DNA of 64,000 nucleotides from Winogradskyella sp. J14-2 (GTDB lineage: Bacteria > Bacteroidota > Bacteroidia > Flavobacteriales > Flavobacteriaceae): assembly GCF_001971725.1 (NCBI RefSeq), contig NZ_CP019388.1:1240001-1304000 (forward strand), given 5' to 3'. The notes below the pieces were generated by a model. It saw only the letters and a list, made by a program, of their open reading frames with translations. It was not told the DNA's origin and made no database searches. The position numbers and the translations under genes were made by a program. Every line of letters begins with the position of its first letter. Within the stretch, counting starts at the first letter, position 1. Positions 1 to 64,000 of this stretch are shown here, one piece after another.

Positions 1-268
1 AGGAAATGCTCCTTTAGTAATATCTAATGTAAAATCTACTTGCGGTTGTACAGTACCTAAAAAACCTAAAGAACCAATTATGCCAGGCGAAACAGGTGAA
101 ATTGAAGTAAAGTATGACACAAAGAGAGTTAATCCAATTAGAAAAACCATTACAGTGTTTTCTAACGCTGAAACTCCAACAGTTGCTTTAAAAATAAAAG
201 GTCTCGTTGTAGATCCTGACAAGACGAGTGTTTTAGAAAAAAAAGAAAAAAGTATGATTGAGCAATAA
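1..268 (+). CDS. DUF1573 domain protein, 3' part only
   Basis: The reading frame is open from the first bases of the window, so the start lies upstream. The visible 88 residues include the motif NVKSTCGCTVPKKPKEP followed by a short Ig-like beta segment (KYDTKR...TITVFSN...LKIKG), the signature of DUF1573. In Bacteroidota these are small secreted or lipoprotein proteins with an Ig-like fold and a conserved CGC motif of unknown function. The tail is charged (EKKEKSMIEQ). A shared hairpin terminator follows the stop. The family call is good; the function is not known. Confidence 0.8.
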   Translation, partial: GNAPLVISNVKSTCGCTVPKKPKEPIMPGETGEIEVKYDTKRVNPIRKTITVFSNAETPTVALKIKGLVVDPDKTSVLEKKEKSMIEQ

Positions 269-290
269 ACTCAACTTTCTATAAATTTAA

Positions 291-318
291 TAAGCCCTCA
301 ATTTGAGGGCTTATTTCT
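291..318. terminator. Bidirectional hairpin terminator
   Basis: An inverted repeat taagccctcaatttgaggg with its return arm (291-313) is followed by a T-rich run on the plus strand. It sits between two convergent genes and overlaps the stop codon of the minus-strand protease. Confidence 0.75.
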
Positions 319-1653
319 TTTTAAAGCGTTATCTAGCTTAAACCTATAGTTCTTCACAGCTCCATAACGCTCAACTTTTAGCCTTACAAGTTTACCTGTT
401 TCGCCAAACAAAATTTCGTTTATTTGGTTTAGCTTCATGTTGTAGACTTCCTTACCATTAATACCTAATACAATATCACCAACCCTTAGACCAGATGCGT
501 ATGCATTAGAAGATTGGCGTAATTCTACTATTCTATACATTGGCTTTAGCAACATTCTATGACTTATAGATACATCTATCTTTACAACATTAGGATTGTA
601 TGTATCACTATAACCATCTGTTGAAGGAAGCTCTACGCGTTCATTTACAAACATGCTACCATTATACTCTAACACAATACCACTGTTATTGTAGACAAAT
701 GGTTTTTTAAAATAACTATTCTTTTTAAAATGCATCTTTTTATTAGTATAGTCTATATACATATTAAAACGCTTTAAGATATCACCACCTACGCTACCAT
801 TTCTATCTTTATAAACTTTGGTAATATCTACAGATGCAGAATCTGGGTAAGCAACATTTACATTATCGAGATGAGTATCACTCAATAAAAACTTATTAAT
901 CTTAGACCTTTTACCATACACTGATCCGCTTAACCCCTTACCCAAATAGTCTCTAAAAAAAAGTGAATCATAGGTTTGTAACCCTTTCGCTTTATCTTCA
1001 AATAGCCATAGCGCATCGCTGCTTCCTGTATCAATGAGAAGTTTCACCTTTTTCTCAGTACCGTTTTGGTTAATCTTTGCATCTAAATAAGGCCTTTTAT
1101 CGTAAATCTCTATTGGAATGGTTTGCCACCTTTTTGATGCTTTTGGTTTAAAAAACTCAGGCTTATGTAGTCGAATATATTTTGAATTGTAATTAATCTC
1201 TACCACAAAATCCTTAAACACATCAAACCCAATTATGCCATGAACAGCAACACCAAGCCTTGACGTAAAATTTATATCTGCATCAAAAACCACGTACAGA
1301 TCTTGACTACTACCAATAGCATCTCCGATTTTAAACCTATTGTAGGTCGATTTTAGCGCTTCAATTTTTCCGTCTGCACCTAAGCCATGTAAGTAAAAAG
1401 TTTTAGTGTTTTTTAAATCGATAGAATCATTGGGTGAAAGATTAAACAGTATTGGTTTACTAACTCCTGTATCTAAAACAAAAGATAATTCGATACCATT
1501 AATCTCTACAGGCACCACAATAAGATTAGCTGCAAATTCGAAATTAATTTTCTGGCTTACCTTCTCTTTTAAGAAGAACTGACCTTGAGCGCCAATAAAC
1601 CAGACGTTTACACAAATTTGCAGCACTAGTAAATGTAAACAGGATCTTTTCAA
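298..1653 (-). CDS. Retropepsin-like aspartyl protease with C-terminal PDZ domain
   Basis: A 451-residue exported protein with an N-terminal signal peptide (residues 1-24, ending GAQG). Two aspartyl protease lobes are visible: FVLDTGVSK (DTG at 61-63) and LLIDTGSSD (DTG at 208-210), each followed by hydrophobic strands. The C-terminal 75 residues form a PDZ domain (SGLRVGDIVLGINGKEV). Flavobacteria carry several such periplasmic or surface pepsin-like/PDZ proteins; substrates are unknown. It is transcribed alone and converges with the DUF1573 gene. Both catalytic Asp residues are present, so it is predicted to be active. Confidence 0.85.
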   Translation of the reverse strand: MKRSCLHLLVLQICVNVWFIGAQGQFFLKEKVSQKINFEFAANLIVVPVEINGIELSFVLDTGVSKPILFNLSPNDSIDLKNTKTFYLHGLGADGKIEALKSTYNRFKIGDAIGSSQDLYVVFDADINFTSRLGVAVHGIIGFDVFKDFVVEINYNSKYIRLHKPEFFKPKASKRWQTIPIEIYDKRPYLDAKINQNGTEKKVKLLIDTGSSDALWLFEDKAKGLQTYDSLFFRDYLGKGLSGSVYGKRSKINKFLLSDTHLDNVNVAYPDSASVDITKVYKDRNGSVGGDILKRFNMYIDYTNKKMHFKKNSYFKKPFVYNNSGIVLEYNGSMFVNERVELPSTDGYSDTYNPNVVKIDVSISHRMLLKPMYRIVELRQSSNAYASGLRVGDIVLGINGKEVYNMKLNQINEILFGETGKLVRLKVERYGAVKNYRFKLDNALKRNKPSN

Positions 1654-1766
1654 GACATGTTAGATTTTATGGAATTTACAAATCTTTAACCAACCACATA
1701 TTTTTGACGTTATTTTTTGTAGAAACTTTAAGAAATTTCGGAACTTAGCACTCTAATTATTTTATC

Positions 1767-2957
1767 ATGCCAAAAATTTCCGAGAAAGGTATTAATATGC
1801 CAGAGTCGCCCATTAGAAAATTGGTGCCATATGCTGAAGAAGCGCACAAACAAGGAAAAACCGTTTACTATTTAAATATAGGACAACCAGATATTAAAAC
1901 GCCTACTATTGCCTTAGATGCTGTTAAAGTGCACTCTTTAGATATCCTAGCCTATTCTAGATCTGAAGGCTCTGAGGAGTACAGAAAGAAAATTGCAAAG
2001 TACTATCTACGCAATAATATTAATGTTACTCATAGTGATATAATTGTAACCACAGGTGGTAGTGAAGCTTTATTATTTGCTTTTGGTAGTATTATGGATG
2101 AGGATGATGAAATTATAATACCAGAACCATTTTACGCAAACTACAATGGCTTCTCAACTGCTTCTAGTGTAAAGGTAGTTCCTGTTATTTCAAAAATTGA
2201 AAATAATTTTGCTCTACCTCCAATTGAAGAGTTTGAAAAACTAATTACTCCCAAAACTAAAGCTATTCTAATCTGCAATCCGGGCAACCCAACAGGCTAT
2301 TTATATTCTAAAGAAGAAATAAGTAAGCTAGCTGCCATTGTTAAAAAACACGATCTATTCTTAATCGCCGACGAAGTCTACAGAGAATTCGTTTACGATG
2401 GTATTGAGCATTATTCAATTTTACAAGAAGCTGGGTTAGATGAGCATGCCATAGTTATAGACTCTGTTTCTAAACGTTACAGTATGTGTGGCGCCCGTAT
2501 TGGTTACTTAGTTTCAAAAAACAAAGAGGTTATAACAACAGCCCTAAAATTTGCGCAGGCCAGATTAAGTCCACCAACATTGGCCCAAATTGCTAGCGAA
2601 GCAGCTTTAGATACACCTCAAAGTTATTTTGATGATGTTAAGCAAGAATACGTAAAGCGCAGAAACCTTTTAATTAAAGGTTTAGAAAACATCCCAGGTG
2701 TTAAAGTAGCAAAACCCAATGGTGCTTTTTATTGTATTGCAGAGTTACCAGTAAAAAACTCAGATGATTTTGCACGTTGGCTATTAGAATCTTTTGAATA
2801 TAATAACAGTACTATTATGGTAGCGCCTGCCGCTGGCTTCTACTCTACACCTGGTGTTGGGCGAAATCAGATTAGAATTGCCTACGTATTAAATGAGGAC
2901 AGCCTTAAAACAGCTGTAAAAATACTTGAAGAAGCGCTTAAAGCATACAAAGACTAA
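1767..2957 (+). CDS. Class I/II pyridoxal-phosphate aminotransferase
   Basis: A 396-residue fold-type I aminotransferase. Visible PLP-site residues are NPGNPTG (171-177), ADEVY (D202, Y205), the Schiff-base lysine in SVSKRYSMCGARIGYL (K236) and the arginine of GARIGYL (R244). It resembles the AspC/AAT-like group acting on aspartate or aromatic amino acids, but the substrate cannot be fixed from sequence. Its stop codon overlaps the murB start (TAATG), so the two genes are translationally coupled. Confidence 0.9.
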   Translation: MPKISEKGINMPESPIRKLVPYAEEAHKQGKTVYYLNIGQPDIKTPTIALDAVKVHSLDILAYSRSEGSEEYRKKIAKYYLRNNINVTHSDIIVTTGGSEALLFAFGSIMDEDDEIIIPEPFYANYNGFSTASSVKVVPVISKIENNFALPPIEEFEKLITPKTKAILICNPGNPTGYLYSKEEISKLAAIVKKHDLFLIADEVYREFVYDGIEHYSILQEAGLDEHAIVIDSVSKRYSMCGARIGYLVSKNKEVITTALKFAQARLSPPTLAQIASEAALDTPQSYFDDVKQEYVKRRNLLIKGLENIPGVKVAKPNGAFYCIAELPVKNSDDFARWLLESFEYNNSTIMVAPAAGFYSTPGVGRNQIRIAYVLNEDSLKTAVKILEEALKAYKD

Positions 2958-3970
2958 TGGTCATAGAGCACAATGTTTCATTACAACCTTTTAATACCTT
3001 TGGCATAGACGCTAAGGCAAAACAGTACTGCAACATTACCAATACAACTGTGCTTTCAGAAATTTTAAAGACTAAAAACGACCAATCTTTTTTTATTCTG
3101 GGCGGCGGAAGTAATATGCTGCTCACTAAAGATATTGAAGCCTTAGTGTTACACATTAATTTAAAAGGCATTGAAGTCGTTAATGAAACCGATGACTCTG
3201 TATTTGTTAAAGCCATGGCTGGCGAAAACTGGCACCAATTTGTACTCTGGTGTTTAAAGCACAACTATGGTGGCATTGAGAATTTATCCCTAATTCCAGG
3301 TAATGTTGGCACCTCACCTATCCAAAATATAGGCGCCTATGGTGTAGAACTTAAAGATGTTTTTGAAAGTTGTGAGGCTATTAATATCAAAAACCAAGAC
3401 AGCAGAATATTTTATAAGGATGACTGCGGTTTTGACTACAGAGAATCTGTCTTTAAACAAGAACTAAAGGGCAAATACATTATTACTAGTGTTACATTTA
3501 AGCTAAGCAAACACCATCACAAGCTGCATACAGCTTATGGAGCAATTAAGCAACAACTCCAAGATTTACAAATTAATAACCCAACGATTAAAGATGTGTC
3601 TAATGCCGTAATAGCTATAAGACAAAGCAAATTACCAGACCCAAAAGATATAGGCAACAGCGGAAGTTTTTTTAAAAACCCTGTCATTTCAAAAAGACAA
3701 TTCAATAAATTACAAGCTAATTTTCCCGATGTGCCTTCATATATAGTGTCCGATAGTATGGTAAAAGTACCAGCTGGATGGCTTATAGAACGAGCCGGTT
3801 TTAAAGGTAAACGATTTACTGATTATGGAGTACACAATAAGCAAGCTCTTGTTTTAGTTAATCATGGTAATGCTAAAGGAATTGATATTTACAACCTCTC
3901 ACAATTAATTCAGAAAACCATAAAGCGAATTTTTGATATCTCTATTGAAACCGAAGTAAACATTATATAA
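2957..3970 (+). CDS. murB: UDP-N-acetylenolpyruvoylglucosamine reductase
   Basis: A 337-residue FAD enzyme that reduces UDP-GlcNAc-enolpyruvate to UDP-MurNAc in peptidoglycan synthesis (cytosolic). It has the FAD-binding segment ILGGGSNMLLT (48-57), PGNVGTSPIQNIGAYG (114-129), the catalytic arginine in YRESVFK (R162), the proton-donor serine in GNSGSFFKNP (S237) and the C-terminal glutamate E333. Length and order match the longer type I MurB (E. coli-like). It starts at the TAATG junction with the upstream aminotransferase. The 190 bp that follow are AT-rich; I see only a weak imperfect hairpin without a T-run there. Confidence 0.95.
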   Translation: MVIEHNVSLQPFNTFGIDAKAKQYCNITNTTVLSEILKTKNDQSFFILGGGSNMLLTKDIEALVLHINLKGIEVVNETDDSVFVKAMAGENWHQFVLWCLKHNYGGIENLSLIPGNVGTSPIQNIGAYGVELKDVFESCEAINIKNQDSRIFYKDDCGFDYRESVFKQELKGKYIITSVTFKLSKHHHKLHTAYGAIKQQLQDLQINNPTIKDVSNAVIAIRQSKLPDPKDIGNSGSFFKNPVISKRQFNKLQANFPDVPSYIVSDSMVKVPAGWLIERAGFKGKRFTDYGVHNKQALVLVNHGNAKGIDIYNLSQLIQKTIKRIFDISIETEVNII

Positions 3971-4160
3971 AGACAAAAGCCGCAATTAAAATTACGACTT
4001 TTAAATTTAGAATAACCTTTTGCGCTATTAACCAATCTCTAAGAAAAATGATTACTCTAACTTTATATAGCAAATACTTATATTACTGTATTTAATTATA
4101 TTTACGTTAGCAAATCCATTTTGGATGTTTTAAAAATCTAAAAACTAAGGTTTTAACATT

Positions 4161-4697
4161 TTGAGCGTTACACCAACCGAACAGAAAATAATCGATTTAC
4201 TAGGCAAAAGTGATAAGCGTGCCTTAGACTTGTTATACGAAAACTATTCTAGCAGCCTCTACGGAGTTATTTTAAAGGTAACTATAAACGAAGAGATTGC
4301 ACAAGATGCTTTGCAAGAAACTTTTATTAAAGTCTGGAAAAATGCTCACAAATACGATCCCAAAAAGGCTAAACTATTTACTTGGCTTTTTAGAATTGCT
4401 AGAAATACAGCTATTGATAAACTAAGAAGTTTTAATAATAGATATCACAAAGAAGTCCAAATCGATACTTCAAACGTATATATCTTACCATCAAGTAATT
4501 TAAACCAAGATGTTTTGGACATTAAAGAGCATGTTGGGCGACTCGAGGAAAAGTACCAAATTGTTTTAGATGCCTTGTTTTTTCAAGGTATGACACAACA
4601 AGAAGCCAGTGACGAATTAAACATTCCGCTTGGTACTATAAAATCGAGATTAAAAATAGGGCTGCGTGAACTTAAAAAAGTTTATGACCCACAATAA
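4161..4697 (+). CDS. ECF-type RNA polymerase sigma factor
   Basis: A 178-residue sigma-70 family protein. Region 2 covers about residues 20-95 (LYENYSSSLYGVILK, ETFIKVWKNA, TWLFRIARNTAIDKLRS) and region 4 about 115-172 (FQGMTQQEASDELNIPLGTIKSRLKIGLRELKK, helix-turn-helix). The start is TTG; no in-frame ATG precedes the conserved region. The next gene, 7 nt downstream, is its anti-sigma factor, so its activity is probably controlled by membrane sequestration. A TATATTTA element near 4098 could be its promoter (one mismatch to TAnnTTTG). Confidence 0.9.
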   Translation: MSVTPTEQKIIDLLGKSDKRALDLLYENYSSSLYGVILKVTINEEIAQDALQETFIKVWKNAHKYDPKKAKLFTWLFRIARNTAIDKLRSFNNRYHKEVQIDTSNVYILPSSNLNQDVLDIKEHVGRLEEKYQIVLDALFFQGMTQQEASDELNIPLGTIKSRLKIGLRELKKVYDPQ

Positions 4698-4704
4698 TAA
4701 AATT

Positions 4705-5496
4705 ATGGAAACAAAATTACATACCTTTTTAAATTCTAACTTACTAAATAAATACTTAGTAGGTGAGGCTACCCACGAAGAAACAAAGGAGGTAGAATTT
4801 TTTATTAGTAATTACCCAGAAGCTGCAGCAGCTTATGAAAAACTTCAGAATAACTTAGAGATTATTGCAAAAGCTGGTGCTGTTGACGTTCCTAATCATA
4901 TTTTGGGAAACATCTTAGACGCTTTAGACGAAACCAACGAAACCAAGGTAATTCAGTTAGTACAAAACAAAAGAACCCCTTGGTATAGTTTAGCAGCAAC
5001 TGCTGCTGCAGTATTATTTGCTGTGTCTTCATTTTTCTTATACCAGAAAAATAAAACCCTTTTAGACGAAAACAATGTGGTTATTGATGAAATTTATGAT
5101 TTAAGAAGCGACATAGAAAAAAACAACGCTATGTTGTCTGAATTGTCATCTGAACTAAATAAACTTAATGACCCTGATGCAAGAAAATATATAATTAGCG
5201 GTAACGATAGAGCTAAAGACCTTAAAACTGTTGCTTACATAAATCCCGTTGAAAAAACCTCGATGATAGATGTAATTAAGCTCCCAGAATTACCAGAAGA
5301 TCAGCATTACCAAATTTGGGCAGAACTGCAAGACAGAATGGTAAACTTAGGTATATTAAACGCGTCTGACCGGAAGATGAAACAAATACCATACATGGAA
5401 GACGCCTTAGCCTTAAGTATTAAAATAGGCAAGGACGGTGATGACACAAATGAAAACAATACTGAGGTTGCAGAAATCTCGTTAAAAGAAAAATAA
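4705..5496 (+). CDS. Anti-sigma factor, RskA-like, membrane-anchored
   Basis: A 263-residue protein from the ATG at 4705, the first start after the sigma stop; GTG 4666 and ATG 4684 are in frame but lie inside the sigma gene. A short cytosolic N-terminal part (NKYLVGEATHEETKEVEFF) resembles a zinc-less anti-sigma domain. One membrane span follows (about WYSLAATAAAVLFAVSSFFL), then a coiled-coil stretch and a C-terminal RskA-type periplasmic domain (KLPELPEDQHYQIWAEL). It is expected to hold the adjacent ECF sigma factor at the inner membrane. The family call rests on architecture and position. Confidence 0.85.
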   Translation: METKLHTFLNSNLLNKYLVGEATHEETKEVEFFISNYPEAAAAYEKLQNNLEIIAKAGAVDVPNHILGNILDALDETNETKVIQLVQNKRTPWYSLAATAAAVLFAVSSFFLYQKNKTLLDENNVVIDEIYDLRSDIEKNNAMLSELSSELNKLNDPDARKYIISGNDRAKDLKTVAYINPVEKTSMIDVIKLPELPEDQHYQIWAELQDRMVNLGILNASDRKMKQIPYMEDALALSIKIGKDGDDTNENNTEVAEISLKEK

Positions 5497-5521
5497 TAAA
5501 ATTTAAGACAATAAACTCAAC

Positions 5522-5556
5522 AAAAAAAGAGAAGCAAACTGCTTCTCTTTTTGTTT
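5522..5556 (+). terminator. Rho-independent terminator of the sigma/anti-sigma operon
   Basis: Perfect 8-bp stem agagaagc / gcttctct (5528-5535 with 5541-5548), loop aaact, followed by a T-rich tail. Confidence 0.85.
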
Positions 5557-5630
5557 TAAATAACGCAATGACTTATTGTAAATATCATAAATGATAGAGC
5601 ACAAAAAGACGTGATTTTACATTAAAGCAT

Positions 5631-5638
5631 TATCTTTG
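5631..5638 (+). promoter_or_regulatory. Bacteroidota -7 promoter element
   Basis: TATCTTTG matches the Bacteroidota consensus TAnnTTTG and lies 21 nt before the ATG at 5659. No clear TTTG -33 box is seen at the usual distance. Confidence 0.6.
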
Positions 5639-5658
5639 CAGTAAATGTTTTAAACACA

Positions 5659-5862
5659 ATGAAATTATTACTTCTTACTTTAGGAATGTTAGCATTAGCT
5701 GTTGCCGGAATTGCCATTAAAATCTGGGCCAAGAAAGATGGCAAATTTGCAGGTACATGCGCAAGTCAAAACCCAATGCTTAATAAAGAAGGAGAATCAT
5801 GTGGTTTTTGCGGAAAAACTCCAGACCAGTTCAAAGACTGTAACGAACCTCAACATTCTTAA
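5659..5862 (+). CDS. Small membrane-anchored protein with a cysteine motif
   Basis: A 67-residue protein with one N-terminal hydrophobic span (residues 2-24), then a polar tail with four cysteines in TCASQ...SCGFCGKTPDQFKDC. The spacing CGFCG suggests metal binding or a redox pair, but no named family is recognised with certainty. It has its own promoter and is followed after 6 nt by a glycosyltransferase, so it may lead that operon. Function unknown. Confidence 0.65.
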   Translation: MKLLLLTLGMLALAVAGIAIKIWAKKDGKFAGTCASQNPMLNKEGESCGFCGKTPDQFKDCNEPQHS

Positions 5863-5868
5863 ACTTCA

Positions 5869-6981
5869 ATGAACTTTTCGGCTATACTATTTATACTATT
5901 TGTAGTTATAGTTGTCATTCAGCTTATTTATTATTTAGCGTTTCTTTTTTCTTTTTCAGTCTTACGTCCAGAAAAAAAAATAAAAAAGCATATACCTATA
6001 TCCATAATTATTTGCGCTAAAAATGAAGCCAAAAATCTTAAAAAACACCTTCCTTCTATTTTAGATCAAGACTACTTAAACTTTGAAGTTGTTTTGGTTA
6101 ACGATAGTTCTACAGACAAAACCCTAAAGGTCATGAAGCTGTTTAAGGCTACTAATAGCAATATTAAGATAGTTGATGTAAAGTCTAACGAAGCATTTTG
6201 GGGAAATAAAAAATACGCACTTACTTTGGGTATTAAGGCCTCAACCAACGATTTTCTTGTTTTTACTGATGCCGATTGTAAACCAAACTCCAATAAGTGG
6301 CTTGCGGAAATAAGCAGTAAATTCTCAAACCAAAAAGCCATTGTGCTCGGTTATAGTGCTTACGCTAAAAAAAAGAATTCTTTTTTAAATGCACTTATAA
6401 GATTTGAGACTATAATAACAGCCCAACAATACTTCTCTTATGCTAAATTAGGAATGCCTTACATGGGAGTAGGCAGAAATATGGCCTACAGAAAAGAACT
6501 ATTTTTTAACAATAACGGCTTTAATGGGCACATGTCCATAAAATCTGGGGACGATGATTTGTTCATAAATGAAGTTGCCAACTCAAATAACACCGAAATC
6601 TCTTTCTCTAAGGAAAGTTTTACCATTTCAGCACCTAAAACAACTTATAAGGACTGGATATTACAAAAACGTAGACATGTTAGCACAGCCAAGTTCTACA
6701 AGCCCAAGCACAAGCTACTATTAGGTCTATTTTATATATCTCAACTCTTTTTCTGGGTTTTTGGTATTACCCTTGTAATCCTCGGTTATAACATTTATTG
6801 GGTATTGGCTCTAATTGCGTTGCGTTTTGTAACTCAACTTTTGTGTTTTGGATTTACTGCTAAAAAACTAGACGACACCTATTTGGTTATTTTTTCACCC
6901 ATCCTAGAATTGTTTTTAGTTACAACACAATTAATTATCTTTATTGCTAATCTTATATCTACACCAAAACATTGGAAATAA
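5869..6981 (+). CDS. Family 2 glycosyltransferase, membrane-associated
   Basis: A 370-residue protein with an N-terminal membrane span (5-28), a GT-A catalytic domain (ISIIICAKNEAKNL, VVLVNDSSTDKTL, and the DxD-type VFTDADCKPN near residue 125), and three C-terminal spans from about residue 280. It probably transfers a sugar to a lipid or extracellular acceptor at the cytoplasmic face of the membrane. Donor and acceptor cannot be told. It overlaps the next sigma factor gene by 10 nt, so the two are co-transcribed. Confidence 0.85.
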   Translation: MNFSAILFILFVVIVVIQLIYYLAFLFSFSVLRPEKKIKKHIPISIIICAKNEAKNLKKHLPSILDQDYLNFEVVLVNDSSTDKTLKVMKLFKATNSNIKIVDVKSNEAFWGNKKYALTLGIKASTNDFLVFTDADCKPNSNKWLAEISSKFSNQKAIVLGYSAYAKKKNSFLNALIRFETIITAQQYFSYAKLGMPYMGVGRNMAYRKELFFNNNGFNGHMSIKSGDDDLFINEVANSNNTEISFSKESFTISAPKTTYKDWILQKRRHVSTAKFYKPKHKLLLGLFYISQLFFWVFGITLVILGYNIYWVLALIALRFVTQLLCFGFTAKKLDDTYLVIFSPILELFLVTTQLIIFIANLISTPKHWK

Positions 6982-7517
6982 AAGACGCAATTAACAAAGC
7001 CAAACAAAATGACCAGATTGCGTTTAATTTTTTACTAGATACATTCTGGAATGATGTCTATTCATTTCAACTTATGAGAACACAAAATGAAAATGACGCA
7101 GAAGATATTACTATTCAAACGTTTTCTAAGGCTTTTGATAAAATAAGCACTTATGATAAAAACTATAAGTTTAAAACATGGCTTATTACCATATCTAAAA
7201 ACATTCATATTGATTTAGTACGAAAACAAAAAAAGACCATACATAACACATCCAAAGACAATGAAGATAATTACTTAGACATTATTGATGATTCACCAAC
7301 TCCTGAAGACAAAATTATTACTGAACAAAACCTTGCTAAACTGCTTAGAGATATAAAAAAGCTAAAACCGCATTATCAAAAAGTTATCAATTTAAGATAC
7401 TTTCAAGAACTTAGCTACAAAGAAATTTCTGAAGAACTTAATGAACCTATGAATAATGTAAAAGTAAAACTATTACGAGCTAAGAAACTGTTAGCAGCAA
7501 TTATTACTAAAACGTAA
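6972..7517 (+). CDS. ECF-type sigma-70 family sigma factor, without adjacent anti-sigma
   Basis: A 181-residue sigma factor with region 2 (FNFLLDTFWNDVYSFQ, AEDITIQTFSKAFDKI, FKTWLITISKNIHIDLVR) and region 4 (YQKVINLRYFQELSYKEISEELNEP...KVKLLRAKKLL). Start is TTG at 6972, inside the end of the glycosyltransferase. The downstream Nramp-like gene starts at a TAATG overlap. No anti-sigma gene is adjacent, unlike the sigma factor at 4.2 kb. Its regulon is unknown; the tight operon suggests a link to envelope or metal physiology. Confidence 0.9.
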   Translation: MEIKDAINKAKQNDQIAFNFLLDTFWNDVYSFQLMRTQNENDAEDITIQTFSKAFDKISTYDKNYKFKTWLITISKNIHIDLVRKQKKTIHNTSKDNEDNYLDIIDDSPTPEDKIITEQNLAKLLRDIKKLKPHYQKVINLRYFQELSYKEISEELNEPMNNVKVKLLRAKKLLAAIITKT

Positions 7518-8761
7518 TGCTATCTTATTTAAAGAAATTAGGTCCTGGTTTATTATTTGCTGGTGCAGCAATTGGTGTTTCTCACTTGGTGCAATCTACA
7601 AGGGCTGGTGCTGATTTTGGATTAGGATTATTATGGGCACTGTTGCTTGTTCATCTATTTAAATACCCTTTCTTTCAATTTGGCCCAAGATATGCGGTAG
7701 CAACAGGAGAGAGTTTATTAGAAGGTTATCATAAATTGGGTAGGCCAATTTTAATAACTTATTTTATTTTAAACTTAGCTACAATGTTTACAATTCAAGC
7801 TGCTGTAACCATTGTTACGGCTGGCTTGGCCAATTCCTTATTTGGTGATATTTCCTTTTTAAACTTCGGTATTGAAAACATAAGCAGTGTAGAAATCTGG
7901 ACGATTATCTTACTCTTTATTTGTCTTTTTATTCTATTAATTGGAAAATACAACACCTTAGACAAACTCATTAAAGTGATAATTATAACACTTACCATAA
8001 GCACCTTAATTGCTGTCTGTTTTGCTTTTATTGAATTTGATAAGAGTATAGACTTCAATCAGGTATTACCAAACAATAAAATTGAAATTGCTTTTTTAAT
8101 TGCCTTTATGGGATGGATGCCAGCACCTTTAGACATCTCTGTTTGGCATTCTATTTGGGCATTAGAAAAGAAAAAAAACGAAGGCTCATTTACTCCAAAA
8201 AATGCGTTGTTAGATTTTAATATCGGTTTTTTTGGTGCAATTGTTTTAGGAATTGCTTTTGTCAGTTTGGGCTATTTTGTGATGTACAATTCTGGTGATA
8301 GCTTTAGTAATGAAGCTGGTGTATTTTCTAATCAGCTTATAGAATTATACACCAAAAGTTTAGGTGATTGGGCTAAAATTCTTATTGGTATTGCTGCCTT
8401 TACAACGATGTTTAGTACTACAATTACCACACTAGATGCATCTCCCAGAGCCATGAACAAAAGTTTAGAAATTCTAAATAATAAAAGCTACAGAAAAGGT
8501 TACCTTAACTGGATACTAATCTTAACCTTCGGCACCATAATTATCTTTTTAGTTCTGGCCTCTGAGATGGGATTATTGATTAAAGTAGCTACAATTCTAT
8601 CGTTTGTAACAGCACCTTTCTATGCTATAATAAATTACAAACTACTCTGTAGTAAACATACACCAAGAATTTGGCGACCAAGTTTAGCCGTGCACATCTT
8701 ATCTTGGTTGGGAATTGGTTTTCTATTGGGCTTTAGTATTTGGTATCTAAGCACTCTGTAA
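7517..8761 (+). CDS. Nramp-family-like membrane transporter lacking the canonical metal motif
   Basis: A 414-residue protein with about 11 membrane spans and the Nramp (SLC11) order. Classical Nramps have DPGN in span 1 and MPHN in span 6 for Mn2+/Fe2+ binding. Here span 1 reads LLFAGAAIGVSHLVQSTRAG (12-31), with no DPGN. Span 6 reads GWMPAPLDISVWHS, keeping Met-Pro but not the His-Asn pair. The protein is therefore a divergent Nramp-related carrier whose substrate may not be a divalent transition metal. It is translationally coupled to the sigma factor upstream, and its last 15 nt overlap the convergent gene at 8747. Confidence 0.8.
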   Translation: MLSYLKKLGPGLLFAGAAIGVSHLVQSTRAGADFGLGLLWALLLVHLFKYPFFQFGPRYAVATGESLLEGYHKLGRPILITYFILNLATMFTIQAAVTIVTAGLANSLFGDISFLNFGIENISSVEIWTIILLFICLFILLIGKYNTLDKLIKVIIITLTISTLIAVCFAFIEFDKSIDFNQVLPNNKIEIAFLIAFMGWMPAPLDISVWHSIWALEKKKNEGSFTPKNALLDFNIGFFGAIVLGIAFVSLGYFVMYNSGDSFSNEAGVFSNQLIELYTKSLGDWAKILIGIAAFTTMFSTTITTLDASPRAMNKSLEILNNKSYRKGYLNWILILTFGTIIIFLVLASEMGLLIKVATILSFVTAPFYAIINYKLLCSKHTPRIWRPSLAVHILSWLGIGFLLGFSIWYLSTL

Positions 8762-9199
8762 TTTAAGTTGCTCTTTAATTTCATAATCGAAAAGAGCACC
8801 ACAATTCATAACATTTTTAACGCCATCCAACTCACATAAAGTTGCAACAACGGCATTTAATCCATTAAATAATATATCTTGGCTTTTATAAAAATCAGGT
8901 TTGTGACAATAGGTTTTACCCAAACGATATCCGCAACCTTCTAAAAAAGAAGCTTCAATTTTTAACAACTCTATTGGTGTATAACCATTAAATCGTCTAC
9001 CTAAATTTTGATGTACTAAACCAACGTAGTTTAATTTAATAGAACCGTGCAGATTGGTCATATGTTTCCAGATATCACTTTTATCTAGAATATTCCCTAC
9101 GGCACATTGTTTACAGTCTTCGGGATTGAGTGTTTTGTTATGAAAGGCTGTGTAGAGTTTTTTTAAAGCTTCATCAAAACGTTTGCTGGTAGTTTTCAT
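8747..9199 (-). CDS. Conserved flavobacterial hypothetical protein, Cys-containing
   Basis: A 150-residue soluble protein with cysteines in CKQCAVG (30-36), EGCGY, TYCH and MNCGALFD. The pattern suggests metal or Fe-S binding, but I do not recognise a characterised family. From memory, similar proteins are sometimes labelled as NqrF-related in flavobacterial genomes. I see no ferredoxin or flavin domain here to support that label. It is a single gene converging with the Nramp-like gene. A near-consensus TATCTTTT sequence lies just upstream on the minus strand. Confidence 0.6.
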   Translation of the reverse strand: MKTTSKRFDEALKKLYTAFHNKTLNPEDCKQCAVGNILDKSDIWKHMTNLHGSIKLNYVGLVHQNLGRRFNGYTPIELLKIEASFLEGCGYRLGKTYCHKPDFYKSQDILFNGLNAVVATLCELDGVKNVMNCGALFDYEIKEQLKLQSA

Positions 9200-9239
9200 A
9201 GTCTTTCTTTTTCGAAATAAAAGATACTAATTATTTAAT

Positions 9240-9629
9240 TTATTTATATTCTACAATCAAAAAAACCGCTGTAGTTTTACCAATATTTAACACTTTATGC
9301 GTTGTTTTAACATCATTAGAAAAGCTATAGCCTTTAGGTACATCTACCTCTCTAGTACCTGTTGTATCTGTAATTCTAAATTTACCTCCAGATAAGGTAT
9401 AACCAAAATGTGGGTTGTGATAGTGTTTCTCGTGACCTACATTTGGCGGAAACTTACATTTTAAGATACGTACAGATTTGTTCTCCTCAACAACTTCACA
9501 AACGTTCTTTCCTTTCCAACCTGCTTGTAGTGGGTCTGGCAATTTTTCTACCGACTTACAGTTAAAAAACAGTAGATTTAAAATCAAAAGATTTACAATA
9601 AATATTGGTTTTACGGTTTTAAAATTCAT
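9240..9629 (-). CDS. Cupin-domain lipoprotein
   Basis: A 129-residue protein with a lipoprotein signal (LILNLLFFNC, predicted lipidated Cys24). A cupin core follows: PPNVGHEKHYHNPHFGYTLSG and VPKGYSFSNDVKTTHKVLN. Histidines of the first motif (H-x3-H-x-H-like) and a later TTHKV could bind a metal. The role is unknown. It lies 10 nt downstream of the DASS transporter on the same strand and is probably co-transcribed with it. Confidence 0.75.
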   Translation of the reverse strand: MNFKTVKPIFIVNLLILNLLFFNCKSVEKLPDPLQAGWKGKNVCEVVEENKSVRILKCKFPPNVGHEKHYHNPHFGYTLSGGKFRITDTTGTREVDVPKGYSFSNDVKTTHKVLNIGKTTAVFLIVEYK

Positions 9630-9639
9630 AATTGAATTT

Positions 9640-11070
9640 TTAAAAAATTAATGGTAATACATACCGAAACATTAAAATTAACAAGAGTACGGAGATAAGG
9701 TTTAATATCACTCCTACCCTTGCCATTTGATGTACTTTCACAAAACCACTGGCAAATACAATTGCATTTGGCGGTGTCGCCATTGGTAACATAAATGCAC
9801 AACTACTTGCCATGGTAACAGGTATAAGCAAATATAATATTGGCACTTCTAGTCCTATGGCAATACCAGCCACAACTGGCGCTAACACAGCTGTTAATGC
9901 TACGTTGCTCATCAACTCCGTCATGAACAACATTAAGAAGATAAGTAACGAAGCTGTGAATAAAACACTTATTTCACTTTTAGAAATTGTTTCTGCCACA
10001 ATATCTACAATACCACTTGCAGACATGCCTTTTGCTAATGCTAAACCACCACCAAAAAGTATTAAAATTCCCCAAGCTAACTTCTGTGTGTCTTTCCACT
10101 CTAAAATAAACGCGCCTTTATTAAACTTATGTGGTACTGTAAACAATGCTAAAGCTCCCAAAATACTAATCATGGTATCTGTTAGGCCAAGTTTTGGAAA
10201 TATACCATTAATGACTGTTCTAAAAACCCAAAGTGATACTATTACGGCAAATGTTATCAGTACCTGTCTTTCCTTTGGTGAGAGCTTACCCAACTTCTTT
10301 AATTCACCTTCAATTACTGTTTTTGAAGCTCTAAATTCTAATCCCTTATTCGGAAATAATTTGAGCAGTACAAAATAGATTATAGTAATTAAAATGACCG
10401 AAAAAGGTAAGCCAACAATTAACCAATTCAAAAAGGATATCTCCGTGTTGTATTCATTCTCTAGTAAACCGATTAGAATAGAGTTTGGTGGTGTGCCAAT
10501 TATTGTTGCAATGCCACCAGCATTAGCAGAAAACGCAATACCAAGCATTACACTTAATGCAAAATTTTGATCTGGCTTAGTAAAACCGTCAGTATCATTT
10601 ATAAGTAAGTTTATTACAGACATGGCTATTGGCAACATTACCACGGCACTAGCCGTATTGCTTATCCACATGCTCATAAAAGCTGTAGCCAGCATAAAAC
10701 CTAGTATAACTTTATTGGGAGTTGTACCTGTAAGTCTTATTATGTTTAGTGCAATACGTCTATGAAGATTTACTTTCTCCAAAGCTAACGCCAAAACAAA
10801 ACCACCAAAAAAGAGAAATACAATGGGACTTCCGTAATTGGCACCAACCTCATCCATTGGCATCACTTTAAACAAAGGAAATAAGAACAAAGGCAACAAG
10901 GCAGTTACCGAAATAGAAACTGCTTCTGTTATCCACCAGATAATCATCCAAAATGCAACCGCAATAACAACATCAGCTTTTTCTGAAATTAAGCTAAACT
11001 GAAACACTTGAAGGAGGATAAACAATAAAGGACCTAAGATTAAACCCAAACGTTTTGATAGTGGATACAT
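9640..11070 (-). CDS. DASS (SLC13) family sodium:anion symporter
   Basis: A 476-residue inner-membrane carrier with about 11 spans. Signature segments are MWISNTASAVVMLPIA (the SNT motif of the first half), GGIATIIGTPPNSI, and the second-half motif ELMSNVALTAVLAP with SSCAFMLPMATPPNAIVF. Family members take up C4-dicarboxylates, citrate or sulfate with Na+; the exact anion is not readable. Sodium coupling fits an organism with a Na+-pumping Nqr complex (51.5-57.7 kb). It is divergent from the DUF4846 gene. Confidence 0.9.
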   Translation of the reverse strand: MYPLSKRLGLILGPLLFILLQVFQFSLISEKADVVIAVAFWMIIWWITEAVSISVTALLPLFLFPLFKVMPMDEVGANYGSPIVFLFFGGFVLALALEKVNLHRRIALNIIRLTGTTPNKVILGFMLATAFMSMWISNTASAVVMLPIAMSVINLLINDTDGFTKPDQNFALSVMLGIAFSANAGGIATIIGTPPNSILIGLLENEYNTEISFLNWLIVGLPFSVILITIIYFVLLKLFPNKGLEFRASKTVIEGELKKLGKLSPKERQVLITFAVIVSLWVFRTVINGIFPKLGLTDTMISILGALALFTVPHKFNKGAFILEWKDTQKLAWGILILFGGGLALAKGMSASGIVDIVAETISKSEISVLFTASLLIFLMLFMTELMSNVALTAVLAPVVAGIAIGLEVPILYLLIPVTMASSCAFMLPMATPPNAIVFASGFVKVHQMARVGVILNLISVLLLILMFRYVLPLIF

Positions 11071-11132
11071 AGTGATGTTAAATAAAAGCAGGAATATAAT
11101 ACGAAATCTTTAAAAAATAACGTTTATCGGTT

Positions 11133-11996
11133 ATGAAGAAACTAATACTGCTCTTGTTTATAATTAGTTTGGTTTTTATTGCATTTCAATTTAAACCTGT
11201 TGAGAATGCTTACGATACGGTAAAAGCCATTGTTGAAACTCCAAGTTTAGTCAATAAGGATAGCTTAACTATTAAAACTAGAGTTAACATATCCGAAGGC
11301 TACAAACGTGTTGCATATCCTAAAAGTAGTTTTGAAGAATACCTTAGAAATTATAAACTCAAAGCCTTTGGCAGCAAAATTATAAACTACTATAAGACAG
11401 AGTACTTTTGGCAACGTGGACACATCGGTATTTTAGAAGTACCTGTGCCAAAAAATGGTTTACAACAATGCGCAGATGCCCTTATTAGAATAAGAAGCGA
11501 ATACCTTTGGGATAATAACAGAAAGGATGAAATTGGTTTCAACTTTACATCTGGTCATTATTGCTCTTGGACAAAATATGCTGAAGGTTACCGACCAAAA
11601 ATTAGTGGAAACAAGGTCTCTTTTCATAAAACAGCAAGAGCTAATCATAGTAAAGAAAATTTTTACAATTATTTAAATCTTATATACACTTACTCAGGTA
11701 CATTGTCGCTTTACAATGAACTAAAATCTATTAAATCTAAAGATTTGAAAATTGGAGATATGCTCATAAAAGGTGGTAGTCCAGGACATATTGTAATGCT
11801 TTGCGACGAAGCCATTAATAACAAAGGCGAAAAATTATTTCTTTTGTTTCAAGGTAATACACCTGCGCAAAGTGTACATCTTGTTAAAAATCTCGAAGAC
11901 AAATCAATCTCACCTTGGTACCGATTAAAAGACAATTGCAAGATTAACGTTTCTAATTATACATTTCAAAATTCAGAGTATGTAAGATTTAAATAG
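11133..11996 (+). CDS. DUF4846 family exported protein
   Basis: A 287-residue protein with an N-terminal signal or anchor (MKKLILLLFIISLVFIAFQF). The segments GYKRVAYPKSSFEEYLRNY, QQCADALIRIRSEYLW, FNFTSGHYCSWTKYAEGYRP and GDMLIKGGSPGHIVMLCD match DUF4846. The conserved Cys in HYCSW and the His in SPGHIVM could form a papain- or NlpC-like active site; that is inference. Single gene, function unknown. Confidence 0.8.
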   Translation: MKKLILLLFIISLVFIAFQFKPVENAYDTVKAIVETPSLVNKDSLTIKTRVNISEGYKRVAYPKSSFEEYLRNYKLKAFGSKIINYYKTEYFWQRGHIGILEVPVPKNGLQQCADALIRIRSEYLWDNNRKDEIGFNFTSGHYCSWTKYAEGYRPKISGNKVSFHKTARANHSKENFYNYLNLIYTYSGTLSLYNELKSIKSKDLKIGDMLIKGGSPGHIVMLCDEAINNKGEKLFLLFQGNTPAQSVHLVKNLEDKSISPWYRLKDNCKINVSNYTFQNSEYVRFK

Positions 11997-12063
11997 AACT
12001 ACTTGCTCACATTCTTTCAGCTTTTCGATGTAGAGGTATAATCAACTTTTTAACTCTTTACAT

Positions 12064-13929
12064 ATGAAACGATTTTTACTTTTTTTTATTCTTGTCACCA
12101 TAATGACAAATTTTTCTTGGTCACAAGCCGAGTGGACAGGTGCTGGTGACGGCTACTCTTGGGACGACCCATATAATTGGTTAGATGAGTATGTACCTAC
12201 TACAGGTGATGATATATACATCGATGGAGGATCACCGAATTATATTAGTGAACCAGAAACCTACGGAACTTTAGAACTGGCCAATGGAAGCAATTTATTA
12301 ATTCAAGGAGACCTATACCTCTCTGGCGATATTATAATTGACGCCACAAGTGTATTGTCTGCAGATGTTTATCACCTAAATGATATGTCTAAAATCTTTG
12401 CAAGTAGTTATGTAATAACTGGAGACATAGATATTTTATTTTCGGGCTATGTACCGCAAATCGGCAACGCGTTTCAAATCATAAACGCCTCTCTAGGCGG
12501 CTGTGGTTTAGCAACTACAGATCTAGTCGAAGAAGGGCAAGCCACGGGTTTTAATGTTCTGCTTGGTGTGCAATGTCAAAATGATGGTGTGGTACATACC
12601 GTAATCGATATAAATTATACAACAGCAATAGCATGGGACGGAGAAGGTGGAGACAATCAATGGACCAATGCTGCCAATTGGGATCCCAACGGTGTGCCAG
12701 CCATTGACGATGTTGTAATTATCAACCTTCCTGGATCTGGAGGCATTGTTAATACTCAAGGGGCCGGAATCACACAGGCAAATCAAATACTAATTGGAGA
12801 TAACAATACGCTTATTATAAATAGTGACTTAAGAATGTTTTCGGTTATACAAATGTCTGATGCAGCATCAATCATTTGGAATGCTGGGGAACTTTCAAAA
12901 TCAAACCCTAGCGTTACTTCGGCAATCATCAATTACGGCACTATTATCTTAGATAGTCCAGGCTTAAAATCAATAGATGATAATTTTGAAATATGGAATT
13001 ATAGCGTAATAGACCATAACCAAGGCAACTTAAATATAAATAACGGTAATATTATAAACTACAACGACAGTGAATATAATATCAATGGAGACAATATAAA
13101 TATAGCTTACACGCTGGGCACAAACCATAGTTTAGAAAATTATGGCGCATCAACCATATCCAAAACATCTGGTAGCGGTACATCATCCATAAACCTTAGT
13201 AATTTTTTAAACTATGCAAATGTGCGTTCGCAATCTGGTGTACTATCCTTTGGCGAAGATTTAAATTCTGAATTTGGGTCTGTAGGTGGTGCTGGCGCAA
13301 CTCAATTTCCATCAGGTTACATTTACGACGGTGTTTTATCTCCTGGCAACTCACCAGGTGTTTTAATATTTGTAGGAGATTTAGAAACATCAACCTCAGC
13401 AATATTTAATATTGAAATTGATGGCCCAAATGCTGGCACTGAATACGACCAGATTATAGTAACAAACAATGCAGATTTAAACGGTGATATTCAAATTACC
13501 CTAGGGTATTTACCAGCAAATGATGCTAGCTTTGAAATCGTATCTGCTGGTACATTAACCAGTTGCAGCTTTCCACAACAAATCACAGCAAATTTTAATG
13601 GTATGGACTACACTTTTAATGTAGTCTGCCAAAACAATAGTCTTTATCTTAACGGTCCAGGTGCAGTATTATCTACCTCTAACATTAATATTTCTGAAGT
13701 CATTCTGTATCCAAACCCTGTTTTGGATGCGTTTAATATTGAACTAAAATTCCCCTATTTTGGAAACTGGCAGTTACACAATACGTTTGGTCAGCACGTA
13801 TTAGAGGGAAAGCTCAATGGTCTTAAAACAAAAGTTAGTACAAAAGAATTAGAGTCTGGCATATATCTACTGCAAATCACGGATGATAATCATCGCAATT
13901 CACTCGTAAAAAAAATAATTAAAATATAA
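12064..13929 (+). CDS. T9SS-secreted repeat protein with type A sorting domain
   Basis: A 621-residue secreted protein with a signal peptide (ending SWSQA). It has two similar beta-rich modules, one beginning EWTGAGDGYSWDDPYNW (23-39) and one beginning AWDGEGGDNQWTNAANWDPN (about 190-210). A long Asn/Asp-rich beta-helix-like middle follows. The C-terminal about 75 residues are a T9SS type A sorting domain (LYPNPVLDAFNIEL, ESGIYLLQIT, VKKIIKI). Such proteins are exported by SprA/Por machinery and anchored or released at the surface, often as adhesins. No enzyme motif is seen. A terminator follows. Confidence 0.85.
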   Translation: MKRFLLFFILVTIMTNFSWSQAEWTGAGDGYSWDDPYNWLDEYVPTTGDDIYIDGGSPNYISEPETYGTLELANGSNLLIQGDLYLSGDIIIDATSVLSADVYHLNDMSKIFASSYVITGDIDILFSGYVPQIGNAFQIINASLGGCGLATTDLVEEGQATGFNVLLGVQCQNDGVVHTVIDINYTTAIAWDGEGGDNQWTNAANWDPNGVPAIDDVVIINLPGSGGIVNTQGAGITQANQILIGDNNTLIINSDLRMFSVIQMSDAASIIWNAGELSKSNPSVTSAIINYGTIILDSPGLKSIDDNFEIWNYSVIDHNQGNLNINNGNIINYNDSEYNINGDNINIAYTLGTNHSLENYGASTISKTSGSGTSSINLSNFLNYANVRSQSGVLSFGEDLNSEFGSVGGAGATQFPSGYIYDGVLSPGNSPGVLIFVGDLETSTSAIFNIEIDGPNAGTEYDQIIVTNNADLNGDIQITLGYLPANDASFEIVSAGTLTSCSFPQQITANFNGMDYTFNVVCQNNSLYLNGPGAVLSTSNINISEVILYPNPVLDAFNIELKFPYFGNWQLHNTFGQHVLEGKLNGLKTKVSTKELESGIYLLQITDDNHRNSLVKKIIKI

Positions 13930-13947
13930 GGTATTACTAGCTCAAGA

Positions 13948-13980
13948 AAAGGCTGCTTAAGATGAGCAGCTTTTTGTTTT
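13948..13980 (+). terminator. Rho-independent terminator after the T9SS protein
   Basis: Stem aaggctgct / agcagcttt with one G-T pair, 7-nt loop, followed by tttttgtttt. Confidence 0.85.
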
Positions 13981-14011
13981 GTTAAAATTCGTGTTTGTCT
14001 CATTGAGCCAT

Positions 14012-14019
14012 TATCTTTG
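14012..14019 (+). promoter_or_regulatory. Bacteroidota -7 promoter element (apbE operon)
   Basis: TATCTTTG, 22 nt before the ATG at 14042. TTTG at 13994-13997 is a possible upstream box, although the 14-nt spacing is shorter than usual. Confidence 0.6.
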
Positions 14020-14041
14020 TATTTTAAAGCAATGGTAAAAA

Positions 14042-14419
14042 ATGGGAAAGGCACTAACAGCACAAGAACTTCATAACCTGGCCATGAACCATGTAGGTAA
14101 AGATTTAGAATCTCGTGGTTTTGAATTTATTGCGGTAAATAGCAAGCTAAAACGACATCCACAATTTGTTTGTATCGATAAGAACAGTCAGTACTATTTT
14201 GTTGTTGTAAGAGCGGTAATACTACCTGAGAATCCTAATAATTACGATGTAGTTTGGATGGAAACTTTCAAAAAATATGCTTATGACAAAGATGCAAAAG
14301 TTTTATATGCAGGAGTTGGGCTTGGAAACCCTAATGGCGAAAATTTACCAATCTACCTTAACGAAGAATACCTTATAGAATACAATGGTATCCAAGTCAT
14401 AGAAATGAATTTAAATTAA
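14042..14419 (+). CDS. Conserved hypothetical protein upstream of apbE
   Basis: A 125-residue soluble protein (LTAQELHNLAMNHVGKDLESRGFEF...YFVVVRAVILPENPNNYD) with a mixed alpha/beta look and only one cysteine. No catalytic motif is recognised. It lies 2 nt upstream of apbE and shares its promoter. I recall such proteins being labelled as Nqr subunit F-like in flavobacterial genomes. It has none of NqrF's ferredoxin or FAD motifs and the genuine nqrF is at 51.5 kb. A role connected with Nqr flavinylation is a reasonable context-based guess only. Confidence 0.65.
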   Translation: MGKALTAQELHNLAMNHVGKDLESRGFEFIAVNSKLKRHPQFVCIDKNSQYYFVVVRAVILPENPNNYDVVWMETFKKYAYDKDAKVLYAGVGLGNPNGENLPIYLNEEYLIEYNGIQVIEMNLN

Positions 14420-14421
14420 TC

Positions 14422-15414
14422 ATGAAAAAAATAATCCTTTTACTCGCTATTCTTGTTAGTTTTTCTTGTAAAGAAGAGCAACAAAAAAAAGACAGTATGT
14501 TGGTAAAATTATCAGGACCTGTTTTCGGAACAGGTTTTAATATTCAGTATGCTGATAATGAGAATACAGATTTTTCAAAAGAAATAGATAGCTTGTTTAA
14601 TGAGGTAAACAATTCACTATCAACATATATTCCTGATTCTGATATTTCTAAATTAAACCGAAATGAAATAAGTGAAGTAGATCATTATTTCGTTGAAGTT
14701 TTTAATACTTCGAAATCTATTTACGAAAAAACTGAAGGTGTTTTTGACCCAACTATAGGCAATGTTGTTAACGCATGGAATTTTGGTGCTGAAACCAATA
14801 AATTTTTAACCGATAGCACTACAATTGATAGTTTGATGCAGTTTGTAGGTTTTAACAAAATAAAACTTACAAACAATATCATTAGCAAACCTCCCTCTAC
14901 TTATTTAGAGTTTAATGCCATTGCTAAAGGTTACGGTGTAGATGTAATCGCAGAGTTTTTAGAATCGAAAAATATGGTAAATTACCTAGTTGAAATAGGT
15001 GGAGAAATACGAGCAAAAGGTAAAAATATTGAAAAAGATTCTCCATGGAAAGTTGGCTTAGACGAACCTCGCTTTGATGGAGAACAATCTGTATTTAAAG
15101 CCATTGAATTAAGAGATGAAGCTATGGCTACTTCTGGTACATACCGAAAATTTAAAATCGATGAAAACGGAAACAAATACGCACATATTATTGATACCAA
15201 AACAGGCTATCCTACAAAAACCAATATTTTAAGCGTATCTGTAATTGCAGCAGATTGCATGACGGCAGACGGTTATGCAACGGCTTTTCAGGCGATGGGA
15301 ATTAAAAGAGTTGAGGAGTTTTTAAAATCACACTCAGAACTTAAAGCCTATGTTATCTATGAAGGCACTGATAAAACATTGAAAACTCTAAATCTTAATA
15401 ATTTTCCAGAATAA
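14422..15414 (+). CDS. apbE: FAD:protein FMN transferase (ApbE lipoprotein)
   Basis: A 330-residue lipoprotein (lipobox LVSFSC, Cys18). ApbE transfers FMN from FAD to a threonine of target proteins such as NqrB and NqrC, on the periplasmic side. Family motifs are visible: NSLSTYIPDSDISKLN, GVFDPTIGNVVNAWNFG, EFNAIAKGYGVD, YLVEIGGEIRAKG, ATSGTYRKF and AHIIDTKTGYPT (Mg/FAD site). The nqr operon at 51.5-57.7 kb supplies the expected substrates. It is co-transcribed with the small gene 2 nt upstream and ends in a terminator. Confidence 0.95.
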   Translation: MKKIILLLAILVSFSCKEEQQKKDSMLVKLSGPVFGTGFNIQYADNENTDFSKEIDSLFNEVNNSLSTYIPDSDISKLNRNEISEVDHYFVEVFNTSKSIYEKTEGVFDPTIGNVVNAWNFGAETNKFLTDSTTIDSLMQFVGFNKIKLTNNIISKPPSTYLEFNAIAKGYGVDVIAEFLESKNMVNYLVEIGGEIRAKGKNIEKDSPWKVGLDEPRFDGEQSVFKAIELRDEAMATSGTYRKFKIDENGNKYAHIIDTKTGYPTKTNILSVSVIAADCMTADGYATAFQAMGIKRVEEFLKSHSELKAYVIYEGTDKTLKTLNLNNFPE

Positions 15415-15478
15415 TACATGTGACCTTAAAATTATAAGCGTGTCTTATAATTGCTATTAATCATTAACTATATAAACT

Positions 15479-15517
15479 AGCCGTACCTTTTTATGTTTTT
15501 GGTGCGGCTTTTTATTA
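15479..15517 (+). terminator. Rho-independent terminator after apbE
   Basis: Stem agccgtacc / ggtgcggct (one G-T pair), 13-nt T-rich loop, followed by ttttatt on the plus strand. It abuts the 3' end of the convergent map operon. Confidence 0.8.
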
Positions 15518-15886
15518 TTACAAAGCTCTTAATAATATAAGCAACCAACCTATTACAAAAAGCAACCCACCAATTGGTGTAATTGGCCCTAAAAAGCGTA
15601 GTTTCTTTCCTTTAGCATCGCTCAAAACCAAACCATATATACTAAAAGAAAAAAGGACAATACCTAAAGTAAAACACCAATACATAGTATACGTAGAGAA
15701 TTCTTGATTAAAACCAAGTATTAACAAAACAATAGCGTGATACATTTGATATTTTACACCAGTTTCAAAACTTTTAAGTTGATCTTCAGAGAGTTTTTTC
15801 TTCAATGCATGAGCGCCAAAAGCACCTAATATTATAGCTAACATTCCGAATACTGATCCAGTAATTATAAATAGTTGTTGACTCAT
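15518..15886 (-). CDS. DUF423 family small membrane protein
   Basis: A 122-residue protein with four predicted membrane spans and the family start SVFGMLAIILGAFGAHALKK. DUF423 (YgdD-like) proteins are inner-membrane proteins of unknown function found across bacteria. It is the last gene of a four-gene minus-strand unit (map, DUF3050, methyltransferase, this gene) with 3-6 nt spacings. Confidence 0.9.
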   Translation of the reverse strand: MSQQLFIITGSVFGMLAIILGAFGAHALKKKLSEDQLKSFETGVKYQMYHAIVLLILGFNQEFSTYTMYWCFTLGIVLFSFSIYGLVLSDAKGKKLRFLGPITPIGGLLFVIGWLLILLRAL

Positions 15887-15891
15887 TTGTA

Positions 15892-16659
15892 CTAATTCTT
15901 AAAAACCACTGGTATGATTTCGCCATTGGCTAAACGATACTTGTTAATGTCTTTTGCAGAAAGATTTTTGGTATAGTCTACTGCTTTTACTGTAAAACCA
16001 ACTTCTCGGAGTTTGTCAAAATAGTCCCTACCGTAAACACGTACATGGTCGTATTGTCCAAATATTTTGGTACGTTCTGATTTATCGGTTATGGTATCAT
16101 CTTCAAAAGTAATATCACGATTTAAATCTTGTGGAATTTGAAAAATTCCGAAACCACCTGGTTTCATAACACGATAAAGTTCTTGCATGGCTTTTATATC
16201 ATCTGGTATATGCTCTAACACATGATTACAAAAAATAACATCATAACTATTATCCTTAAAAGGAAGATTACAGATATCTGCCTTTACATCTGCAATAGGA
16301 GATCGTAAATCTGTAGTGGTGTAATCTATATTCTTAAGTTTTCTAAATCGTTTTAAAAAACATTGCTCGGGTGCAAAATGGAGTACTTTAAATTCTTTTA
16401 AAAAAAAATCGGTTTCATTTTTAAGATACAACCAAAATAATCGGTGCCTCTCTAAAGATAATGTTGATGGTGATAAAACATTGGGCCGTTGCTCTGCATA
16501 CCCATAGGGTAAGAATGTTTTAAATCCTTTGCCATCTATTGGGTCTACGTACCTGTTTCCTTTCAAAAAAAAGATCAAAAGCGGTCTAATAAGATAGCTT
16601 AACCTTATTAGTAGAGGCCTTGGTAAAAGATTTAGAAAAAACTTGAAAATTGTTTTCAT
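15892..16659 (-). CDS. Class I SAM-dependent methyltransferase
   Basis: A 255-residue protein with a type 11 methyltransferase core: LKNIDYTTTDLRSPIADVKADICNLPFKDNSYDVIFCNHVLEHI, then MQELYRVMKPGGFGIFQIPQD. The usual glycine-rich motif I is replaced by VLHFAPEQCFLKRF, as in a subgroup sometimes found near surface polysaccharide genes. The N-terminal about 35 residues are basic and hydrophobic, suggesting membrane association. The acceptor is unknown. Third gene of the map operon. Confidence 0.85.
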   Translation of the reverse strand: MKTIFKFFLNLLPRPLLIRLSYLIRPLLIFFLKGNRYVDPIDGKGFKTFLPYGYAEQRPNVLSPSTLSLERHRLFWLYLKNETDFFLKEFKVLHFAPEQCFLKRFRKLKNIDYTTTDLRSPIADVKADICNLPFKDNSYDVIFCNHVLEHIPDDIKAMQELYRVMKPGGFGIFQIPQDLNRDITFEDDTITDKSERTKIFGQYDHVRVYGRDYFDKLREVGFTVKAVDYTKNLSAKDINKYRLANGEIIPVVFKN

Positions 16660-16662
16660 TAG

Positions 16663-17448
16663 CTATGAGACCTCTTCGATAGCTTTGTGTTGTATTATCG
16701 TGTTATAAATACCATCCCAAAGTGCAATTCTGTACTGCAATGCCAATTTAGAAACCTCTGATACTTCTCTTATTTTTTTGGAATCGTTACCACATAATGC
16801 TTCAATCATCTTTAGGGCTAGAGGGCCATGCTCGTCTCCGTCTAATTCTATATGCCTATTAAGATAATAGCTTAGTTTACTGAATATGTCTTCTTTAGTT
16901 TTAGATTGATTTATAATTTGAAAGAACATATCTGGTATAACATCTTCTCTACCAAATGTAAAAGCAGCAGCTATTTTATGAGCTTCTTTCGAGGCTATTA
17001 TTGAAAAAGTAAACTTTACAAAATCAACTGTTTCAGCATTTAAGTCTAATGCATCTAAAGCTGTTGTAATAGCTTCACCATTTGCTATTTTAATTAAAAA
17101 CGACTCTATACTATTGGTATCTGCACCAATTTGGCGCATTGCGTCTAAGTACATTTCAAAATGACTCATTGGTTCGCCCAATTCATTAACATCACTTTCT
17201 TCATCTAAAACAATTTCATTTATAAAGCGTGCTATATGAGGATTAGCAACAGGAAGCCATGGTAGAGAGGTATGTGTTAAGTTATTTTGCAATGCTTTTA
17301 GTAGCGACATAAAGTCCCAAACTGCAAAAACATGTTGTTGCATAAAGGTCTTTATGTCATCTACCGTAGATAAAGCACCATATAGCTTGTGGTTGTTTAA
17401 CTCTTCTCTTAATAAACTTAAATCTTGTTCTATGTTTTTTAGGTCCAT
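16663..17448 (-). CDS. DUF3050 family protein, possible heme-oxygenase-like diiron fold
   Basis: A 261-residue, almost entirely helical soluble protein matching DUF3050 (NNHKLYGALSTVDDIKTFMQQHVFAVWDFMSLLK; PHIARFINEIVLDEESD). Acidic and His residues spaced along helices (H39, H96/E98, E155, H157, E168, H199, D203, H207 in RHIELDGDEHGPLA) could form a dinuclear iron site as in heme-oxygenase-like diiron oxidases; this is inference. It sits 6 nt after map and 3 nt before a methyltransferase gene. Confidence 0.75.
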   Translation of the reverse strand: MDLKNIEQDLSLLREELNNHKLYGALSTVDDIKTFMQQHVFAVWDFMSLLKALQNNLTHTSLPWLPVANPHIARFINEIVLDEESDVNELGEPMSHFEMYLDAMRQIGADTNSIESFLIKIANGEAITTALDALDLNAETVDFVKFTFSIIASKEAHKIAAAFTFGREDVIPDMFFQIINQSKTKEDIFSKLSYYLNRHIELDGDEHGPLALKMIEALCGNDSKKIREVSEVSKLALQYRIALWDGIYNTIIQHKAIEEVS

Positions 17449-17454
17449 AATGTT

Positions 17455-18273
17455 TTAAAATATGATAGCGTTTTGTCTAAATCGATGTTCCTCATCGGAT
17501 GTAATCCCTAATGCTTCATGCACGTATGCAAACGTGGATAAAATCTCAGGTTTACCGTCTACAATTGCTACATCATGTTCAAAATGTACACTTGGTTTGC
17601 CATCTTGTGTTACAATAGTCCAACCATCTTTTAACTGTTTTACTTTATGAGTGCCCATATTAATCATGGGCTCTATAGCTACAACCATACCTTCTACAAA
17701 CTTCTTGCCTCGGCCTCTTCTGCCATAATTTGGCATCTCAGGGTCTTCATGCATTTTGCGACCAATACCATGGCCAACAAGTTCTCTTACAACACCATAG
17801 CCTTCGGCCTCGCAATACTGCTGTATGGCATAGCCAACATCTCCAACACGATTTCCTAATATCAATTGCTCTATACCTACGTATAAAGACGCCTTGGTGG
17901 TTTTAATTAATTTTTTGGTGTCTTCAGCAACCTCGCCAATCTCAAATGTGTAAGCATGATCTCCATAAAAACCATTCATTAGTGCGCCACAATCTACAGA
18001 TACAATATCACCGTTTTTTAAAGGTATGTCTGTTGGTAATCCATGAACTACTGCTTCATTAACACTACATAATAATGTTGAGGGGCAATCATACAATCCT
18101 TTAAAACCTGGTAGAGCACCATGATCTCTTATAAAGTCTTCGGCAATTGTATCTAAGTAATTAGTTGTAACACCTTCTTTTATCTCCTTAGCCAACATGC
18201 CTAAAGTTTTGGATACAATAAGTGCACTTTGACGCATTAACTCAATTTCTTCTCTGGTTTTTACTATAATCAT
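17455..18273 (-). CDS. map: Type I methionine aminopeptidase
   Basis: A 272-residue cytosolic metallopeptidase that removes N-terminal Met from new proteins. All five metal ligands are present: D94 and D105 (SVDCGALMNGFYGDHAYTF), H168 (GHGIGRKMHEDP), E201 (AIEPMINMG) and E232 (HFEHDVAIVDG), with the substrate-site H77. Length is typical of type I without a zinc-finger extension. It leads a four-gene operon with its own promoter at 18293-18300. Confidence 0.95.
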   Translation of the reverse strand: MIIVKTREEIELMRQSALIVSKTLGMLAKEIKEGVTTNYLDTIAEDFIRDHGALPGFKGLYDCPSTLLCSVNEAVVHGLPTDIPLKNGDIVSVDCGALMNGFYGDHAYTFEIGEVAEDTKKLIKTTKASLYVGIEQLILGNRVGDVGYAIQQYCEAEGYGVVRELVGHGIGRKMHEDPEMPNYGRRGRGKKFVEGMVVAIEPMINMGTHKVKQLKDGWTIVTQDGKPSVHFEHDVAIVDGKPEILSTFAYVHEALGITSDEEHRFRQNAIIF

Positions 18274-18292
18274 AGGACTGTAAATTAGTGTG

Positions 18293-18300
18293 CAAAGATA
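18293..18300 (-). promoter_or_regulatory. Bacteroidota -7 promoter element of the map operon
   Basis: On the minus strand TATCTTTG, followed by a 19-nt leader before the map ATG at 18273. Confidence 0.65.
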
Positions 18301-18396
18301 GGTATTTATAACGATTTAATAATTTTTGAAAAATATGATAAAAGACAGTTTTTTTCTATATTTTGAATAGTAAGTTTGTAACCTAAAATTTAAAAA

Positions 18397-19662
18397 ATGT
18401 TTAAAACAGTAAGTGCAGAAGAGGCCGTAAAAGTTATCAAATCTAATCAAAGAGTATATATACAAGCAGCGGCAGCTGTTCCTCAAAAATTAATAAATGC
18501 CATGACTGCAAGGCATGAAGAACTTCGCAATGTAGAGGTTTGCCATTTACATATCGAAGGTGAAGCACCTTATGCTAACCCAGAGCTAAGAGATAGCTTT
18601 CATGTTAATTCGTTCTTTTTAGGTAAAAACGTAAGACATACACTACATGCTGGCAATGGGTCTTATACACCTGTATTTTTGAGTGAACTACCTCGTTTAT
18701 TTCAAAAAAACATTATAGATCTTGATGTTGTATTAATACATGTTTCTGAACCAGATAAGCATGGTTATTTATCATTAGGTGTTTCGGTCGAAGCTACATT
18801 GGCAGCTATAGATAACGCTACTACTGTAATTGCACAGGTCAACAAAAATATGCCCAGAACCCATGGTGCAGGTATTATACACTATACTGAAATAGATTAT
18901 TTTGTAGAATGCGATGACGAGATACCAACAATGCATGCCTCTGAGCCCTCTAAAATTGAGAGTAAAATAGGCGACTATGTGGCAAGTTTAATTGAAGACA
19001 GAAGTACGCTTCAAATGGGCATTGGAAATATTCCAAACGCAGTATTAACAAGATTAACAAACCACAAAGATCTAGGGCTTCATACAGAAATGTTTTCTGA
19101 TGGAGTAATAGATTTAATCTTAAGCGATGTTATTAATGGTAATTACAAAAAGATAAATAGAGGACGTGCCCTGACAACGTTTTTAATGGGCTCTAAACGT
19201 TTATATGATTATGTTGATGACAATCCTTTTGTAGAAATGAGAGCCTCTAACTACACCAACAATACCTCTTACATAAAGCAAAATCCTAAAATGGTAGCTA
19301 TAAACTCTGCAATTGAAGTTGATGTTACAGGACAAGTTTGTGCAGATTCTATTGGCTCTAAAATGTATTCTGGTGTTGGTGGTCAAATGGATTTTATAAG
19401 AGGCGCATCTCTTAGTGATGGTGGAAAAGCTATTATTGCTCTACCATCTGTAACTCGCAAAGGCGTAAGTAGAATTGTACCTACATTAAAACCTGGTGCT
19501 GGTGTTGTTACTACAAGGGCACATGTACATTATGTAGTGACAGAATATGGTATTGCAAATCTATTTGGAAAAACAATTAAACAGCGCGTAAAGGCATTAG
19601 TAGATATTGCACATCCTATGCACAGAGAGGAAATCGATAAAGCATATTTTGAATTGATGTAA
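18397..19662 (+). CDS. Acetyl-CoA hydrolase/transferase family CoA-transferase
   Basis: A 421-residue protein of the class I CoA-transferase (acetyl-CoA hydrolase / 4-hydroxybutyrate CoA-transferase) family. Signatures are LQMGIGNIPNAVL (205-217), LHTEMFSDGVIDL with the likely catalytic Glu231, and SGVGGQMDFIRGA. It moves CoA between acetyl-CoA and a short carboxylic acid in the cytosol. The acid cannot be fixed from sequence; neighbours do not help. Single gene, divergent from map. Confidence 0.9.
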   Translation: MFKTVSAEEAVKVIKSNQRVYIQAAAAVPQKLINAMTARHEELRNVEVCHLHIEGEAPYANPELRDSFHVNSFFLGKNVRHTLHAGNGSYTPVFLSELPRLFQKNIIDLDVVLIHVSEPDKHGYLSLGVSVEATLAAIDNATTVIAQVNKNMPRTHGAGIIHYTEIDYFVECDDEIPTMHASEPSKIESKIGDYVASLIEDRSTLQMGIGNIPNAVLTRLTNHKDLGLHTEMFSDGVIDLILSDVINGNYKKINRGRALTTFLMGSKRLYDYVDDNPFVEMRASNYTNNTSYIKQNPKMVAINSAIEVDVTGQVCADSIGSKMYSGVGGQMDFIRGASLSDGGKAIIALPSVTRKGVSRIVPTLKPGAGVVTTRAHVHYVVTEYGIANLFGKTIKQRVKALVDIAHPMHREEIDKAYFELM

Positions 19663-19669
19663 ACCACAT

Positions 19670-20080
19670 TTATTTAAACCATCTAAAAATGCCTCCTTTA
19701 TTTTTAGATTGTTTAATGTTTGGCTCTTCATTGGTGATCATTTGGTAGATTTCTCCCCAACCTAATATACCTCCAATGTTTCTGTCATCGATGAATAAAT
19801 CTGCATGGATCTTGCGGCTTCTGCTGTAATCAAATTTTTCTTCAGGAAAACTTGCATTAACAGCATAGAATTCTATACCATTATCTTTACAAAAATCTAC
19901 AGCTTCTTGTAGCTTCGTACCATTTCTGTAGGTCCATAGTATTAATCTATGACCATCTTGCTGAAGGCGTTTTAGAGTTTCAAAAGCGAAGATTCTTGTT
20001 TTTCCTATTTTTGGATAGGCATCTTCTACTATGGTACCATCAAAATCTACTGCTATTATTAATCTATCCTGAAAATTCAT
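19670..20080 (-). CDS. Small HAD-type phosphatase (BT0820-like)
   Basis: A 136-residue HAD-superfamily protein with motif I VDFDGTIVED (D12, D14), motif II LILWTYRNG and a C-terminal acidic motif DLFIDDRNIGG. It matches the small BT0820-type phosphatases of Bacteroidota, of unknown substrate. It has its own promoter at 20102-20131 inside the 3' end of gpmI and ends 7 nt from the convergent CoA-transferase gene. Confidence 0.85.
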   Translation of the reverse strand: MNFQDRLIIAVDFDGTIVEDAYPKIGKTRIFAFETLKRLQQDGHRLILWTYRNGTKLQEAVDFCKDNGIEFYAVNASFPEEKFDYSRSRKIHADLFIDDRNIGGILGWGEIYQMITNEEPNIKQSKNKGGIFRWFK

Positions 20081-20101
20081 GCCATCAAATCAATTAGGCG
20101 A

Positions 20102-20131
20102 CAAAGTTACAACAATGTGCCATTTATACAA
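20102..20131 (-). promoter_or_regulatory. Full Bacteroidota promoter (TTG-N19-TAACTTTG)
   Basis: On the minus strand TTG (20131-20129), a 19-nt spacer and TAACTTTG (20109-20102), close to the textbook -33/-7 arrangement. It drives the HAD gene and lies partly within the gpmI coding end. Confidence 0.65.
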
Positions 20132-21638
20132 GACTATGTTGTGTCATGGCTTTTGGTTGTTCTACACCCAACAACTTTAAAATAGTTGGTGCAATATCGC
20201 CTAAAATACCGTCTTTAATGTCTTTTAGCTCTTTATCGATTAAGATTATTGGTACTGGATTGGTAGTATGCGCTGTATGCGGCGTTCCATCAGGGTTTAA
20301 CATGGTTTCGCAATTACCATGATCTGCAATTAAAATAGTGGTATAATCATTTTCTAATGCTGTGGTTACTACGTCCTTTACACACTCATCTACAGCTTCG
20401 CAAGCTTTAATTGCAGCATCCATAACACCAGTATGACCTACCATATCTCCATTGGCAAAGTTAAGACATACAAAATCTACTTCTGCTTTTTTAAGTTCTG
20501 GCACTAGTGCATCTCGCAATTCGTACGCACTCATTTCTGGCTTAAGATCGTAAGTTGCAACTTTTGGTGAATTTCTTAAAATTCTTGTTTCACCATCATA
20601 AGGTTCTTCTCGTCCTCCGGAAAAGAAAAACGTAACATGAGGATATTTTTCGGTTTCGGCAATTCTAATTTGTTTTTTGCCGTGTTTTTCTAAAACCTCT
20701 CCTAAGGTATCTGCTAGATTATCTTTATTAAATACAACGTTTATGCCTTTAAAGTTGTCGTCGTAATTAGTCATGGTTACATAGTGCAAATTCATCTTGT
20801 GCATATTATACTCATGGAAATCTTCTTGAGATAGTGCTTGTGTTAGTTGACGTCCGCGATCTGTTCTAAAATTGAAGAAAATGACAACATCTCCTTCTTT
20901 TATCGTTGCAACAGGCTCATCATTTTTATTAACTACAAGTGGTTTAATAAACTCATCTGTAACATTTTCTTCATAGCTTTGTTGAATAGACTTTAAAACA
21001 TTAGTTGTTTGGGTTCCTTGTCCATGTACTATGGCATCATAAGCTATTTTAACACGCTCCCAACGTTTATCTCTATCCATGGCATAATAACGCCCAGTAA
21101 CTGTTGCTAACTTTCCTGTAGTCTTAGCGAAATGATCTTCTAGTTCTGATATAAAACCATAACCAGATTTAGGATCTACGTCTCTACCATCTGTAAAAGC
21201 GTGTACATAAACATTTTCTAGGTCATTTTCTTTCGCGGCATCTAGTAGTCCAAACAGATGATTTATATGAGAGTGCACACCACCATCGCTTACCAGACCT
21301 AATAGGTGAAGATCTTTTCCCTTAGCTTTAGCGTAATTAAAAGCGTCTTTTAGAACCTGTTCTTCCTGAAGTGTTTTGTTTTTTACTGCAAGGTTTATCT
21401 TTACTAAATCCTGATATACAATTCTACCAGCTCCAAGATTCATATGTCCTACTTCGCTATTGCCCATCTGCCCCTCTGGCAAACCTACATGCAAACCATC
21501 GGTACGCAAGCTTGCATTAGGATAGTTTTCGTATAACGAATCTATAAAAAAAGTCTTTGCGTTATCTATGGCAGAAACCTCTGGATCTGGCGATTTTCCC
21601 CAACCGTCTAATATCATTAAAATGACTTTCTTATTCAT
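20124..21638 (-). CDS. gpmI: 2,3-bisphosphoglycerate-independent phosphoglycerate mutase
   Basis: A 504-residue Mn2+-dependent glycolytic enzyme interconverting 3- and 2-phosphoglycerate. The catalytic serine is S61 in QMGNSEVGHMNLGAG. Other metal and phosphate motifs are LILDGWG (D11), GGVHSHINHL, HAFTDGRDVDPKSG, GRYYAMDRD, NFRTDRGRQ, NFANGDMVGHTG and ADHGNCE. Full length for the family. Single gene with a promoter element 20 nt upstream. Confidence 0.97.
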   Translation of the reverse strand: MNKKVILMILDGWGKSPDPEVSAIDNAKTFFIDSLYENYPNASLRTDGLHVGLPEGQMGNSEVGHMNLGAGRIVYQDLVKINLAVKNKTLQEEQVLKDAFNYAKAKGKDLHLLGLVSDGGVHSHINHLFGLLDAAKENDLENVYVHAFTDGRDVDPKSGYGFISELEDHFAKTTGKLATVTGRYYAMDRDKRWERVKIAYDAIVHGQGTQTTNVLKSIQQSYEENVTDEFIKPLVVNKNDEPVATIKEGDVVIFFNFRTDRGRQLTQALSQEDFHEYNMHKMNLHYVTMTNYDDNFKGINVVFNKDNLADTLGEVLEKHGKKQIRIAETEKYPHVTFFFSGGREEPYDGETRILRNSPKVATYDLKPEMSAYELRDALVPELKKAEVDFVCLNFANGDMVGHTGVMDAAIKACEAVDECVKDVVTTALENDYTTILIADHGNCETMLNPDGTPHTAHTTNPVPIILIDKELKDIKDGILGDIAPTILKLLGVEQPKAMTQHSLV

Positions 21639-21658
21639 GTTGTTAAGTTTATTAATTT

Positions 21659-21666
21659 CAAATATA
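21659..21666 (-). promoter_or_regulatory. Bacteroidota -7 promoter element of gpmI
   Basis: On the minus strand TATATTTG, followed by a 20-nt leader to the gpmI ATG. The remaining 236 bp up to 21902 are AT-rich with nothing else recognisable. Confidence 0.6.
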
Positions 21667-21902
21667 AGATATAGTATAAGACTAAAAATCTGTATTCAAA
21701 AAATTTTAAATGTTATTTAATTTTAAAACTATAGAATACTGATTGTTATACTATTGCATGTTTTTATGAAAGCCTTAACAGATTTGTTTTCAAAACGTTA
21801 AATGTATGTTATTTAAAATTTTTGATTGTAACATAAAGAAAAATATATCGTCTCTTTAGTATAATCAAAAAACAAATCAATTAAATTTTTAAATCTTTCA
21901 TC

Positions 21903-22298
21903 ATGAAAAAAACAGCAGTATTTTTAGCCTTAGCCATAGGCTTTTCGATCACAAGTTTAAATGCAACGAGTAATTCTTTGACTTCAACCAAGGAAATAAC
22001 GATTAAAACTTACGAGGTGAGTCCTCTGTGTAAGGCTGTTGCAACAGGAAATATTGACCTTGCAAAAACATTAATAGAACAAGGAGCCGACGTTAACGCC
22101 AAGTCTAATGGTATGAGTCCTATACACTACGCTGCAAAATATAATAGAGTAGAGATAATTAAAGTATTATTAAAGGCAGGTGCCGATGTACACAAATCTT
22201 GCGACTTGGGCTATACCGCACTTAATCATGCAGAACTGTCTAAAGCTACAGAAGCAGAACAGTTTTTAAAACGTTTTAAAAAGAAAGTGTCTAATTAA
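21903..22298 (+). CDS. Exported ankyrin-repeat protein
   Basis: A 131-residue protein with a signal peptide (cleavage near SLNATS). Ankyrin repeats start at about residue 40: PLCKAVATGNIDLAKTLIEQ, GADVNAKSNGMSPIHYAAKY and a third GADVHKSCDLGYTALNHAEL. It is a small periplasmic or surface protein-binding module; the partner is unknown. Single gene with a strong terminator shared with the M48 gene. Confidence 0.85.
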   Translation: MKKTAVFLALAIGFSITSLNATSNSLTSTKEITIKTYEVSPLCKAVATGNIDLAKTLIEQGADVNAKSNGMSPIHYAAKYNRVEIIKVLLKAGADVHKSCDLGYTALNHAELSKATEAEQFLKRFKKKVSN

Positions 22299-22323
22299 GG
22301 ACAATTATTTGAGTTAGTTAATT

Positions 22324-22366
22324 AAAAGTGTGTCTTAGTTGTTAAGACGCACTTTTGTATTTTTTA
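22324..22366. terminator. Bidirectional terminator, long hairpin
   Basis: Stem aaaagtgtgtctta (22324-22337) with taagacgcactttt (22343-22356), loop gttgt, then a T-run on the plus strand; an A-run before the stem gives a T-run on the minus strand. It overlaps the M48 stop codon. Confidence 0.85.
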
Positions 22367-23109
22367 ATAGCCTCTCTAATTTTTTCGATCCGATTTTCTG
22401 GATCTGGATGTGTGCTTTGAAACTCCGGAACGCGATTAGGACCAGCAGCCGCTTTTAATATTTTCATTACACCTATCAATTCTTCCGGGTTATAACCAGC
22501 ATCAATCATAAATTTAACGCCTAACTCATCACTTTCTAATTCGTCATCTCTACCATTTTTTAACAGTTCGCCTTGCCCAATTTGCTGTGCTACACTTCCC
22601 ATATCAATTGCACCTGCGCCCATAACAATGGTTTGCCATTTTTTTGAATCGGTAATACGTTCGTTAGAGTGTTTACCTAACACGTGGCCTATCTCATGGC
22701 CTAGAACACCAGCTAACTGATCTTGGTTTTCTAGTTTAGAAAACAAGGCATAAGTAATAAAAATTTGCCCTCCAGGCAAGGCAAAAGCATTTATAGTGCT
22801 CTCATCTGCTAGTAAGTGAAACTCGTATTTGTACGGTGTATCTTTTGCCACACTACTATTTACAAGCTTATTACCAACATTATCAACCAAGGCTTGATAT
22901 TGATTATTTGAATGTAAACCGCCATGTTGTTTAGCCATACCTGGTGCACTTTGTAACCCAATGGCTATTTCTTGGTCGGGAGATAATGAAATAGCCTGTA
23001 CTCGCCCTGTGTAAGGATTAGTTTCTCGCTGACTCCAGTTTCTTATAAACGCAAATGCCACTACAGCTAATGCAATAATTATTCTGACTTTAAAATTACG
23101 TCTTCTCAT
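22342..23109 (-). CDS. M48 family zinc metalloprotease
   Basis: A 255-residue protein with an N-terminal membrane anchor or signal (residues 7-23). The zinc site HEIGH (138-142) sits in LAGVLGHEIGHVLGKHS, and a downstream ESDELGVKFM supplies the third ligand glutamate. The BepA/LoiP-like layout suggests a periplasmic peptidase in envelope protein quality control. No C-terminal TPR is present. Single gene. Confidence 0.9.
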   Translation of the reverse strand: MRRRNFKVRIIIALAVVAFAFIRNWSQRETNPYTGRVQAISLSPDQEIAIGLQSAPGMAKQHGGLHSNNQYQALVDNVGNKLVNSSVAKDTPYKYEFHLLADESTINAFALPGGQIFITYALFSKLENQDQLAGVLGHEIGHVLGKHSNERITDSKKWQTIVMGAGAIDMGSVAQQIGQGELLKNGRDDELESDELGVKFMIDAGYNPEELIGVMKILKAAAGPNRVPEFQSTHPDPENRIEKIREAIKKYKSAS

Positions 23110-23222
23110 TTTAATTGTCTAAGTGCTAAATTTACAAAAGTTTGACACATATTTCTTTAAAAGTCATTATCCAGAATTTCAAATTTTCAAAAACCTTAAT
23201 TTTACACTAGAAAAAAATTGAA

Positions 23223-23648
23223 ATGACATACAGTTTTAAAATCCTAGATAGTTCTGAGTTAGACTCTATAGTACCTTTGGTATTTGATCTTAACCAAGGT
23301 AAAATAAGCAAATCAGTTCTTATAGCGCGGTTTAATGAGATGAAGAACCAGAATTATGAATGTGCTATCATTTTATCAGAAGGTAAAATTATTGGCGTAA
23401 CAGGTCTTTGGTTTTGCACAAGACATTATTCAGGAAAATCTGTAGAGATAGACCATGTTTACATTACGCCTAAGTATAGAAAAAAAGGATTAGGCAAGTT
23501 GTTTATGAATTGGATTCAGAAGTACTGTAAAACAAAAGGCTATGAATCTTTAGAATTAAACACGTATGTTCAAAATTACCCATCTCATAAATTTTATTAC
23601 AACGAAGGTTTTAAAATATTAGGTTACCATTTTGTAAAAAAGATATAG
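23223..23648 (+). CDS. GNAT family N-acetyltransferase
   Basis: A 141-residue GNAT protein. The acetyl-CoA binding motif A is VEIDHVYITPKYRKKGLGKL (residues 79-98, with the R/K-x-x-G-x-G/L pattern), followed by YNEGFKILGYHFVKK. Acceptor unknown. It converges on the PepE-like gene with a 1-nt gap. Confidence 0.9.
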   Translation: MTYSFKILDSSELDSIVPLVFDLNQGKISKSVLIARFNEMKNQNYECAIILSEGKIIGVTGLWFCTRHYSGKSVEIDHVYITPKYRKKGLGKLFMNWIQKYCKTKGYESLELNTYVQNYPSHKFYYNEGFKILGYHFVKKI

Positions 23649-23649
23649 G

Positions 23650-24357
23650 TTATTTTAAAAACCCTAAATCAGAGTCTGTTGAGATTTCATAAGGCACTTT
23701 ACCGTATTCAAAAATTCTTGCATCTAAGCTTCCTTTAAGTGTTAACCTTTCTCCTCTAACCTCAACCCAACTCCCCTCTCTAAGGCCAATAACTGGCTGC
23801 GTATTGAAAACTTGAAACTCTTTAATACGGGTTTCTCTAGTCTCGCCCATATGTGTGCTATTCGGATTAGGATCTAGATAGTGCGGATTAATGTTAAAAG
23901 GCACCAACCCTAAAGTTTTAAAACTTGGAGGATACACTATTGGCATATCGTTGGTAGTGTTCATGGTAAGCCCGCAAATATTACTTCCTGCACTTGTACC
24001 TAAATAAGGTGTTCCTTCATTTACAGCTTCTTTTATAATGGTCAGTATATCGTTCTTATAAAGCTTATGTACCAAAACAAACGTGTTTCCACCTCCTGTA
24101 AAAATGCCTTGAGCGTCTTTAATGGCTTTTTTGGGATTGTTAAAGGTATGTAGACCTCTTAAAGTCTTGCCAATTAATTTAAAAGGCTCAGCAACCTTAG
24201 CTGTGTATTCATCATGCGATATACCACCTGGTCTTGCGTAAGGGATAAATAAAATTTCGTTGGCAGATTTAAAATGAATTTTTAATTCGTCTAAAAGGTA
24301 CTCTAAAGGTCCGCTACCATGTAATGTTGATGTGCTTGCTATAATCATTGATTTCAT
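23650..24357 (-). CDS. pepE: Peptidase E-like (S51) dipeptidase
   Basis: A 235-residue member of the S51 family in the class I glutamine-amidotransferase fold. The nucleophile elbow GTSAGSNICG carries S122; D137 (NDMPIV) and H159 (NINPHYLD) complete a triad matching E. coli PepE, which cleaves Asp-X dipeptides in the cytosol. A TAACTTTG box ends only 4 nt before the ATG at 24357. The ATG three codons later (24348) may therefore be the real start, or the mRNA is leaderless. Confidence 0.88.
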   Translation of the reverse strand: MKSMIIASTSTLHGSGPLEYLLDELKIHFKSANEILFIPYARPGGISHDEYTAKVAEPFKLIGKTLRGLHTFNNPKKAIKDAQGIFTGGGNTFVLVHKLYKNDILTIIKEAVNEGTPYLGTSAGSNICGLTMNTTNDMPIVYPPSFKTLGLVPFNINPHYLDPNPNSTHMGETRETRIKEFQVFNTQPVIGLREGSWVEVRGERLTLKGSLDARIFEYGKVPYEISTDSDLGFLK

Positions 24358-24361
24358 AGTA

Positions 24362-24369
24362 CAAAGTTA
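24362..24369 (-). promoter_or_regulatory. Bacteroidota -7 promoter element of pepE
   Basis: On the minus strand TAACTTTG, ending 4 nt before the annotated ATG, so the transcript would begin at or inside the first codons. Confidence 0.55.
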
Positions 24370-24476
24370 AGATTTAGAAGGTAAATTCAGCCAAATATAC
24401 TTTAACAAAGATTTATTAAGCTTTTTTTATGAAAATTGACGAATAAGCACGAAATTTATATATCAATAAAACCAAC

Positions 24477-25292
24477 ATGAAATACACTATATTCCTAATA
24501 AGTACGCTTTTATCATTTACAATATTTGGGCAAGAGATAGAAAGAACCACTGTAAATGGAAGAATTTCAGTAGCCAGTGAGGACAAAGAAGGTGTTACAG
24601 TCTATAATTCATCATCAAACAAAGGTACAGTTACAGACGAGAACGGCGACTTTCAAATTAACGTTGCCTTAAACGATATTTTAGAAATCAGCGCACTACA
24701 ATTTAAAGATTTTACCGTTACCATCACTAAAGATATCATTAAATCAAAAAAGCTAACTGTTATACTTGTAGAAGAAGTCAACAAATTAGACGAAGTGGTT
24801 ATTCTTCCTTTTGGACTAACTGGTAATATCAACACTGATTTAGAAAACGTAAGAACTTATAACGTAAGCTTAGATTACGTCTACTTTGGTCTAGACCATC
24901 TTGAGGATTTTGAGTTTTCACCAGACTACAAAACGGAAGCTGAAAACGTAGCCTTTAACGAAAATAATCCTCGAGTTGACAATATGCTCAATATTGTAAA
25001 TCTTGCTGGGTTTATAGTAAGCCAAGTCGTAGATATTGAAAAAGAGGATGAAACAGGTGCTGAAAAAGCAATTAATAAAACACCATTTAAGGAAACTCTA
25101 GATAATTACAGCATTAACTACATCCACACCAATTTTAATATTCCGTTACAACAAGTAGGCGCCTTTATAGATTACGTAGAAAAAGAAGGAGTTGATGAAG
25201 CATTACTGGCAAAGGATAAAGAAATGCAATTTTTAGAACGTATTACACAATTAAGTAAATCTTTCCTTAAACAAACAAGTGAAAAAGACTAA
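24477..25292 (+). CDS. Carboxypeptidase-like regulatory domain surface protein, copy 1
   Basis: A 271-residue exported protein: signal peptide (ending IFGQ), then a CarboxypepD_reg-like Ig domain (residues 22-110, with GVTVYNSSSNKGTVTDENGDFQ and the closing LDEVVILPFG). A helical, charged C-terminal region of about 160 residues has no recognisable domain. The N-terminal domain is the one that caps TonB-dependent receptors, but there is no barrel here. It overlaps the next, paralogous gene by 14 nt. Confidence 0.8.
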   Translation: MKYTIFLISTLLSFTIFGQEIERTTVNGRISVASEDKEGVTVYNSSSNKGTVTDENGDFQINVALNDILEISALQFKDFTVTITKDIIKSKKLTVILVEEVNKLDEVVILPFGLTGNINTDLENVRTYNVSLDYVYFGLDHLEDFEFSPDYKTEAENVAFNENNPRVDNMLNIVNLAGFIVSQVVDIEKEDETGAEKAINKTPFKETLDNYSINYIHTNFNIPLQQVGAFIDYVEKEGVDEALLAKDKEMQFLERITQLSKSFLKQTSEKD

Positions 25293-26076
25293 ACTATTTT
25301 GTAGTCTTGTAGCATTAGCATGCGTTTTTTTGTTGCAAGCCCAGCGCACAGAAATTAAGGGTACGTTAATTGCCAATGACGATGTAGAAGGCATTCATAT
25401 ACAAAATAAAACAGCTTCAAAATATGCAATCTCAGACGAAAAAGGAGAATTTTCTATTGCCGCTAAGGCCAAAGACACTTTATTTATTTCGAGCTTAATT
25501 TATCAGGAGAGAACACTTATTGTTACATCTGAAGATGAAAAATCTAAATCCATTAAAATTAAACTCGAAGAAAAAGTTAGCGCCTTAGACAAAGTCGTAG
25601 TTGGCAAAATACTTACAGGGAGTTTGCAATCTGATCTCGAAAACTCGGATGCAAAAACAGAAATTAACTTTTATGACCTAGGCATACCAGGCAATACCAA
25701 ACTACCTCTTACCCAAAACGAAAAAAAACTTCATGATGCCGATGGTGGTTCTTGGGGACATTTAGGTCTTGGTTTTGGTGTTAACTTCCACAAACTCCTT
25801 AACAAAATAAGTGGAAGAACAAAAAAACTAAAAAATATTGTTGAACTGGACGACAGAGATAAATGCATTAACAAACTAAGAGTTTATTATGAATCGATAA
25901 TTTTTGAAAAAGACACACTAGCCAAAAACTTAAGAGACGAATATTTTTTGTTTTCCCAAGAGGATAAAAACTTTTTAAATTTATGCCAAGAAGACAATGA
26001 TATTAAACTGTTAGAATTTTTACAACAAAAATTAAAAGCTTACCGAGAAAACCTAGATAGTACCACTAATAACTAA
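25279..26076 (+). CDS. Carboxypeptidase-like regulatory domain surface protein, copy 2
   Basis: A 265-residue paralogue of the preceding gene, with the same layout: signal peptide (ending LLQAQ), CarboxypepD_reg-like domain (EGIHIQNKTASKYAISDEKGEFS ... LDKVVVGK) and a charged helical tail. Start is GTG at 25279, inside the end of copy 1, so the two are translationally coupled. The arrangement looks like a tandem duplication that diverged. Function unknown. Confidence 0.8.
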   Translation: MKKTKLFCSLVALACVFLLQAQRTEIKGTLIANDDVEGIHIQNKTASKYAISDEKGEFSIAAKAKDTLFISSLIYQERTLIVTSEDEKSKSIKIKLEEKVSALDKVVVGKILTGSLQSDLENSDAKTEINFYDLGIPGNTKLPLTQNEKKLHDADGGSWGHLGLGFGVNFHKLLNKISGRTKKLKNIVELDDRDKCINKLRVYYESIIFEKDTLAKNLRDEYFLFSQEDKNFLNLCQEDNDIKLLEFLQQKLKAYRENLDSTTNN

Positions 26077-26123
26077 TTTTGGAATACTTTTTGGTTTGAT
26101 GAAAAAAAATCAGAACCTTATTT

Positions 26124-26630
26124 ATGAAATCAATACACCTTATTTTCTCCCTATTGGTTGGCATAGCACTAACCTCTAGCAATACTAAACACGAGTACTA
26201 TGTTAGCGTTACCAATATAGAGTATGCCAAAGCACAACAATCCCTTCAAATCATTAGTCAAATATTTATAGATGATTTTGAAAGTTTAATACGCCAACGC
26301 TATGACGAAACTATTACGCTTGCAGAAGATGATGAACCAGAAATAGTTGAAGAATACATGAAACGGTACCTAGAAGACAAACTCAAAATTTCCATAAATG
26401 GTAAAGCCTATAATTTTAGCTTTATAGGTAAAGAATATAAAGAAGATATTACATATTGTTATCTTGAAATTGAAAATATAAAATCCATCAAATCTATTCG
26501 CGTTACCAACCGTACACTTTTTGATATTCTACCTGAACAACAAAACATAGTAAGATTAAAACTATTAGACAGAAATAAAAGTTTCTTACTTATACCAGAA
26601 AATGATGAGTGCATGTTAAACTTTAACTAA
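26124..26630 (+). CDS. DUF6702 family exported protein
   Basis: A 168-residue protein with a signal peptide (ending ALTSS). The conserved core is HEYYVSVTNIEYAKAQQSLQ (residues 23-42) and IFIDDFESLIRQRYD, as in DUF6702 of Flavobacteriia. These proteins are typically encoded next to an M1 metallopeptidase, as here. Function unknown; an envelope role is likely. The gene follows copy 2 after 47 nt. Confidence 0.8.
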   Translation: MKSIHLIFSLLVGIALTSSNTKHEYYVSVTNIEYAKAQQSLQIISQIFIDDFESLIRQRYDETITLAEDDEPEIVEEYMKRYLEDKLKISINGKAYNFSFIGKEYKEDITYCYLEIENIKSIKSIRVTNRTLFDILPEQQNIVRLKLLDRNKSFLLIPENDECMLNFN

Positions 26631-26693
26631 AAATTCTGTTAAAACACGTTATTTTTCTATTTTCGACATCATTTTTAAATAACACTAATTCTA

Positions 26694-28991
26694 ATGAAAC
26701 TTTTTAAGTACGTATTTAGTGCAATGCTTTTTGTTTGTGCTGGTGCTTATGCACAAAACGACATTAAGCCAGAGCGCAAACCTGGACACACCAACCAAAA
26801 CAAATTCAAACAACTATACGATGAATTTGCAACTCCAAACATGTTTAGAACAGGTTCTGGAGCACCTGGCCCTGCTTATTACCAACAACAAGCAGACTAC
26901 AAAATGGACATAGAAATCGATGATGTCAATGCTAAACTATACGGTAAAGAGACTATCACTTATACTAACAACTCACCAGACGAGCTTACTTACTTATGGG
27001 TGCAATTAGATCAAAACATGAGAGCTAAGGACTCTAAAACACCTTTAATAAATAGTTCTGGCATTGGTCCTGCAACTTCAGCTTCTAGAGCCACGAGTAC
27101 TTATTTAAAGGAGCGTTTTGACGGAGGTTTTAATATTGAATACGTAAAAGATACTAACGATAAAGATCTACCTCACACCATTAACCGTACCATGATGCGT
27201 GTAGAATTACCAAAACCTATGAAAACCGGAGATCAGTTTTCATTTAAAATAAAATGGTGGTACAACATTAACGACCATGTAAAAGATGGTGGGCGCTCTG
27301 GTTACGAATATTTTGAAGAAAACGACAACAGAATCTACGTCATGGCTCAGTTTTATCCTCGTATGGCTGTTTATAATGATGTAGAAGGTTGGCAAAACTC
27401 TCAATTTTGGGGACGCGACGAGTTTGCGCTGCCTTTTGGTGATTTTGATGTAAACATTACAGTACCTGCAGACCATATCTTAGACGGAACAGGGTATTTA
27501 ACCAACAGAGAAGAAGTGTTTTCAAAAGAGATGATGAACCGTTACAACAAAGCCAAAAAATCTTTTGACAAGCCTGTAATGATAGTAACCGAAGAAGAAG
27601 CTCGAAAAACTGAAAAAACAAAAAGCAATAAGAAAAAGACGTGGAAACTCTCTGCACAAATGGTTAGAGACTTTGGTTTTGCAACTTCCCGTAAATTTAT
27701 TTGGGATATGATGGCTGTTAAAATAGGTAACAAAGACGTTATGGCTGTTTCTTTATATTCTAAAGAAGGTAATCCCCTTTGGGAACAGTGGTCTACTAGA
27801 ACTGTAGCTAGCACATTAAAATCTTACTCTCGCATGACCTTTGATTATCCTTACCACAAAGCAATCTCAGTCCATGCACCAATGGGAATGGAATACCCAA
27901 TGATTTGCTACAATTTTGGTCGCCCTGATGAGAATGGAAACTACTCAGACAGAACTAAATATGGTATGATTAGTGTAATTATCCATGAAGTAGGTCATAA
28001 CTTTTTCCCTATGATCGTTAACAGCGACGAGCGTCAATGGACATGGATGGACGAGGGTTTAAATACATTTGTTCAGTACGTAGCAGAACAAGATTTTGGA
28101 GAATGGAATCCAAAGGCCCTGTCACCAGGTCACGATAAGTATCCATCTCGCAGAGGACCTGCTAAAAATATTGTGAGATATATGGGAGGTGATCAAGATT
28201 TTATTGCGCCTATTATGACTAAGGGTTTAAATACTTACCAATTTGGAAGTAACGCTTATAGTAAACCAGCAACAGGATTAAATATTCTTCGTGAAACCAT
28301 TATGGGACGTGAATTATTTGATTATTCCTTTAGAGAATATGCAAGACGCTGGAAATTTAAACACCCAACACCCGAAGATTTTTTTAGAACTATGGAAGAT
28401 GCATCAGCCGTAGATTTAGATTGGTTTTGGAGAGGCTGGTTCTACACTACAGACTATACTGACATTGGCATTAAGGACGTAAAAAAGTATGCTGTTACAA
28501 ACAATCCAAATAAGGAAGGCAAACAGCTTGCAGAACGTTATAATATAGACCCAAACGCACTAGTCTATTTTATTGGTGAAGGCGATGAAGGTTACGAAGA
28601 CGCTGTAAAAAATGGGCAATCCATAGAAGACCTCCCAACAGTTAAAGAATACATAATGGACAATTTTACACCAGAGGAGCAAAAAAACATGAAGAAATCA
28701 CCAAAGTATTTCTATCAAGTAACATTCGATAAACCTGGTGGTCTCGTAATGCCACTAATTGTAGAATATCAATATGCCGATGGGTCCAAAGAAAAAATTA
28801 CCTATCCTGCTCAGATTTGGAGATTAAATGATAATGAAGTAAGTAGAGCTATTGCAACAGATAAGGAGATTGTTGCCATAACTGTAGATCCAGAGCTAGA
28901 AACCGCAGATATTGATACTTCTAACAACTCTTGGCCAAGAGAAACTAAAGAAAGTGATTTTGATAAGTTTAAAAACAAAATTAAGGATTAA
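26694..28991 (+). CDS. M1 family zinc metallopeptidase, exported
   Basis: A 765-residue protein with a signal peptide (ending GAYAQ). The gluzincin active site is HEVGHNFFPM (zinc ligands H431, H435; catalytic E432) with the third ligand E454 in WMDEGLNTF. The usual N-terminal beta saddle (residues 60-270) contains SGYEYFEENDNRIYVMAQFYPRM. A charged insertion (about 298-315, EEEARKTEKTKSNKKK) is unusual. It is predicted to trim peptides in the periplasm or at the surface. It ends the 24.5-29 kb set of envelope genes. Confidence 0.93.
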   Translation: MKLFKYVFSAMLFVCAGAYAQNDIKPERKPGHTNQNKFKQLYDEFATPNMFRTGSGAPGPAYYQQQADYKMDIEIDDVNAKLYGKETITYTNNSPDELTYLWVQLDQNMRAKDSKTPLINSSGIGPATSASRATSTYLKERFDGGFNIEYVKDTNDKDLPHTINRTMMRVELPKPMKTGDQFSFKIKWWYNINDHVKDGGRSGYEYFEENDNRIYVMAQFYPRMAVYNDVEGWQNSQFWGRDEFALPFGDFDVNITVPADHILDGTGYLTNREEVFSKEMMNRYNKAKKSFDKPVMIVTEEEARKTEKTKSNKKKTWKLSAQMVRDFGFATSRKFIWDMMAVKIGNKDVMAVSLYSKEGNPLWEQWSTRTVASTLKSYSRMTFDYPYHKAISVHAPMGMEYPMICYNFGRPDENGNYSDRTKYGMISVIIHEVGHNFFPMIVNSDERQWTWMDEGLNTFVQYVAEQDFGEWNPKALSPGHDKYPSRRGPAKNIVRYMGGDQDFIAPIMTKGLNTYQFGSNAYSKPATGLNILRETIMGRELFDYSFREYARRWKFKHPTPEDFFRTMEDASAVDLDWFWRGWFYTTDYTDIGIKDVKKYAVTNNPNKEGKQLAERYNIDPNALVYFIGEGDEGYEDAVKNGQSIEDLPTVKEYIMDNFTPEEQKNMKKSPKYFYQVTFDKPGGLVMPLIVEYQYADGSKEKITYPAQIWRLNDNEVSRAIATDKEIVAITVDPELETADIDTSNNSWPRETKESDFDKFKNKIKD

Positions 28992-29011
28992 GAAAAATTA
29001 ATTCTAAAATT

Positions 29012-29040
29012 AAGCCGACTTTAACGAGTCGGCTTTTTTA
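29012..29040 (+). terminator. Rho-independent terminator after the M1 peptidase
   Basis: Perfect 9-bp stem aagccgact / agtcggctt, 6-nt loop, then a T-run. Confidence 0.9.
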
Positions 29041-29056
29041 TTACACAAAGTCACTT

Positions 29057-29078
29057 TATATTTGTATCGTGATACAAA
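29057..29078 (+). promoter_or_regulatory. tatA -7 element with an overlapping 18-bp dyad
   Basis: TATATTTG (29057-29064) is directly followed by, and overlaps, the perfect inverted repeat tttgtatcgtgatacaaa (29061-29078). The dyad centre is the GTG start codon. The arrangement could be an operator, and it implies a very short or absent mRNA leader. Confidence 0.5.
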
Positions 29079-29359
29079 CAACAACATTATTATTTATCGG
29101 TGGCACCGAGATAGTCTTTATACTATTTATAGTGGTATTGGTATTTGGCGCAGATAAGCTGCCCGAAATTGCTAGAGGGCTGGGCAAAGGTATGCGAACA
29201 TTAAGAGATGCTACCAACGATATAAAGCATGAGGTTACAAAAAGTGCCAAGGACAGCAATATTGTAGATACCGATACGACCAAAGAAATTCAACAACAAA
29301 TTAATAAGGTCAAAGATGATCTTGAGAATTTTACAGGCTCAGTAAAGCGAAACATGTAA
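29069..29359 (+). CDS. tatA: TatA/E family twin-arginine translocase subunit
   Basis: A 96-residue protein: one N-terminal membrane span (IVFILFIVVLVFGADKLPEI), the hinge, an amphipathic helix (ARGLGKGMRTLRDATNDIKHEV) and a charged tail. This is the classic TatA/TatE layout for the pore-forming Tat component. The start is GTG at 29069; no ATG or other start lies nearer the span. tatC is not in the window. Single gene. Confidence 0.92.
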   Translation: MIQTTTLLFIGGTEIVFILFIVVLVFGADKLPEIARGLGKGMRTLRDATNDIKHEVTKSAKDSNIVDTDTTKEIQQQINKVKDDLENFTGSVKRNM

Positions 29360-29475
29360 GATGAAATATTATATATTTTTATATTAATTTTTTACCACAT
29401 CCCTAATATTTTATGTGTTTTTAGAAGAATAATTTAATATATTTAGACAATTACTAACCACCTAAATCATATTAA

Positions 29476-30978
29476 ATGAAAAAAAGTTTTTTCAAACTAT
29501 TTCTACTAGCTGCAATAGTGTTAGTATCATGTTCTAAAGATGATACGAATGTTGAAACCCAACCAGAAACAGTTCAATTTCCTGAAAACCCACTTACCAT
29601 TGAACAAATTAATTCGAGAATTTCAGAAACTTTAGAAAACACAGGTGATTTTGATTGGAATGCCGTAGACGAATATTTTTTATGGAGTGCCGTTGTACAT
29701 GGACAGAACGTATTAACTATAGGCTATGGAAATCCAGGTCAAAGTTTTAGTGAAACAAAAGATGCTAATTTAGAATCCAAAAAAACTACTTTGATTGATA
29801 TTATTCTTAAAAATGAAGCTATCGATAACAGAAAATTAAGGTTAGTAGAACACGAAATTATTACCGTATTTGATGTAGAAATTACAAAAATTGAAACCAT
29901 AATTGAGCTTAGAAAAAGCAAATACGTGCGCTACTTAGAACCAAATGGCTATAATCAATACACCGCTGCTATAGAGAAAAGTAATTCTGGCTGCGATAAA
30001 AATCCAGACAGTATAAATCCTACTCACTACACAACTACCAGTCCAAACAATGCGCAAATTTCTTGGCATTTTAATGAGCATAATATTCCTCAAGCTTGGA
30101 ATCACAGTACTGGCTCTGGTGTAACAATAGGCCTTATAGATACTGGTGTTTCTGCTTCACAATATTTATTAAACTCATCAGGATTTAATGATGGTGCTTC
30201 TACGGGTAGATTTATACAGAAATACGGAACATTTATTGACTCTTGGTGGTGGTGGAGCAACAATTATGATGGCCCACATGACAAATGCGGACATGGTACC
30301 GCTATGGCTTCTGCTATGGCTGCACCCAGAAACAATGATGGCATGCCTGTTGGTGTGGCTTACAATGCTAACCTTGTAGCTTACAGAGCAACAGAAGATG
30401 TATTATTAAACGATTACCACGAGCGCAAGGGAGTATCTATGGCTTTAACACAGCTAGGAAACAGAAACGATGTTAAAATTATCTCAATGTCTATAGGCTA
30501 TATTTGGTCTATAGGCAATATTAAAGACGCTGTAAGGTATGCTCACAGTAAAGGAAAATTAATCTTTGCGGCCGGCGGAACCTCAACGAGTTTCACCAAT
30601 GGTTTTGGAGTAATTTTTCCTGCAACTATGAGCGAAACTGTTGCAGTTACAGGTGTGAATGATGGCTCTAGCTATGAACGATGCAATACATGTCATAGTG
30701 GAAGCAAAATAGATTTTACAATCATTATGGAAGGTGATAACAACACAAGTAAAGCTCCACCAGTTTTAGGATTTAACACAGGACAAAGAAGGTATACGGG
30801 TGGCTCGTCAGTTGCTACTGCAACAACAGCAGGTATAGCAGCCTTAATTTGGTCTAAATATCCTAGTTGGTCTAGGACTCAGGTAATCAACAGATTAAAG
30901 CAATCTGCAGAATTTTATCCTTACAAGAATGGTAGTTTTGGTTACGGTAATATAGATGCCTTACAAGCTGTACAATAA
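29476..30978 (+). CDS. S8 family subtilisin-like protease, lipoprotein
   Basis: A 500-residue lipoprotein (lipobox VLVSC, Cys19) with an inhibitor-like propeptide (to about residue 165) and a subtilase domain. Triad: D222 (IGLIDTGVS), H273 (CGHGTAMAS), S445 (GGSSVATATTAG). The usual oxyanion-hole Asn region (AAGN) reads FAAGGTST, with Gly at the Asn position. The GTSMA motif is altered to GSSVA. Activity may be changed. An outer-membrane location is likely. Single gene with a terminator shared with the convergent O-methyltransferase. Confidence 0.9.
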   Translation: MKKSFFKLFLLAAIVLVSCSKDDTNVETQPETVQFPENPLTIEQINSRISETLENTGDFDWNAVDEYFLWSAVVHGQNVLTIGYGNPGQSFSETKDANLESKKTTLIDIILKNEAIDNRKLRLVEHEIITVFDVEITKIETIIELRKSKYVRYLEPNGYNQYTAAIEKSNSGCDKNPDSINPTHYTTTSPNNAQISWHFNEHNIPQAWNHSTGSGVTIGLIDTGVSASQYLLNSSGFNDGASTGRFIQKYGTFIDSWWWWSNNYDGPHDKCGHGTAMASAMAAPRNNDGMPVGVAYNANLVAYRATEDVLLNDYHERKGVSMALTQLGNRNDVKIISMSIGYIWSIGNIKDAVRYAHSKGKLIFAAGGTSTSFTNGFGVIFPATMSETVAVTGVNDGSSYERCNTCHSGSKIDFTIIMEGDNNTSKAPPVLGFNTGQRRYTGGSSVATATTAGIAALIWSKYPSWSRTQVINRLKQSAEFYPYKNGSFGYGNIDALQAVQ

Positions 30979-30997
30979 CAATAACCAATCATTAACT

Positions 30998-31036
30998 AAA
31001 AAGAGCTTTGCAAATTAAAGCTAAGCTCTTTTTTTA
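30998..31036. terminator. Hairpin terminator between convergent genes
   Basis: Stem aaaaagagctt with aagctcttttt around a 14-nt loop, followed by a T-run on the plus strand and an A-run on the left that serves the minus strand. It reaches the stop of the O-methyltransferase gene. Confidence 0.8.
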
Positions 31037-31675
31037 TTTCTTCCTACTGATTGTTAGTCCGTCTCGTATGGGCAACAATACTGTTTCAATCCTACTATCT
31101 TCCTTTAAAAGTGTATTATAATCCAAAACAGCTTTTGTAGATACATCTTTATCATTTAAAGGTTCAACCACTTTTCCGTGCCATAAGACATTATCAGAAA
31201 GTATAATGCCTCCCGAATTCAACCTGTCAATTACAGCATGAAAATAATTAGAATAATTAGGCTTGTCTGCATCGATAAAAATTAAATCAAAAGTTAGATC
31301 TAATTCAGGAATGACATCTAACGCATTTCCAGTATGCTGAATAATTTGATGGCCATAATCAGATTTATCAAAATACTTTCTTTGAAAATCGTGAAGTTCT
31401 TCATTTATATCAACGGTATGAATAACACCATCACTTTGCAATCCTTCGGCTAAGCATAAGGTAGCATAGCCTGTAAATGTTCCTAGTTCTAAAATAGATT
31501 TAGGATTTACCAACTTAGAAATCATACTCAGCACTCTACCCTGGTAAGGACCACTGAGCATGATAGGTTGTAAAATTTTTTGATATGTTTCTCGTGTTAA
31601 CTGTTGTAATAACTCTGGCTCTTGCTCAGAATGTGAAACAACGTAATTGTCTAAAGCCTCTGGCAAAAAATACAT
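31034..31675 (-). CDS. Class I O-methyltransferase (caffeoyl-CoA/catechol type)
   Basis: A 213-residue SAM-dependent O-methyltransferase of the COMT-like type 3 family: SILELGTFTGYATLCLAEGL (SAM motif I), HTVDINEE, LIFIDADKPNYSNYFHAVI (metal and catalytic Asp) and GGIILSDNVLWHGKV. It methylates a catechol-like hydroxyl with a divalent metal. A link to the 3-hydroxyanthranilate/kynurenine cluster just upstream is possible but not shown. It follows a small membrane protein gene by 29 nt. Confidence 0.9.
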   Translation of the reverse strand: MYFLPEALDNYVVSHSEQEPELLQQLTRETYQKILQPIMLSGPYQGRVLSMISKLVNPKSILELGTFTGYATLCLAEGLQSDGVIHTVDINEELHDFQRKYFDKSDYGHQIIQHTGNALDVIPELDLTFDLIFIDADKPNYSNYFHAVIDRLNSGGIILSDNVLWHGKVVEPLNDKDVSTKAVLDYNTLLKEDSRIETVLLPIRDGLTISRKK

Positions 31676-31704
31676 ATCAAAATAATTTTAAAATAAATAT
31701 TAAT

Positions 31705-31935
31705 TTATTCAGCTTTTTCTGGCTCTTCAGGAAGTTCTAATTCTACCTCTTCAGCCTCTGGCTTACCTAAAAAGAATAATGCAGCACCAATAACTACTAA
31801 GCCTATTTTTATAGCCCAAGCTGGTGTTTCCCCCAATTCATCAATCATTCCAAATAATCTAAGGGTTAAACCAAAATAAGGTAAGATAATTAAAGCAAGT
31901 CCTATTACAATCGCATATAGACCGATTTTTCTCAT
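31705..31935 (-). CDS. Small two-span membrane protein with acidic tail
   Basis: A 76-residue protein with two hydrophobic segments (residues 4-24 and 40-60) and a Glu-rich C-terminus (EAEEVELELPEEPEKAE). No family recognised with confidence. A TATATTTA sequence upstream may be its promoter. Confidence 0.65.
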   Translation of the reverse strand: MRKIGLYAIVIGLALIILPYFGLTLRLFGMIDELGETPAWAIKIGLVVIGAALFFLGKPEAEEVELELPEEPEKAE

Positions 31936-31990
31936 AATATATAGTTGATGATTAGAATTTAAATATAGACAAAATTTGAAAATTGTAATT

Positions 31991-33076
31991 CTAAGAAGTA
32001 ATTCTGGTTATAAGATCTTCTTTAGCCTGTTCATCATTACCACACAACCACTGTACAATATTATCTTCCCAAATGGCATGGCGTTCAGACTCATTTATGA
32101 TTTTTCGTTCTATGGCCAAATCTAAAATTTTACCAGGATACGACGATTGTTTAGCACTTTCCATTTCACCTAATGGATAAGGGTCATCTAATCCCATTAT
32201 AACTTGTTTTGAACCTTGATTTTTTATCAGTAATTCTAAAGAACCTGTATCATGCACTAAAGTGTCAAAAAAGATATTTTTATGGCCTACCGCTTTACGA
32301 GGATGCTTTTTACCTTCAAACAAATCTGGTCTACCATCAAACCCTTGAATGCGACGACCAAGATTAATCTGTGCTAACTGTCCTCCATGAGCAAAACAAA
32401 TTCGCATATTAGGATACTTTTCGTAGTAACCATTTAAGGTTAAAAAATGATAAGCATCTGCACATTGCGCCAGCATCCAAATTAAATGAAAACGCCATGA
32501 TGTGTTTTCTAGTTTAATGAATTTTTCGCCATCGTATGGGTGAATTTCAACCGCTAAATTATACTTATCTGCCAGCTCAAAAATAGGTTCGTTTTCTTCA
32601 TCAAAAATACAACGCCAAGTCCCAATAGTATCCATATAATGTGTTGGCAAACACAACAAACGCATTCCTAAAACCTCAACACATCGCTCTATTTCCCAAC
32701 AAGCACCACGCACAAAACCAGGGTGCACCACAAAACCCGTTGTAAATTTACTTGGGTGATCGTGCTGTATGCGTGCATTAAAATCATTCTGAAATCTAAG
32801 CGCCTGCTTCATTTCCTCTAGACGCAAACCGTTACCATAAAGTTGCGACAAATTAAGAACAACAGCATGGTCAATTTTAAAATGCTCCATCCAAGCCAAT
32901 TTCTCATTTAAGAAAAAGCTAGAATCTGTAATAGGTCTGTTCCAATCTTTTTGAAGCATGAATTTACGGTCCTTATCGACCCAAAAAATGCCTTTATCTT
33001 TCATAAATTCAGGGATTTCTTCAGGATAAGGAAGAAGATGAGAATGACCGTTAATTCTTAGTTTGCGTTTGCTCAT
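31991..33076 (-). CDS. 2-amino-3-carboxymuconate-6-semialdehyde decarboxylase (ACMSD)
   Basis: A 361-residue amidohydrolase-superfamily decarboxylase. The N-terminal HxH is H11/H13 (INGHSHLLP); later metal and catalytic positions are VEIHPYDGEKF, ICFAHGGQLAQ and MGLDDPYPLGEME. ACMSD removes CO2 from the unstable product of 3-hydroxyanthranilate dioxygenase. This steers the pathway to 2-aminomuconate semialdehyde and away from quinolinate and NAD. The dioxygenase gene lies 67 nt upstream. The assignment is strong because of this context. Confidence 0.9.
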   Translation of the reverse strand: MSKRKLRINGHSHLLPYPEEIPEFMKDKGIFWVDKDRKFMLQKDWNRPITDSSFFLNEKLAWMEHFKIDHAVVLNLSQLYGNGLRLEEMKQALRFQNDFNARIQHDHPSKFTTGFVVHPGFVRGACWEIERCVEVLGMRLLCLPTHYMDTIGTWRCIFDEENEPIFELADKYNLAVEIHPYDGEKFIKLENTSWRFHLIWMLAQCADAYHFLTLNGYYEKYPNMRICFAHGGQLAQINLGRRIQGFDGRPDLFEGKKHPRKAVGHKNIFFDTLVHDTGSLELLIKNQGSKQVIMGLDDPYPLGEMESAKQSSYPGKILDLAIERKIINESERHAIWEDNIVQWLCGNDEQAKEDLITRITS

Positions 33077-33143
33077 TTGTTAAAGGGATTACCAAATTTT
33101 AAATTTTAGTAACTGTTCTTGTGTTGGTTAGATATATTTTGGT

Positions 33144-33635
33144 TTATTTTTTAAAAGCACCCTTTTTAACCATGTCGTTATAACGGTCAAAAATAGCGGG
33201 CATATCAGTTTCTATATTATCAAGCATAAATTCTTCTTCATAAATCAAACTTGTGTCCTCTTCAGAGTACCATTGTAATTTATCCATAACACCTTCTGGT
33301 CTTGGATACTCGATAACCAAACCAACTGTATTTGCGCTACGTTGAGGTGAATGTGGTACTTTTGGTGGTAACACAAAAATCTCACCTTCTCTTATGTGGA
33401 TATCCTTTGATTCACCATCTTCAATCACTTTTAAAACCATATCACCTTCAATTTGATAGAAAAATTCAGGTGTTTCGTTATAGTGATAATCTTGTCTGTC
33501 GTTTGGCCCACCAACAACCATAACAATAACATCGGCATCCTTCCAAACCACTTTATTACCTACTGGTGGCTTTAATAAGTGACGGTTTTCTTCAATCCAT
33601 GCTTTAAAATTAATAGGCGGAAATAATTTGCTCAT
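33144..33635 (-). CDS. 3-hydroxyanthranilate 3,4-dioxygenase
   Basis: A 163-residue cupin dioxygenase that opens the ring of 3-hydroxyanthranilate. Fe ligands H51, E57 and H95 ([22 protein letters not shown]) and substrate residues R47, R99 and E109 are at the positions known for the bacterial enzyme. The protein contains no cysteine, so the C-terminal rubredoxin-like second iron site of the classical bacterial enzymes is absent. Member of the kynurenine cluster. Confidence 0.93.
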
Positions 33636-33648
33636 AATATAATATTTT

Positions 33649-33773
33649 GGGCGTTACCCTATCGGGTCAGGCTTTACGCTATATCTTTTTTACTTGTTTT
33701 CGATACATTTTGCTCATGCTTCGCAAAACACTCAAACTGACGTAAAAAAGGATGTCGCTTCAATCCTTAACGC
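33649..33773. repeat. Candidate interspersed repeat with gcgtta/taacgc ends
   Basis: About 125 bp between the dioxygenase and SDR genes, starting gggcgttaccctatcgggtc and ending caatccttaacgc, so its termini are short inverted repeats. The text resembles an interspersed element I recall from flavobacterial intergenic regions, but only one copy is present here. No ORF in it. Confidence 0.4.
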
Positions 33774-33823
33774 AGATTCATCAATTCAATAAAATTAAGA
33801 ATAATATTTTTGAAATATCAGGC

Positions 33824-34606
33824 TTATAAACTTTTTGTTCTACCACCATCAACCGGAAGGTTAATGCCGTTAATGTAACTCGCTTTTTCACTTGCTAAAA
33901 AGGTGATAGCTGCAGCTAATTCTTCTGGTTTTGCAAAACGTTTTGCTGGAACAGCGCTTTTCATGGCGTTAGCAGCTTCGTCTTCTGTTTTGCCTGTTTT
34001 AGCACTTTTGTTTTTAATAATTTCGGTTAGACGTTCTGTACCAGTTGCACCTGGTAAAACATTATTTACGGTAATGCCATACTGTCCAAGCTCGTTAGCT
34101 AAGGTTTTACTCCAGTTAGCTACTGCACCACGAATGGTATTACTTACACCAAGTCCATCTAATGGCTGTTTTACAGATGTTGAAATCACATTAATTATAC
34201 GTCCATATTCTTCAGCTTTCATAAACGGAACAACAGCTTGAGCTAATACATGATTACATTTTAAATGTTGTGTGAAAGCGCTTTCAAATTCTTCAATTTT
34301 TGCATTAAAAACTGGTCCACCAGCTGGTCCGCCAGTGTTGTTTACCAACACATGAAATCCGTGATTGTTTTTAATATAGCTTTCAACTTTTTCTTTTAAT
34401 TCCATTGGATTAGAAAAATCAGCTACAATATAATCGTGATTTCTGTGTTTTGGCAGTTCAGCTAAAACTGCCTTTAGCTTGTCTTCGTTTCTTGCAACTA
34501 GTGTGATATTTGCACCTTCTTCGGCTAACGCTAAAGCAGTTGCTTTACCAATACCTGCTGTGCTACCACAAACCAGTGCGTATTTGTTGTTTAAGTTTAG
34601 ATTCAT
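33824..34606 (-). CDS. SDR-like protein without the YxxxK catalytic pair
   Basis: A 260-residue Rossmann protein: GSTAGIGKATALALAEEGANITLVARN (14-40), LVNNTGGPAGG, INVISTSVKQ (Ser142/144) and NNVLPGATGTERL. At the usual YxxxK position the sequence is VSNTIRGAVANWSKTLA, giving Ser155 and Arg159 instead of Tyr and Lys. This matches the ketoacyl-reductase-like SDR subgroup known to lack the canonical tetrad. Placed within the kynurenine cluster; the reaction is unknown and it may not be a classical dehydrogenase. Confidence 0.85.
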   Translation of the reverse strand: MNLNLNNKYALVCGSTAGIGKATALALAEEGANITLVARNEDKLKAVLAELPKHRNHDYIVADFSNPMELKEKVESYIKNNHGFHVLVNNTGGPAGGPVFNAKIEEFESAFTQHLKCNHVLAQAVVPFMKAEEYGRIINVISTSVKQPLDGLGVSNTIRGAVANWSKTLANELGQYGITVNNVLPGATGTERLTEIIKNKSAKTGKTEDEAANAMKSAVPAKRFAKPEELAAAITFLASEKASYINGINLPVDGGRTKSL

Positions 34607-34610
34607 AATT

Positions 34611-34637
34611 CTGTCTGGTCGAGCGCAGTCGAGACCT
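34611..34637 (+). repeat. REP-like palindromic element, left arm next to the GIY-YIG gene
   Basis: Core tcgagcgcagtcgaga (34619-34634) within ctgtctgg...cct. It is the exact reverse complement of the core at 34966-34981 on the other side of the GIY-YIG gene. It ends 2 nt before that gene's stop codon. Confidence 0.8.
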
Positions 34638-34639
34638 AC

Positions 34640-34957
34640 TTAACTGTTCAGTTTATAATTAGAATGTGTTGCATTTCTACATTCGGCTAAAATCTGCAAC
34701 AAATTATACTCTCCATTAGCTAAAGCAAATTTCTTTTTTGCACTCCATTTTTTTATTTTCTTTTCAAAATATATTGCTTGTTCTGCATTGTTAAACTCTT
34801 GTTGAAATATTAATTCTAAAGGCCTTCTGTTATATGTAAAACATGTTTTATTTAATCCGTTTTGGTGTTCTTCAAATCTCCTAGATATGTTATTTGTTAT
34901 TCCTGTATAAGTTAACCCATCTGAACATTTCAATATGTAAACATAATACGTTTTCAT
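34640..34957 (-). CDS. Small GIY-YIG nuclease family protein
   Basis: A 105-residue stand-alone GIY-YIG domain of the UrvC/Slx1-like UPF0213 type. It has YYVYILKCSDGLTYTGIT (4-21, the GIY...YIG elements as VYI and YTG), the catalytic Arg R27 (ISRRFEEH), and the metal-binding Glu E65 (YFEKKIKKWS). These proteins are predicted endonucleases, mostly uncharacterised. The gene interrupts the kynurenine cluster and is tightly bracketed by a perfect inverted pair of REP-like elements 2 nt past its stop and 8 nt before its start. Confidence 0.9.
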   Translation of the reverse strand: MKTYYVYILKCSDGLTYTGITNNISRRFEEHQNGLNKTCFTYNRRPLELIFQQEFNNAEQAIYFEKKIKKWSAKKKFALANGEYNLLQILAECRNATHSNYKLNS

Positions 34958-34963
34958 AATTAA

Positions 34964-34987
34964 CCTCTCGACTGCGCTCGAGGCGAC
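34964..34987 (-). repeat. REP-like palindromic element, right arm next to the GIY-YIG gene
   Basis: Core tctcgactgcgctcga (34966-34981), flanked by cc and ggcgaca. It is a 16/16 inverted match to the element at 34619-34634 and lies 8 nt upstream of the GIY-YIG ATG. Confidence 0.8.
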
Positions 34988-34993
34988 ATCAAA

Positions 34994-36436
34994 TTAATAC
35001 TTTACACACACATTTTTAGCCTCAGTAAAAAAGCGTAAAGCTTCAAATCCACCTTCGCGACCAACGCCACTTGCTTTTACGCCACCAAAAGGTGTACGTA
35101 AATCGCGCATCATCCAAGTGTTTACCCAAACAATTCCTGCTTGTAGTTGGTTGCTCATTCGCATCGTTCGTTTTAGGTTATTTGTCCAAAGCGTTGCTGA
35201 TAATCCGTATTTTACTTTGTTAGCCATCTCTAAAACGTCGTTTTCAGTTTTAAATGGCATAATGGTAACGACTGGACCAAAAATTTCTTCTTGATTCACG
35301 CGACATTCATCTGTATTTACCTCAACAACCGTTGGTTGTAAATAGTAACCGTTTTCGTAACCTTCAACAGTAACTTCATTACCGCCACATAAAAGAGTTG
35401 CACCTTCTTCTTTTGCAATTTCGATATAGCTTTTCACCTTTTCAAGATGCGGTTTTGAAACTAAAGCACCAATATTAGTATCTTTTTCAGAAGGATGACC
35501 AACTTTTAAGGCATTTACTTTTTTCACAAAGTCTGTTTTGAATTTCCCATAAATCGCTTCCTCTACAAAAATTCGGCTTCCGCATAAACAAATCTGACCT
35601 TGATTGGCAAACGACGAGCGTACCGTTGTGTTCAACATATCGTCATAATCGCAATCAGCAAAAATGATGTTTGGGTTTTTTCCACCTAATTCTAAAGACA
35701 ATTTTTTAAACATTGGTGCTGCAACTTTGGCAATATGTGCGCCAGTTGCTGTTCCGCCAGTAAAACTAATGGCTTTAATACTTGGATGCTCTACTATAGC
35801 TTGACCTGTCGTAGTGCCTAAACCGTGAACAATATTTAAAACGCCTTTAGGTAAACCTGCTTCGTTGCAAATTTCGCCTAACAAATACGCTGTCATTGGT
35901 GTGACTTCGCTTGGTTTGGCTACGACGCAATTACCTGCTGCGATTGCCGGTGCGATTTTCCAAGTGAATAGATACAAAGGTAAATTCCAAGGACTAATGC
36001 AGCCTACAACACCAATAGGTTGGCGTAATGTATAATTTACAGCGTTTTGACCAACGCTTTCGTGACTTTCGCTTGCAAATTGGGTAATGGCATTTCCGAA
36101 AAACCTGAAATTACTTGCTGCTCTTGGTATATCAACCATTTTGGCGAGACTTATGGGTTTTCCGTTGTCCTTACTTTCGGCTTCAGCAAAACGGTCTAAA
36201 TTGGCTTCTAATAATTCTGAAATCTTAATTAGAATTCTGCTACGCTCTTCTAATGTAGTTTGACTCCAACTAGGAAAAGCAGATTTAGCACTTTGATAAG
36301 CTTGTTCTACGTCGTCTTTTGAAGAGTTTGGAATTTGTCCATAGACTTCACCATTTGAAGGGTTGTAGTTGTCAATCCACCCATTAGCAATGGGAAGCAA
36401 GAAATCTCCGTTTATGTAGTTTTTGATTCTAGACAT
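34994..36436 (-). CDS. Aldehyde dehydrogenase, probable 2-aminomuconate semialdehyde dehydrogenase
   Basis: A 480-residue NAD-dependent aldehyde dehydrogenase. Catalytic C283 (NQGQICLCG), general-base E249 (LSLELGGKNP), N151 (ISPWNLPL) and the FTGGTATG cofactor loop are all present. Closest by pattern to the 2-hydroxymuconic / 2-aminomuconic semialdehyde group (AMSDH). With ACMSD and 3-hydroxyanthranilate dioxygenase nearby it should make 2-aminomuconate. Its ATG overlaps the stop of the upstream cyclase-like gene (TAATG). Confidence 0.9.
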   Translation of the reverse strand: MSRIKNYINGDFLLPIANGWIDNYNPSNGEVYGQIPNSSKDDVEQAYQSAKSAFPSWSQTTLEERSRILIKISELLEANLDRFAEAESKDNGKPISLAKMVDIPRAASNFRFFGNAITQFASESHESVGQNAVNYTLRQPIGVVGCISPWNLPLYLFTWKIAPAIAAGNCVVAKPSEVTPMTAYLLGEICNEAGLPKGVLNIVHGLGTTTGQAIVEHPSIKAISFTGGTATGAHIAKVAAPMFKKLSLELGGKNPNIIFADCDYDDMLNTTVRSSFANQGQICLCGSRIFVEEAIYGKFKTDFVKKVNALKVGHPSEKDTNIGALVSKPHLEKVKSYIEIAKEEGATLLCGGNEVTVEGYENGYYLQPTVVEVNTDECRVNQEEIFGPVVTIMPFKTENDVLEMANKVKYGLSATLWTNNLKRTMRMSNQLQAGIVWVNTWMMRDLRTPFGGVKASGVGREGGFEALRFFTEAKNVCVKY

Positions 36437-37191
36437 TAAATTATATCACCTAAAAAATTAACAAATTTAATTGTGTTATCAATTTTTGATTTTACTGAAG
36501 GATTATTGGTTTCCTTATTATCCATTTTAAATACATCGATAATATTATCAACAGAAACAACAAATTCGTCAGAATCTATTGTTTCTCTAGACGTTAGCTT
36601 TAGTACATATTCATCAGAATTACTTGTTGTATGTTTATATGGTACTTTATATTCAATTGCGAATTTTTTTAAAAAATCTAATAATTCAATATCATTAAAA
36701 CTTCTTATTTTTTCAATTATGGAATTGTCTATAACGGTACCTGCCCAGTTTTGACTTTCAGCTTTAATATGAGAATTTACTATTCCTTTGCCATAAATAG
36801 TATTAGCATTATAATAACCACCTGTCTTCGTTTTCATCTTGCCGTCCAAAATATATATTTCATCATATATAATTGCCCCTCTGATTGGAAAATTCCAATT
36901 GTTTTGAGACCAGTTAAATTCATAGCAAACTTCCAATAATTCTTTGAAAGATTCAATGGAATCGTCCTTAGTCCAAAACAATACTGTGTCGGATATATTT
37001 ACAGTTATTAATGGTGATTCACTTACATCATTTATAATCTGTCCCGCTCTATGATAATATTTTCCTTTAGCTAATGCAGACTCTATGTCTCTTTGTATAT
37101 GACCAACTCTAATGTGATGATGTTCACTATCATTATTCATAATAAACTCTTTGTACCCTAAATAATCAAAATAAGCAATGAACTTTTTCAT
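36436..37191 (-). CDS. Nucleotidyl-cyclase-fold-like protein of unknown function
   Basis: A 251-residue protein beginning MKKFIAYFDYLGYKEFI, then VNISDTVLFWTKDD and NFPIRGAIIYDE. This order resembles the class III cyclase / GGDEF-like palm fold: a first-strand Asp (D9), a second Asp after a hairpin (D68) and a following basic-Gly strand (R104, G105). The DNA is visibly more AT-rich than the dehydrogenase and ridA beside it. It is coupled to the dehydrogenase by TAATG and lies 8 nt after ridA. It has no recognised role in kynurenine breakdown. Fold call is inference. Confidence 0.55.
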   Translation of the reverse strand: MKKFIAYFDYLGYKEFIMNNDSEHHHIRVGHIQRDIESALAKGKYYHRAGQIINDVSESPLITVNISDTVLFWTKDDSIESFKELLEVCYEFNWSQNNWNFPIRGAIIYDEIYILDGKMKTKTGGYYNANTIYGKGIVNSHIKAESQNWAGTVIDNSIIEKIRSFNDIELLDFLKKFAIEYKVPYKHTTSNSDEYVLKLTSRETIDSDEFVVSVDNIIDVFKMDNKETNNPSVKSKIDNTIKFVNFLGDII

Positions 37192-37199
37192 CTTGTAAA

Positions 37200-37610
37200 C
37201 TACTTTTTATAAGCCATCACCTTAATCTCAACCAGCAAATCAGGATGTGGTAATTGGTGCACAGCAACGGTTGTTCTTGTTGGTCCTGTTTCTTTTTCAA
37301 AAAACTCAGCGTAGGCTTTATTGTAACCAGCAAAATCGTTCATATTTACTAAAAATGTGGTCACATCAACAACGTCTTTTAGACTTGCGCCAACAGTTTG
37401 TAAATTTTTATCGATGTTTTTTAAAACTTCTCTGGTTTGAACTTCGATATCTAATTTTTTGGTATTCATTTCGTCAATAAGTTCTACACCAGCAATGGTA
37501 TTGTCTGCGCGTCTTGAACTGGTTCCTGACACGAAAATGAAATCGCCTACCACTTTTACGTGTGGATATGCGCCTCTTGGTGTTACTTTGGTTCCTGCGT
37601 TTGTATTCAT
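37200..37610 (-). CDS. RidA family protein, probable 2-aminomuconate deaminase
   Basis: A 136-residue RidA/YjgF-type trimeric enamine/imine hydrolase: [33 protein letters not shown], the Arg-containing [25 protein letters not shown] and the closing IKVMAYKK. RidA-like enzymes serve as 2-aminomuconate deaminase in 2-nitrobenzoate and tryptophan catabolism. The surrounding genes fit that role (2-aminomuconate to 4-oxalocrotonate plus ammonia). General RidA housekeeping is the alternative. Confidence 0.85.
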
Positions 37611-37630
37611 AATGATCGTCTCTCTGAATT

Positions 37631-37653
37631 GTCACACTGAGCCTGTCGAAGTG
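37631..37653. repeat. REP-like element, variant type
   Basis: gtcacactgagcctgtcgaa followed by gtg, a relative of the tcgagcgcagtcgaga family seen at 34.6, 37.7, 39.2 and 42.8 kb. It lies just upstream of ridA. Confidence 0.55.
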
Positions 37654-37720
37654 TTGATTCAGAATTTATTTTTATAATTATTGGGTCATAATGAGCCAAT
37701 AGAGCTGTCTTTTGGATAGA

Positions 37721-37784
37721 CTTCTCGACTACGCTCGAAGTGACAGTTTATACTTTTTTTTGAGATTCCTGCTTTCGCAGGAAT
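37721..37784. repeat. REP-like element plus a second short palindrome
   Basis: cttctcgactacgctcgaag (37721-37740) with tgaca is a copy of the REP-like family. It is followed by the perfect 8-bp palindrome attcctgctttcgcaggaat (37765-37784), which touches the kmo stop. No T-run follows on the kmo strand, so it is not a typical terminator. Confidence 0.6.
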
Positions 37785-39203
37785 TTAGTGATGCATTGTT
37801 TTTGCAACGTTGTCATCATCAATAATATCATTAGTTTTTTCTTGTACTTTTTGTAAAGCCTTTTCTAATTGCTCATAAGTCATATCTGCTGTTATCGATA
37901 TCTCGTTATCTACAATCATGTTTAAAATGGCTTTATCTTGCGCACGACCTTTAGTCATGGCTTCATGATAACCAATATTTTCATTGAATGTTACCATCGA
38001 GTATTTTGAAAAATAGTGCTCTGGAAAATGCTTTTCTAGCTGCACTTCTAGCTGGCGTTTTTTCTTGAACATTGGATTAGCAACGTGATCGCGCATTTCG
38101 TAATAATTCTCTTGAGCTAATTCGCCAATAGCATCTGCATCTGCTTTTCTTACGTTTTGATAGGTTTTGAAAATCGTTTCCCAGTCTCCTTCGTGCTTAT
38201 CGATAACACTATCTAGAACTGCGACATCTTCAAAAGATGCATTCATCCCTTGACCGTAAAACGGAACAACAGCATGCGCTGCATCACCTAAAATTAAGGT
38301 GTTGCCTTTAAAATGCCATGGTGAACACTTAATAGTACCCAAAGGTCCCGTTGGATTGTTAGCAAATTCATCTGCTATGTTTGGAATTAATGCTAACGCA
38401 TCTGGAAATTGTGCTTGAAAAAAGGCTCTAATCTTGTCTTCTGTATCTAGATCTTTGAAATTATACTCGCCTTCTTCATGACTTAAAAATAAGGTTACGG
38501 TGAAACTTCCATCTAAATTTGGCAAGGCAATTAACATATAACCACCTCTTGGCCAAATGTGTAGATAATCTTTGCTTATTTGATGACTTCTGTCTTTTGC
38601 TGCGGGAATTTCTAACTCTTTATAACCATGGGTTAAAAAATTCTGAGAAAAACTAAATAAGAATTTACGTTGTAAAAAGTAGCTTTTTCTTAATTCTGAA
38701 CCCGCTCCATCGGCACCAAATATAACGTCTGCAGTGACGTTAAAGGTTTCTTTTGTATTTCGGTTTGTAAAATGAACAGTATTGGTATCTAAATCTACCG
38801 TTTCGCATTCGGTATTAAAATGAATGGTGAGATTGTCGTATGTATCGGCTTCGGTTAATAGCATTCCGTTTAAATCGCCTCTTGAAATTGAGTTGATGTA
38901 TTCGTTATCGCGACCAGAATAGTTGGACGCAAAGGTATTACCTTCGGTATCGTGCATGAGTCTGCCTTTCATTGGGATACATATCTCACGCGCTTTATCT
39001 TCAACATTAGCTAAACGTAAGGCTTTGAATCCGCGATCTGATAAAGCAAGATTGATAGAACGACCTGCGGAAATATCTGTTGTGCGTAGATCTGGTCTAC
39101 TTTCGTAAACATTGACATTATATCCTCTTTGTGCTAATCGTAATGCTAAAAGTGAGCCGCATAAACCTGCACCAATGATTAATATGTTTTCTTTTTGTTT
39201 CAT
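37785..39203 (-). CDS. kmo: Kynurenine 3-monooxygenase
   Basis: A 472-residue FAD-dependent aromatic hydroxylase. It has the dinucleotide motif IIGAGLCGSLLALRLAQRG (6-24), a DG motif (VIFGADGAGSELRK) and the second FAD motif ILGDAAHAVVPFYGQGMNASFED. It hydroxylates L-kynurenine with NADPH and O2. The C-terminal helical part, membrane-anchoring in eukaryotes, is short here. Located between kynU and ridA on the same strand, with REP-like elements in both gaps. Confidence 0.95.
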   Translation of the reverse strand: MKQKENILIIGAGLCGSLLALRLAQRGYNVNVYESRPDLRTTDISAGRSINLALSDRGFKALRLANVEDKAREICIPMKGRLMHDTEGNTFASNYSGRDNEYINSISRGDLNGMLLTEADTYDNLTIHFNTECETVDLDTNTVHFTNRNTKETFNVTADVIFGADGAGSELRKSYFLQRKFLFSFSQNFLTHGYKELEIPAAKDRSHQISKDYLHIWPRGGYMLIALPNLDGSFTVTLFLSHEEGEYNFKDLDTEDKIRAFFQAQFPDALALIPNIADEFANNPTGPLGTIKCSPWHFKGNTLILGDAAHAVVPFYGQGMNASFEDVAVLDSVIDKHEGDWETIFKTYQNVRKADADAIGELAQENYYEMRDHVANPMFKKKRQLEVQLEKHFPEHYFSKYSMVTFNENIGYHEAMTKGRAQDKAILNMIVDNEISITADMTYEQLEKALQKVQEKTNDIIDDDNVAKTMHH

Positions 39204-39212
39204 TATTTTTGT

Positions 39213-39271
39213 TGTCTGGTTGAGCCCAGTAGAGACCTTTTTATGACCTCTCGACTGCGCTCGAGATGACA
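39213..39271. repeat. Inverted pair of REP-like elements between kynU and kmo
   Basis: A degenerate arm tgtctggttgagcccagtag (from 39213) and a good arm ctctcgactgcgctcgagat (39248-39267) followed by gaca face each other with a spacer of about 10 bp. Both match the family flanking the GIY-YIG gene. Confidence 0.7.
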
Positions 39272-39273
39272 GT

Positions 39274-40542
39274 TTAATTTAAAATTTCTTTCAACTTTTC
39301 TACCATTCTAAATACATCTTCAAAACTGTTATAAAATGGTACTGGTGCACAACGGATCACATCAGGTTCGCGCCAATCACTTATAACACCTGCATCCGTA
39401 AGTTTTTGGTGTAGTGATTTATCTGCATTTAAAACTTGAATAGATAGTTGGCAACCTCGTTCCTCAGGATTAGATGGAGTAATAATTCTTATAACATCTT
39501 CTCCTAACTGTTGCAACAAAAACTCAAAATAACCTGTCAGTTTCTTAGATTTTTCTGTGAGTTTATCCATCCCAACTTCGTTAAACATATCTAATGATGC
39601 CTTAATTGCCGCCATTGATAAAATAGGTGGATTACTCAGCTGCCAACCTTCGGCTCCAGGCAATACATCGAACTCATGACGCATATTGAAACGCGTTTCT
39701 TTATTATGGCTCCACCAGCCTGCAAAGCGGTTTAAGCTTTTATCATAAGCGTGTCGCTCGTGTACAAAACAACCTGATAAACTTCCTGGTCCAGAATTTA
39801 AATATTTGTAGGTACACCATACTGCAAAATCAGCACCAGAATTATGCAAGTCTAATTTTACATTGCCTGCGCCATGTGCACAGTCGAAACCAACCATACA
39901 ACCGTGGCTATGACCTAATTTGGCAACGCGTTTTAAATCGAAATATTGCCCAGTATAATAGTTAACACCACCAATCATTATTAACGCTATTTCATTACCA
40001 TGAGTTTCAAGAATTTGTTCTAAATCCTCATAGTTAAGTAGTTCTTCGCCTGTCCTTGGCTTCCATAACAACAATCCTTCCTTATCATCAAAACCATGAT
40101 GACGCAATTGTGACTCTACTGCGTATTTATCAGAAGGAAATGCATCGCTTTCTATTAAAATTTTATAACGTTTTTTTGTTGGCTTGTAAAAAGACGCCAT
40201 CATAAAATGCAGGTTTGCCGTTAACGAGTTCATCGTAACCACTTCGATAGGTTTTGCTCCTACTAATTTTGCTGAAGCTTCTGTTAAAAACTCATGATAA
40301 GGCATCCATGGGTTTTTAGCATGTGTATGTCCTTCAACCCCTAGATTTGCCCAATCCTCTAATTCTTGATTTATGTACTCTTTTGTGGATTTTGGTTGTA
40401 ATCCAAGAGAATTTCCACATAGATAGATCAGCTCATTTCCGTTATTATCTTTTGGGATATAAAATTGTTTTCTGTAATGGGATAAGTTATCTAACTCATC
40501 TTGCTGTTTAGCGTATTCTAGGTTAGTTTGAAAGTTGAACAA
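39274..40542 (-). CDS. kynU: Kynureninase
   Basis: A 422-residue PLP enzyme cleaving kynurenine or 3-hydroxykynurenine to anthranilate or 3-hydroxyanthranilate plus alanine. Schiff-base lysine K246 (WCTYKYLNSGPGS), D220/H223 (GFDCAHGAGN) and LCGNSLGLQP are present. The start is TTG at 40542; no in-frame ATG precedes the conserved N-terminus. First gene of the catabolic cluster with a promoter element 26 nt upstream. Confidence 0.95.
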   Translation of the reverse strand: MFNFQTNLEYAKQQDELDNLSHYRKQFYIPKDNNGNELIYLCGNSLGLQPKSTKEYINQELEDWANLGVEGHTHAKNPWMPYHEFLTEASAKLVGAKPIEVVTMNSLTANLHFMMASFYKPTKKRYKILIESDAFPSDKYAVESQLRHHGFDDKEGLLLWKPRTGEELLNYEDLEQILETHGNEIALIMIGGVNYYTGQYFDLKRVAKLGHSHGCMVGFDCAHGAGNVKLDLHNSGADFAVWCTYKYLNSGPGSLSGCFVHERHAYDKSLNRFAGWWSHNKETRFNMRHEFDVLPGAEGWQLSNPPILSMAAIKASLDMFNEVGMDKLTEKSKKLTGYFEFLLQQLGEDVIRIITPSNPEERGCQLSIQVLNADKSLHQKLTDAGVISDWREPDVIRCAPVPFYNSFEDVFRMVEKLKEILN

Positions 40543-40568
40543 TTTGAGATAGATTTTTCGGTTTGTAA

Positions 40569-40576
40569 CAAAAATA
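40569..40576 (-). promoter_or_regulatory. Bacteroidota -7 promoter element of kynU
   Basis: On the minus strand TATTTTTG, 26 nt before the TTG start. No convincing -33 box. Confidence 0.5.
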
Positions 40577-40674
40577 AGGATTTAAAGTGTAGTATTAAAA
40601 GGCTGATTGAGGATTAAATTTTAGTACCTTTAAAGAAAAAGAGTTGAATTCTAATTTTAAAAATCTAATTATAG

Positions 40675-41094
40675 ATGGGCAATACAAAAGAATATTCTAA
40701 CGGCGAAGTCACAGTTGTTTGGGAGGCTGAAAAATGCATTCATTCAGCAATGTGTGTAAAGGGCTTACCAGATGTGTTTCAACCTAAGGAGCGACCTTGG
40801 ATAAAAATTGATTCAGGCACAACCGACAACATCATTAAAACGGTTAAAAAATGCCCATCAGGAGCACTAAGCTATTATATGACTGATAGTGAGGACAAAA
40901 CTTCAGAGATTTTAGAAACTAAAGTTGAAATTTTAGAAAACGGTCCGCTATTAATTTATGGCACGCTAAAAGTCACCCACAAAGACGGAAAACAAGAAAC
41001 CAAAAATAAGACTACCGCGTTTTGCCGATGTGGTGCTTCGCAAAATAAGCCTTACTGTGATGGAGCCCATGTTAAACAAGATTTTAAAGGATAA
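40675..41094 (+). CDS. Fused divergent 4Fe-4S and CDGSH iron-sulfur protein
   Basis: A 139-residue protein with two modules. Residues 10-68 form a divergent (YjdI-type) Fe-S domain: KCIHSAMCVKGLPDVF and KKCPSGAL, with C21, C27 and C60. Residues 88-139 form a CDGSH domain: FCRCGASQNKPYCDGAH, with ligands C117, C119, C128 and H132 for a 2Fe-2S cluster. A cytosolic electron-transfer or Fe-S sensing role is likely. Divergent from kynU. Confidence 0.9.
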   Translation: MGNTKEYSNGEVTVVWEAEKCIHSAMCVKGLPDVFQPKERPWIKIDSGTTDNIIKTVKKCPSGALSYYMTDSEDKTSEILETKVEILENGPLLIYGTLKVTHKDGKQETKNKTTAFCRCGASQNKPYCDGAHVKQDFKG

Positions 41095-41095
41095 A

Positions 41096-41127
41096 AAGCA
41101 CTTTAGCTTGTATAAACTAAAGTGCTT
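41096..41127 (+). terminator. Hairpin after the CDGSH gene, no U-tract
   Basis: Perfect 11-bp stem aagcactttag / ctaaagtgctt with a 10-nt loop right after the stop codon. The following gaatatatat is AT-rich but not a T-run, so it is terminator-like rather than a clear terminator. Confidence 0.55.
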
Positions 41128-41140
41128 GAATATATATAGA

Positions 41141-41205
41141 CGCCAAAAGGCGGAAAATGTAAGCTATACGTTCTAAGTCTTAACGACCCACGTGAAACTT
41201 ACATT
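41141..41205. other. Structured intergenic segment
   Basis: Between two convergent genes there is a small hairpin cgccaaaaggcg (41141-41152), then an 8-bp stem aatgtaag (41156-41163) with cttacatt (41198-41205). That stem encloses an inner cgtt...aacg pairing. The set could be a 3'-UTR structure of the gene at 41242 (minus strand) or a small RNA. No match to a named family is claimed. Confidence 0.35.
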
Positions 41206-41241
41206 ATAGATTACAAAAGTAATGCCAAAATTTTAATCTCT

Positions 41242-41922
41242 TTATTTAAGCGTTATGCTTACATCTGTAAAATTTAAGTTCCAATTACCATTATCTTTTT
41301 TGTGGTCTATTGCTATTTTTATACCGTTGAAATCTTGATAATTTTCAAAGGTATTACTTAAGGATGGCTCTGGTGAATTTCCTTGTCTATACGTCCATTC
41401 TCTAATCAAATAATCTTCATCAAAATAAATATCATAGGCATCACCAGGTGTGTAACCACCTTCATCAGGATAGGTAATTGTAATCATCTCCAATTGTTCT
41501 TTGTTAATTGGCGATTCTACTTTTTTTGGCTCAGAAATTGTCGCAGATGTATCCCAAACCAATTGAAATGGTACTAGAAGCCAAAATTTGTCATTTATAA
41601 AGGCTTTATCTACATTGGCTGCCACACTGTCTAGATTTTTCCTAGAGTATCTTACTTCTTGTGTTCCTGCCTTCATATAAACACTATCGTTCTTTGGAAA
41701 CCAAACCCATGAACGACCGCTACCTTTTATAGTATCTCTGTCTACTTTGAAAGTGAATGCTACTTTTTCAACATTCACCCAGTTCTCATAACCGTGAGCA
41801 TTCGCTATTTTTTCTACGATACGTAATTCAGCTTCTTTTGTTTTGTTTGGAGTTTCTTTCTTTTCAGATTTGCATGATGAAAGAATTAGCAGACATATAA
41901 AGCTTAGGTAAAATGGTTTCAT
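41242..41922 (-). CDS. DUF6503-like lipoprotein
   Basis: A 226-residue lipoprotein (lipobox LLILSSC, Cys16). The segments EKIANAHGYENWVNVEKVAFTF, GRSWVWFPKNDSV, YDIYFDEDYLIREWTYRQG and FNGIKIAIDHKK form a LolA/LppX-like beta-sheet pattern typical of DUF6503 of Flavobacteriia. Envelope location; ligand unknown. Divergent from the methyltransferase gene at 41962. Confidence 0.75.
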   Translation of the reverse strand: MKPFYLSFICLLILSSCKSEKKETPNKTKEAELRIVEKIANAHGYENWVNVEKVAFTFKVDRDTIKGSGRSWVWFPKNDSVYMKAGTQEVRYSRKNLDSVAANVDKAFINDKFWLLVPFQLVWDTSATISEPKKVESPINKEQLEMITITYPDEGGYTPGDAYDIYFDEDYLIREWTYRQGNSPEPSLSNTFENYQDFNGIKIAIDHKKDNGNWNLNFTDVSITLK

Positions 41923-41961
41923 ATAAAAAGATGTTTTAAATTACATCAAAATTAATCAACC

Positions 41962-42762
41962 ATGGATAAGTACGCTAATTATTTTGACGTTAATAAGGAA
42001 ACCTGGAATAAAAAAGTAGCTATACATGCAGAAAGCAAAATGTATGATTTAGAAACTTTTAAAGCTGGAAAAACTTCTTTAATGCCTTATGAACTGAATG
42101 CTTTAGGCAATGTTAAAGGAAAATCACTTTTGCATTTGCAATGCCATTTCGGACAAGACACTTTAAGTTGGCAACGCAAGGGAGCGCAATGTGTTGGTGT
42201 AGATTTAAGTGATGAAGGCATAAAACTCGCAAAACAATTAAACAACGAATTAAACCTTGATGCTGAGTTTGTATGTTGTAATGTTTTGGATACTTCAAAG
42301 CACATTAATAAAACCTTTGATATTGTTTATACGAGTTATGGAGTTATTGGGTGGTTGCCAGATTTAAAACCTTGGGCTAAAATGATTTCTGAACGTCTTA
42401 AGGTTGGTGGTACTTTTTATATGGTAGAGTTTCATCCTATCTTATGGATGTTTGATTATGTGGATGATGAGCCAAAAATGAAACACCATTACAACCAAGA
42501 TGAAGTGATTTATGAAGAATACGAAGGTACGTATGCCAATCAATCTTCTAAAATGGTAAGTAGGGAATATGGTTGGAATCATGGACTTTCACAGGTGGTT
42601 AATGCACTTATTGAAGCTGGCTTGCAGATTGAGTATCTTAATGAACATGATGAAAGCCCTTATGATGTTTTTCCTAATTTAGTTAAAACTGAATCTGGCA
42701 TGTACAAAATGAAACATCAATTATTTCCAATGATTTTTGAGATTAAGGCGATTAAGAAATAA
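41962..42762 (+). CDS. Class I SAM-dependent methyltransferase
   Basis: A 266-residue methyltransferase with motif I SLLHLQCHFGQDTLSWQRKG, CVGVDLSDEGIKLAK, a motif II-like FDIVYTSYGVIGWLPDL and GGTFYMVEFHPI. The core is complete; the substrate is unknown. Its downstream gap carries an inverted pair of REP-like elements. Confidence 0.9.
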   Translation: MDKYANYFDVNKETWNKKVAIHAESKMYDLETFKAGKTSLMPYELNALGNVKGKSLLHLQCHFGQDTLSWQRKGAQCVGVDLSDEGIKLAKQLNNELNLDAEFVCCNVLDTSKHINKTFDIVYTSYGVIGWLPDLKPWAKMISERLKVGGTFYMVEFHPILWMFDYVDDEPKMKHHYNQDEVIYEEYEGTYANQSSKMVSREYGWNHGLSQVVNALIEAGLQIEYLNEHDESPYDVFPNLVKTESGMYKMKHQLFPMIFEIKAIKK

Positions 42763-42774
42763 TAGATAATATTC

Positions 42775-42849
42775 TGTCATTTCGAGCGTAGTCGAGAAAT
42801 CTTGAAACTATTAAGTCATATAGACATCTCGACTGCGCTCGATGTGACA
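42775..42849. repeat. Inverted pair of REP-like elements
   Basis: tgtcatttcgagcgtagtcg (from 42775) continuing agaaatct faces atctcgactgcgctcgatgt (42826-42845) continuing gaca, about 20 bp apart, between convergent genes. The pair can fold into one long imperfect hairpin with tgtca/tgaca ends. Confidence 0.75.
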
Positions 42850-42859
42850 ATGGAAAAAA

Positions 42860-43522
42860 TTAATGCTTCTCTTCATCCTTCAGTAACTCAGGAAACTTAG
42901 CTTTAAAACGATTTAATCGAGGAATAGAAACAGCTCTTACATAACTCTGGTTTGGATTTCGCTTTTCAAAATCCTGATGATAGTCTGACGCTTTATAAAA
43001 TTTTAAAAATGGATATACTTCAGCGGCTATTGTCGCATCTAATTCTTTTGCAAGCGCTGCTTTCTTATTCTCTATAATTTCTTTTTGCTCATCATTTTGA
43101 TAAAATATAATAGAACGGTATTGCGGCCCTTTATCTGGTCCTTGACCATTAACTTGTGTTGGATTCTGAGAACCAAAATATACATCTACCAATGTTGAAA
43201 AACTCACTACTTCTGGATCGTAAACTACCTCCACAGCTTCTGCATGGCCTGTTGTACCTGAGTGACTTTTCTCGTACGTAATGTCATCTGTATGTCCACC
43301 TGAAAAACCACTGTAGACTTCTTCAACACCTTTTACACTTTCGTAAATTGCTTCTACGCACCAAAAACATCCACTTGCAAAGTAGGCTTTTGCTTTACCA
43401 TCCTCCATAGGAACTTCTACAGGTTCTGCATTAATAATTTCTTGTTGTTTTGGATTGGATTGTGCCTGGTTGTGGCAGCTAAAGTAAAGCGATATGCTTA
43501 ATACAATGAGTAACTTTTTCAT
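42860..43522 (-). CDS. msrA: Peptide-methionine (S)-S-oxide reductase, exported form
   Basis: A 220-residue MsrA with an N-terminal lipoprotein or signal sequence (IVLSISLYFSC), so it acts outside the cytosol. The active motif GCFWC has the catalytic C52. GFSGGHTDDITYEKSHSGTTGHAEAV, QNPTQVNGQGPDKGPQYRS and YHQDF complete the family pattern. It repairs oxidised methionine in envelope proteins. No MsrB domain is fused. Single gene. Confidence 0.95.
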   Translation of the reverse strand: MKKLLIVLSISLYFSCHNQAQSNPKQQEIINAEPVEVPMEDGKAKAYFASGCFWCVEAIYESVKGVEEVYSGFSGGHTDDITYEKSHSGTTGHAEAVEVVYDPEVVSFSTLVDVYFGSQNPTQVNGQGPDKGPQYRSIIFYQNDEQKEIIENKKAALAKELDATIAAEVYPFLKFYKASDYHQDFEKRNPNQSYVRAVSIPRLNRFKAKFPELLKDEEKH

Positions 43523-43627
43523 CTGCTAATATTTATTTTTTTTCTTTTTCTATAGACGTATAAAAATACAATTCCTTAAAGAAATCTTTTAAAGTTTTAC
43601 TAAATAAGTCTACAAAAAAATTTTAGG

Positions 43628-44188
43628 CTAATAGTTAATAATCCAATCATTATTTAAGTAGTAATACAAACTTATAGGCATAGAAAGACAAGAATATGGC
43701 ATGTTATCTATTTGTATAAAAACTGTATCCATTGATTTATTAAAAAAGGGCTTTGATAATGCCATAAATCCTTTAGGACAAAGTGAGTCCATAACCCGAA
43801 TCCTTTCATCTCTATCTTTAATCCTAACAATTGAATCTGCCAATCGAGCTGGTATTAATTTATACCCACTTTCAATTATTGTTGTATTAAGATTAACTTG
43901 TTTTGAAAGTGTATTGAGACTATCTTTTTCTCCTTGTGATTTTATATTAGTCCATTTCATAATTTCCTTTTCCATATTGCCAGTTGGACGTTCTATTTTC
44001 ATATAGTCCAACAAGGTATGTCTGGGTTCTATTACACAATTACAATTAAAATCTTGATATTTTAGTAATGTAGCCACAAACTCATTAGCCTTTTTATTAT
44101 AGAGATCTTGTGGTTATTGATTTTCTTTAGAGCTGCATCCAATACAAATAATTAGCAACAGAATAGTAAAGAATTTTATTTTTTTCAA
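43628..44188 (-). pseudogene. Lipoprotein gene interrupted by an in-frame TAA
   Basis: On the minus strand a TTG start at 44188 reads MKKIKFFTILLLIICIGCSS, a good lipoprotein signal, then KENQ and a TAA (44116-44114). The same frame continues PQDLYNKKANEFVATLLKYQ and stays open to 43628. The downstream 149 codons alone (from GTG 44077) lack a signal. The simplest reading is a lipoprotein of about 186 residues with a nonsense mutation. The downstream part (VIEPRHTLLDYMKIERP, DSIVRIKDRDERI) matches no family I know. A sequencing error is the alternative. Confidence 0.7.
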
Positions 44189-44241
44189 AATTGATTTATT
44201 GTTTTTTACAAACAACTAATTTATTTTCTAATTATTGTATT

Positions 44242-44276
44242 ACACAAAAAAGCCCTCACAAATCGTGAAGGCTTTT
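44242..44276 (-). terminator. Rho-independent terminator of the coiled-coil / nif3 operon
   Basis: Stem aaaagccctcac with gtgaaggctttt (one mismatch), loop aaatc; on the minus strand it is followed by a TTTTTT run. It lies 20 nt after the stop at 44297. Confidence 0.85.
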
Positions 44277-44296
44277 AGAATATTATTTAACGGTAA

Positions 44297-45082
44297 TTAC
44301 TTTGCTAGTTTAGCAAATAACTTATCCATTTTTTCTTTTTCTTCATCTGCTAAAGCAGCATCTACTAGAATACGACCACTGTGCTCATCTGTAATTACTT
44401 TTTTACGAGAAGCAATTTCTACCTGTACTTGTGGCGGAATAGTAAAGAAAGAACCACCAGATGCACCACGCTCTATTGGCACAACAGCTAAACCGTTTTT
44501 TACGTTATTTCTAATTCTCAAATACGCTTTTACTAAACGTTCATCAATTTTCTTTTGGTACTCTTCAGATTTACTAATAAGCGCTTCTTCTTCTTTTTCA
44601 GTTTCTTTTAAGATTTCGTTTAATTCACCTTTTTTGTGCTTAAGGTGCTCTTTACGATCTTTTAAACGGTCTTTAGTTTCAGAAATAACTTCTTTTTTCT
44701 GCTCTATCTGAGCCTTAAATTCTTTGATGTGTTTTTCAGCTAACTGAATCTCTAGTTCCTGAAATTCAATCTCTTTCGTTAATGAATTGTATTCTCTGTT
44801 ATTTCTAACGTTATTTTGTTGCTCGCTATATTTTTTGATTAAAGCCTTAGCTTCTTCGATTAAATTTTTCTTTCCTTTAATCTCATCATCAATAACAGCA
44901 AGGCTATCATTTAATTTCTCTAGTCTGGTATTTAACCCTTCTACCTCATCTTCTAAATCTCTTACTTCTAAAGGAAGCTCACCTCTCACATTTCTTATTT
45001 CGTCTACTCTAGAGTCTATTAACTGTAAATCGTAAAGCGCTCTTAAACGCTCTTCTACAGTAACTTCAGCTTTTTTCGCCAT
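44297..45082 (-). CDS. DUF164-type coiled-coil protein with degenerate zinc ribbon
   Basis: A 261-residue protein: a long coiled coil (residues 8-185) and a C-terminal region aligning to the C4 zinc ribbon of DUF164 proteins. There the usual CxxC pairs are lost. The first reads GASGGSFFTIPPQ and the second ITDEHSGRILVD, so no zinc ligand cysteine remains. The coiled coil and the IPPQ and GRILVD motifs identify the family. Function unknown, possibly a nucleic-acid or ribosome-associated tether. It follows nif3 by 2 nt. Confidence 0.88.
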   Translation of the reverse strand: MAKKAEVTVEERLRALYDLQLIDSRVDEIRNVRGELPLEVRDLEDEVEGLNTRLEKLNDSLAVIDDEIKGKKNLIEEAKALIKKYSEQQNNVRNNREYNSLTKEIEFQELEIQLAEKHIKEFKAQIEQKKEVISETKDRLKDRKEHLKHKKGELNEILKETEKEEEALISKSEEYQKKIDERLVKAYLRIRNNVKNGLAVVPIERGASGGSFFTIPPQVQVEIASRKKVITDEHSGRILVDAALADEEKEKMDKLFAKLAK

Positions 45083-45084
45083 AA

Positions 45085-46179
45085 TTATAAATACTTTACC
45101 GGATTTGTATTTGTCTTTGATAAAATGACTGCAAAATTAGTAATTTTTTTCGAGAGATAGTCTACTAAAAACGATTTTGTGAACTGTTCACTCTCATAAT
45201 GACCAATATCTGCTAACAAAATATTGTTTTCTGCACTAAAAAAGTCGTGATATTTAAGATCTGCTGTTACTAACAAGTCTGCACCAGATGCCTTAGCTGC
45301 GCTTATGGCAAAGCTTCCAGAACCTCCTAAAACCGCTATTTTTTTTATGGATTTATTGAGGAGTTTTGAATGTCTCACGCATTTGGTATTCATTTTTTGC
45401 TTTACGTAATTTAAACAGTCTAACTCATGCATCTCTTCTGCCAAATCACCAATCATTCCCATACCTATATACTGGTTGGTATTATCTAACGTGGTAACTT
45501 CGTAAGCGACTTCTTCATAAGGATGTGTATTAAAAAGTGTTTTTAAAATTTTAGATTCTAGATGCTTTGCAAATACTGCTGAAATTAAGGTTTCATTTTC
45601 GGTATGTAATTTGCCTTTTTCACCTATTGTTGGATTTGATTCTTCATTTCCTCTATAAGTTCCTTTGCCTTCAAGATTAAAACTACAAGCATCGTAATTA
45701 CCTATATTGCCTGCACCTGCATTAAATAATGCTGCCCTTAATGCTTCAGCATTTTCGTTAGGTACATAGGTTTGTAACTTTTTTAAGGTGCCAGTTTGTG
45801 GTATTAAAATCTTTTTATTCTGTAATTGTAACTGATCGCAGATTATTGAATTAACACCTTGAAATGCGTTATCTAAAGCCGTATGTATTGAGAAAATTGC
45901 GATTTTATGCTGAATTGCTTTTATAACAACGCGCTCTACATAGGTTTTACCGGTCAGTTTTTTTAGGCCTTTAAAAATGATAGGATGAAAACTCACAATG
46001 AGATTGCAGTTGTTTTCTATAGCTTCATCTACAACAGCTTCAAGCGTATCTAAAGTTACCAAAACACCTGTGACTCTTTGATTTTTATCACCTACCAAAA
46101 GGCCTACATTATCAAAATCTTCGGCATAATTTAAAGGTGCCAAATCGTGTAAATGATTTATTACATCTTGTACTAGCAT
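45085..46179 (-). CDS. Nif3-like dinuclear metal centre protein
   Basis: A 364-residue DUF34/NIF3 protein: APLNYAEDFDNVGLLVGD, VSFHPIIFKGLKKLTG, IFSIHTALDNAFQGVN and the C-terminal ILLADIGHYESE supply the dinuclear metal ligands. A PII-like insert (about 130-235, TYVPNENAEALRAALFNAGAG) gives the long form common in Bacteroidota and Firmicutes. The family is conserved and proposed to be a metal-dependent hydrolase or metal chaperone. It forms an operon with the coiled-coil gene. Confidence 0.92.
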   Translation of the reverse strand: MLVQDVINHLHDLAPLNYAEDFDNVGLLVGDKNQRVTGVLVTLDTLEAVVDEAIENNCNLIVSFHPIIFKGLKKLTGKTYVERVVIKAIQHKIAIFSIHTALDNAFQGVNSIICDQLQLQNKKILIPQTGTLKKLQTYVPNENAEALRAALFNAGAGNIGNYDACSFNLEGKGTYRGNEESNPTIGEKGKLHTENETLISAVFAKHLESKILKTLFNTHPYEEVAYEVTTLDNTNQYIGMGMIGDLAEEMHELDCLNYVKQKMNTKCVRHSKLLNKSIKKIAVLGGSGSFAISAAKASGADLLVTADLKYHDFFSAENNILLADIGHYESEQFTKSFLVDYLSKKITNFAVILSKTNTNPVKYL

Positions 46180-46184
46180 AAGTG

Positions 46185-46203
46185 TATATTTGTTTCAAAA
46201 ATA
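46185..46203. promoter_or_regulatory. Overlapping divergent promoters of nif3 and lpxK
   Basis: TATATTTG on the plus strand (46185-46192, toward lpxK) and TATTTTTG on the minus strand (46203-46196, toward nif3) lie 3 bp apart. The two polymerases would compete for the same 35-bp region. Confidence 0.5.
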
Positions 46204-46213
46204 ATATAATTTA

Positions 46214-47218
46214 GTGCTTGTGAAATTTCTACGCATCATATTGTTTCCTGTTGTGCCAATTTACTACTTGGTGACCTGGCTAAGAAATTGGCTATATGAT
46301 AAAGGTGTTAAGTCTTCAAAATCATATGACATTCCGATTATTTGTGTTGGAAATCTTAGTACTGGTGGTACAGGAAAAACACCTATGATAGAATACTTGA
46401 TTCGTTTGCTCAAAGATGAAAAGTCTGTTGCTACACTGAGCAGAGGTTACAAACGTATAACCGAAGGTTATGAGTTGGCAGACCAAGGTGCAACAGCTGA
46501 TACCATTGGTGATGAGCCGTTTCAATTCTTCAGAAAATTTAAGGATATAAAAGTTGCTGTTGATGGTAATCGCCAAAATGGAATTGCTCAGTTGCTACTA
46601 CTAGAAGACAAACCCGAGGTTATTTTACTAGACGATGCTTACCAGCACAGAAAGGTAAAAGCTGGTTTCAATATTTTGCTAACCGCATATTACAATCTCT
46701 ATAGCAATGATATTGTTTTGCCTACTGGAAACTTACGAGAACCAAGATCTGGTGCCAAAAGAGCTGATATAATTGTAGTAACAAAATGTCCCTCGGATAT
46801 TTCTGAAAGTGAAAAGCATAAAATTTCTAATAGGTTAGGGATTAAACCACATCAGCAATTAGTGTTTAGTTCTATAAGTTACGCTGAAAGGGTTATTTCA
46901 GCACATTCTAAGATGACATTACAATCTTTACCAGAATTTACACTTGTAACTGGTATAGCCAATGCAACGCCTTTGGTTGAATTTTTAAAAACTAAGGGAT
47001 TAAATTTTGATCATTTGGAGTTTCCTGATCATTATAGCTTCCGGATAAATGATATTGAAGAATTGGCAAAAAAAGAATTGATAATTACAACAGAGAAAGA
47101 TTTTGTAAGACTTGTAGATAATGAAAGCTTAGTCGCTAAATTATTCTACCTTCCGATTGAATTAACAATTGACAAAAAAGATGCTTTTGACACGTCTATA
47201 AAGACTTTTGTAGGTTAA
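46214..47218 (+). CDS. lpxK: Tetraacyldisaccharide 4'-kinase
   Basis: A 334-residue inner-membrane-associated kinase that phosphorylates the lipid A disaccharide at the 4' position. The N-terminal hydrophobic helix, the P-loop GNLSTGGTGKTPM, TLSRGYKR, GDEPFQF, VILLDDAYQHRKV and LPTGNLREPRSGAKRAD are all family signatures. The start is GTG at 46214. It converges with the histidine kinase gene, whose stop overlaps it by 4 nt. Confidence 0.95.
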   Translation: MLVKFLRIILFPVVPIYYLVTWLRNWLYDKGVKSSKSYDIPIICVGNLSTGGTGKTPMIEYLIRLLKDEKSVATLSRGYKRITEGYELADQGATADTIGDEPFQFFRKFKDIKVAVDGNRQNGIAQLLLLEDKPEVILLDDAYQHRKVKAGFNILLTAYYNLYSNDIVLPTGNLREPRSGAKRADIIVVTKCPSDISESEKHKISNRLGIKPHQQLVFSSISYAERVISAHSKMTLQSLPEFTLVTGIANATPLVEFLKTKGLNFDHLEFPDHYSFRINDIEELAKKELIITTEKDFVRLVDNESLVAKLFYLPIELTIDKKDAFDTSIKTFVG

Positions 47219-49452
47219 AAATAATTAGAAACTACCTCTTTACCAGAAAGTACATCATATAACTTTCCTTCAAAGTCCTCTTGCTTAAAGGGTTTAGAAA
47301 TAATGTCATTAAAACCGGCTTCCCCAAACTCGTGCATCTTATCTTCTAATGTAACGGCAGTCAGTGCAAAGATTACCAAATCTTTATTGAACTCTCTAAT
47401 GAGTTTTGTGGCCTCTAACCCACTGATGCCAGGCATATGGATGTCCATTAAAACAACATTGTAATCTGTGGCTTTAACTTGCTCTACGGCAGCTTCGCCA
47501 TTATCAACCACATCACAATAAAGCCCCATTTTGTTTAGGATTTTTTTAGTGATCATCTGGTTAATTTTATTGTCCTCAACAATTAAAATCTTAACATTGC
47601 TTAGATCCAAATCTTCCATCTTATTTGATTGTTTAGTTTCTTCTACCGTAGGTGTCTCAATGGTTTCTGCCTTCTCTAGAGGGATCTCAAAGAAAAATGT
47701 TGTGCCTTTTCCAAGTTCACTCTTCAGATAGATTTTACCATTAAGAATTTTGATGAGTCCCTTTACAATAGATAATCCAAGACCTGTTCCGCCATATTTG
47801 CGGTTAATTTGTACGGATCCTTGTGAGAAGCTCTCAAACATCTGATCTTGTTTTTCTTTTGTAATACCGATGCCATTATCCTCTATTTCAAAGCGCAGAG
47901 TGTACTTATTGTCCTTTTGGTCAATCTTGTAAGCTCTTACCCAGATGTCTCCATCTTTTGTAAATTTAATGGCATTTCCTAGTAGGTTAATTAAGATTTG
48001 GGATAATTTTAATTGGTCACCATTATAAGTTTCTGGCAACCCATCTTCATAGTTAAGATGTAATTTAGTACCGTTGTCCTTAGCCGAATTATCTAAGGCA
48101 GACATTACATTCTCTATTTTACTTTTTAGGTTGAATATTTCCGGATCTAGTTCAACTTTATTGGCTTCGATTTTATTGATTTGAAGAATATCATTAATAA
48201 AGGTTAATAAATAATCCCCAGAAAACTTCAGTGATTTTAAATGTGGTATTTGATGCTCTTTTGGGTTTTCATCTAGTAACATATTCGTTAAACCTGTGAC
48301 TGCGTAGAGCGGAGTTCTCAACTCATGCGTTACTGTAGATAAAAAATTAGCTTTTGTTTTTGAAGCCAACTCAGCTTTTTCTTTGGCAACAATGAGCTCA
48401 TCATTTTTTTTGTGCAACATATTGTTGGTCTTAAGCCTAATGTTATTGTTTTTGTAGAGTGACAGGGTTAATAACGACAAAATTGTTATTAAAGCTATGC
48501 TTAATATTGTGGTAATTCTTGTAAAATTACTTTCGGCACTTACTTCATCTATTTGCTGCTTAAGCTGCTCGTTTTGTGCATCTTTATATTTATTGATGAT
48601 TTGACTTGAAACGCCTGGAGCTAAGTTTTCACGTTTAACATCTAGTATAGAATCCGAGAGTCGTATGTGCTTTGTTATATTTTCTAAAGAACTTTTATAG
48701 TCACCTCTTTTTTTATGTATATCACTTAAGGTTAAGTAAGCTTCATTAACGTTTTCAACAATATCATAGGTTTTTGCTATTGCAAGACCTTCTTCAACCT
48801 GAGATAATGCCAAGTCGATATTACCGAGTGAGCTCGAGGCTTTACTAGACTGAATCAATGCACTGCTTAAAACTCTTTGTTGATCGTACTTTTTAGCAAT
48901 TATAATGGTCTTTTCTAGCTGTGTTTTCGCTTCTTCGTATCTATTGAGAGCAATGTAGGCTTTGGCTTCATTTAGGGTAACTTCTGAAATATATTCTTCT
49001 AGATCTTCTTGTTCAAACAGGTTTTTGGCAGATTTATAGTAATCTAATGCAAGCCCATACTTTTGGTCAGTACTGTAAACAACCCCTTGTATGTTATAAC
49101 TAAGGGCAAGGTTTCCGTAATCGTTATTTTCTCGCTGTAGCTGTATTGCTTTTTGAAGGTCTATGTTGGCTTTATCTCTTTCTCCTACCAAATAGCGAAC
49201 TTTGGCAATTTTTGTAAGTGTAGTCCCTTGACTAATTTTATCATCGATAGTTTTGGCAATTTCTAAAGCTTTTTCTAAGTTATTTAAGGCATTATAGTAA
49301 TCGCTTCTATCGCTCTCTAATTTTGCTTGATTTACACGTTCTTGCAGACGTAGTGCCAACATGTCTGAATCTTCCTCAAGACCCTGCTGAGAGAAAATTA
49401 GACTAGAGAAACTTGCTAAAAACACAAATAAGTTATATTTGATTCGGGACAT
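47215..49452 (-). CDS. TPR-containing hybrid histidine kinase / response regulator
   Basis: A 745-residue sensor. Signal peptide (ending FSQQG); TPR repeats (about 30-280, e.g. YYNALNNLEKALEIAKTIDD); one membrane span (about 315-335, TRITTILSIALITILSLL); HisKA with phospho-acceptor H376 (VTHELRTPLYAVTG); HATPase (NGIGITKEKQDQMFE, GGTGLGLSIVKGL); C-terminal receiver with D670 (NVVLMDIHMPG). There is no separate output domain, so it signals by phosphorelay. The TPRs are predicted to be periplasmic. Single gene. Confidence 0.94.
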   Translation of the reverse strand: MSRIKYNLFVFLASFSSLIFSQQGLEEDSDMLALRLQERVNQAKLESDRSDYYNALNNLEKALEIAKTIDDKISQGTTLTKIAKVRYLVGERDKANIDLQKAIQLQRENNDYGNLALSYNIQGVVYSTDQKYGLALDYYKSAKNLFEQEDLEEYISEVTLNEAKAYIALNRYEEAKTQLEKTIIIAKKYDQQRVLSSALIQSSKASSSLGNIDLALSQVEEGLAIAKTYDIVENVNEAYLTLSDIHKKRGDYKSSLENITKHIRLSDSILDVKRENLAPGVSSQIINKYKDAQNEQLKQQIDEVSAESNFTRITTILSIALITILSLLTLSLYKNNNIRLKTNNMLHKKNDELIVAKEKAELASKTKANFLSTVTHELRTPLYAVTGLTNMLLDENPKEHQIPHLKSLKFSGDYLLTFINDILQINKIEANKVELDPEIFNLKSKIENVMSALDNSAKDNGTKLHLNYEDGLPETYNGDQLKLSQILINLLGNAIKFTKDGDIWVRAYKIDQKDNKYTLRFEIEDNGIGITKEKQDQMFESFSQGSVQINRKYGGTGLGLSIVKGLIKILNGKIYLKSELGKGTTFFFEIPLEKAETIETPTVEETKQSNKMEDLDLSNVKILIVEDNKINQMITKKILNKMGLYCDVVDNGEAAVEQVKATDYNVVLMDIHMPGISGLEATKLIREFNKDLVIFALTAVTLEDKMHEFGEAGFNDIISKPFKQEDFEGKLYDVLSGKEVVSNYF

Positions 49453-49472
49453 TTCAGCTTTATTTATTAAAG

Positions 49473-49480
49473 CAAATATA
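49473..49480 (-). promoter_or_regulatory. Bacteroidota -7 promoter element of the hybrid kinase
   Basis: On the minus strand TATATTTG, 20 nt before the ATG at 49452, in the short gap behind gap. Confidence 0.55.
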
Positions 49481-49481
49481 A

Positions 49482-50498
49482 TTATTTATTCGATAAAAGT
49501 GCTTTTTTATCCGATAAATTGCAAATTAAATCTAAAATTCTCGAGCTATAGCCCGTTTCATTATCGTACCAGCCCACTATTTTCATCATGTTTCCGATAA
49601 CGGAAGTCATCTGAGAGTCGAATATACAAGAGTGTCTATTACCTACAATATCTATTGAAACTATTGGATCTTCTGTATACTCTAAAATATTTTTTAATGA
49701 CCCTTTTGAAGCGTTCTTAAATATAGAATTTACTTCTTCTATAGTAGTATCAGTTTCTACATTAATAGTTATGTCAGTTAGTGAGCCGTTTGCTACAGGA
49801 ACTCTTATACCACAGCCTCCGATAACATCGCTTAAATCAGGAAATATTTTTGTCAGAGCCTTTGCAGCTCCTGTTGTTGTTGGCACAATAGATTGGCCTG
49901 CAGCTCTGGAGCGTCTTAAGTCTTTATGTGGCTGGTCGTGCAGACTTTGGTCTGTAGTGTATGAATGAACCGTTGTAATATAAGCCTGTTTTATACCAAA
50001 ATGTTCTTTTATTAAAGCTATCATTGGTGCTGCGTTGTTGGTGGTGCAAGAAGCATTTGATATAATAGACTCTGAGCCTACGATAGCGTCTTCGTTGACA
50101 CCAAGAACTATAGTTTTGATGTCATCATCCGTAGGCGGAACAGACAAGATCACTTTTTTTGAACCATTAGTAATATGGTGTTGTAATTCTGCTTTGGATT
50201 TAAATTTTCCGGTTGATTCAACAACTATATCGGGTTGAGTTGATTTCCAGTTGATTGTTTTAGGATGCTTTTCGTTGAATAAAGGGATTGCATCACCGTC
50301 TATAATAATACTATTAGCACTGTAGGTAACATGTTTATGAAGCACACCATGTATGCTGTCGTATTTAAGAAGGTGACCCAATGTTTTGGCATCTGATATA
50401 TCGTTAATAGCAACGATTTTTATTTTTGGATGGTCTAATGCTAATCTAAATACACGTCGGCCAATTCTACCGAATCCATTTATGGCAACCTTTATCAT
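49482..50498 (-). CDS. gap: Type I glyceraldehyde-3-phosphate dehydrogenase
   Basis: A 338-residue NAD-type GAPDH: INGFGRIGRRVFRLA, the nucleophile C151 in SNASCTTNNAAP (a Bacteroidota variant of the usual CTTNCLAP), TVHSYTTDQ, RRSRAAGQSIVPTTTGAAKA and WYDNETGYSSRI. It catalyses the glycolytic/gluconeogenic GAP step. The start codon overlaps the lipA stop (TAATG). The pairing with lipA suggests shared control around central carbon metabolism. Bacteroidota often have two gap genes; this may be the second. Confidence 0.93.
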   Translation of the reverse strand: MIKVAINGFGRIGRRVFRLALDHPKIKIVAINDISDAKTLGHLLKYDSIHGVLHKHVTYSANSIIIDGDAIPLFNEKHPKTINWKSTQPDIVVESTGKFKSKAELQHHITNGSKKVILSVPPTDDDIKTIVLGVNEDAIVGSESIISNASCTTNNAAPMIALIKEHFGIKQAYITTVHSYTTDQSLHDQPHKDLRRSRAAGQSIVPTTTGAAKALTKIFPDLSDVIGGCGIRVPVANGSLTDITINVETDTTIEEVNSIFKNASKGSLKNILEYTEDPIVSIDIVGNRHSCIFDSQMTSVIGNMMKIVGWYDNETGYSSRILDLICNLSDKKALLSNK

Positions 50499-51370
50499 TA
50501 ATTAATATGTTTCTGTGCCTTGTAAGAAGATCTCACTAATGCGCTACTTTCTACGTGCCTAAACCCAAGATCTAAACCAATTTCTTTGTATTCATTAAAC
50601 TCGTCTGGATTGATAAATCGTTGTACAGGTAGATGTTTTTTGGTTGGTTGAAGATACTGACCAATAGTGACAACATCGACATCGTTTTCTCTAAGATCGT
50701 GAAGTGTTTCAATAACTTCTTCCCTTGCCTCTCCGAGACCTAGCATTATTCCAGACTTAGTTCTACGTTGTCCTTGTTGTTTTAGGTATTTTAATACATC
50801 CATACTGCGGTCATATTTTGCTTGAATACGAACTTCCCTCGTTAATCGTCTCACAGTCTCGATATTATGTGATACCACCTCTGGTGCCACCTCAACTATT
50901 CTATCAATATGACGCTCTATACCTTGAAAATCTGGAATTAATGTTTCTAGGGTGGTTTCAGGGTTCATTCGTCTCACAGCCTTTACGGTTTCTGCCCACA
51001 TGATGCTTCCCATATCTTTAAGATCGTCTCTATCTACACTTGTTAAAACAGCATGCTTTATTTGCATAAGCTTTATAGAACGTGCTACTTTTTCAGGCTC
51101 ATCCCAATCAACAGTTTCTGGTCTTCCAGTTTTTACACCGCAAAATCCGCAAGAACGTGTACAGACATTGCCTAATATCATAAATGTAGCCGTTCCTTCT
51201 CCCCAACATTCTCCCATGTTTGGGCAACTTCCGGATGTACAAATAGTATTTAACTTGTACTTGTCTACTAAACTTCTTAGTTCTGTATATTTTTTACCTG
51301 TTGGTAATTTGACTCTTAACCATTTAGGCTTACGTTCTGGTAATATATTTGAAGCTACTTTTGTTTCCAT
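50498..51370 (-). CDS. lipA: Lipoyl synthase
   Basis: A 290-residue radical-SAM enzyme that inserts sulfur into octanoyl groups on lipoyl domains. The auxiliary cluster is C44, C49, C55 ([12 protein letters not shown]); the radical-SAM cluster is C70, C74, C77 (CTRSCGFC); the C-terminal serine is in ALVRSSYKA. The ATG at 51370 is chosen because the promoter box at 51392-51399 overlaps the alternative upstream TTG at 51394. Coupled to gap by TAATG. Confidence 0.95.
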
Positions 51371-51391
51371 GCATTTTCTTTTTCTGTATAA

Positions 51392-51399
51392 CAAAGATA
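51392..51399 (-). promoter_or_regulatory. Bacteroidota -7 promoter element of lipA-gap
   Basis: On the minus strand TATCTTTG, 21 nt before the ATG at 51370. It settles the lipA start. Confidence 0.65.
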
Positions 51400-51470
51400 C
51401 GAAGTAAATAATTAAAGAACGATGATATTACACAAACCATTACCTCGGCTAAAAGAATAGTAAGGGTACA

Positions 51471-51502
51471 AAAAAACCTATTCGAAATAGCATCAGAATA
51501 GG
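51471..51502 (-). terminator. Terminator of the nqr operon
   Basis: Stem gaatagg / cctattc with a 12-nt loop, followed on the minus strand by TTTTTTTG; a T-run also follows on the plus strand. It lies 25 nt past the nqrF stop. Confidence 0.75.
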
Positions 51503-51526
51503 ATTTTTTGTTGTTTATTTTGGTGC

Positions 51527-52849
51527 TTATCCACCAAAGTCATCGAATCGTATATGCTCGTCTGGGATACCAAAATCTTCTCCCATCTTCTGAACAGCTT
51601 GATTCATTAACGGTGGGCCACAGAAGTACAATTCTATATCTTCTGGCGCTTCATGATGGTTTAGATAATTATCAATAACACAGTTATGTATAAATCCTAC
51701 AAAACCATCCCCTTCTTCATCATTAATATCTTTTTTCACTTTCCAATTATCTTCTTCTAACGGTTCTGATAATGCCATATAGAATTTAAAATTAGGAAAA
51801 TCTTTCTCTAATTCTCTAAAGTGCTCAATGTAAAATAACTCTCTCTTTGAGCGTCCACCATACCAGTATGTTACTTTACGACCTGTTTTTAAGGTTTTGA
51901 ATAAGTGATATAGGTGCGAACGCATAGGTGCCATACCTGCACCTCCGCCAACATAAAGCATTTCACTCTCTGACTCATTGATAAAAAATTCGCCATAGGG
52001 ACCAGATATTACTACTTTATCACCTGGCTTTTGAGCAAAAATGTATGATGATGCTACACCTGGGTTTACATTCATCCATTGGTTTTTTGCGCGATCCCAT
52101 GGTGGAGTAGCAATACGTACGTTAAGCATAATCTCTCTACCTTCCGCCGGGTAAGAAGCCATGGAGTATGCACGCTCTACAGTTTCTGTGTTTTTCATTA
52201 CTAATGGCCAAAGACCAAACTTATCCCATTCTGCTTGAAACTTATCTGGTGTATCATGCTCTTCTGGGTGTGCGGTAATATCTATATCAGAATATTTAAT
52301 TTCGCATGGTGGTATTTCAATCTGAATGTAACCTCCTGCTTTGTAATTCATATCTTCAGGTATTTCAACAACAAACTCTTTAATAAAAGACGCAACATTA
52401 TAGTTACGAACAACGGTTGCTTCCCATTTTTTAATACCAAATACTTCTTCGGGAATAGTAATTTCCATGTCTTGTTTGACTTTTACCTGACATGCTAAAC
52501 GAGCACCATGCTGAAGTTCCTTTCTTGAGAAGTGAGGTGTTTCAGTAGGTAAAGCTTCTCCTCCGCCAGATAGTACGTGACATTCGCACTGAATGCATGT
52601 TCCACCACCACCACATGCAGACGGTAAGAATACTTTATTACTTCCTAATGTTGATAGTAGGGTACCACCTGAGGCCACTTCAATCTCTTTTTCGCCATTA
52701 ATTAGGATTTTTACTGGTCCAGAAGGCGATAATTTTTGTTTTACAAATAATAATAGTGCTACTAGTAATAGCGTCACTAATAAAAAGGCTCCAACTGTTG
52801 CTACTACAGTTCCGATTGTATTTGCGGCTAATATCATCATGCTCATCAA
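51527..52849 (-). CDS. nqrF: Na+-translocating NADH:quinone reductase subunit F
   Basis: A 440-residue membrane-anchored flavoprotein, entry point of electrons from NADH. N-terminal span (about 10-36), 2Fe-2S domain with C79, C85, C88 and C120 (SACGGGGTCIQCEC; ARLACQ), FAD domain (RAYSMASYPAEG) and NADH domain (YVGGGAGMAPMRSHL, WYGGRSKREL). Start MMSMM; several Met codons are possible. Last gene of nqrABCDEF. Confidence 0.97.
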   Translation of the reverse strand: MMSMMILAANTIGTVVATVGAFLLVTLLLVALLLFVKQKLSPSGPVKILINGEKEIEVASGGTLLSTLGSNKVFLPSACGGGGTCIQCECHVLSGGGEALPTETPHFSRKELQHGARLACQVKVKQDMEITIPEEVFGIKKWEATVVRNYNVASFIKEFVVEIPEDMNYKAGGYIQIEIPPCEIKYSDIDITAHPEEHDTPDKFQAEWDKFGLWPLVMKNTETVERAYSMASYPAEGREIMLNVRIATPPWDRAKNQWMNVNPGVASSYIFAQKPGDKVVISGPYGEFFINESESEMLYVGGGAGMAPMRSHLYHLFKTLKTGRKVTYWYGGRSKRELFYIEHFRELEKDFPNFKFYMALSEPLEEDNWKVKKDINDEEGDGFVGFIHNCVIDNYLNHHEAPEDIELYFCGPPLMNQAVQKMGEDFGIPDEHIRFDDFGG

Positions 52850-53587
52850 TTACTTATTTATATTTTCAGCTAATTCTAAATCAGACTCAGGCTTAGTCTC
52901 TTGTTGTTCAACATCTTCTTGAATTCTTTCTATTGCAGCGGATTTGTCTTCAGTTTTTCCTTCATCATCTCCACCTGTTAGCATTCCACCAAAACTCATA
53001 AAGCCGATTGCCATTAATCCTGTAATTATAAAAGTGATACCAAGCCCTCTCAACGGCGCTGGCACGTTGCTGTATCTTATTTTTTCTCGGATTGCTGCAA
53101 TAGCTAAAATGGCTAAGAACCAACCTATACCAGAACCAACACCGTAGTTTAGTGCCAGACCTAGGGTTGCAATTTCACGGGATTGCATAAATAAAGATCC
53201 ACCTAAAATTGCACAGTTTACAGCAATTAATGGTAAAAATATACCTAAAGAGTTGTATAAGGAAGGTGAAAATTTCTCTACTATAATTTCTACCAACTGC
53301 ACCATAGTTGCTATGGTAGCGATAAACATAATAAATGATAAGAAACTTAAATCGTAGCTTGCATACTCAGCACCTAACCAAGATAAGGCGCCTGGTTGTA
53401 AAATATACTGATCTAATAACCAGTTTAAGGGCACTGTAATCGCTAATACGAATATTACAGCAGCACCAAGACCAACAGCTGTTGATACTTTCTTAGATAC
53501 CGCTAGGTATGAGCACATTCCTAAGAATGTTGCAAATACCATATTATCTATAAATATTGATTTAAAAAATAATTCTACGTGTTCCAT
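52850..53587 (-). CDS. nqrE: Nqr subunit E with charged C-terminal extension
   Basis: A 245-residue subunit with six spans; NqrE in proteobacteria is about 200 residues. The core ([45 protein letters not shown]) is normal and includes the conserved cysteine of GMCSYLAV. After GFMSFGGM a 45-residue hydrophilic tail follows ([20 protein letters not shown]). The tail is not part of the known core fold. It abuts nqrF with no gap. Confidence 0.94.
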
Positions 53588-53626
53588 ATTCTTTTAAGTA
53601 TTGAGTTTTGAGCAATTAGTATATTG

Positions 53627-53676
53627 AGAAGATTAAATTCTCATTACTAAAATCTCATTACTACATTTAATCTTCT
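53627..53676 (-). other. Intercistronic hairpin between nqrD and nqrE
   Basis: Perfect 12-bp inverted repeat agaagattaaat (53627-53638) with atttaatcttct (53665-53676), enclosing a near-direct repeat ctcattacta twice. It occupies the only sizeable gap (79 nt) of the operon and includes the nqrD stop. No T-run follows, so it is more likely an mRNA stability or processing element than a terminator. Confidence 0.5.
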
Positions 53677-54299
53677 ATTAATGCTTTGTTTCTTGTTCGT
53701 TGCACCCAAATAATAATTCCAACTACAATTAGAGCCATTGGTGATAACAGCATAAAACCGTTATTCTCATATCCTAAGGCGTATAAACCGGTTTTTTCTA
53801 TTGGATCCCCTAACACAGGAATTCCTAGTAGCGTTCCCGAACCTAAAAGCTCTCTGAAGAATCCTACAATTATTAATATAATCCCATAGCCTAACGCATT
53901 ACCAATACCGTCTAGAAATGACCTATACGGTCCATTACCCAAAGCAAAAGCCTCAAAACGCCCCATAATGATACAGTTAGTAATGATTAGTCCAACGAAT
54001 ACAGATAACGTTTTACTTAGTTCGTAAGCAAAAGCCTTTAAAACCAAATCTACTATGATTACAAGTGTCGCTACAACAATAAGCTGTGCTATAATTCTAA
54101 TTTTTGAAGGAATAATGTTTCTCATCAAAGAGATGACAACGTTTCCTACACCCATTACAAACAACACCGAAATAGACATTACGATAGATGCTTCTAACTC
54201 AGCAGTAATTGCAAGTGCTGAACAAATACCTAATACCTGAATAGTAATTGGATTATTATCTGTTAGTGGGTCTAATATTAATCTGCTATCTTTTGCCAT
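53667..54299 (-). CDS. nqrD: Nqr subunit D
   Basis: A 210-residue integral membrane subunit with six spans, homologous to NqrE: LTDNNPITIQVLGICSALAITAELEAS, FVGLIITNCIIMGRFEAFALGNGP and DGIGNALGYGIILI. Cysteines in GICSAL and ITNCIIMG correspond to the residues that, with NqrE, hold the intramembrane iron-sulfur centre. It follows nqrC by 3 nt. Confidence 0.96.
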   Translation of the reverse strand: MAKDSRLILDPLTDNNPITIQVLGICSALAITAELEASIVMSISVLFVMGVGNVVISLMRNIIPSKIRIIAQLIVVATLVIIVDLVLKAFAYELSKTLSVFVGLIITNCIIMGRFEAFALGNGPYRSFLDGIGNALGYGIILIIVGFFRELLGSGTLLGIPVLGDPIEKTGLYALGYENNGFMLLSPMALIVVGIIIWVQRTRNKALIED

Positions 54300-54302
54300 C
54301 GC

Positions 54303-55097
54303 TTATTTTCCTTTTAATGAATTAAAGTAAGGTAAGTATAATTTTAAATCTTTCTTAATCATTGCTGTTACACCGTCACCCGTAATTGTTGCACCAGCAA
54401 TAGCGTCTACCTCATTGTCTGTTTTATCGTTATTCTTTGGATCTGCATTACCCTTTGCTACTGTTATTCCTTTAAAGGCTCCATTTTTAGTTAGCAGATG
54501 CTCACCGTAAAAGTCGTCCATAAAATAACGCTGCTTTATGTTAGCGCCAAGACCTGGTGTTTCCCCTTTATGATCAAAATAGGCACCTCTAACAATCATA
54601 TCCTCGTCCATCGCTACATAACCCCAAATAGCATCCCAAAGTCCTTTACCATAGATTGGCGCAACATAGACTTTTTTACCTTCTGGGTTCTTACCCACAA
54701 ATAAGGGAAGCTTTCTATTTCCTCCAGCTTTTACACTTGCTTGCTGCTTCTTAACGTCTATAAGATAAGGTTCTTGGTTCGTCTCCTTAAAATACTCGTC
54801 TCTATTCTGAGTTTTAATTACTTTACCATTAGCATCCACAGTAATAACAATTTGATCAGTGACATTGTTATCAAAAGCCTCAGGAGCTTTGTCGGTAGAG
54901 ATGAATACTGCACTTGTTTCGTCGTTTTCATTTATGCCCATAGCATAGAGAATATTCTGCTGCTTTTCTAACCTTTGGTTTTCTGTGATTTTTGGTTTAA
55001 GCGTCGAGGCTAGGTATGCTAACAAAGCACCAACTACGATTACCATTCCGATGGCAAATATGATGGTGTAAGAATTTTTATCTGTTTTATTTTCCAT
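54303..55097 (-). CDS. nqrC: Nqr subunit C (covalent FMN)
   Basis: A 264-residue subunit with one N-terminal span and a periplasmic FMN-binding domain. The flavinylation site is DAIAGATITGDG with the acceptor T237, consistent with the D-G/A-x-S/T/A-G-A-T pattern used by ApbE. GLWDAIWGYVAMDED and HKGETPGLGANI are family motifs. The ApbE encoded at 14.4 kb should attach the FMN. Confidence 0.95.
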   Translation of the reverse strand: MENKTDKNSYTIIFAIGMVIVVGALLAYLASTLKPKITENQRLEKQQNILYAMGINENDETSAVFISTDKAPEAFDNNVTDQIVITVDANGKVIKTQNRDEYFKETNQEPYLIDVKKQQASVKAGGNRKLPLFVGKNPEGKKVYVAPIYGKGLWDAIWGYVAMDEDMIVRGAYFDHKGETPGLGANIKQRYFMDDFYGEHLLTKNGAFKGITVAKGNADPKNNDKTDNEVDAIAGATITGDGVTAMIKKDLKLYLPYFNSLKGK

Positions 55098-55099
55098 GA

Positions 55100-56377
55100 T
55101 TATGCAACTTTCGCTTTTAATCGTTTCATTCGTTTTTTAACATTGGCCTGAACTACATAGTGGTCTATGGTAGGCGCAAATACATTCATTAACAAAATCG
55201 CTAAGAATACACCTTCAGGATAAGCCGGATTAAAGACACGTATCATAATTGAAATAAATCCGATTAAAAAACCATATATCCATTTTCCTTTATTTGTTTG
55301 TGATGCGGTTACAGGATCAGTAGCCATGTAAACGGCACCAAACAATATACTTCCAATGATAAGGTGTTGCCAAAATGGAACACTCATTAGTCCGTAGAAT
55401 TTACTTGTTTCGCCAATCCAACCAGCATCGACAACCCCATTAAAAATTAATCCCATAACTAATGCACCAATTACTGTACTTAGCATTATTCTCCAACTTC
55501 CTATTTTAGTAAAAATTAAAAATAGAGCACCAACGATAATTAAGAACTTTGAAGTCTCACCTACTGAACCAGGTATAATACCCCAGAACATATCTGCATA
55601 AGAGTATAATTCTTCTGCTCTAGCACCATAAGTGGTTACTGTATCTGTCCCTGCTACAGTTAACTCTTGTCCGGATTTAGCATAATACCCTAACAAAGTT
55701 TCGCCAGAGATCGCATCTAAATTAGCGCCATTTGCAATGGCTTGATCACGTTCTACAGCGCCATGGACCCATACTTTATCTCCAGACATCCAAGTTGGAT
55801 AAGCAAAAAATAAAAATGCTCTGATAGTTAACGCGGGATTAAGAATATTCATTCCCGTGCCACCAAATACTTCTTTGCCAATGATTACACCAAAGATTAC
55901 AGCTACCGCTAACATCCACAATGGAATGTCTACCGGTACAATTAATGGTACTAACATTCCTGTTACCAAATAACCTTCTTCTACTTCGTGCCCTTTGATA
56001 ATAGCAAATACAAATTCTACAGCTAAGCCAACACCGTACGATACCACTACCAATGGTAAAACTTGCCATAGACCAATAACAAAATTGTCCCATGTCCAGA
56101 AAGATGCACCTAAAAACCCGTCTGCAGATTCTATTAAGCCCTGTGCTAGGTAATGCTGGTAACCAGCATTAAACATCCCAAAAATTAAACATGGCACTAA
56201 AGCCATTATTACCGTATTCATGGTACGCTTAAGATCATCTGCCGCTTTTATATGAGTACCATTATGTGTAGTCTCGTTTGGCATGTACAAAAAAGTAAAA
56301 AGGGCATTAAATCCTGGAAGCCACTTTTTATCTTTATTTTTCTCTTTAAAATTGTGTAAATTTTGTTTTAAACCCAT
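55100..56377 (-). CDS. nqrB: Nqr subunit B (covalent FMN, altered site)
   Basis: A 425-residue integral membrane subunit that houses FMN and riboflavin and forms part of the Na+ path. Typical segments: FNALFTFLYMPNETTHNGTHIK, GHEVEEGYLVTGMLVPLIVPVD, FGGTGMNILNPALTIRAFLFFAYP and YMATDPVTASQTNKGKW. The expected flavinylation motif SGAT reads DAISGETLLG (Glu226-Thr227) at the corresponding place, so the acceptor would be T227 with a Glu before it. Overlaps nqrA by 1 nt. Confidence 0.94.
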   Translation of the reverse strand: MGLKQNLHNFKEKNKDKKWLPGFNALFTFLYMPNETTHNGTHIKAADDLKRTMNTVIMALVPCLIFGMFNAGYQHYLAQGLIESADGFLGASFWTWDNFVIGLWQVLPLVVVSYGVGLAVEFVFAIIKGHEVEEGYLVTGMLVPLIVPVDIPLWMLAVAVIFGVIIGKEVFGGTGMNILNPALTIRAFLFFAYPTWMSGDKVWVHGAVERDQAIANGANLDAISGETLLGYYAKSGQELTVAGTDTVTTYGARAEELYSYADMFWGIIPGSVGETSKFLIIVGALFLIFTKIGSWRIMLSTVIGALVMGLIFNGVVDAGWIGETSKFYGLMSVPFWQHLIIGSILFGAVYMATDPVTASQTNKGKWIYGFLIGFISIMIRVFNPAYPEGVFLAILLMNVFAPTIDHYVVQANVKKRMKRLKAKVA

Positions 56378-57726
56378 TATCCTATCTCTTTAAGCATTAA
56401 GTCTAATCCTTCTCTTATTATTTTTTGATGTGGTTGTTTAGACACACAAATAAATTCTGTCAACGCAAAGTCTTCCGGTGCTACTTCGTACATGCCTAGA
56501 GCTTCCATTTCATCTAAGTCATTATACATACATGCTTTTAATATTTGCATTGGGTAAATATCCAAAGGAAATACCTCTTCGTAGCTACCTGTAACCACAA
56601 AAGCACGATGCTCACCGTTTGTGTTAGTATTGAGGTTGTACTTTTTCTTAGGGTTTAACCATGAAAAAGTTAAAGCTCTAGATGTAGAAATCTTATTGAA
56701 TACTGGCTTATTCCACCCAAAGAATTCATAGTCATCACCTTCTGGTATCACAGTAATGGCATTACTGTAATAATCTAAAGCTCCATCTGGTGCTACTTTT
56801 TTTCCTGTTAATACATTTCCTGAAATAATCCTGTCGTTACCATCTTTGTCTACACCATTGTCATAGACCATAGTAGCAACTTCAGAACCAATTTTTGTTC
56901 TAAAATATCTTGGTTTCTTAACAGAAGAACCTGTAAGAGCAACAATACGTTCTGCATTAAATCTCCCTGTTAATAATAACTCGCCGATAATTACTAAATC
57001 TTGGGCATTAACAGTCCATACTACTTCACCTTTGTTGATTGGGTCTACTTTATTAATTAAAGTACCAACATTACCTGAAGGATGTGGTCCAGAAACTTTA
57101 TGAGTAGTTACATTATCTAATCCTGCTAATGGAGAATCAGAACTTCCTATAGCAACATGAACACTCCCTTCAGTAAGTTTGGAAAGTGCAGTAACAGCAG
57201 CTTGCAATTCTGCTTCTTTGCCTGCTAAGGTATAATCTAAATCAGCAGCTAAAGGCGCACTAGCATACCCTGAAATGAAAATTCCTTTTGGAATGCTATT
57301 AGCTTTTGCCACAACATCGTATGGACGTTGCTTAATAAAAGCCCAACAACCAGATGCCAGTAGATGTGCTTTTAGTTTATCTGCATCAGATGACATATCA
57401 AACTTACCGTGATCTACATAAGATTGTTCTTTGTCTGCAGTAATTTTTATTGCGTCGATACGACGTCTTGCACCACGTTGTATTTCAGTTATCTCGCCCG
57501 AAACAGGTGAAACAAACTTCATATCCTCCATGTCCTTGTTGTAAAACAGCGTTTCACCCGCTTTTACACGTGTACCTTCTTTAGCAACAAGTTTTGGAAT
57601 AATACTGTGGAAATCTTCTGGTCTGATATAATAAAAATTACTAACAATAGCATTTTCGATTGTTTTCTCAGCTTCGCCGACTAGTTTTATATCTAAACCT
57701 TTTTTTATTCTGATGTCCTTTGACAT
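56377..57726 (-). CDS. nqrA: Nqr subunit A
   Basis: A 449-residue cytosolic subunit that binds quinone or inhibitor. It begins with KDIRIKKGLDIKLVG and has DFHSIIPKLVAKEGTRVKAGETLF (barrel-sandwich fold), SGEITEIQRGARRRIDAI, HPSGNVGTLINKVDPIN and a C-terminal SLBB-like part. First gene of the operon; its promoter element is at 57759-57766. Confidence 0.96.
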   Translation of the reverse strand: MSKDIRIKKGLDIKLVGEAEKTIENAIVSNFYYIRPEDFHSIIPKLVAKEGTRVKAGETLFYNKDMEDMKFVSPVSGEITEIQRGARRRIDAIKITADKEQSYVDHGKFDMSSDADKLKAHLLASGCWAFIKQRPYDVVAKANSIPKGIFISGYASAPLAADLDYTLAGKEAELQAAVTALSKLTEGSVHVAIGSSDSPLAGLDNVTTHKVSGPHPSGNVGTLINKVDPINKGEVVWTVNAQDLVIIGELLLTGRFNAERIVALTGSSVKKPRYFRTKIGSEVATMVYDNGVDKDGNDRIISGNVLTGKKVAPDGALDYYSNAITVIPEGDDYEFFGWNKPVFNKISTSRALTFSWLNPKKKYNLNTNTNGEHRAFVVTGSYEEVFPLDIYPMQILKACMYNDLDEMEALGMYEVAPEDFALTEFICVSKQPHQKIIREGLDLMLKEIG

Positions 57727-57758
57727 ATAGTTAAAGATTAGTTATCTAAAAATCCGTG

Positions 57759-57766
57759 CAAATTTA
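57759..57766 (-). promoter_or_regulatory. Bacteroidota -7 promoter element of the nqr operon
   Basis: On the minus strand TAAATTTG, with a 32-nt leader to the nqrA ATG at 57726. A TTG lies 23 nt upstream of it. Confidence 0.5.
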
Positions 57767-57888
57767 AGAATTAAAGAGGAAAATATTTTCAATTTAACAT
57801 CAACATTCTTATTTATAATGATTATAAATAACCTCTTTGTCTAAAGGCATAGATTTTGATTATCTTTATACCATTCTACATTTATCAT

Positions 57889-59142
57889 ATGACAACAAAG
57901 AATTTTTATTTTATTTTATATTTTTTAGTAATACCAATTACTTTATTTTCTCAGGTAGAAGAGGTAAGCCCACCAGATTTTATAAAAACCATAACCTTTA
58001 AAAGCAACACTACACAAGGTCAGTTACCGGTTTTAAAACTAGGCGAACCTTTAATCTTAGAATTCGATGCACTTAACGCCAATGAAGAGGACTTTTATTA
58101 CATTATAGAACACTTTAATTTTGACTGGACACCTTCTATTCTTGCCAAAGCTGAATACCTGAGAGGGTTAGATAATCAGCGTATATTAGAATATTACAAT
58201 TCTTTCAACACTTACCAAGTTTACTCTCATTACAAGTTACAGATACCAAATATTCAGACAAGAGGGCTATTGAAAAGTGGTAATTACATGATTTCTATAT
58301 ATGACGAATATGATGAACTGATGTTCAGCAGGAAATTTATGATTTACGAAGATTTGGTTAACGTTGGTGTTAGAGTAAAACGCTCAAGGGATGTTACAGT
58401 CATTGATGAAAAACAATCGGTTGACCTTACCATTTCAACAAATAGCATTAATTTTAACAATCCGCTCGAAACGATTAAAACGGTTATTATTCAAAACAAC
58501 AACCTTAACACGTCAATATCAGATTTAAAACCACAATACACATTGGGTAACGAACTTATTTACCGTTACGATACAGAGTCTGCTTTTTGGGGTGGCAATG
58601 AGTATTTATGGTTTGAAAATAAAGACGTTAGAACCTCTAACGTTGGTGTACAGTTTATTGATTTAAAAGATATTTACCAAAGCTATTTATACACAAATAT
58701 TCCCAGAGCAGGAAGACCTTACACTTACAACCCTGATCTTAATGGTGTTTTTCAGGTAACGGCAGCTGACAGATTAGACACCGATATTGAAGCCGACTAC
58801 ACTATGGTTCATTTTTCTCTCGCCCAAGAAAAACTTATAGGTAAGGATATACATGTTTATGGAAACTTTAATGCCTTTGCCATTGAGCCTTTAACCAAAT
58901 TAGAATACAATGCCGAAAAAGGTGAGTACCAAACTAGTTTTAGACTAAAACAGGGATTTTATAATTACAAATACGTTGTGGTAGATAGCACAACTGGTGA
59001 GCTAGATGAGGGCGCTATTAGTGGCGATTATTGGCAAACCGAAAACAACTACAAAGTTTTAGTCTATTACAGAGATCTAGGCGCTCGGTTTGATAGACTT
59101 ATTGGTTATGGCGAAGCTACCTCTGTAGATATTTCAAACTAA
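57889..59142 (+). CDS. DUF5103 type IX secretion system plug-type protein
   Basis: A 417-residue exported protein from ATG 57889 (MTTKNFYFILYFLVIPITLFSQ, signal peptide). Conserved parts: PPDFIKTITFKSNTTQGQLP, HFNFDWTPSILAKAEYL, KSGNYMISIYDEYDEL and the C-terminal GNFNAFAIEPLTKLEYNAEKG carbohydrate-binding-like module. In Flavobacterium the Plug protein (DUF5103) closes the SprA translocon on the periplasmic side. A TTG at 57856 in the same frame is rejected as the start because a -7-like TATCTTTA (57861-57868) lies between. It overlaps the convergent gene by 4 nt. Confidence 0.88.
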   Translation: MTTKNFYFILYFLVIPITLFSQVEEVSPPDFIKTITFKSNTTQGQLPVLKLGEPLILEFDALNANEEDFYYIIEHFNFDWTPSILAKAEYLRGLDNQRILEYYNSFNTYQVYSHYKLQIPNIQTRGLLKSGNYMISIYDEYDELMFSRKFMIYEDLVNVGVRVKRSRDVTVIDEKQSVDLTISTNSINFNNPLETIKTVIIQNNNLNTSISDLKPQYTLGNELIYRYDTESAFWGGNEYLWFENKDVRTSNVGVQFIDLKDIYQSYLYTNIPRAGRPYTYNPDLNGVFQVTAADRLDTDIEADYTMVHFSLAQEKLIGKDIHVYGNFNAFAIEPLTKLEYNAEKGEYQTSFRLKQGFYNYKYVVVDSTTGELDEGAISGDYWQTENNYKVLVYYRDLGARFDRLIGYGEATSVDISN

Positions 59143-59675
59143 ATTACCTCAGAAGACACAACACCTTTATAGGTGTCGTAACTCAATTTTTTATCAACCA
59201 ACTTTCCTAAAGCATCATCAAAAGTAAGACTTTGCGCTATTGGCTTTGCGTACACATGAAGACTTATTGCTCTACTTTTAGTACTATTTCCTAAACTATG
59301 AAATACATCATGCCCTTCAGATTTAGTGATTTCATTTGGCCTTAAAATCTGAGATGATTTATATTCTAATTGCCCAGAATCATCCAACTCATAAAAATCC
59401 TCTTCTAACTCACCTTCTAAGAGATATACCCAACATTCTTCACCATTATGATTATGAATAGCCGTTTTTTGTCCCTTATCCCAACAAATTAAAATCAGCT
59501 CAAAATTTTTATCCTTATAAAAACAGTTTCTTGTATAATCATGGGGTTTCCAATGTTCTATTTCCGAAAAGTCTATATCCTGAAAATTAAAATTTAAGAG
59601 AATGTTTGTGTAATCTTTTTTAGAAGACTCCGTCAGTAAGTTAATGAGTGTATTAATGAGTGCTTGTGTTTTCAA
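59139..59675 (-). CDS. Cysteine dioxygenase
   Basis: A 178-residue cupin Fe enzyme oxidising cysteine to cysteine sulfinate. Fe ligands H74, H76 (TAIHNHNGEECWV) and H126 (GHDVFHSLGN), substrate Arg R49 (YTRNCF) and Tyr Y142 (SLHVYAKP) line up with rat CDO. C81 is at the position of rat Cys93, which forms a Cys-Tyr crosslink; many bacterial CDOs have Gly there. Start is TTG at 59675, as a stop precedes it closely. Divergent from a PLP decarboxylase that could use its product. Confidence 0.92.
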   Translation of the reverse strand: MKTQALINTLINLLTESSKKDYTNILLNFNFQDIDFSEIEHWKPHDYTRNCFYKDKNFELILICWDKGQKTAIHNHNGEECWVYLLEGELEEDFYELDDSGQLEYKSSQILRPNEITKSEGHDVFHSLGNSTKSRAISLHVYAKPIAQSLTFDDALGKLVDKKLSYDTYKGVVSSEVI

Positions 59676-59749
59676 TATTTATTAAAATAATTCTTTAATA
59701 CCGAAAAATAGGAATAAATTTATGCTATGCAAAATTTGAAATCAATCTA

Positions 59750-61126
59750 ATGCAAAAAGATCTCGATATATTTTTAGAACTCGCCGAACAGTTATTGGTT
59801 GAAGAAAATAAACAGCCTGTAGCCAAAAAAATATCCACTTCTAAACTATACCAAACACTAGACTTATCTTTAGATGAAGATGGTATAGTTGATAATGCCC
59901 TAATTGGTAATCTAAAAAATATTATAAAAAGCACGCCCAAAACAGCTTCAAAATCCTTTTTTAATCAACTGTTTGGAGGAAGAATAAGCAAAGCAACTTT
60001 AGGGGATTTATTAGCCGTAATGCTCAATAACAGCATGTATACCTACAAGGTAGCAGGACCACAAGTTGGCATAGAAAAACAAGTTCTCAAAAACATCTCT
60101 AAACTCGCAGGATATCCAGAAAATAGTGATGGCACGTTTGCACCAGGAGGCTCCATGAGTAATATGATGGCACTTATTATGGCAAGAGATGCCAAAAATG
60201 AGTACATCAGATTAAAAGGTCTAACCTCAAAAATGATTGTTTACACATCTGCAGAATCCCATTATTCCATAGCAAAAAATGCAGCTTTAACTGGTATTGG
60301 ACGCGAGCAGGTACGTCTTGTTAATACCAATGACAAAGGTGAAATGCAAGCCAGTCATTTAGAAACTTTGATAATAGAAGACCTCAAAAACCAACACATA
60401 CCATTTTTTATAAATGCCACCGCAGGTACAACGGTTTTGGGTGCTTTTGACCATATTGATACTATCAGTAGTATGAGCAAAAAATATAAGCTTTGGCTTC
60501 ATGTTGATGGTGCTTATTGTGGCGGAGTCATCTTCAGTAAAAAATATAAACATCTAGTCAACGGATTAGAACATTCAGATTCGTTTAGTATTAATGCACA
60601 TAAAATGCTTGGCACACCGTTAAGTTGCTCTATTATTGTTACAAAACATCCTGAGCAACTGCACCATTCATTTTCTAACGAAGCTGATTATTTATACCAA
60701 ACCGATGGCGATGATTTTAATCTAGGTAAAACCTCAATGCAATGTGGTAGACGCAATGACGCTCTTAAAATATGGACACTATGGAAATCCGTTGGCACCA
60801 AAGGATTAGAGAAAATTGTTGACAAGCAGTTTGAAATGGCTGAAGTTGCCAGAAAATACATCAAAAAAAACAAAGACTATAAACTTTATAGTTTTGATGA
60901 TTCTATTTCTGTCTGCTTTAACTACAAGGATGTTGACGCTAAAGCACTTTGTACATCCTTATATGAAAACTCGGATCTTATGGTTGGTTTTGGGTCTTTT
61001 AAGGATGAGCAGTTTGTTCGTATGGTAACTATTAATAGCGTCTTGGAAGAAACTGATATTTTAGCATTTTTTAAAACTCTAGAAATGCATGTTAACGATA
61101 AAATGTTAAAAATATCTACCTCTTAG
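59750..61126 (+). CDS. Group II PLP decarboxylase, possible cysteine sulfinate decarboxylase
   Basis: A 458-residue glutamate/aspartate/cysteine-sulfinate decarboxylase-type enzyme. PLP residues: ESHYSIAKNAALTG, LHVDGAYCGG (Asp) and the Schiff-base lysine K285 in SINAHKMLGTPLSCS. GSMSNMMALIMARDAK is a family motif. Glutamate, aspartate and cysteine sulfinate are all possible substrates. The divergent cysteine dioxygenase next door favours cysteine sulfinate, giving hypotaurine. Signal peptide absent; cytosolic. Confidence 0.88.
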   Translation: MQKDLDIFLELAEQLLVEENKQPVAKKISTSKLYQTLDLSLDEDGIVDNALIGNLKNIIKSTPKTASKSFFNQLFGGRISKATLGDLLAVMLNNSMYTYKVAGPQVGIEKQVLKNISKLAGYPENSDGTFAPGGSMSNMMALIMARDAKNEYIRLKGLTSKMIVYTSAESHYSIAKNAALTGIGREQVRLVNTNDKGEMQASHLETLIIEDLKNQHIPFFINATAGTTVLGAFDHIDTISSMSKKYKLWLHVDGAYCGGVIFSKKYKHLVNGLEHSDSFSINAHKMLGTPLSCSIIVTKHPEQLHHSFSNEADYLYQTDGDDFNLGKTSMQCGRRNDALKIWTLWKSVGTKGLEKIVDKQFEMAEVARKYIKKNKDYKLYSFDDSISVCFNYKDVDAKALCTSLYENSDLMVGFGSFKDEQFVRMVTINSVLEETDILAFFKTLEMHVNDKMLKISTS

Positions 61127-61189
61127 CTTAAAAATATGGCTTCAATGAAAATTTATTATATTTTAGCAGATACAACACACAGATAATCA

Positions 61190-61576
61190 ATGGTACAACA
61201 AGTTACAAGCGGTATAAAAATTTCCGTAGAAACCAATTTTGAAGGCACTTTTTATAAAAATTATAAAGTGCATTTTGCTTTTGGATATAAGGTAACTATT
61301 GAAAACCAAAGTAAAGATTCTGTTCAGTTACATTCTCGCCACTGGAAAATCCTTGATGCCCTTAATAACGAAGAGATTATTGAAGGTGAAGGTGTTATTG
61401 GAAAAAAACCTGTACTTAAACCAGGTGAAAAACACACTTATAATTCTGGTTGTCTACTAACTTCTCCTTTTGGCGCTATGCAAGGCCATTATAATATGGT
61501 AAACTTTACCAAAGCTAGTAAGTTTAAGGTATATATTCCTTCTTTTAAATTAAGTGCTCCTTTTGCACTTAATTAG
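61190..61576 (+). CDS. apaG: ApaG domain protein
   Basis: A 128-residue single-domain ApaG (Ig-like beta sandwich): SGIKISVETNFEG, FGYKVTIENQSKDSVQLHSRHWKI, EGEGVIGKKPVLKPGEKHTY and SGCLLTSPFGAMQGHYNMV. The family is conserved and linked to Co2+/Mg2+ tolerance and diadenosine tetraphosphate levels; the molecular role is unclear. It follows the decarboxylase by 63 nt. Confidence 0.93.
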   Translation: MVQQVTSGIKISVETNFEGTFYKNYKVHFAFGYKVTIENQSKDSVQLHSRHWKILDALNNEEIIEGEGVIGKKPVLKPGEKHTYNSGCLLTSPFGAMQGHYNMVNFTKASKFKVYIPSFKLSAPFALN

Positions 61577-61595
61577 GTTTCGACTGCTCTTAACC

Positions 61596-62600
61596 TTACA
61601 TATAATCTTTTATAAGATTAAACCTAAAAATCTTTCCTTCTTGTTCCACATTAAAAAACAAACAATTAGAGTAATGAACAAACTGATAATGTTCAGAAAT
61701 ATCAAAGCTATCATCATTCACTTTGTAAATGCCATCACAGTCCATATTTCCATAAGGTGAAATTCTTCTAAAACGGTATTCTGAATCGTGTCCTAAATCA
61801 TGTAACTCAAACCAGGCACCTGCAGCAATACCACTCAGCCATTGCGCATGTTCTTCCTTAACTTCATTGTGTTTGGGCTCGAGCGTTCCAACCAAACTTG
61901 GATTATAGCCTTTGAGCCTATCTAAAAACAACCTTCTATTTTCTCTACTCACGGTAGATTTAAATTCAGATATAACACCTTTTTCATTTACCAAATGGAC
62001 AAAATCTTCTGTATCAGCGATAACAACATTTCCAATGGTACTTGGTGTAAACCATTTAGATCGAATGAGTTTTTTCTTAATTTTCACATCTAAAACACCT
62101 GCTATTAATGCATCAGTTACAAACCTAGCACAATTACAAGCATCCTTTATAAATGCCGCATACCTAATAAAGCCTTTAGCTTGCATGGTATCGATATGAT
62201 TTCGGGCTGACGCATAATCCACGGCATTACAAACCGATGCATACAAATGACCATCACCATGCGTCAATTTTGGATTGATAGCTAAAAACTCAAGAATTTC
62301 ATCTAAATTTTTAATCGTATTGCCTTCTATTTTTGCTTTTACAGGAAAATGCAATTCAAAATCAGTCTCTCGTCCCCTTACACGTCCGTTAGGTTCTGAG
62401 GTGATGTAGCGTCCAAAATCGTGATACTCTAAAACACCTGTTTCTTTATGAATTAAAACCATGGCTGCATGACCAGCTCTCACATGATTTTTATTTCCGA
62501 TTGAAAGGTATTTTAAATACTTAGAATACCATTCCTCTGCATGAGACACAATAGTTTCAGGATAAGCAAGGGTTAAAATAAAGGCATCATTTTTCAACAT
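61596..62600 (-). CDS. DUF6695-like protein with permuted papain-like motifs
   Basis: A 334-residue soluble protein. Its N-terminal half has VRAGHAAMVLIHKETG (H44) and later FIKDACNCARFVTDALIAG (C157). His first and Cys later, followed by an aromatic and a helix, is the order of circularly permuted NlpC/P60 or DUF830 thiol hydrolases. The C-terminal half (WLSGIAAGAWFELHDLGHDSEYRFRRISPYG) is a beta module of unknown role. It matches a flavobacterial family I know as DUF6695. The enzyme idea is inference. Single gene. Confidence 0.65.
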   Translation of the reverse strand: MLKNDAFILTLAYPETIVSHAEEWYSKYLKYLSIGNKNHVRAGHAAMVLIHKETGVLEYHDFGRYITSEPNGRVRGRETDFELHFPVKAKIEGNTIKNLDEILEFLAINPKLTHGDGHLYASVCNAVDYASARNHIDTMQAKGFIRYAAFIKDACNCARFVTDALIAGVLDVKIKKKLIRSKWFTPSTIGNVVIADTEDFVHLVNEKGVISEFKSTVSRENRRLFLDRLKGYNPSLVGTLEPKHNEVKEEHAQWLSGIAAGAWFELHDLGHDSEYRFRRISPYGNMDCDGIYKVNDDSFDISEHYQFVHYSNCLFFNVEQEGKIFRFNLIKDYM

Positions 62601-62700
62601 GCTTCTTTGTAGAAAATTTCGCTAGCAACTTACAAAAAATTATGCTTGTAAGTTTCACAGAACTATAACGTTTGAAACCAACTTTCTACTTTAAAAATTG

Positions 62701-62708
62701 TACCTTTG
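62701..62708 (+). promoter_or_regulatory. Bacteroidota -7 promoter element of pruA
   Basis: TACCTTTG, 34 nt before the ATG at 62743. TTTG at 62671-62674 is too far (26 nt) for a good -33 box. Confidence 0.55.
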
Positions 62709-62742
62709 CACTTTCAAAAATTCAAACAAAAACAATCATATT

Positions 62743-64000
62743 ATGTCAAAAGGATTCTTTAATGTACCTGTAGCGGTTAATGAGCCTGTAAAGTCTTATG
62801 CACCAGGTTCACCAGAGCGTAAAGCTGCAGCCGAAACTTACAAAGCTATGTTTAACAGCAAAGTAGAAGTCCCTTTATATATTAATGGAAAGGATGTAAA
62901 AACTGGAAACACCAGAACCATGTCTCCTCCTCACGACCACCAACATATCGTAGGTGAATACCATGTAGCTGAGCAAACTCACGTTGAAGAAGCCATTGCT
63001 ACAGCATTAGAGGCTCGTAAGACGTGGTCTCAATTACCTTGGGAACAGCGTGCTGGTATTTTTCTTAAAGCTGCAGAGTTAATTGCTGGTCCATATAGAG
63101 CAAAGATTAATGCTGCAACTATGATTGCACAATCTAAAACAATCCACCAGGCAGAGATTGATTCCGCATGTGAGCTTATAGACTTTTTACGTTTTAATGT
63201 ACAGTTTATGACTGACATCTACATGGAACAACCAGAAAGCACCAGCGATGCTTGGAACCGTGTAGAATATCGTCCGCTTGAAGGCTTTACTTATGCCGTA
63301 ACCCCTTTTAATTTTACTGCAATTGCAGGTAACTTACCTGCTTGTATGGCATTAATGGGTAATGTGGTTGTTTGGAAACCAAGTGATAGCCAAGTGTATT
63401 CTGCTAAAGTAATAATGGATGTGTTTAAAGAAGCAGGTGTGCCAGATGGTGTAATTAATGTTGTATTTGGAGATCCAGTAATGATTACCAATACTGTTTT
63501 AGCTAGTCCAGATTTTTCTGGTTTACACTTCACCGGTTCTACATTTATATTTAAAGAATTGTGGAAACAAATCGGAGAGAACATTCACAACTATAAGACT
63601 TATCCTAGAATTGTTGGGGAAACAGGTGGTAAAGATTTCATCGTAGCTCACAAATCTGCTAATGCTAAACAAGTAGCTACTGCTATTTCTCGTGGTGCTT
63701 TTGAATTTCAAGGTCAAAAATGTAGTGCTGCGTCTAGAGCATACATTCCAAAAGGTATTTGGGCAGATGTTAAAAACTATGTGTTAGAAGACCTTGCTTC
63801 TTTTAAAATGGGTTCTCCTGAAGACATGAGCAACTTTATCACTGCAGTAATTCATGAAGGTTCATTTGATAAATTAGCTAAATATATAGACCAAGCAAAA
63901 GCTGATAGTGATGCTGAAATCATTGCTGGTGGTAATTATGATAAATCTAAAGGGTATTTTATAGAGCCAACAGTTATAGTAACTACCGACCCAAAATACA
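62743..64000 (+). CDS. pruA: L-glutamate gamma-semialdehyde dehydrogenase, 5' part
   Basis: The frame is open from ATG 62743 to the window end (419 codons), so the last part is missing. It starts MSKGFFNVPVAVNEPVKSYA and continues through TPFNFTAIAGNLPACMALMG, FTGSTFIFKELW, IVGETGGKDF (general-base E293) and FEFQGQKCSAASRAYIP (nucleophile C327). This is the P5C dehydrogenase type of ALDH that converts glutamate semialdehyde to glutamate in proline breakdown. No fused PutA proline dehydrogenase domain precedes it. Confidence 0.95.
   Translation, partial: MSKGFFNVPVAVNEPVKSYAPGSPERKAAAETYKAMFNSKVEVPLYINGKDVKTGNTRTMSPPHDHQHIVGEYHVAEQTHVEEAIATALEARKTWSQLPWEQRAGIFLKAAELIAGPYRAKINAATMIAQSKTIHQAEIDSACELIDFLRFNVQFMTDIYMEQPESTSDAWNRVEYRPLEGFTYAVTPFNFTAIAGNLPACMALMGNVVVWKPSDSQVYSAKVIMDVFKEAGVPDGVINVVFGDPVMITNTVLASPDFSGLHFTGSTFIFKELWKQIGENIHNYKTYPRIVGETGGKDFIVAHKSANAKQVATAISRGAFEFQGQKCSAASRAYIPKGIWADVKNYVLEDLASFKMGSPEDMSNFITAVIHEGSFDKLAKYIDQAKADSDAEIIAGGNYDKSKGYFIEPTVIVTTDPKY

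Follow-up and report, generated by a model that had tools for sequence, protein, structure and literature searches.

The analysed stretch of Winogradskyella sp. J14-2 DNA, 64,000 nucleotides in all and hereafter called the window, carries an SDR oxidoreductase gene (33824..34606, minus strand) and an aldehyde dehydrogenase (ALDH) gene (34994..36436, minus strand) whose best NCBIfam match, 2-hydroxymuconic semialdehyde dehydrogenase, scored below the model cut-off. The gap between them is filled by a 377-bp cassette (34612..34988, minus strand) that runs from TGTC tag to TGTC tag, leaves 5 nt to each flanking gene, and consists of a REP hairpin, a GIY-YIG gene and an inverted REP hairpin. The gene (34640..34957, minus strand) codes for a single-domain GIY-YIG nuclease of 105 amino acids, matching PF01541 at 64.3 bits against a cut-off of 22.6. 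In a 19-row alignment, columns Y7, Y17, G19, R27 and E65 were invariant and H31 nearly so; these six are presumably the catalytic positions of the nuclease. The nearest solved relatives by sequence were the UPF0213 proteins 1zg2 (E 1.1e-17) and 1ywl, and with its domain above the cut-off and its core residues conserved the protein falls among the UPF0213-like GIY-YIG nucleases.

The hairpin on the 3' side of the gene (34612..34636, plus strand) is composed of the tag TGTC, T, the stem GGTC, GA, the loop GCGCAG, TCGA and the stem GACC, and that on the 5' side (34964..34988, minus strand) of the tag TGTC, G, the stem CCTC, GA, the loop GCGCAG, TCGA and the stem GAGG. They include the 16-mer TCGAGCGCAGTCGAGA (34619-34634, plus strand) and its exact reverse complement (34966-34981), respectively. 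A previous sequence-only reading had described a 16/16 inverted pair around a 105-codon GIY-YIG gene in a unit of about 377 bp, in agreement with the element delimited here; its distance of 8 nt from repeat to start codon was also right, and its 2 nt past the stop codon is corrected to 5 nt. The ends share the core GAGCGCAGTCGA and have unlike outer stems (GGTC/GACC vs CCTC/GAGG); they are separate hairpins, and no single long inverted repeat is present. In its general grammar the repeat has the TGTC tag and a single base, after which a first stem arm of 4 bp and GA lead to the loop; TC, a GA bulge and the second arm follow.

With up to three mismatches the 16-mer occurred at seven sites in the window (100 shuffles: mean 0.08, maximum 1), among them the copies at 37.7, 39.2 and 42.8 kb that had been pointed out before. 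A lone repeat (37629..37655, approximate bounds, plus strand), whose loop is the 5-nt GCCTG and whose stem is CACT/AGTG, lies near a lone REP of the window type with the loop GCGTAG and the stem CTTC/GAAG (37722..37746, approximate bounds, minus strand). Two gene-less inverted REP pairs, neither assigned a strand, follow: one degenerate in this genome (39212..39272, approximate bounds) and one with the stems TTTC/GAAA and CATC/GATG (42774..42850).

The identification of the surrounding genes as a kynurenine cluster was confirmed for kynureninase and 3-hydroxyanthranilate dioxygenase, both of which scored above their NCBIfam cut-offs. The names KMO, ACMSD and RidA are our assumption from reading the sequences; the KMO frame fell short of the cut-off of the related oxygenase model that it matched, and the ACMSD and RidA frames had no model match at E 1e-30. 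Between ALDH and RidA (36436-37191) lies a 251-aa ORF with no Pfam match. In the sister genome G026 this gap is occupied instead by a second GIY-YIG gene (L200:1188-1505), framed by perfect ATTCCTGCG-type inverted repeats.

Hairpin repeats beside GIY-YIG genes

Repeats of the above grammar were scored at 130 related GIY-YIG genes, a set from which duplicates, proteins shorter than 75 or longer than 135 aa and matches without a start codon had been removed and which lacks one gene of the window's own genome (L034). Homologues were represented by the best 80 of 528 confirmed loci, and the sample consequently leans to the window's clade. TGTC-tagged hairpins were found on both sides of 77 genes, on one side of 44 and on neither side of nine. 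Among 301 random genes the corresponding numbers were 1, 8 and 292, these controls, like those of the score and phylum tests below, being taken from Winogradskyella regions in which some ORFs may be spurious; random genes with free flanks had repeats on both sides in 1 of 102 cases, and other genes of the same named loci (n = 153) in three, with 13 one-sided and 137 without. The grammar had been derived from the genus loci before the flanks of the named genomes were read, core sites having by then been counted in all loci, and it gave 34 two-sided, 16 one-sided and six bare genes among the 56 of the genus and 43, 28 and three among the 74 from named genomes. Grouped by neighbouring genes, the 130 collapsed to 39 contexts, 21 of them two-sided, 15 one-sided and three without repeats. 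A motif-free measure, an inverted-repeat score of at least 12 between 150-bp flanks, was reached by 35 of 54 genus genes and 3 of 260 control ORFs. Enrichment at the flanks had been set beforehand as a test of the sequence-only reading, which passed it by both measures. That common intergenic hairpins frame a small gene by chance might be imagined from the number of repeats, 35 in this genome, but the excess of two-sided repeats (77/130 vs 1/301) refutes such an origin of the pairing and leaves it a negligible probability.

At E 1e-20 a relative of the nuclease was present in 34 of 68 genomes of the genus. A phylum-wide draw yielded UPF0213-like GIY genes in 75 of 198 genomes; 28 were scored from the 29 best loci (L318 gave none), and inverted repeats with a score of at least 12 flanked 11 of them, compared with 5 of 316 control ORFs, the other 17 falling under 12. 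The best of these phylum-wide flanking repeats resembled TGTCATTCCCGCGAAGGCGGGAATCCA, which is the CGTC REP form as published, CCA tail included, and those beside three of the loci (L312, L313 and L322) fit the published stem, loop and tail by eye.

The window's own genome (one contig, 3.35 Mb) contains 21 exact and 14 one-mismatch copies of the repeat and no copy of a control pattern, the repeat read backwards. Eight GIY-YIG matches were found there, two of them of the window's clade and both framed by the repeat. All five small GIY-YIG genes have flanking inverted repeats, belonging to four families with scores of 12 to 26; the three outside the window's clade account for three other families (scores 12, 26 and 14). 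Homology between the two paralogues of the window's clade starts at the 5'-side TGTC tag and stops within the gene, short of the repeat on the other side. GIY-YIG domains also occur in longer frames: one (L032, G000:C1:1414301-1414519) opens a 431-aa open frame, the remainder of which we take to be GHMP kinase-like from its sequence, and matches lie within 444- and 432-aa frames in G021 and G037.

Conservation of the hairpin was evident from covariation. Among 283 distinct sites selected by tag and core only, 254 were paired at all four stem positions, with the reservation that 30 of the sampled loci had been fetched by a pattern fixing two of the four stem pairs; after 1000 shuffles of the arms the mean was 38.8 and the maximum 56. 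Single-stranded DNA folding of six repeats was mostly no better than that of shuffled sequences (z -2.37 to 0.77), and for this reason folding energy was dropped as a signal and the evidence for a hairpin is taken from covariation.

Across marine flavobacteria, repeat type followed the nuclease phylogeny. On a tree of 130 proteins it required 16 changes, or nine when rows without a repeat were left out; shuffled labels required 64.2 on average, and none of 200 shuffles was as low as 16. The window's clade (63 rows) had 58 TC-6 repeats (NNTC stem, 6-nt loop), one TC-long and four without; a clade of 29 rows with NNCT stems had 26 CT-6 and three other; a long-loop clade of 25 rows had 22 TC-long, one other-long and two without; and a clade of four rows with 5-nt loops had CT-5 in all four. 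The fine structure of the tree is unsure, given few alignment columns, many open forks and support of 81-84 for the three large clades. Genomes with several nuclease clades hold the repeat types apart, as does G062 with three. On these sequence comparisons the pairing of nuclease and repeat is firm.

The same pattern bears on whether the repeats are moved by another enzyme, for example a RAYT (Y1 transposase), with the GIY-YIG gene as a passenger. GTAG-class REPs have been tied to RAYTs (PMC3733652), and flanking structures are reported for some Bacteroidota Y1 subclasses (PMC6006769). If the gene were a passenger, however, one and the same enzyme would have been caught in every clade, each time with that clade's own repeat type, and a search of this genome for Y1 gave a single weak match, over 100 kb away from all of the repeats listed. 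Movement of this kind is strongly disfavoured and was judged very improbable.

Occurrence of cassettes, gene-less repeats and arrays

The cassette was found at the ALDH-SDR junction in 9 of 65 genomes of the genus, with repeats on both sides in all nine. The sequence-only reading had named as its refuter a gene present at this site in all relatives, even those lacking the repeats, and this was not observed. Among the 56 junctions without the cassette, one (G064) has a lone repeat and 55 have none of this grammar. Their gaps measure at most 170 bp in 26 cases and more than 330 bp in 28, of which 26 contain an ORF of at least 60 aa; in these longer gaps, at the variable interval corresponding to 34607-34993 of the window, the ORFs are of several unlike kinds.

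This distribution can be compared with that expected if the nuclease acted in the manner of a homing endonuclease, cutting empty repeats into which the cassette would then be copied by homologous repair between repeats. GIY-YIG is a fold of homing nucleases, window-type genes shift position within one repeat-bearing cluster, and the lone repeat in G064 sits at the very same junction. Insertion of a homing gene, though, ordinarily abolishes its target site, while the cassette has intact repeats at both ends, if these are the site, and 55 of the 56 gene-free junctions are without a repeat of this grammar. Homing was considered unlikely.

Other cassettes were similarly sporadic. The second copy in the window's own genome was found in G000 only among 14 genomes, and a CT-5 cassette in G002 only among nine. 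The latter appears to displace the start of the next gene, which we take from its sequence to be phosphodiesterase-like, and to give it a new start that reads through the repeat (L300, compared with L301 of G000). Behind ahcY, G010 and G064 have cassettes and G002 a decayed one, and G022, G046 and G062 have repeats with no gene listed; 14 of 20 ahcY loci were listed in the first comparison, and at three of the remaining six long-loop repeats follow ahcY.

Gene-bearing and gene-less units were also found joined in tandem. An array in G064 consists of two 441-bp gene-bearing units followed by 173-bp gene-less units, all with one common spacer, and a similar array is present in G002; the spacings are 441, 441, 173, 173 and 441, 444, 181, 181. 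The loci with tandem arrays of this kind, gene-bearing and gene-less units having a repeated spacer in common, are L139 and L142.

The presence of gene-less repeats near the window varies among close relatives. The REP at 37722..37746 is missing from the corresponding gap in G034, where the gap is 6 bp, and in G044, and the pair at 42774..42850 is missing from the gap in the other five genomes compared; an empty-site comparison at this position yielded no boundary, the spacers being non-homologous. The 39.2-kb pair is intact in G034, where its two end types are those of the cassette. The earlier suggestion that the short gaps are gene-less copies fits this pair and the spacer-sharing arrays and does not fit other inverted pairs of this genome, which have other stems; the general statement that every gene-less pair is a cassette minus its gene was dropped, as stems differ in several pairs.

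Window-type repeats averaged 9.5 in 13 genomes with the gene and 3.0 in 55 without, the two sets having been chosen from the genus-wide search for relatives. Copy number was dropped as a clade-specific signal, both cross-comparisons being raised too (p 0.011 and 0.0037). In 13 genomes at least five window-type repeats occurred with no gene from the set in use; among these, G048 does have a distant member. A clear target-site duplication was also dropped: of two sites checked, one gave 13 of 15 bp (p ~0.03) and the other nothing (p 0.85).

A kynurenine-cluster location was shared by 28 of the 130 GIY-YIG genes, in Winogradskyella and ten other named genera. With respect to the pathway genes they fall into five positions: ALDH-SDR (15 genes), RidA-ALDH (8), KMO-RidA (3), before RidA (1) and KMO-HAO (1). 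Some of the gaps may contain further genes, and the sample leans to the window's clade. That clade accounts for 27 of the 28 (27 of its 63 rows), and the remaining gene (L200, from a Winogradskyella MAG) is one of the ATTCCTGCG-framed family; two different cassettes flank the same ALDH gene in G026. All 28 are co-directional with the pathway genes, which in five positions speaks for long residence with local moves, or for selection on co-expression, over free wandering. Judged from these placements, the location of the cassette may not be incidental.

A candidate mobile element

Based upon these comparisons, positions 34612-34988 are probably a minimal mobile element, in which a GIY-YIG nuclease gene lies between inverted copies of the hairpin that its product would recognize, the nuclease being the putative partner of a TGTC/CGTC-type REP. 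The framed pairing, the clade-specific repeats, the presence or absence of whole cassettes and the mixed arrays support this likely reading and, with it, the earlier interpretation of the GIY-YIG protein as a candidate mobilizing partner of the repeat. Mobilization would, we infer, proceed by cutting. The nuclease would recognize the hairpin where the DNA is single-stranded, as on the template of the lagging strand, and would cut near the TGTC tag; the segment, cut or released, could then be copied to another site by host repair or replication, in many cases close by or beside a repeat already present. Gene-less inverted pairs would be non-autonomous derivatives of the cassette. Several observations stand against a mobile element: the repeats persist in genomes without the gene, the copies in the kynurenine cluster are always co-directional, and no clean target duplication was found. 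The co-directionality of 28 of 28 genes is as compatible with long residence or selection as with free mobility.

A cognate pair that does not transpose would account for part of the same evidence. The nuclease might cut repeats in incoming or replicating single-stranded DNA, as in control of DNA uptake, with the repeats spreading by recombination and the flanking copies serving regulation or co-inheritance. Clade-specific pairing requires recognition only, the uniform orientation in the kynurenine cluster suggests selection for expression, and the Neisseria GIY-YIG nuclease Ssn reportedly cuts its repeat and affects transformation. Inverted framing, mixed arrays and the presence or absence of entire cassettes are, on the other side, the traces of a mobile unit, and pairing without transposition was held to be quite unlikely.

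Relation to known repeat systems

TGTC/CGTC-tagged REPs were reported in 2013 to have no dedicated transposase (Di Nocera et al., PMC3733652). The repeats described here resemble the CGTC-tagged ones in having a CGTC or TGTC tag at one end, beside a palindrome, and in frequently forming dimers. They differ in form: the published CGTC REPs have a stem of 8-9 bp starting with AT, a loop of 4-5 nt and a CCA tail (PMC3733652), and in the window type, which does not conform to this, the stem is of 4+2 bp with GA bulged out and the loop is 6 nt long. RAYT/REP and REPIN systems (REPtrons) offer a closer parallel in organization, with a single-domain enzyme gene flanked by its own, cognate hairpin type and with inverted pairs that are non-autonomous. 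Their enzyme, however, is a Y1 HUH tyrosine transposase and their tag GTAG, in place of which a GIY-YIG nuclease and TGTC are found here. The term GIY does not occur in the main text of a paper on HUH enzymes (PMC6006769).

The tandem arrays recall the BIMEs of enterobacteria, which consist of tandem REP-pair units with a shared spacer, and differ from them in combining units with and without a nuclease gene in one array. Ssn, of Neisseria, reportedly belongs to a family of single-strand GIY-YIG nucleases with a cognate repeat, NTS, that is dRS3-like; the study, said to have appeared in Nature Communications in 2025, reportedly found that the nuclease cuts its repeat and has a role in transformation. 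By this account the two systems have in common a single-domain GIY-YIG protein and its own dispersed, GTC-tagged palindromic repeat, and the present one is distinguished by cassettes framed with inverted repeats, gene-less derivatives and arrays. No paper joining GIY-YIG proteins with REPs was found in the literature searched, a collection that does not include the Ssn study, which is no proof of absence. Should this account of Ssn hold, pairs of this kind are already known, and the novelty here lies in the framed cassette, its gene-less derivatives and arrays, the clade-wise code of stem and loop and the residence in the kynurenine cluster.

GIY-YIG families could be the autonomous partners of TGTC/CGTC-tagged REPs more generally, working in a RAYT/REP-like manner with an unrelated enzyme. 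Tentatively, and with somewhat less than even confidence, we propose that GIY-YIG nucleases may be dedicated mobilizers of the whole TGTC/CGTC REP superfamily and define a class of transposase-less elements that would move by cutting of single-strand hairpins, with gene-less pairs as non-autonomous members and with stem and loop as a specificity code. Matched to its repeat clade by clade, the nuclease is a candidate enzyme for REPs without a known partner, and the question of that partner becomes directly testable. The self-contained unit of 377 bp would, if mobile, rank as a mobile element of very small size, and the naturally occurring nuclease-hairpin pairs may provide a ready series in which to study how DNA hairpins are read by a very small enzyme.
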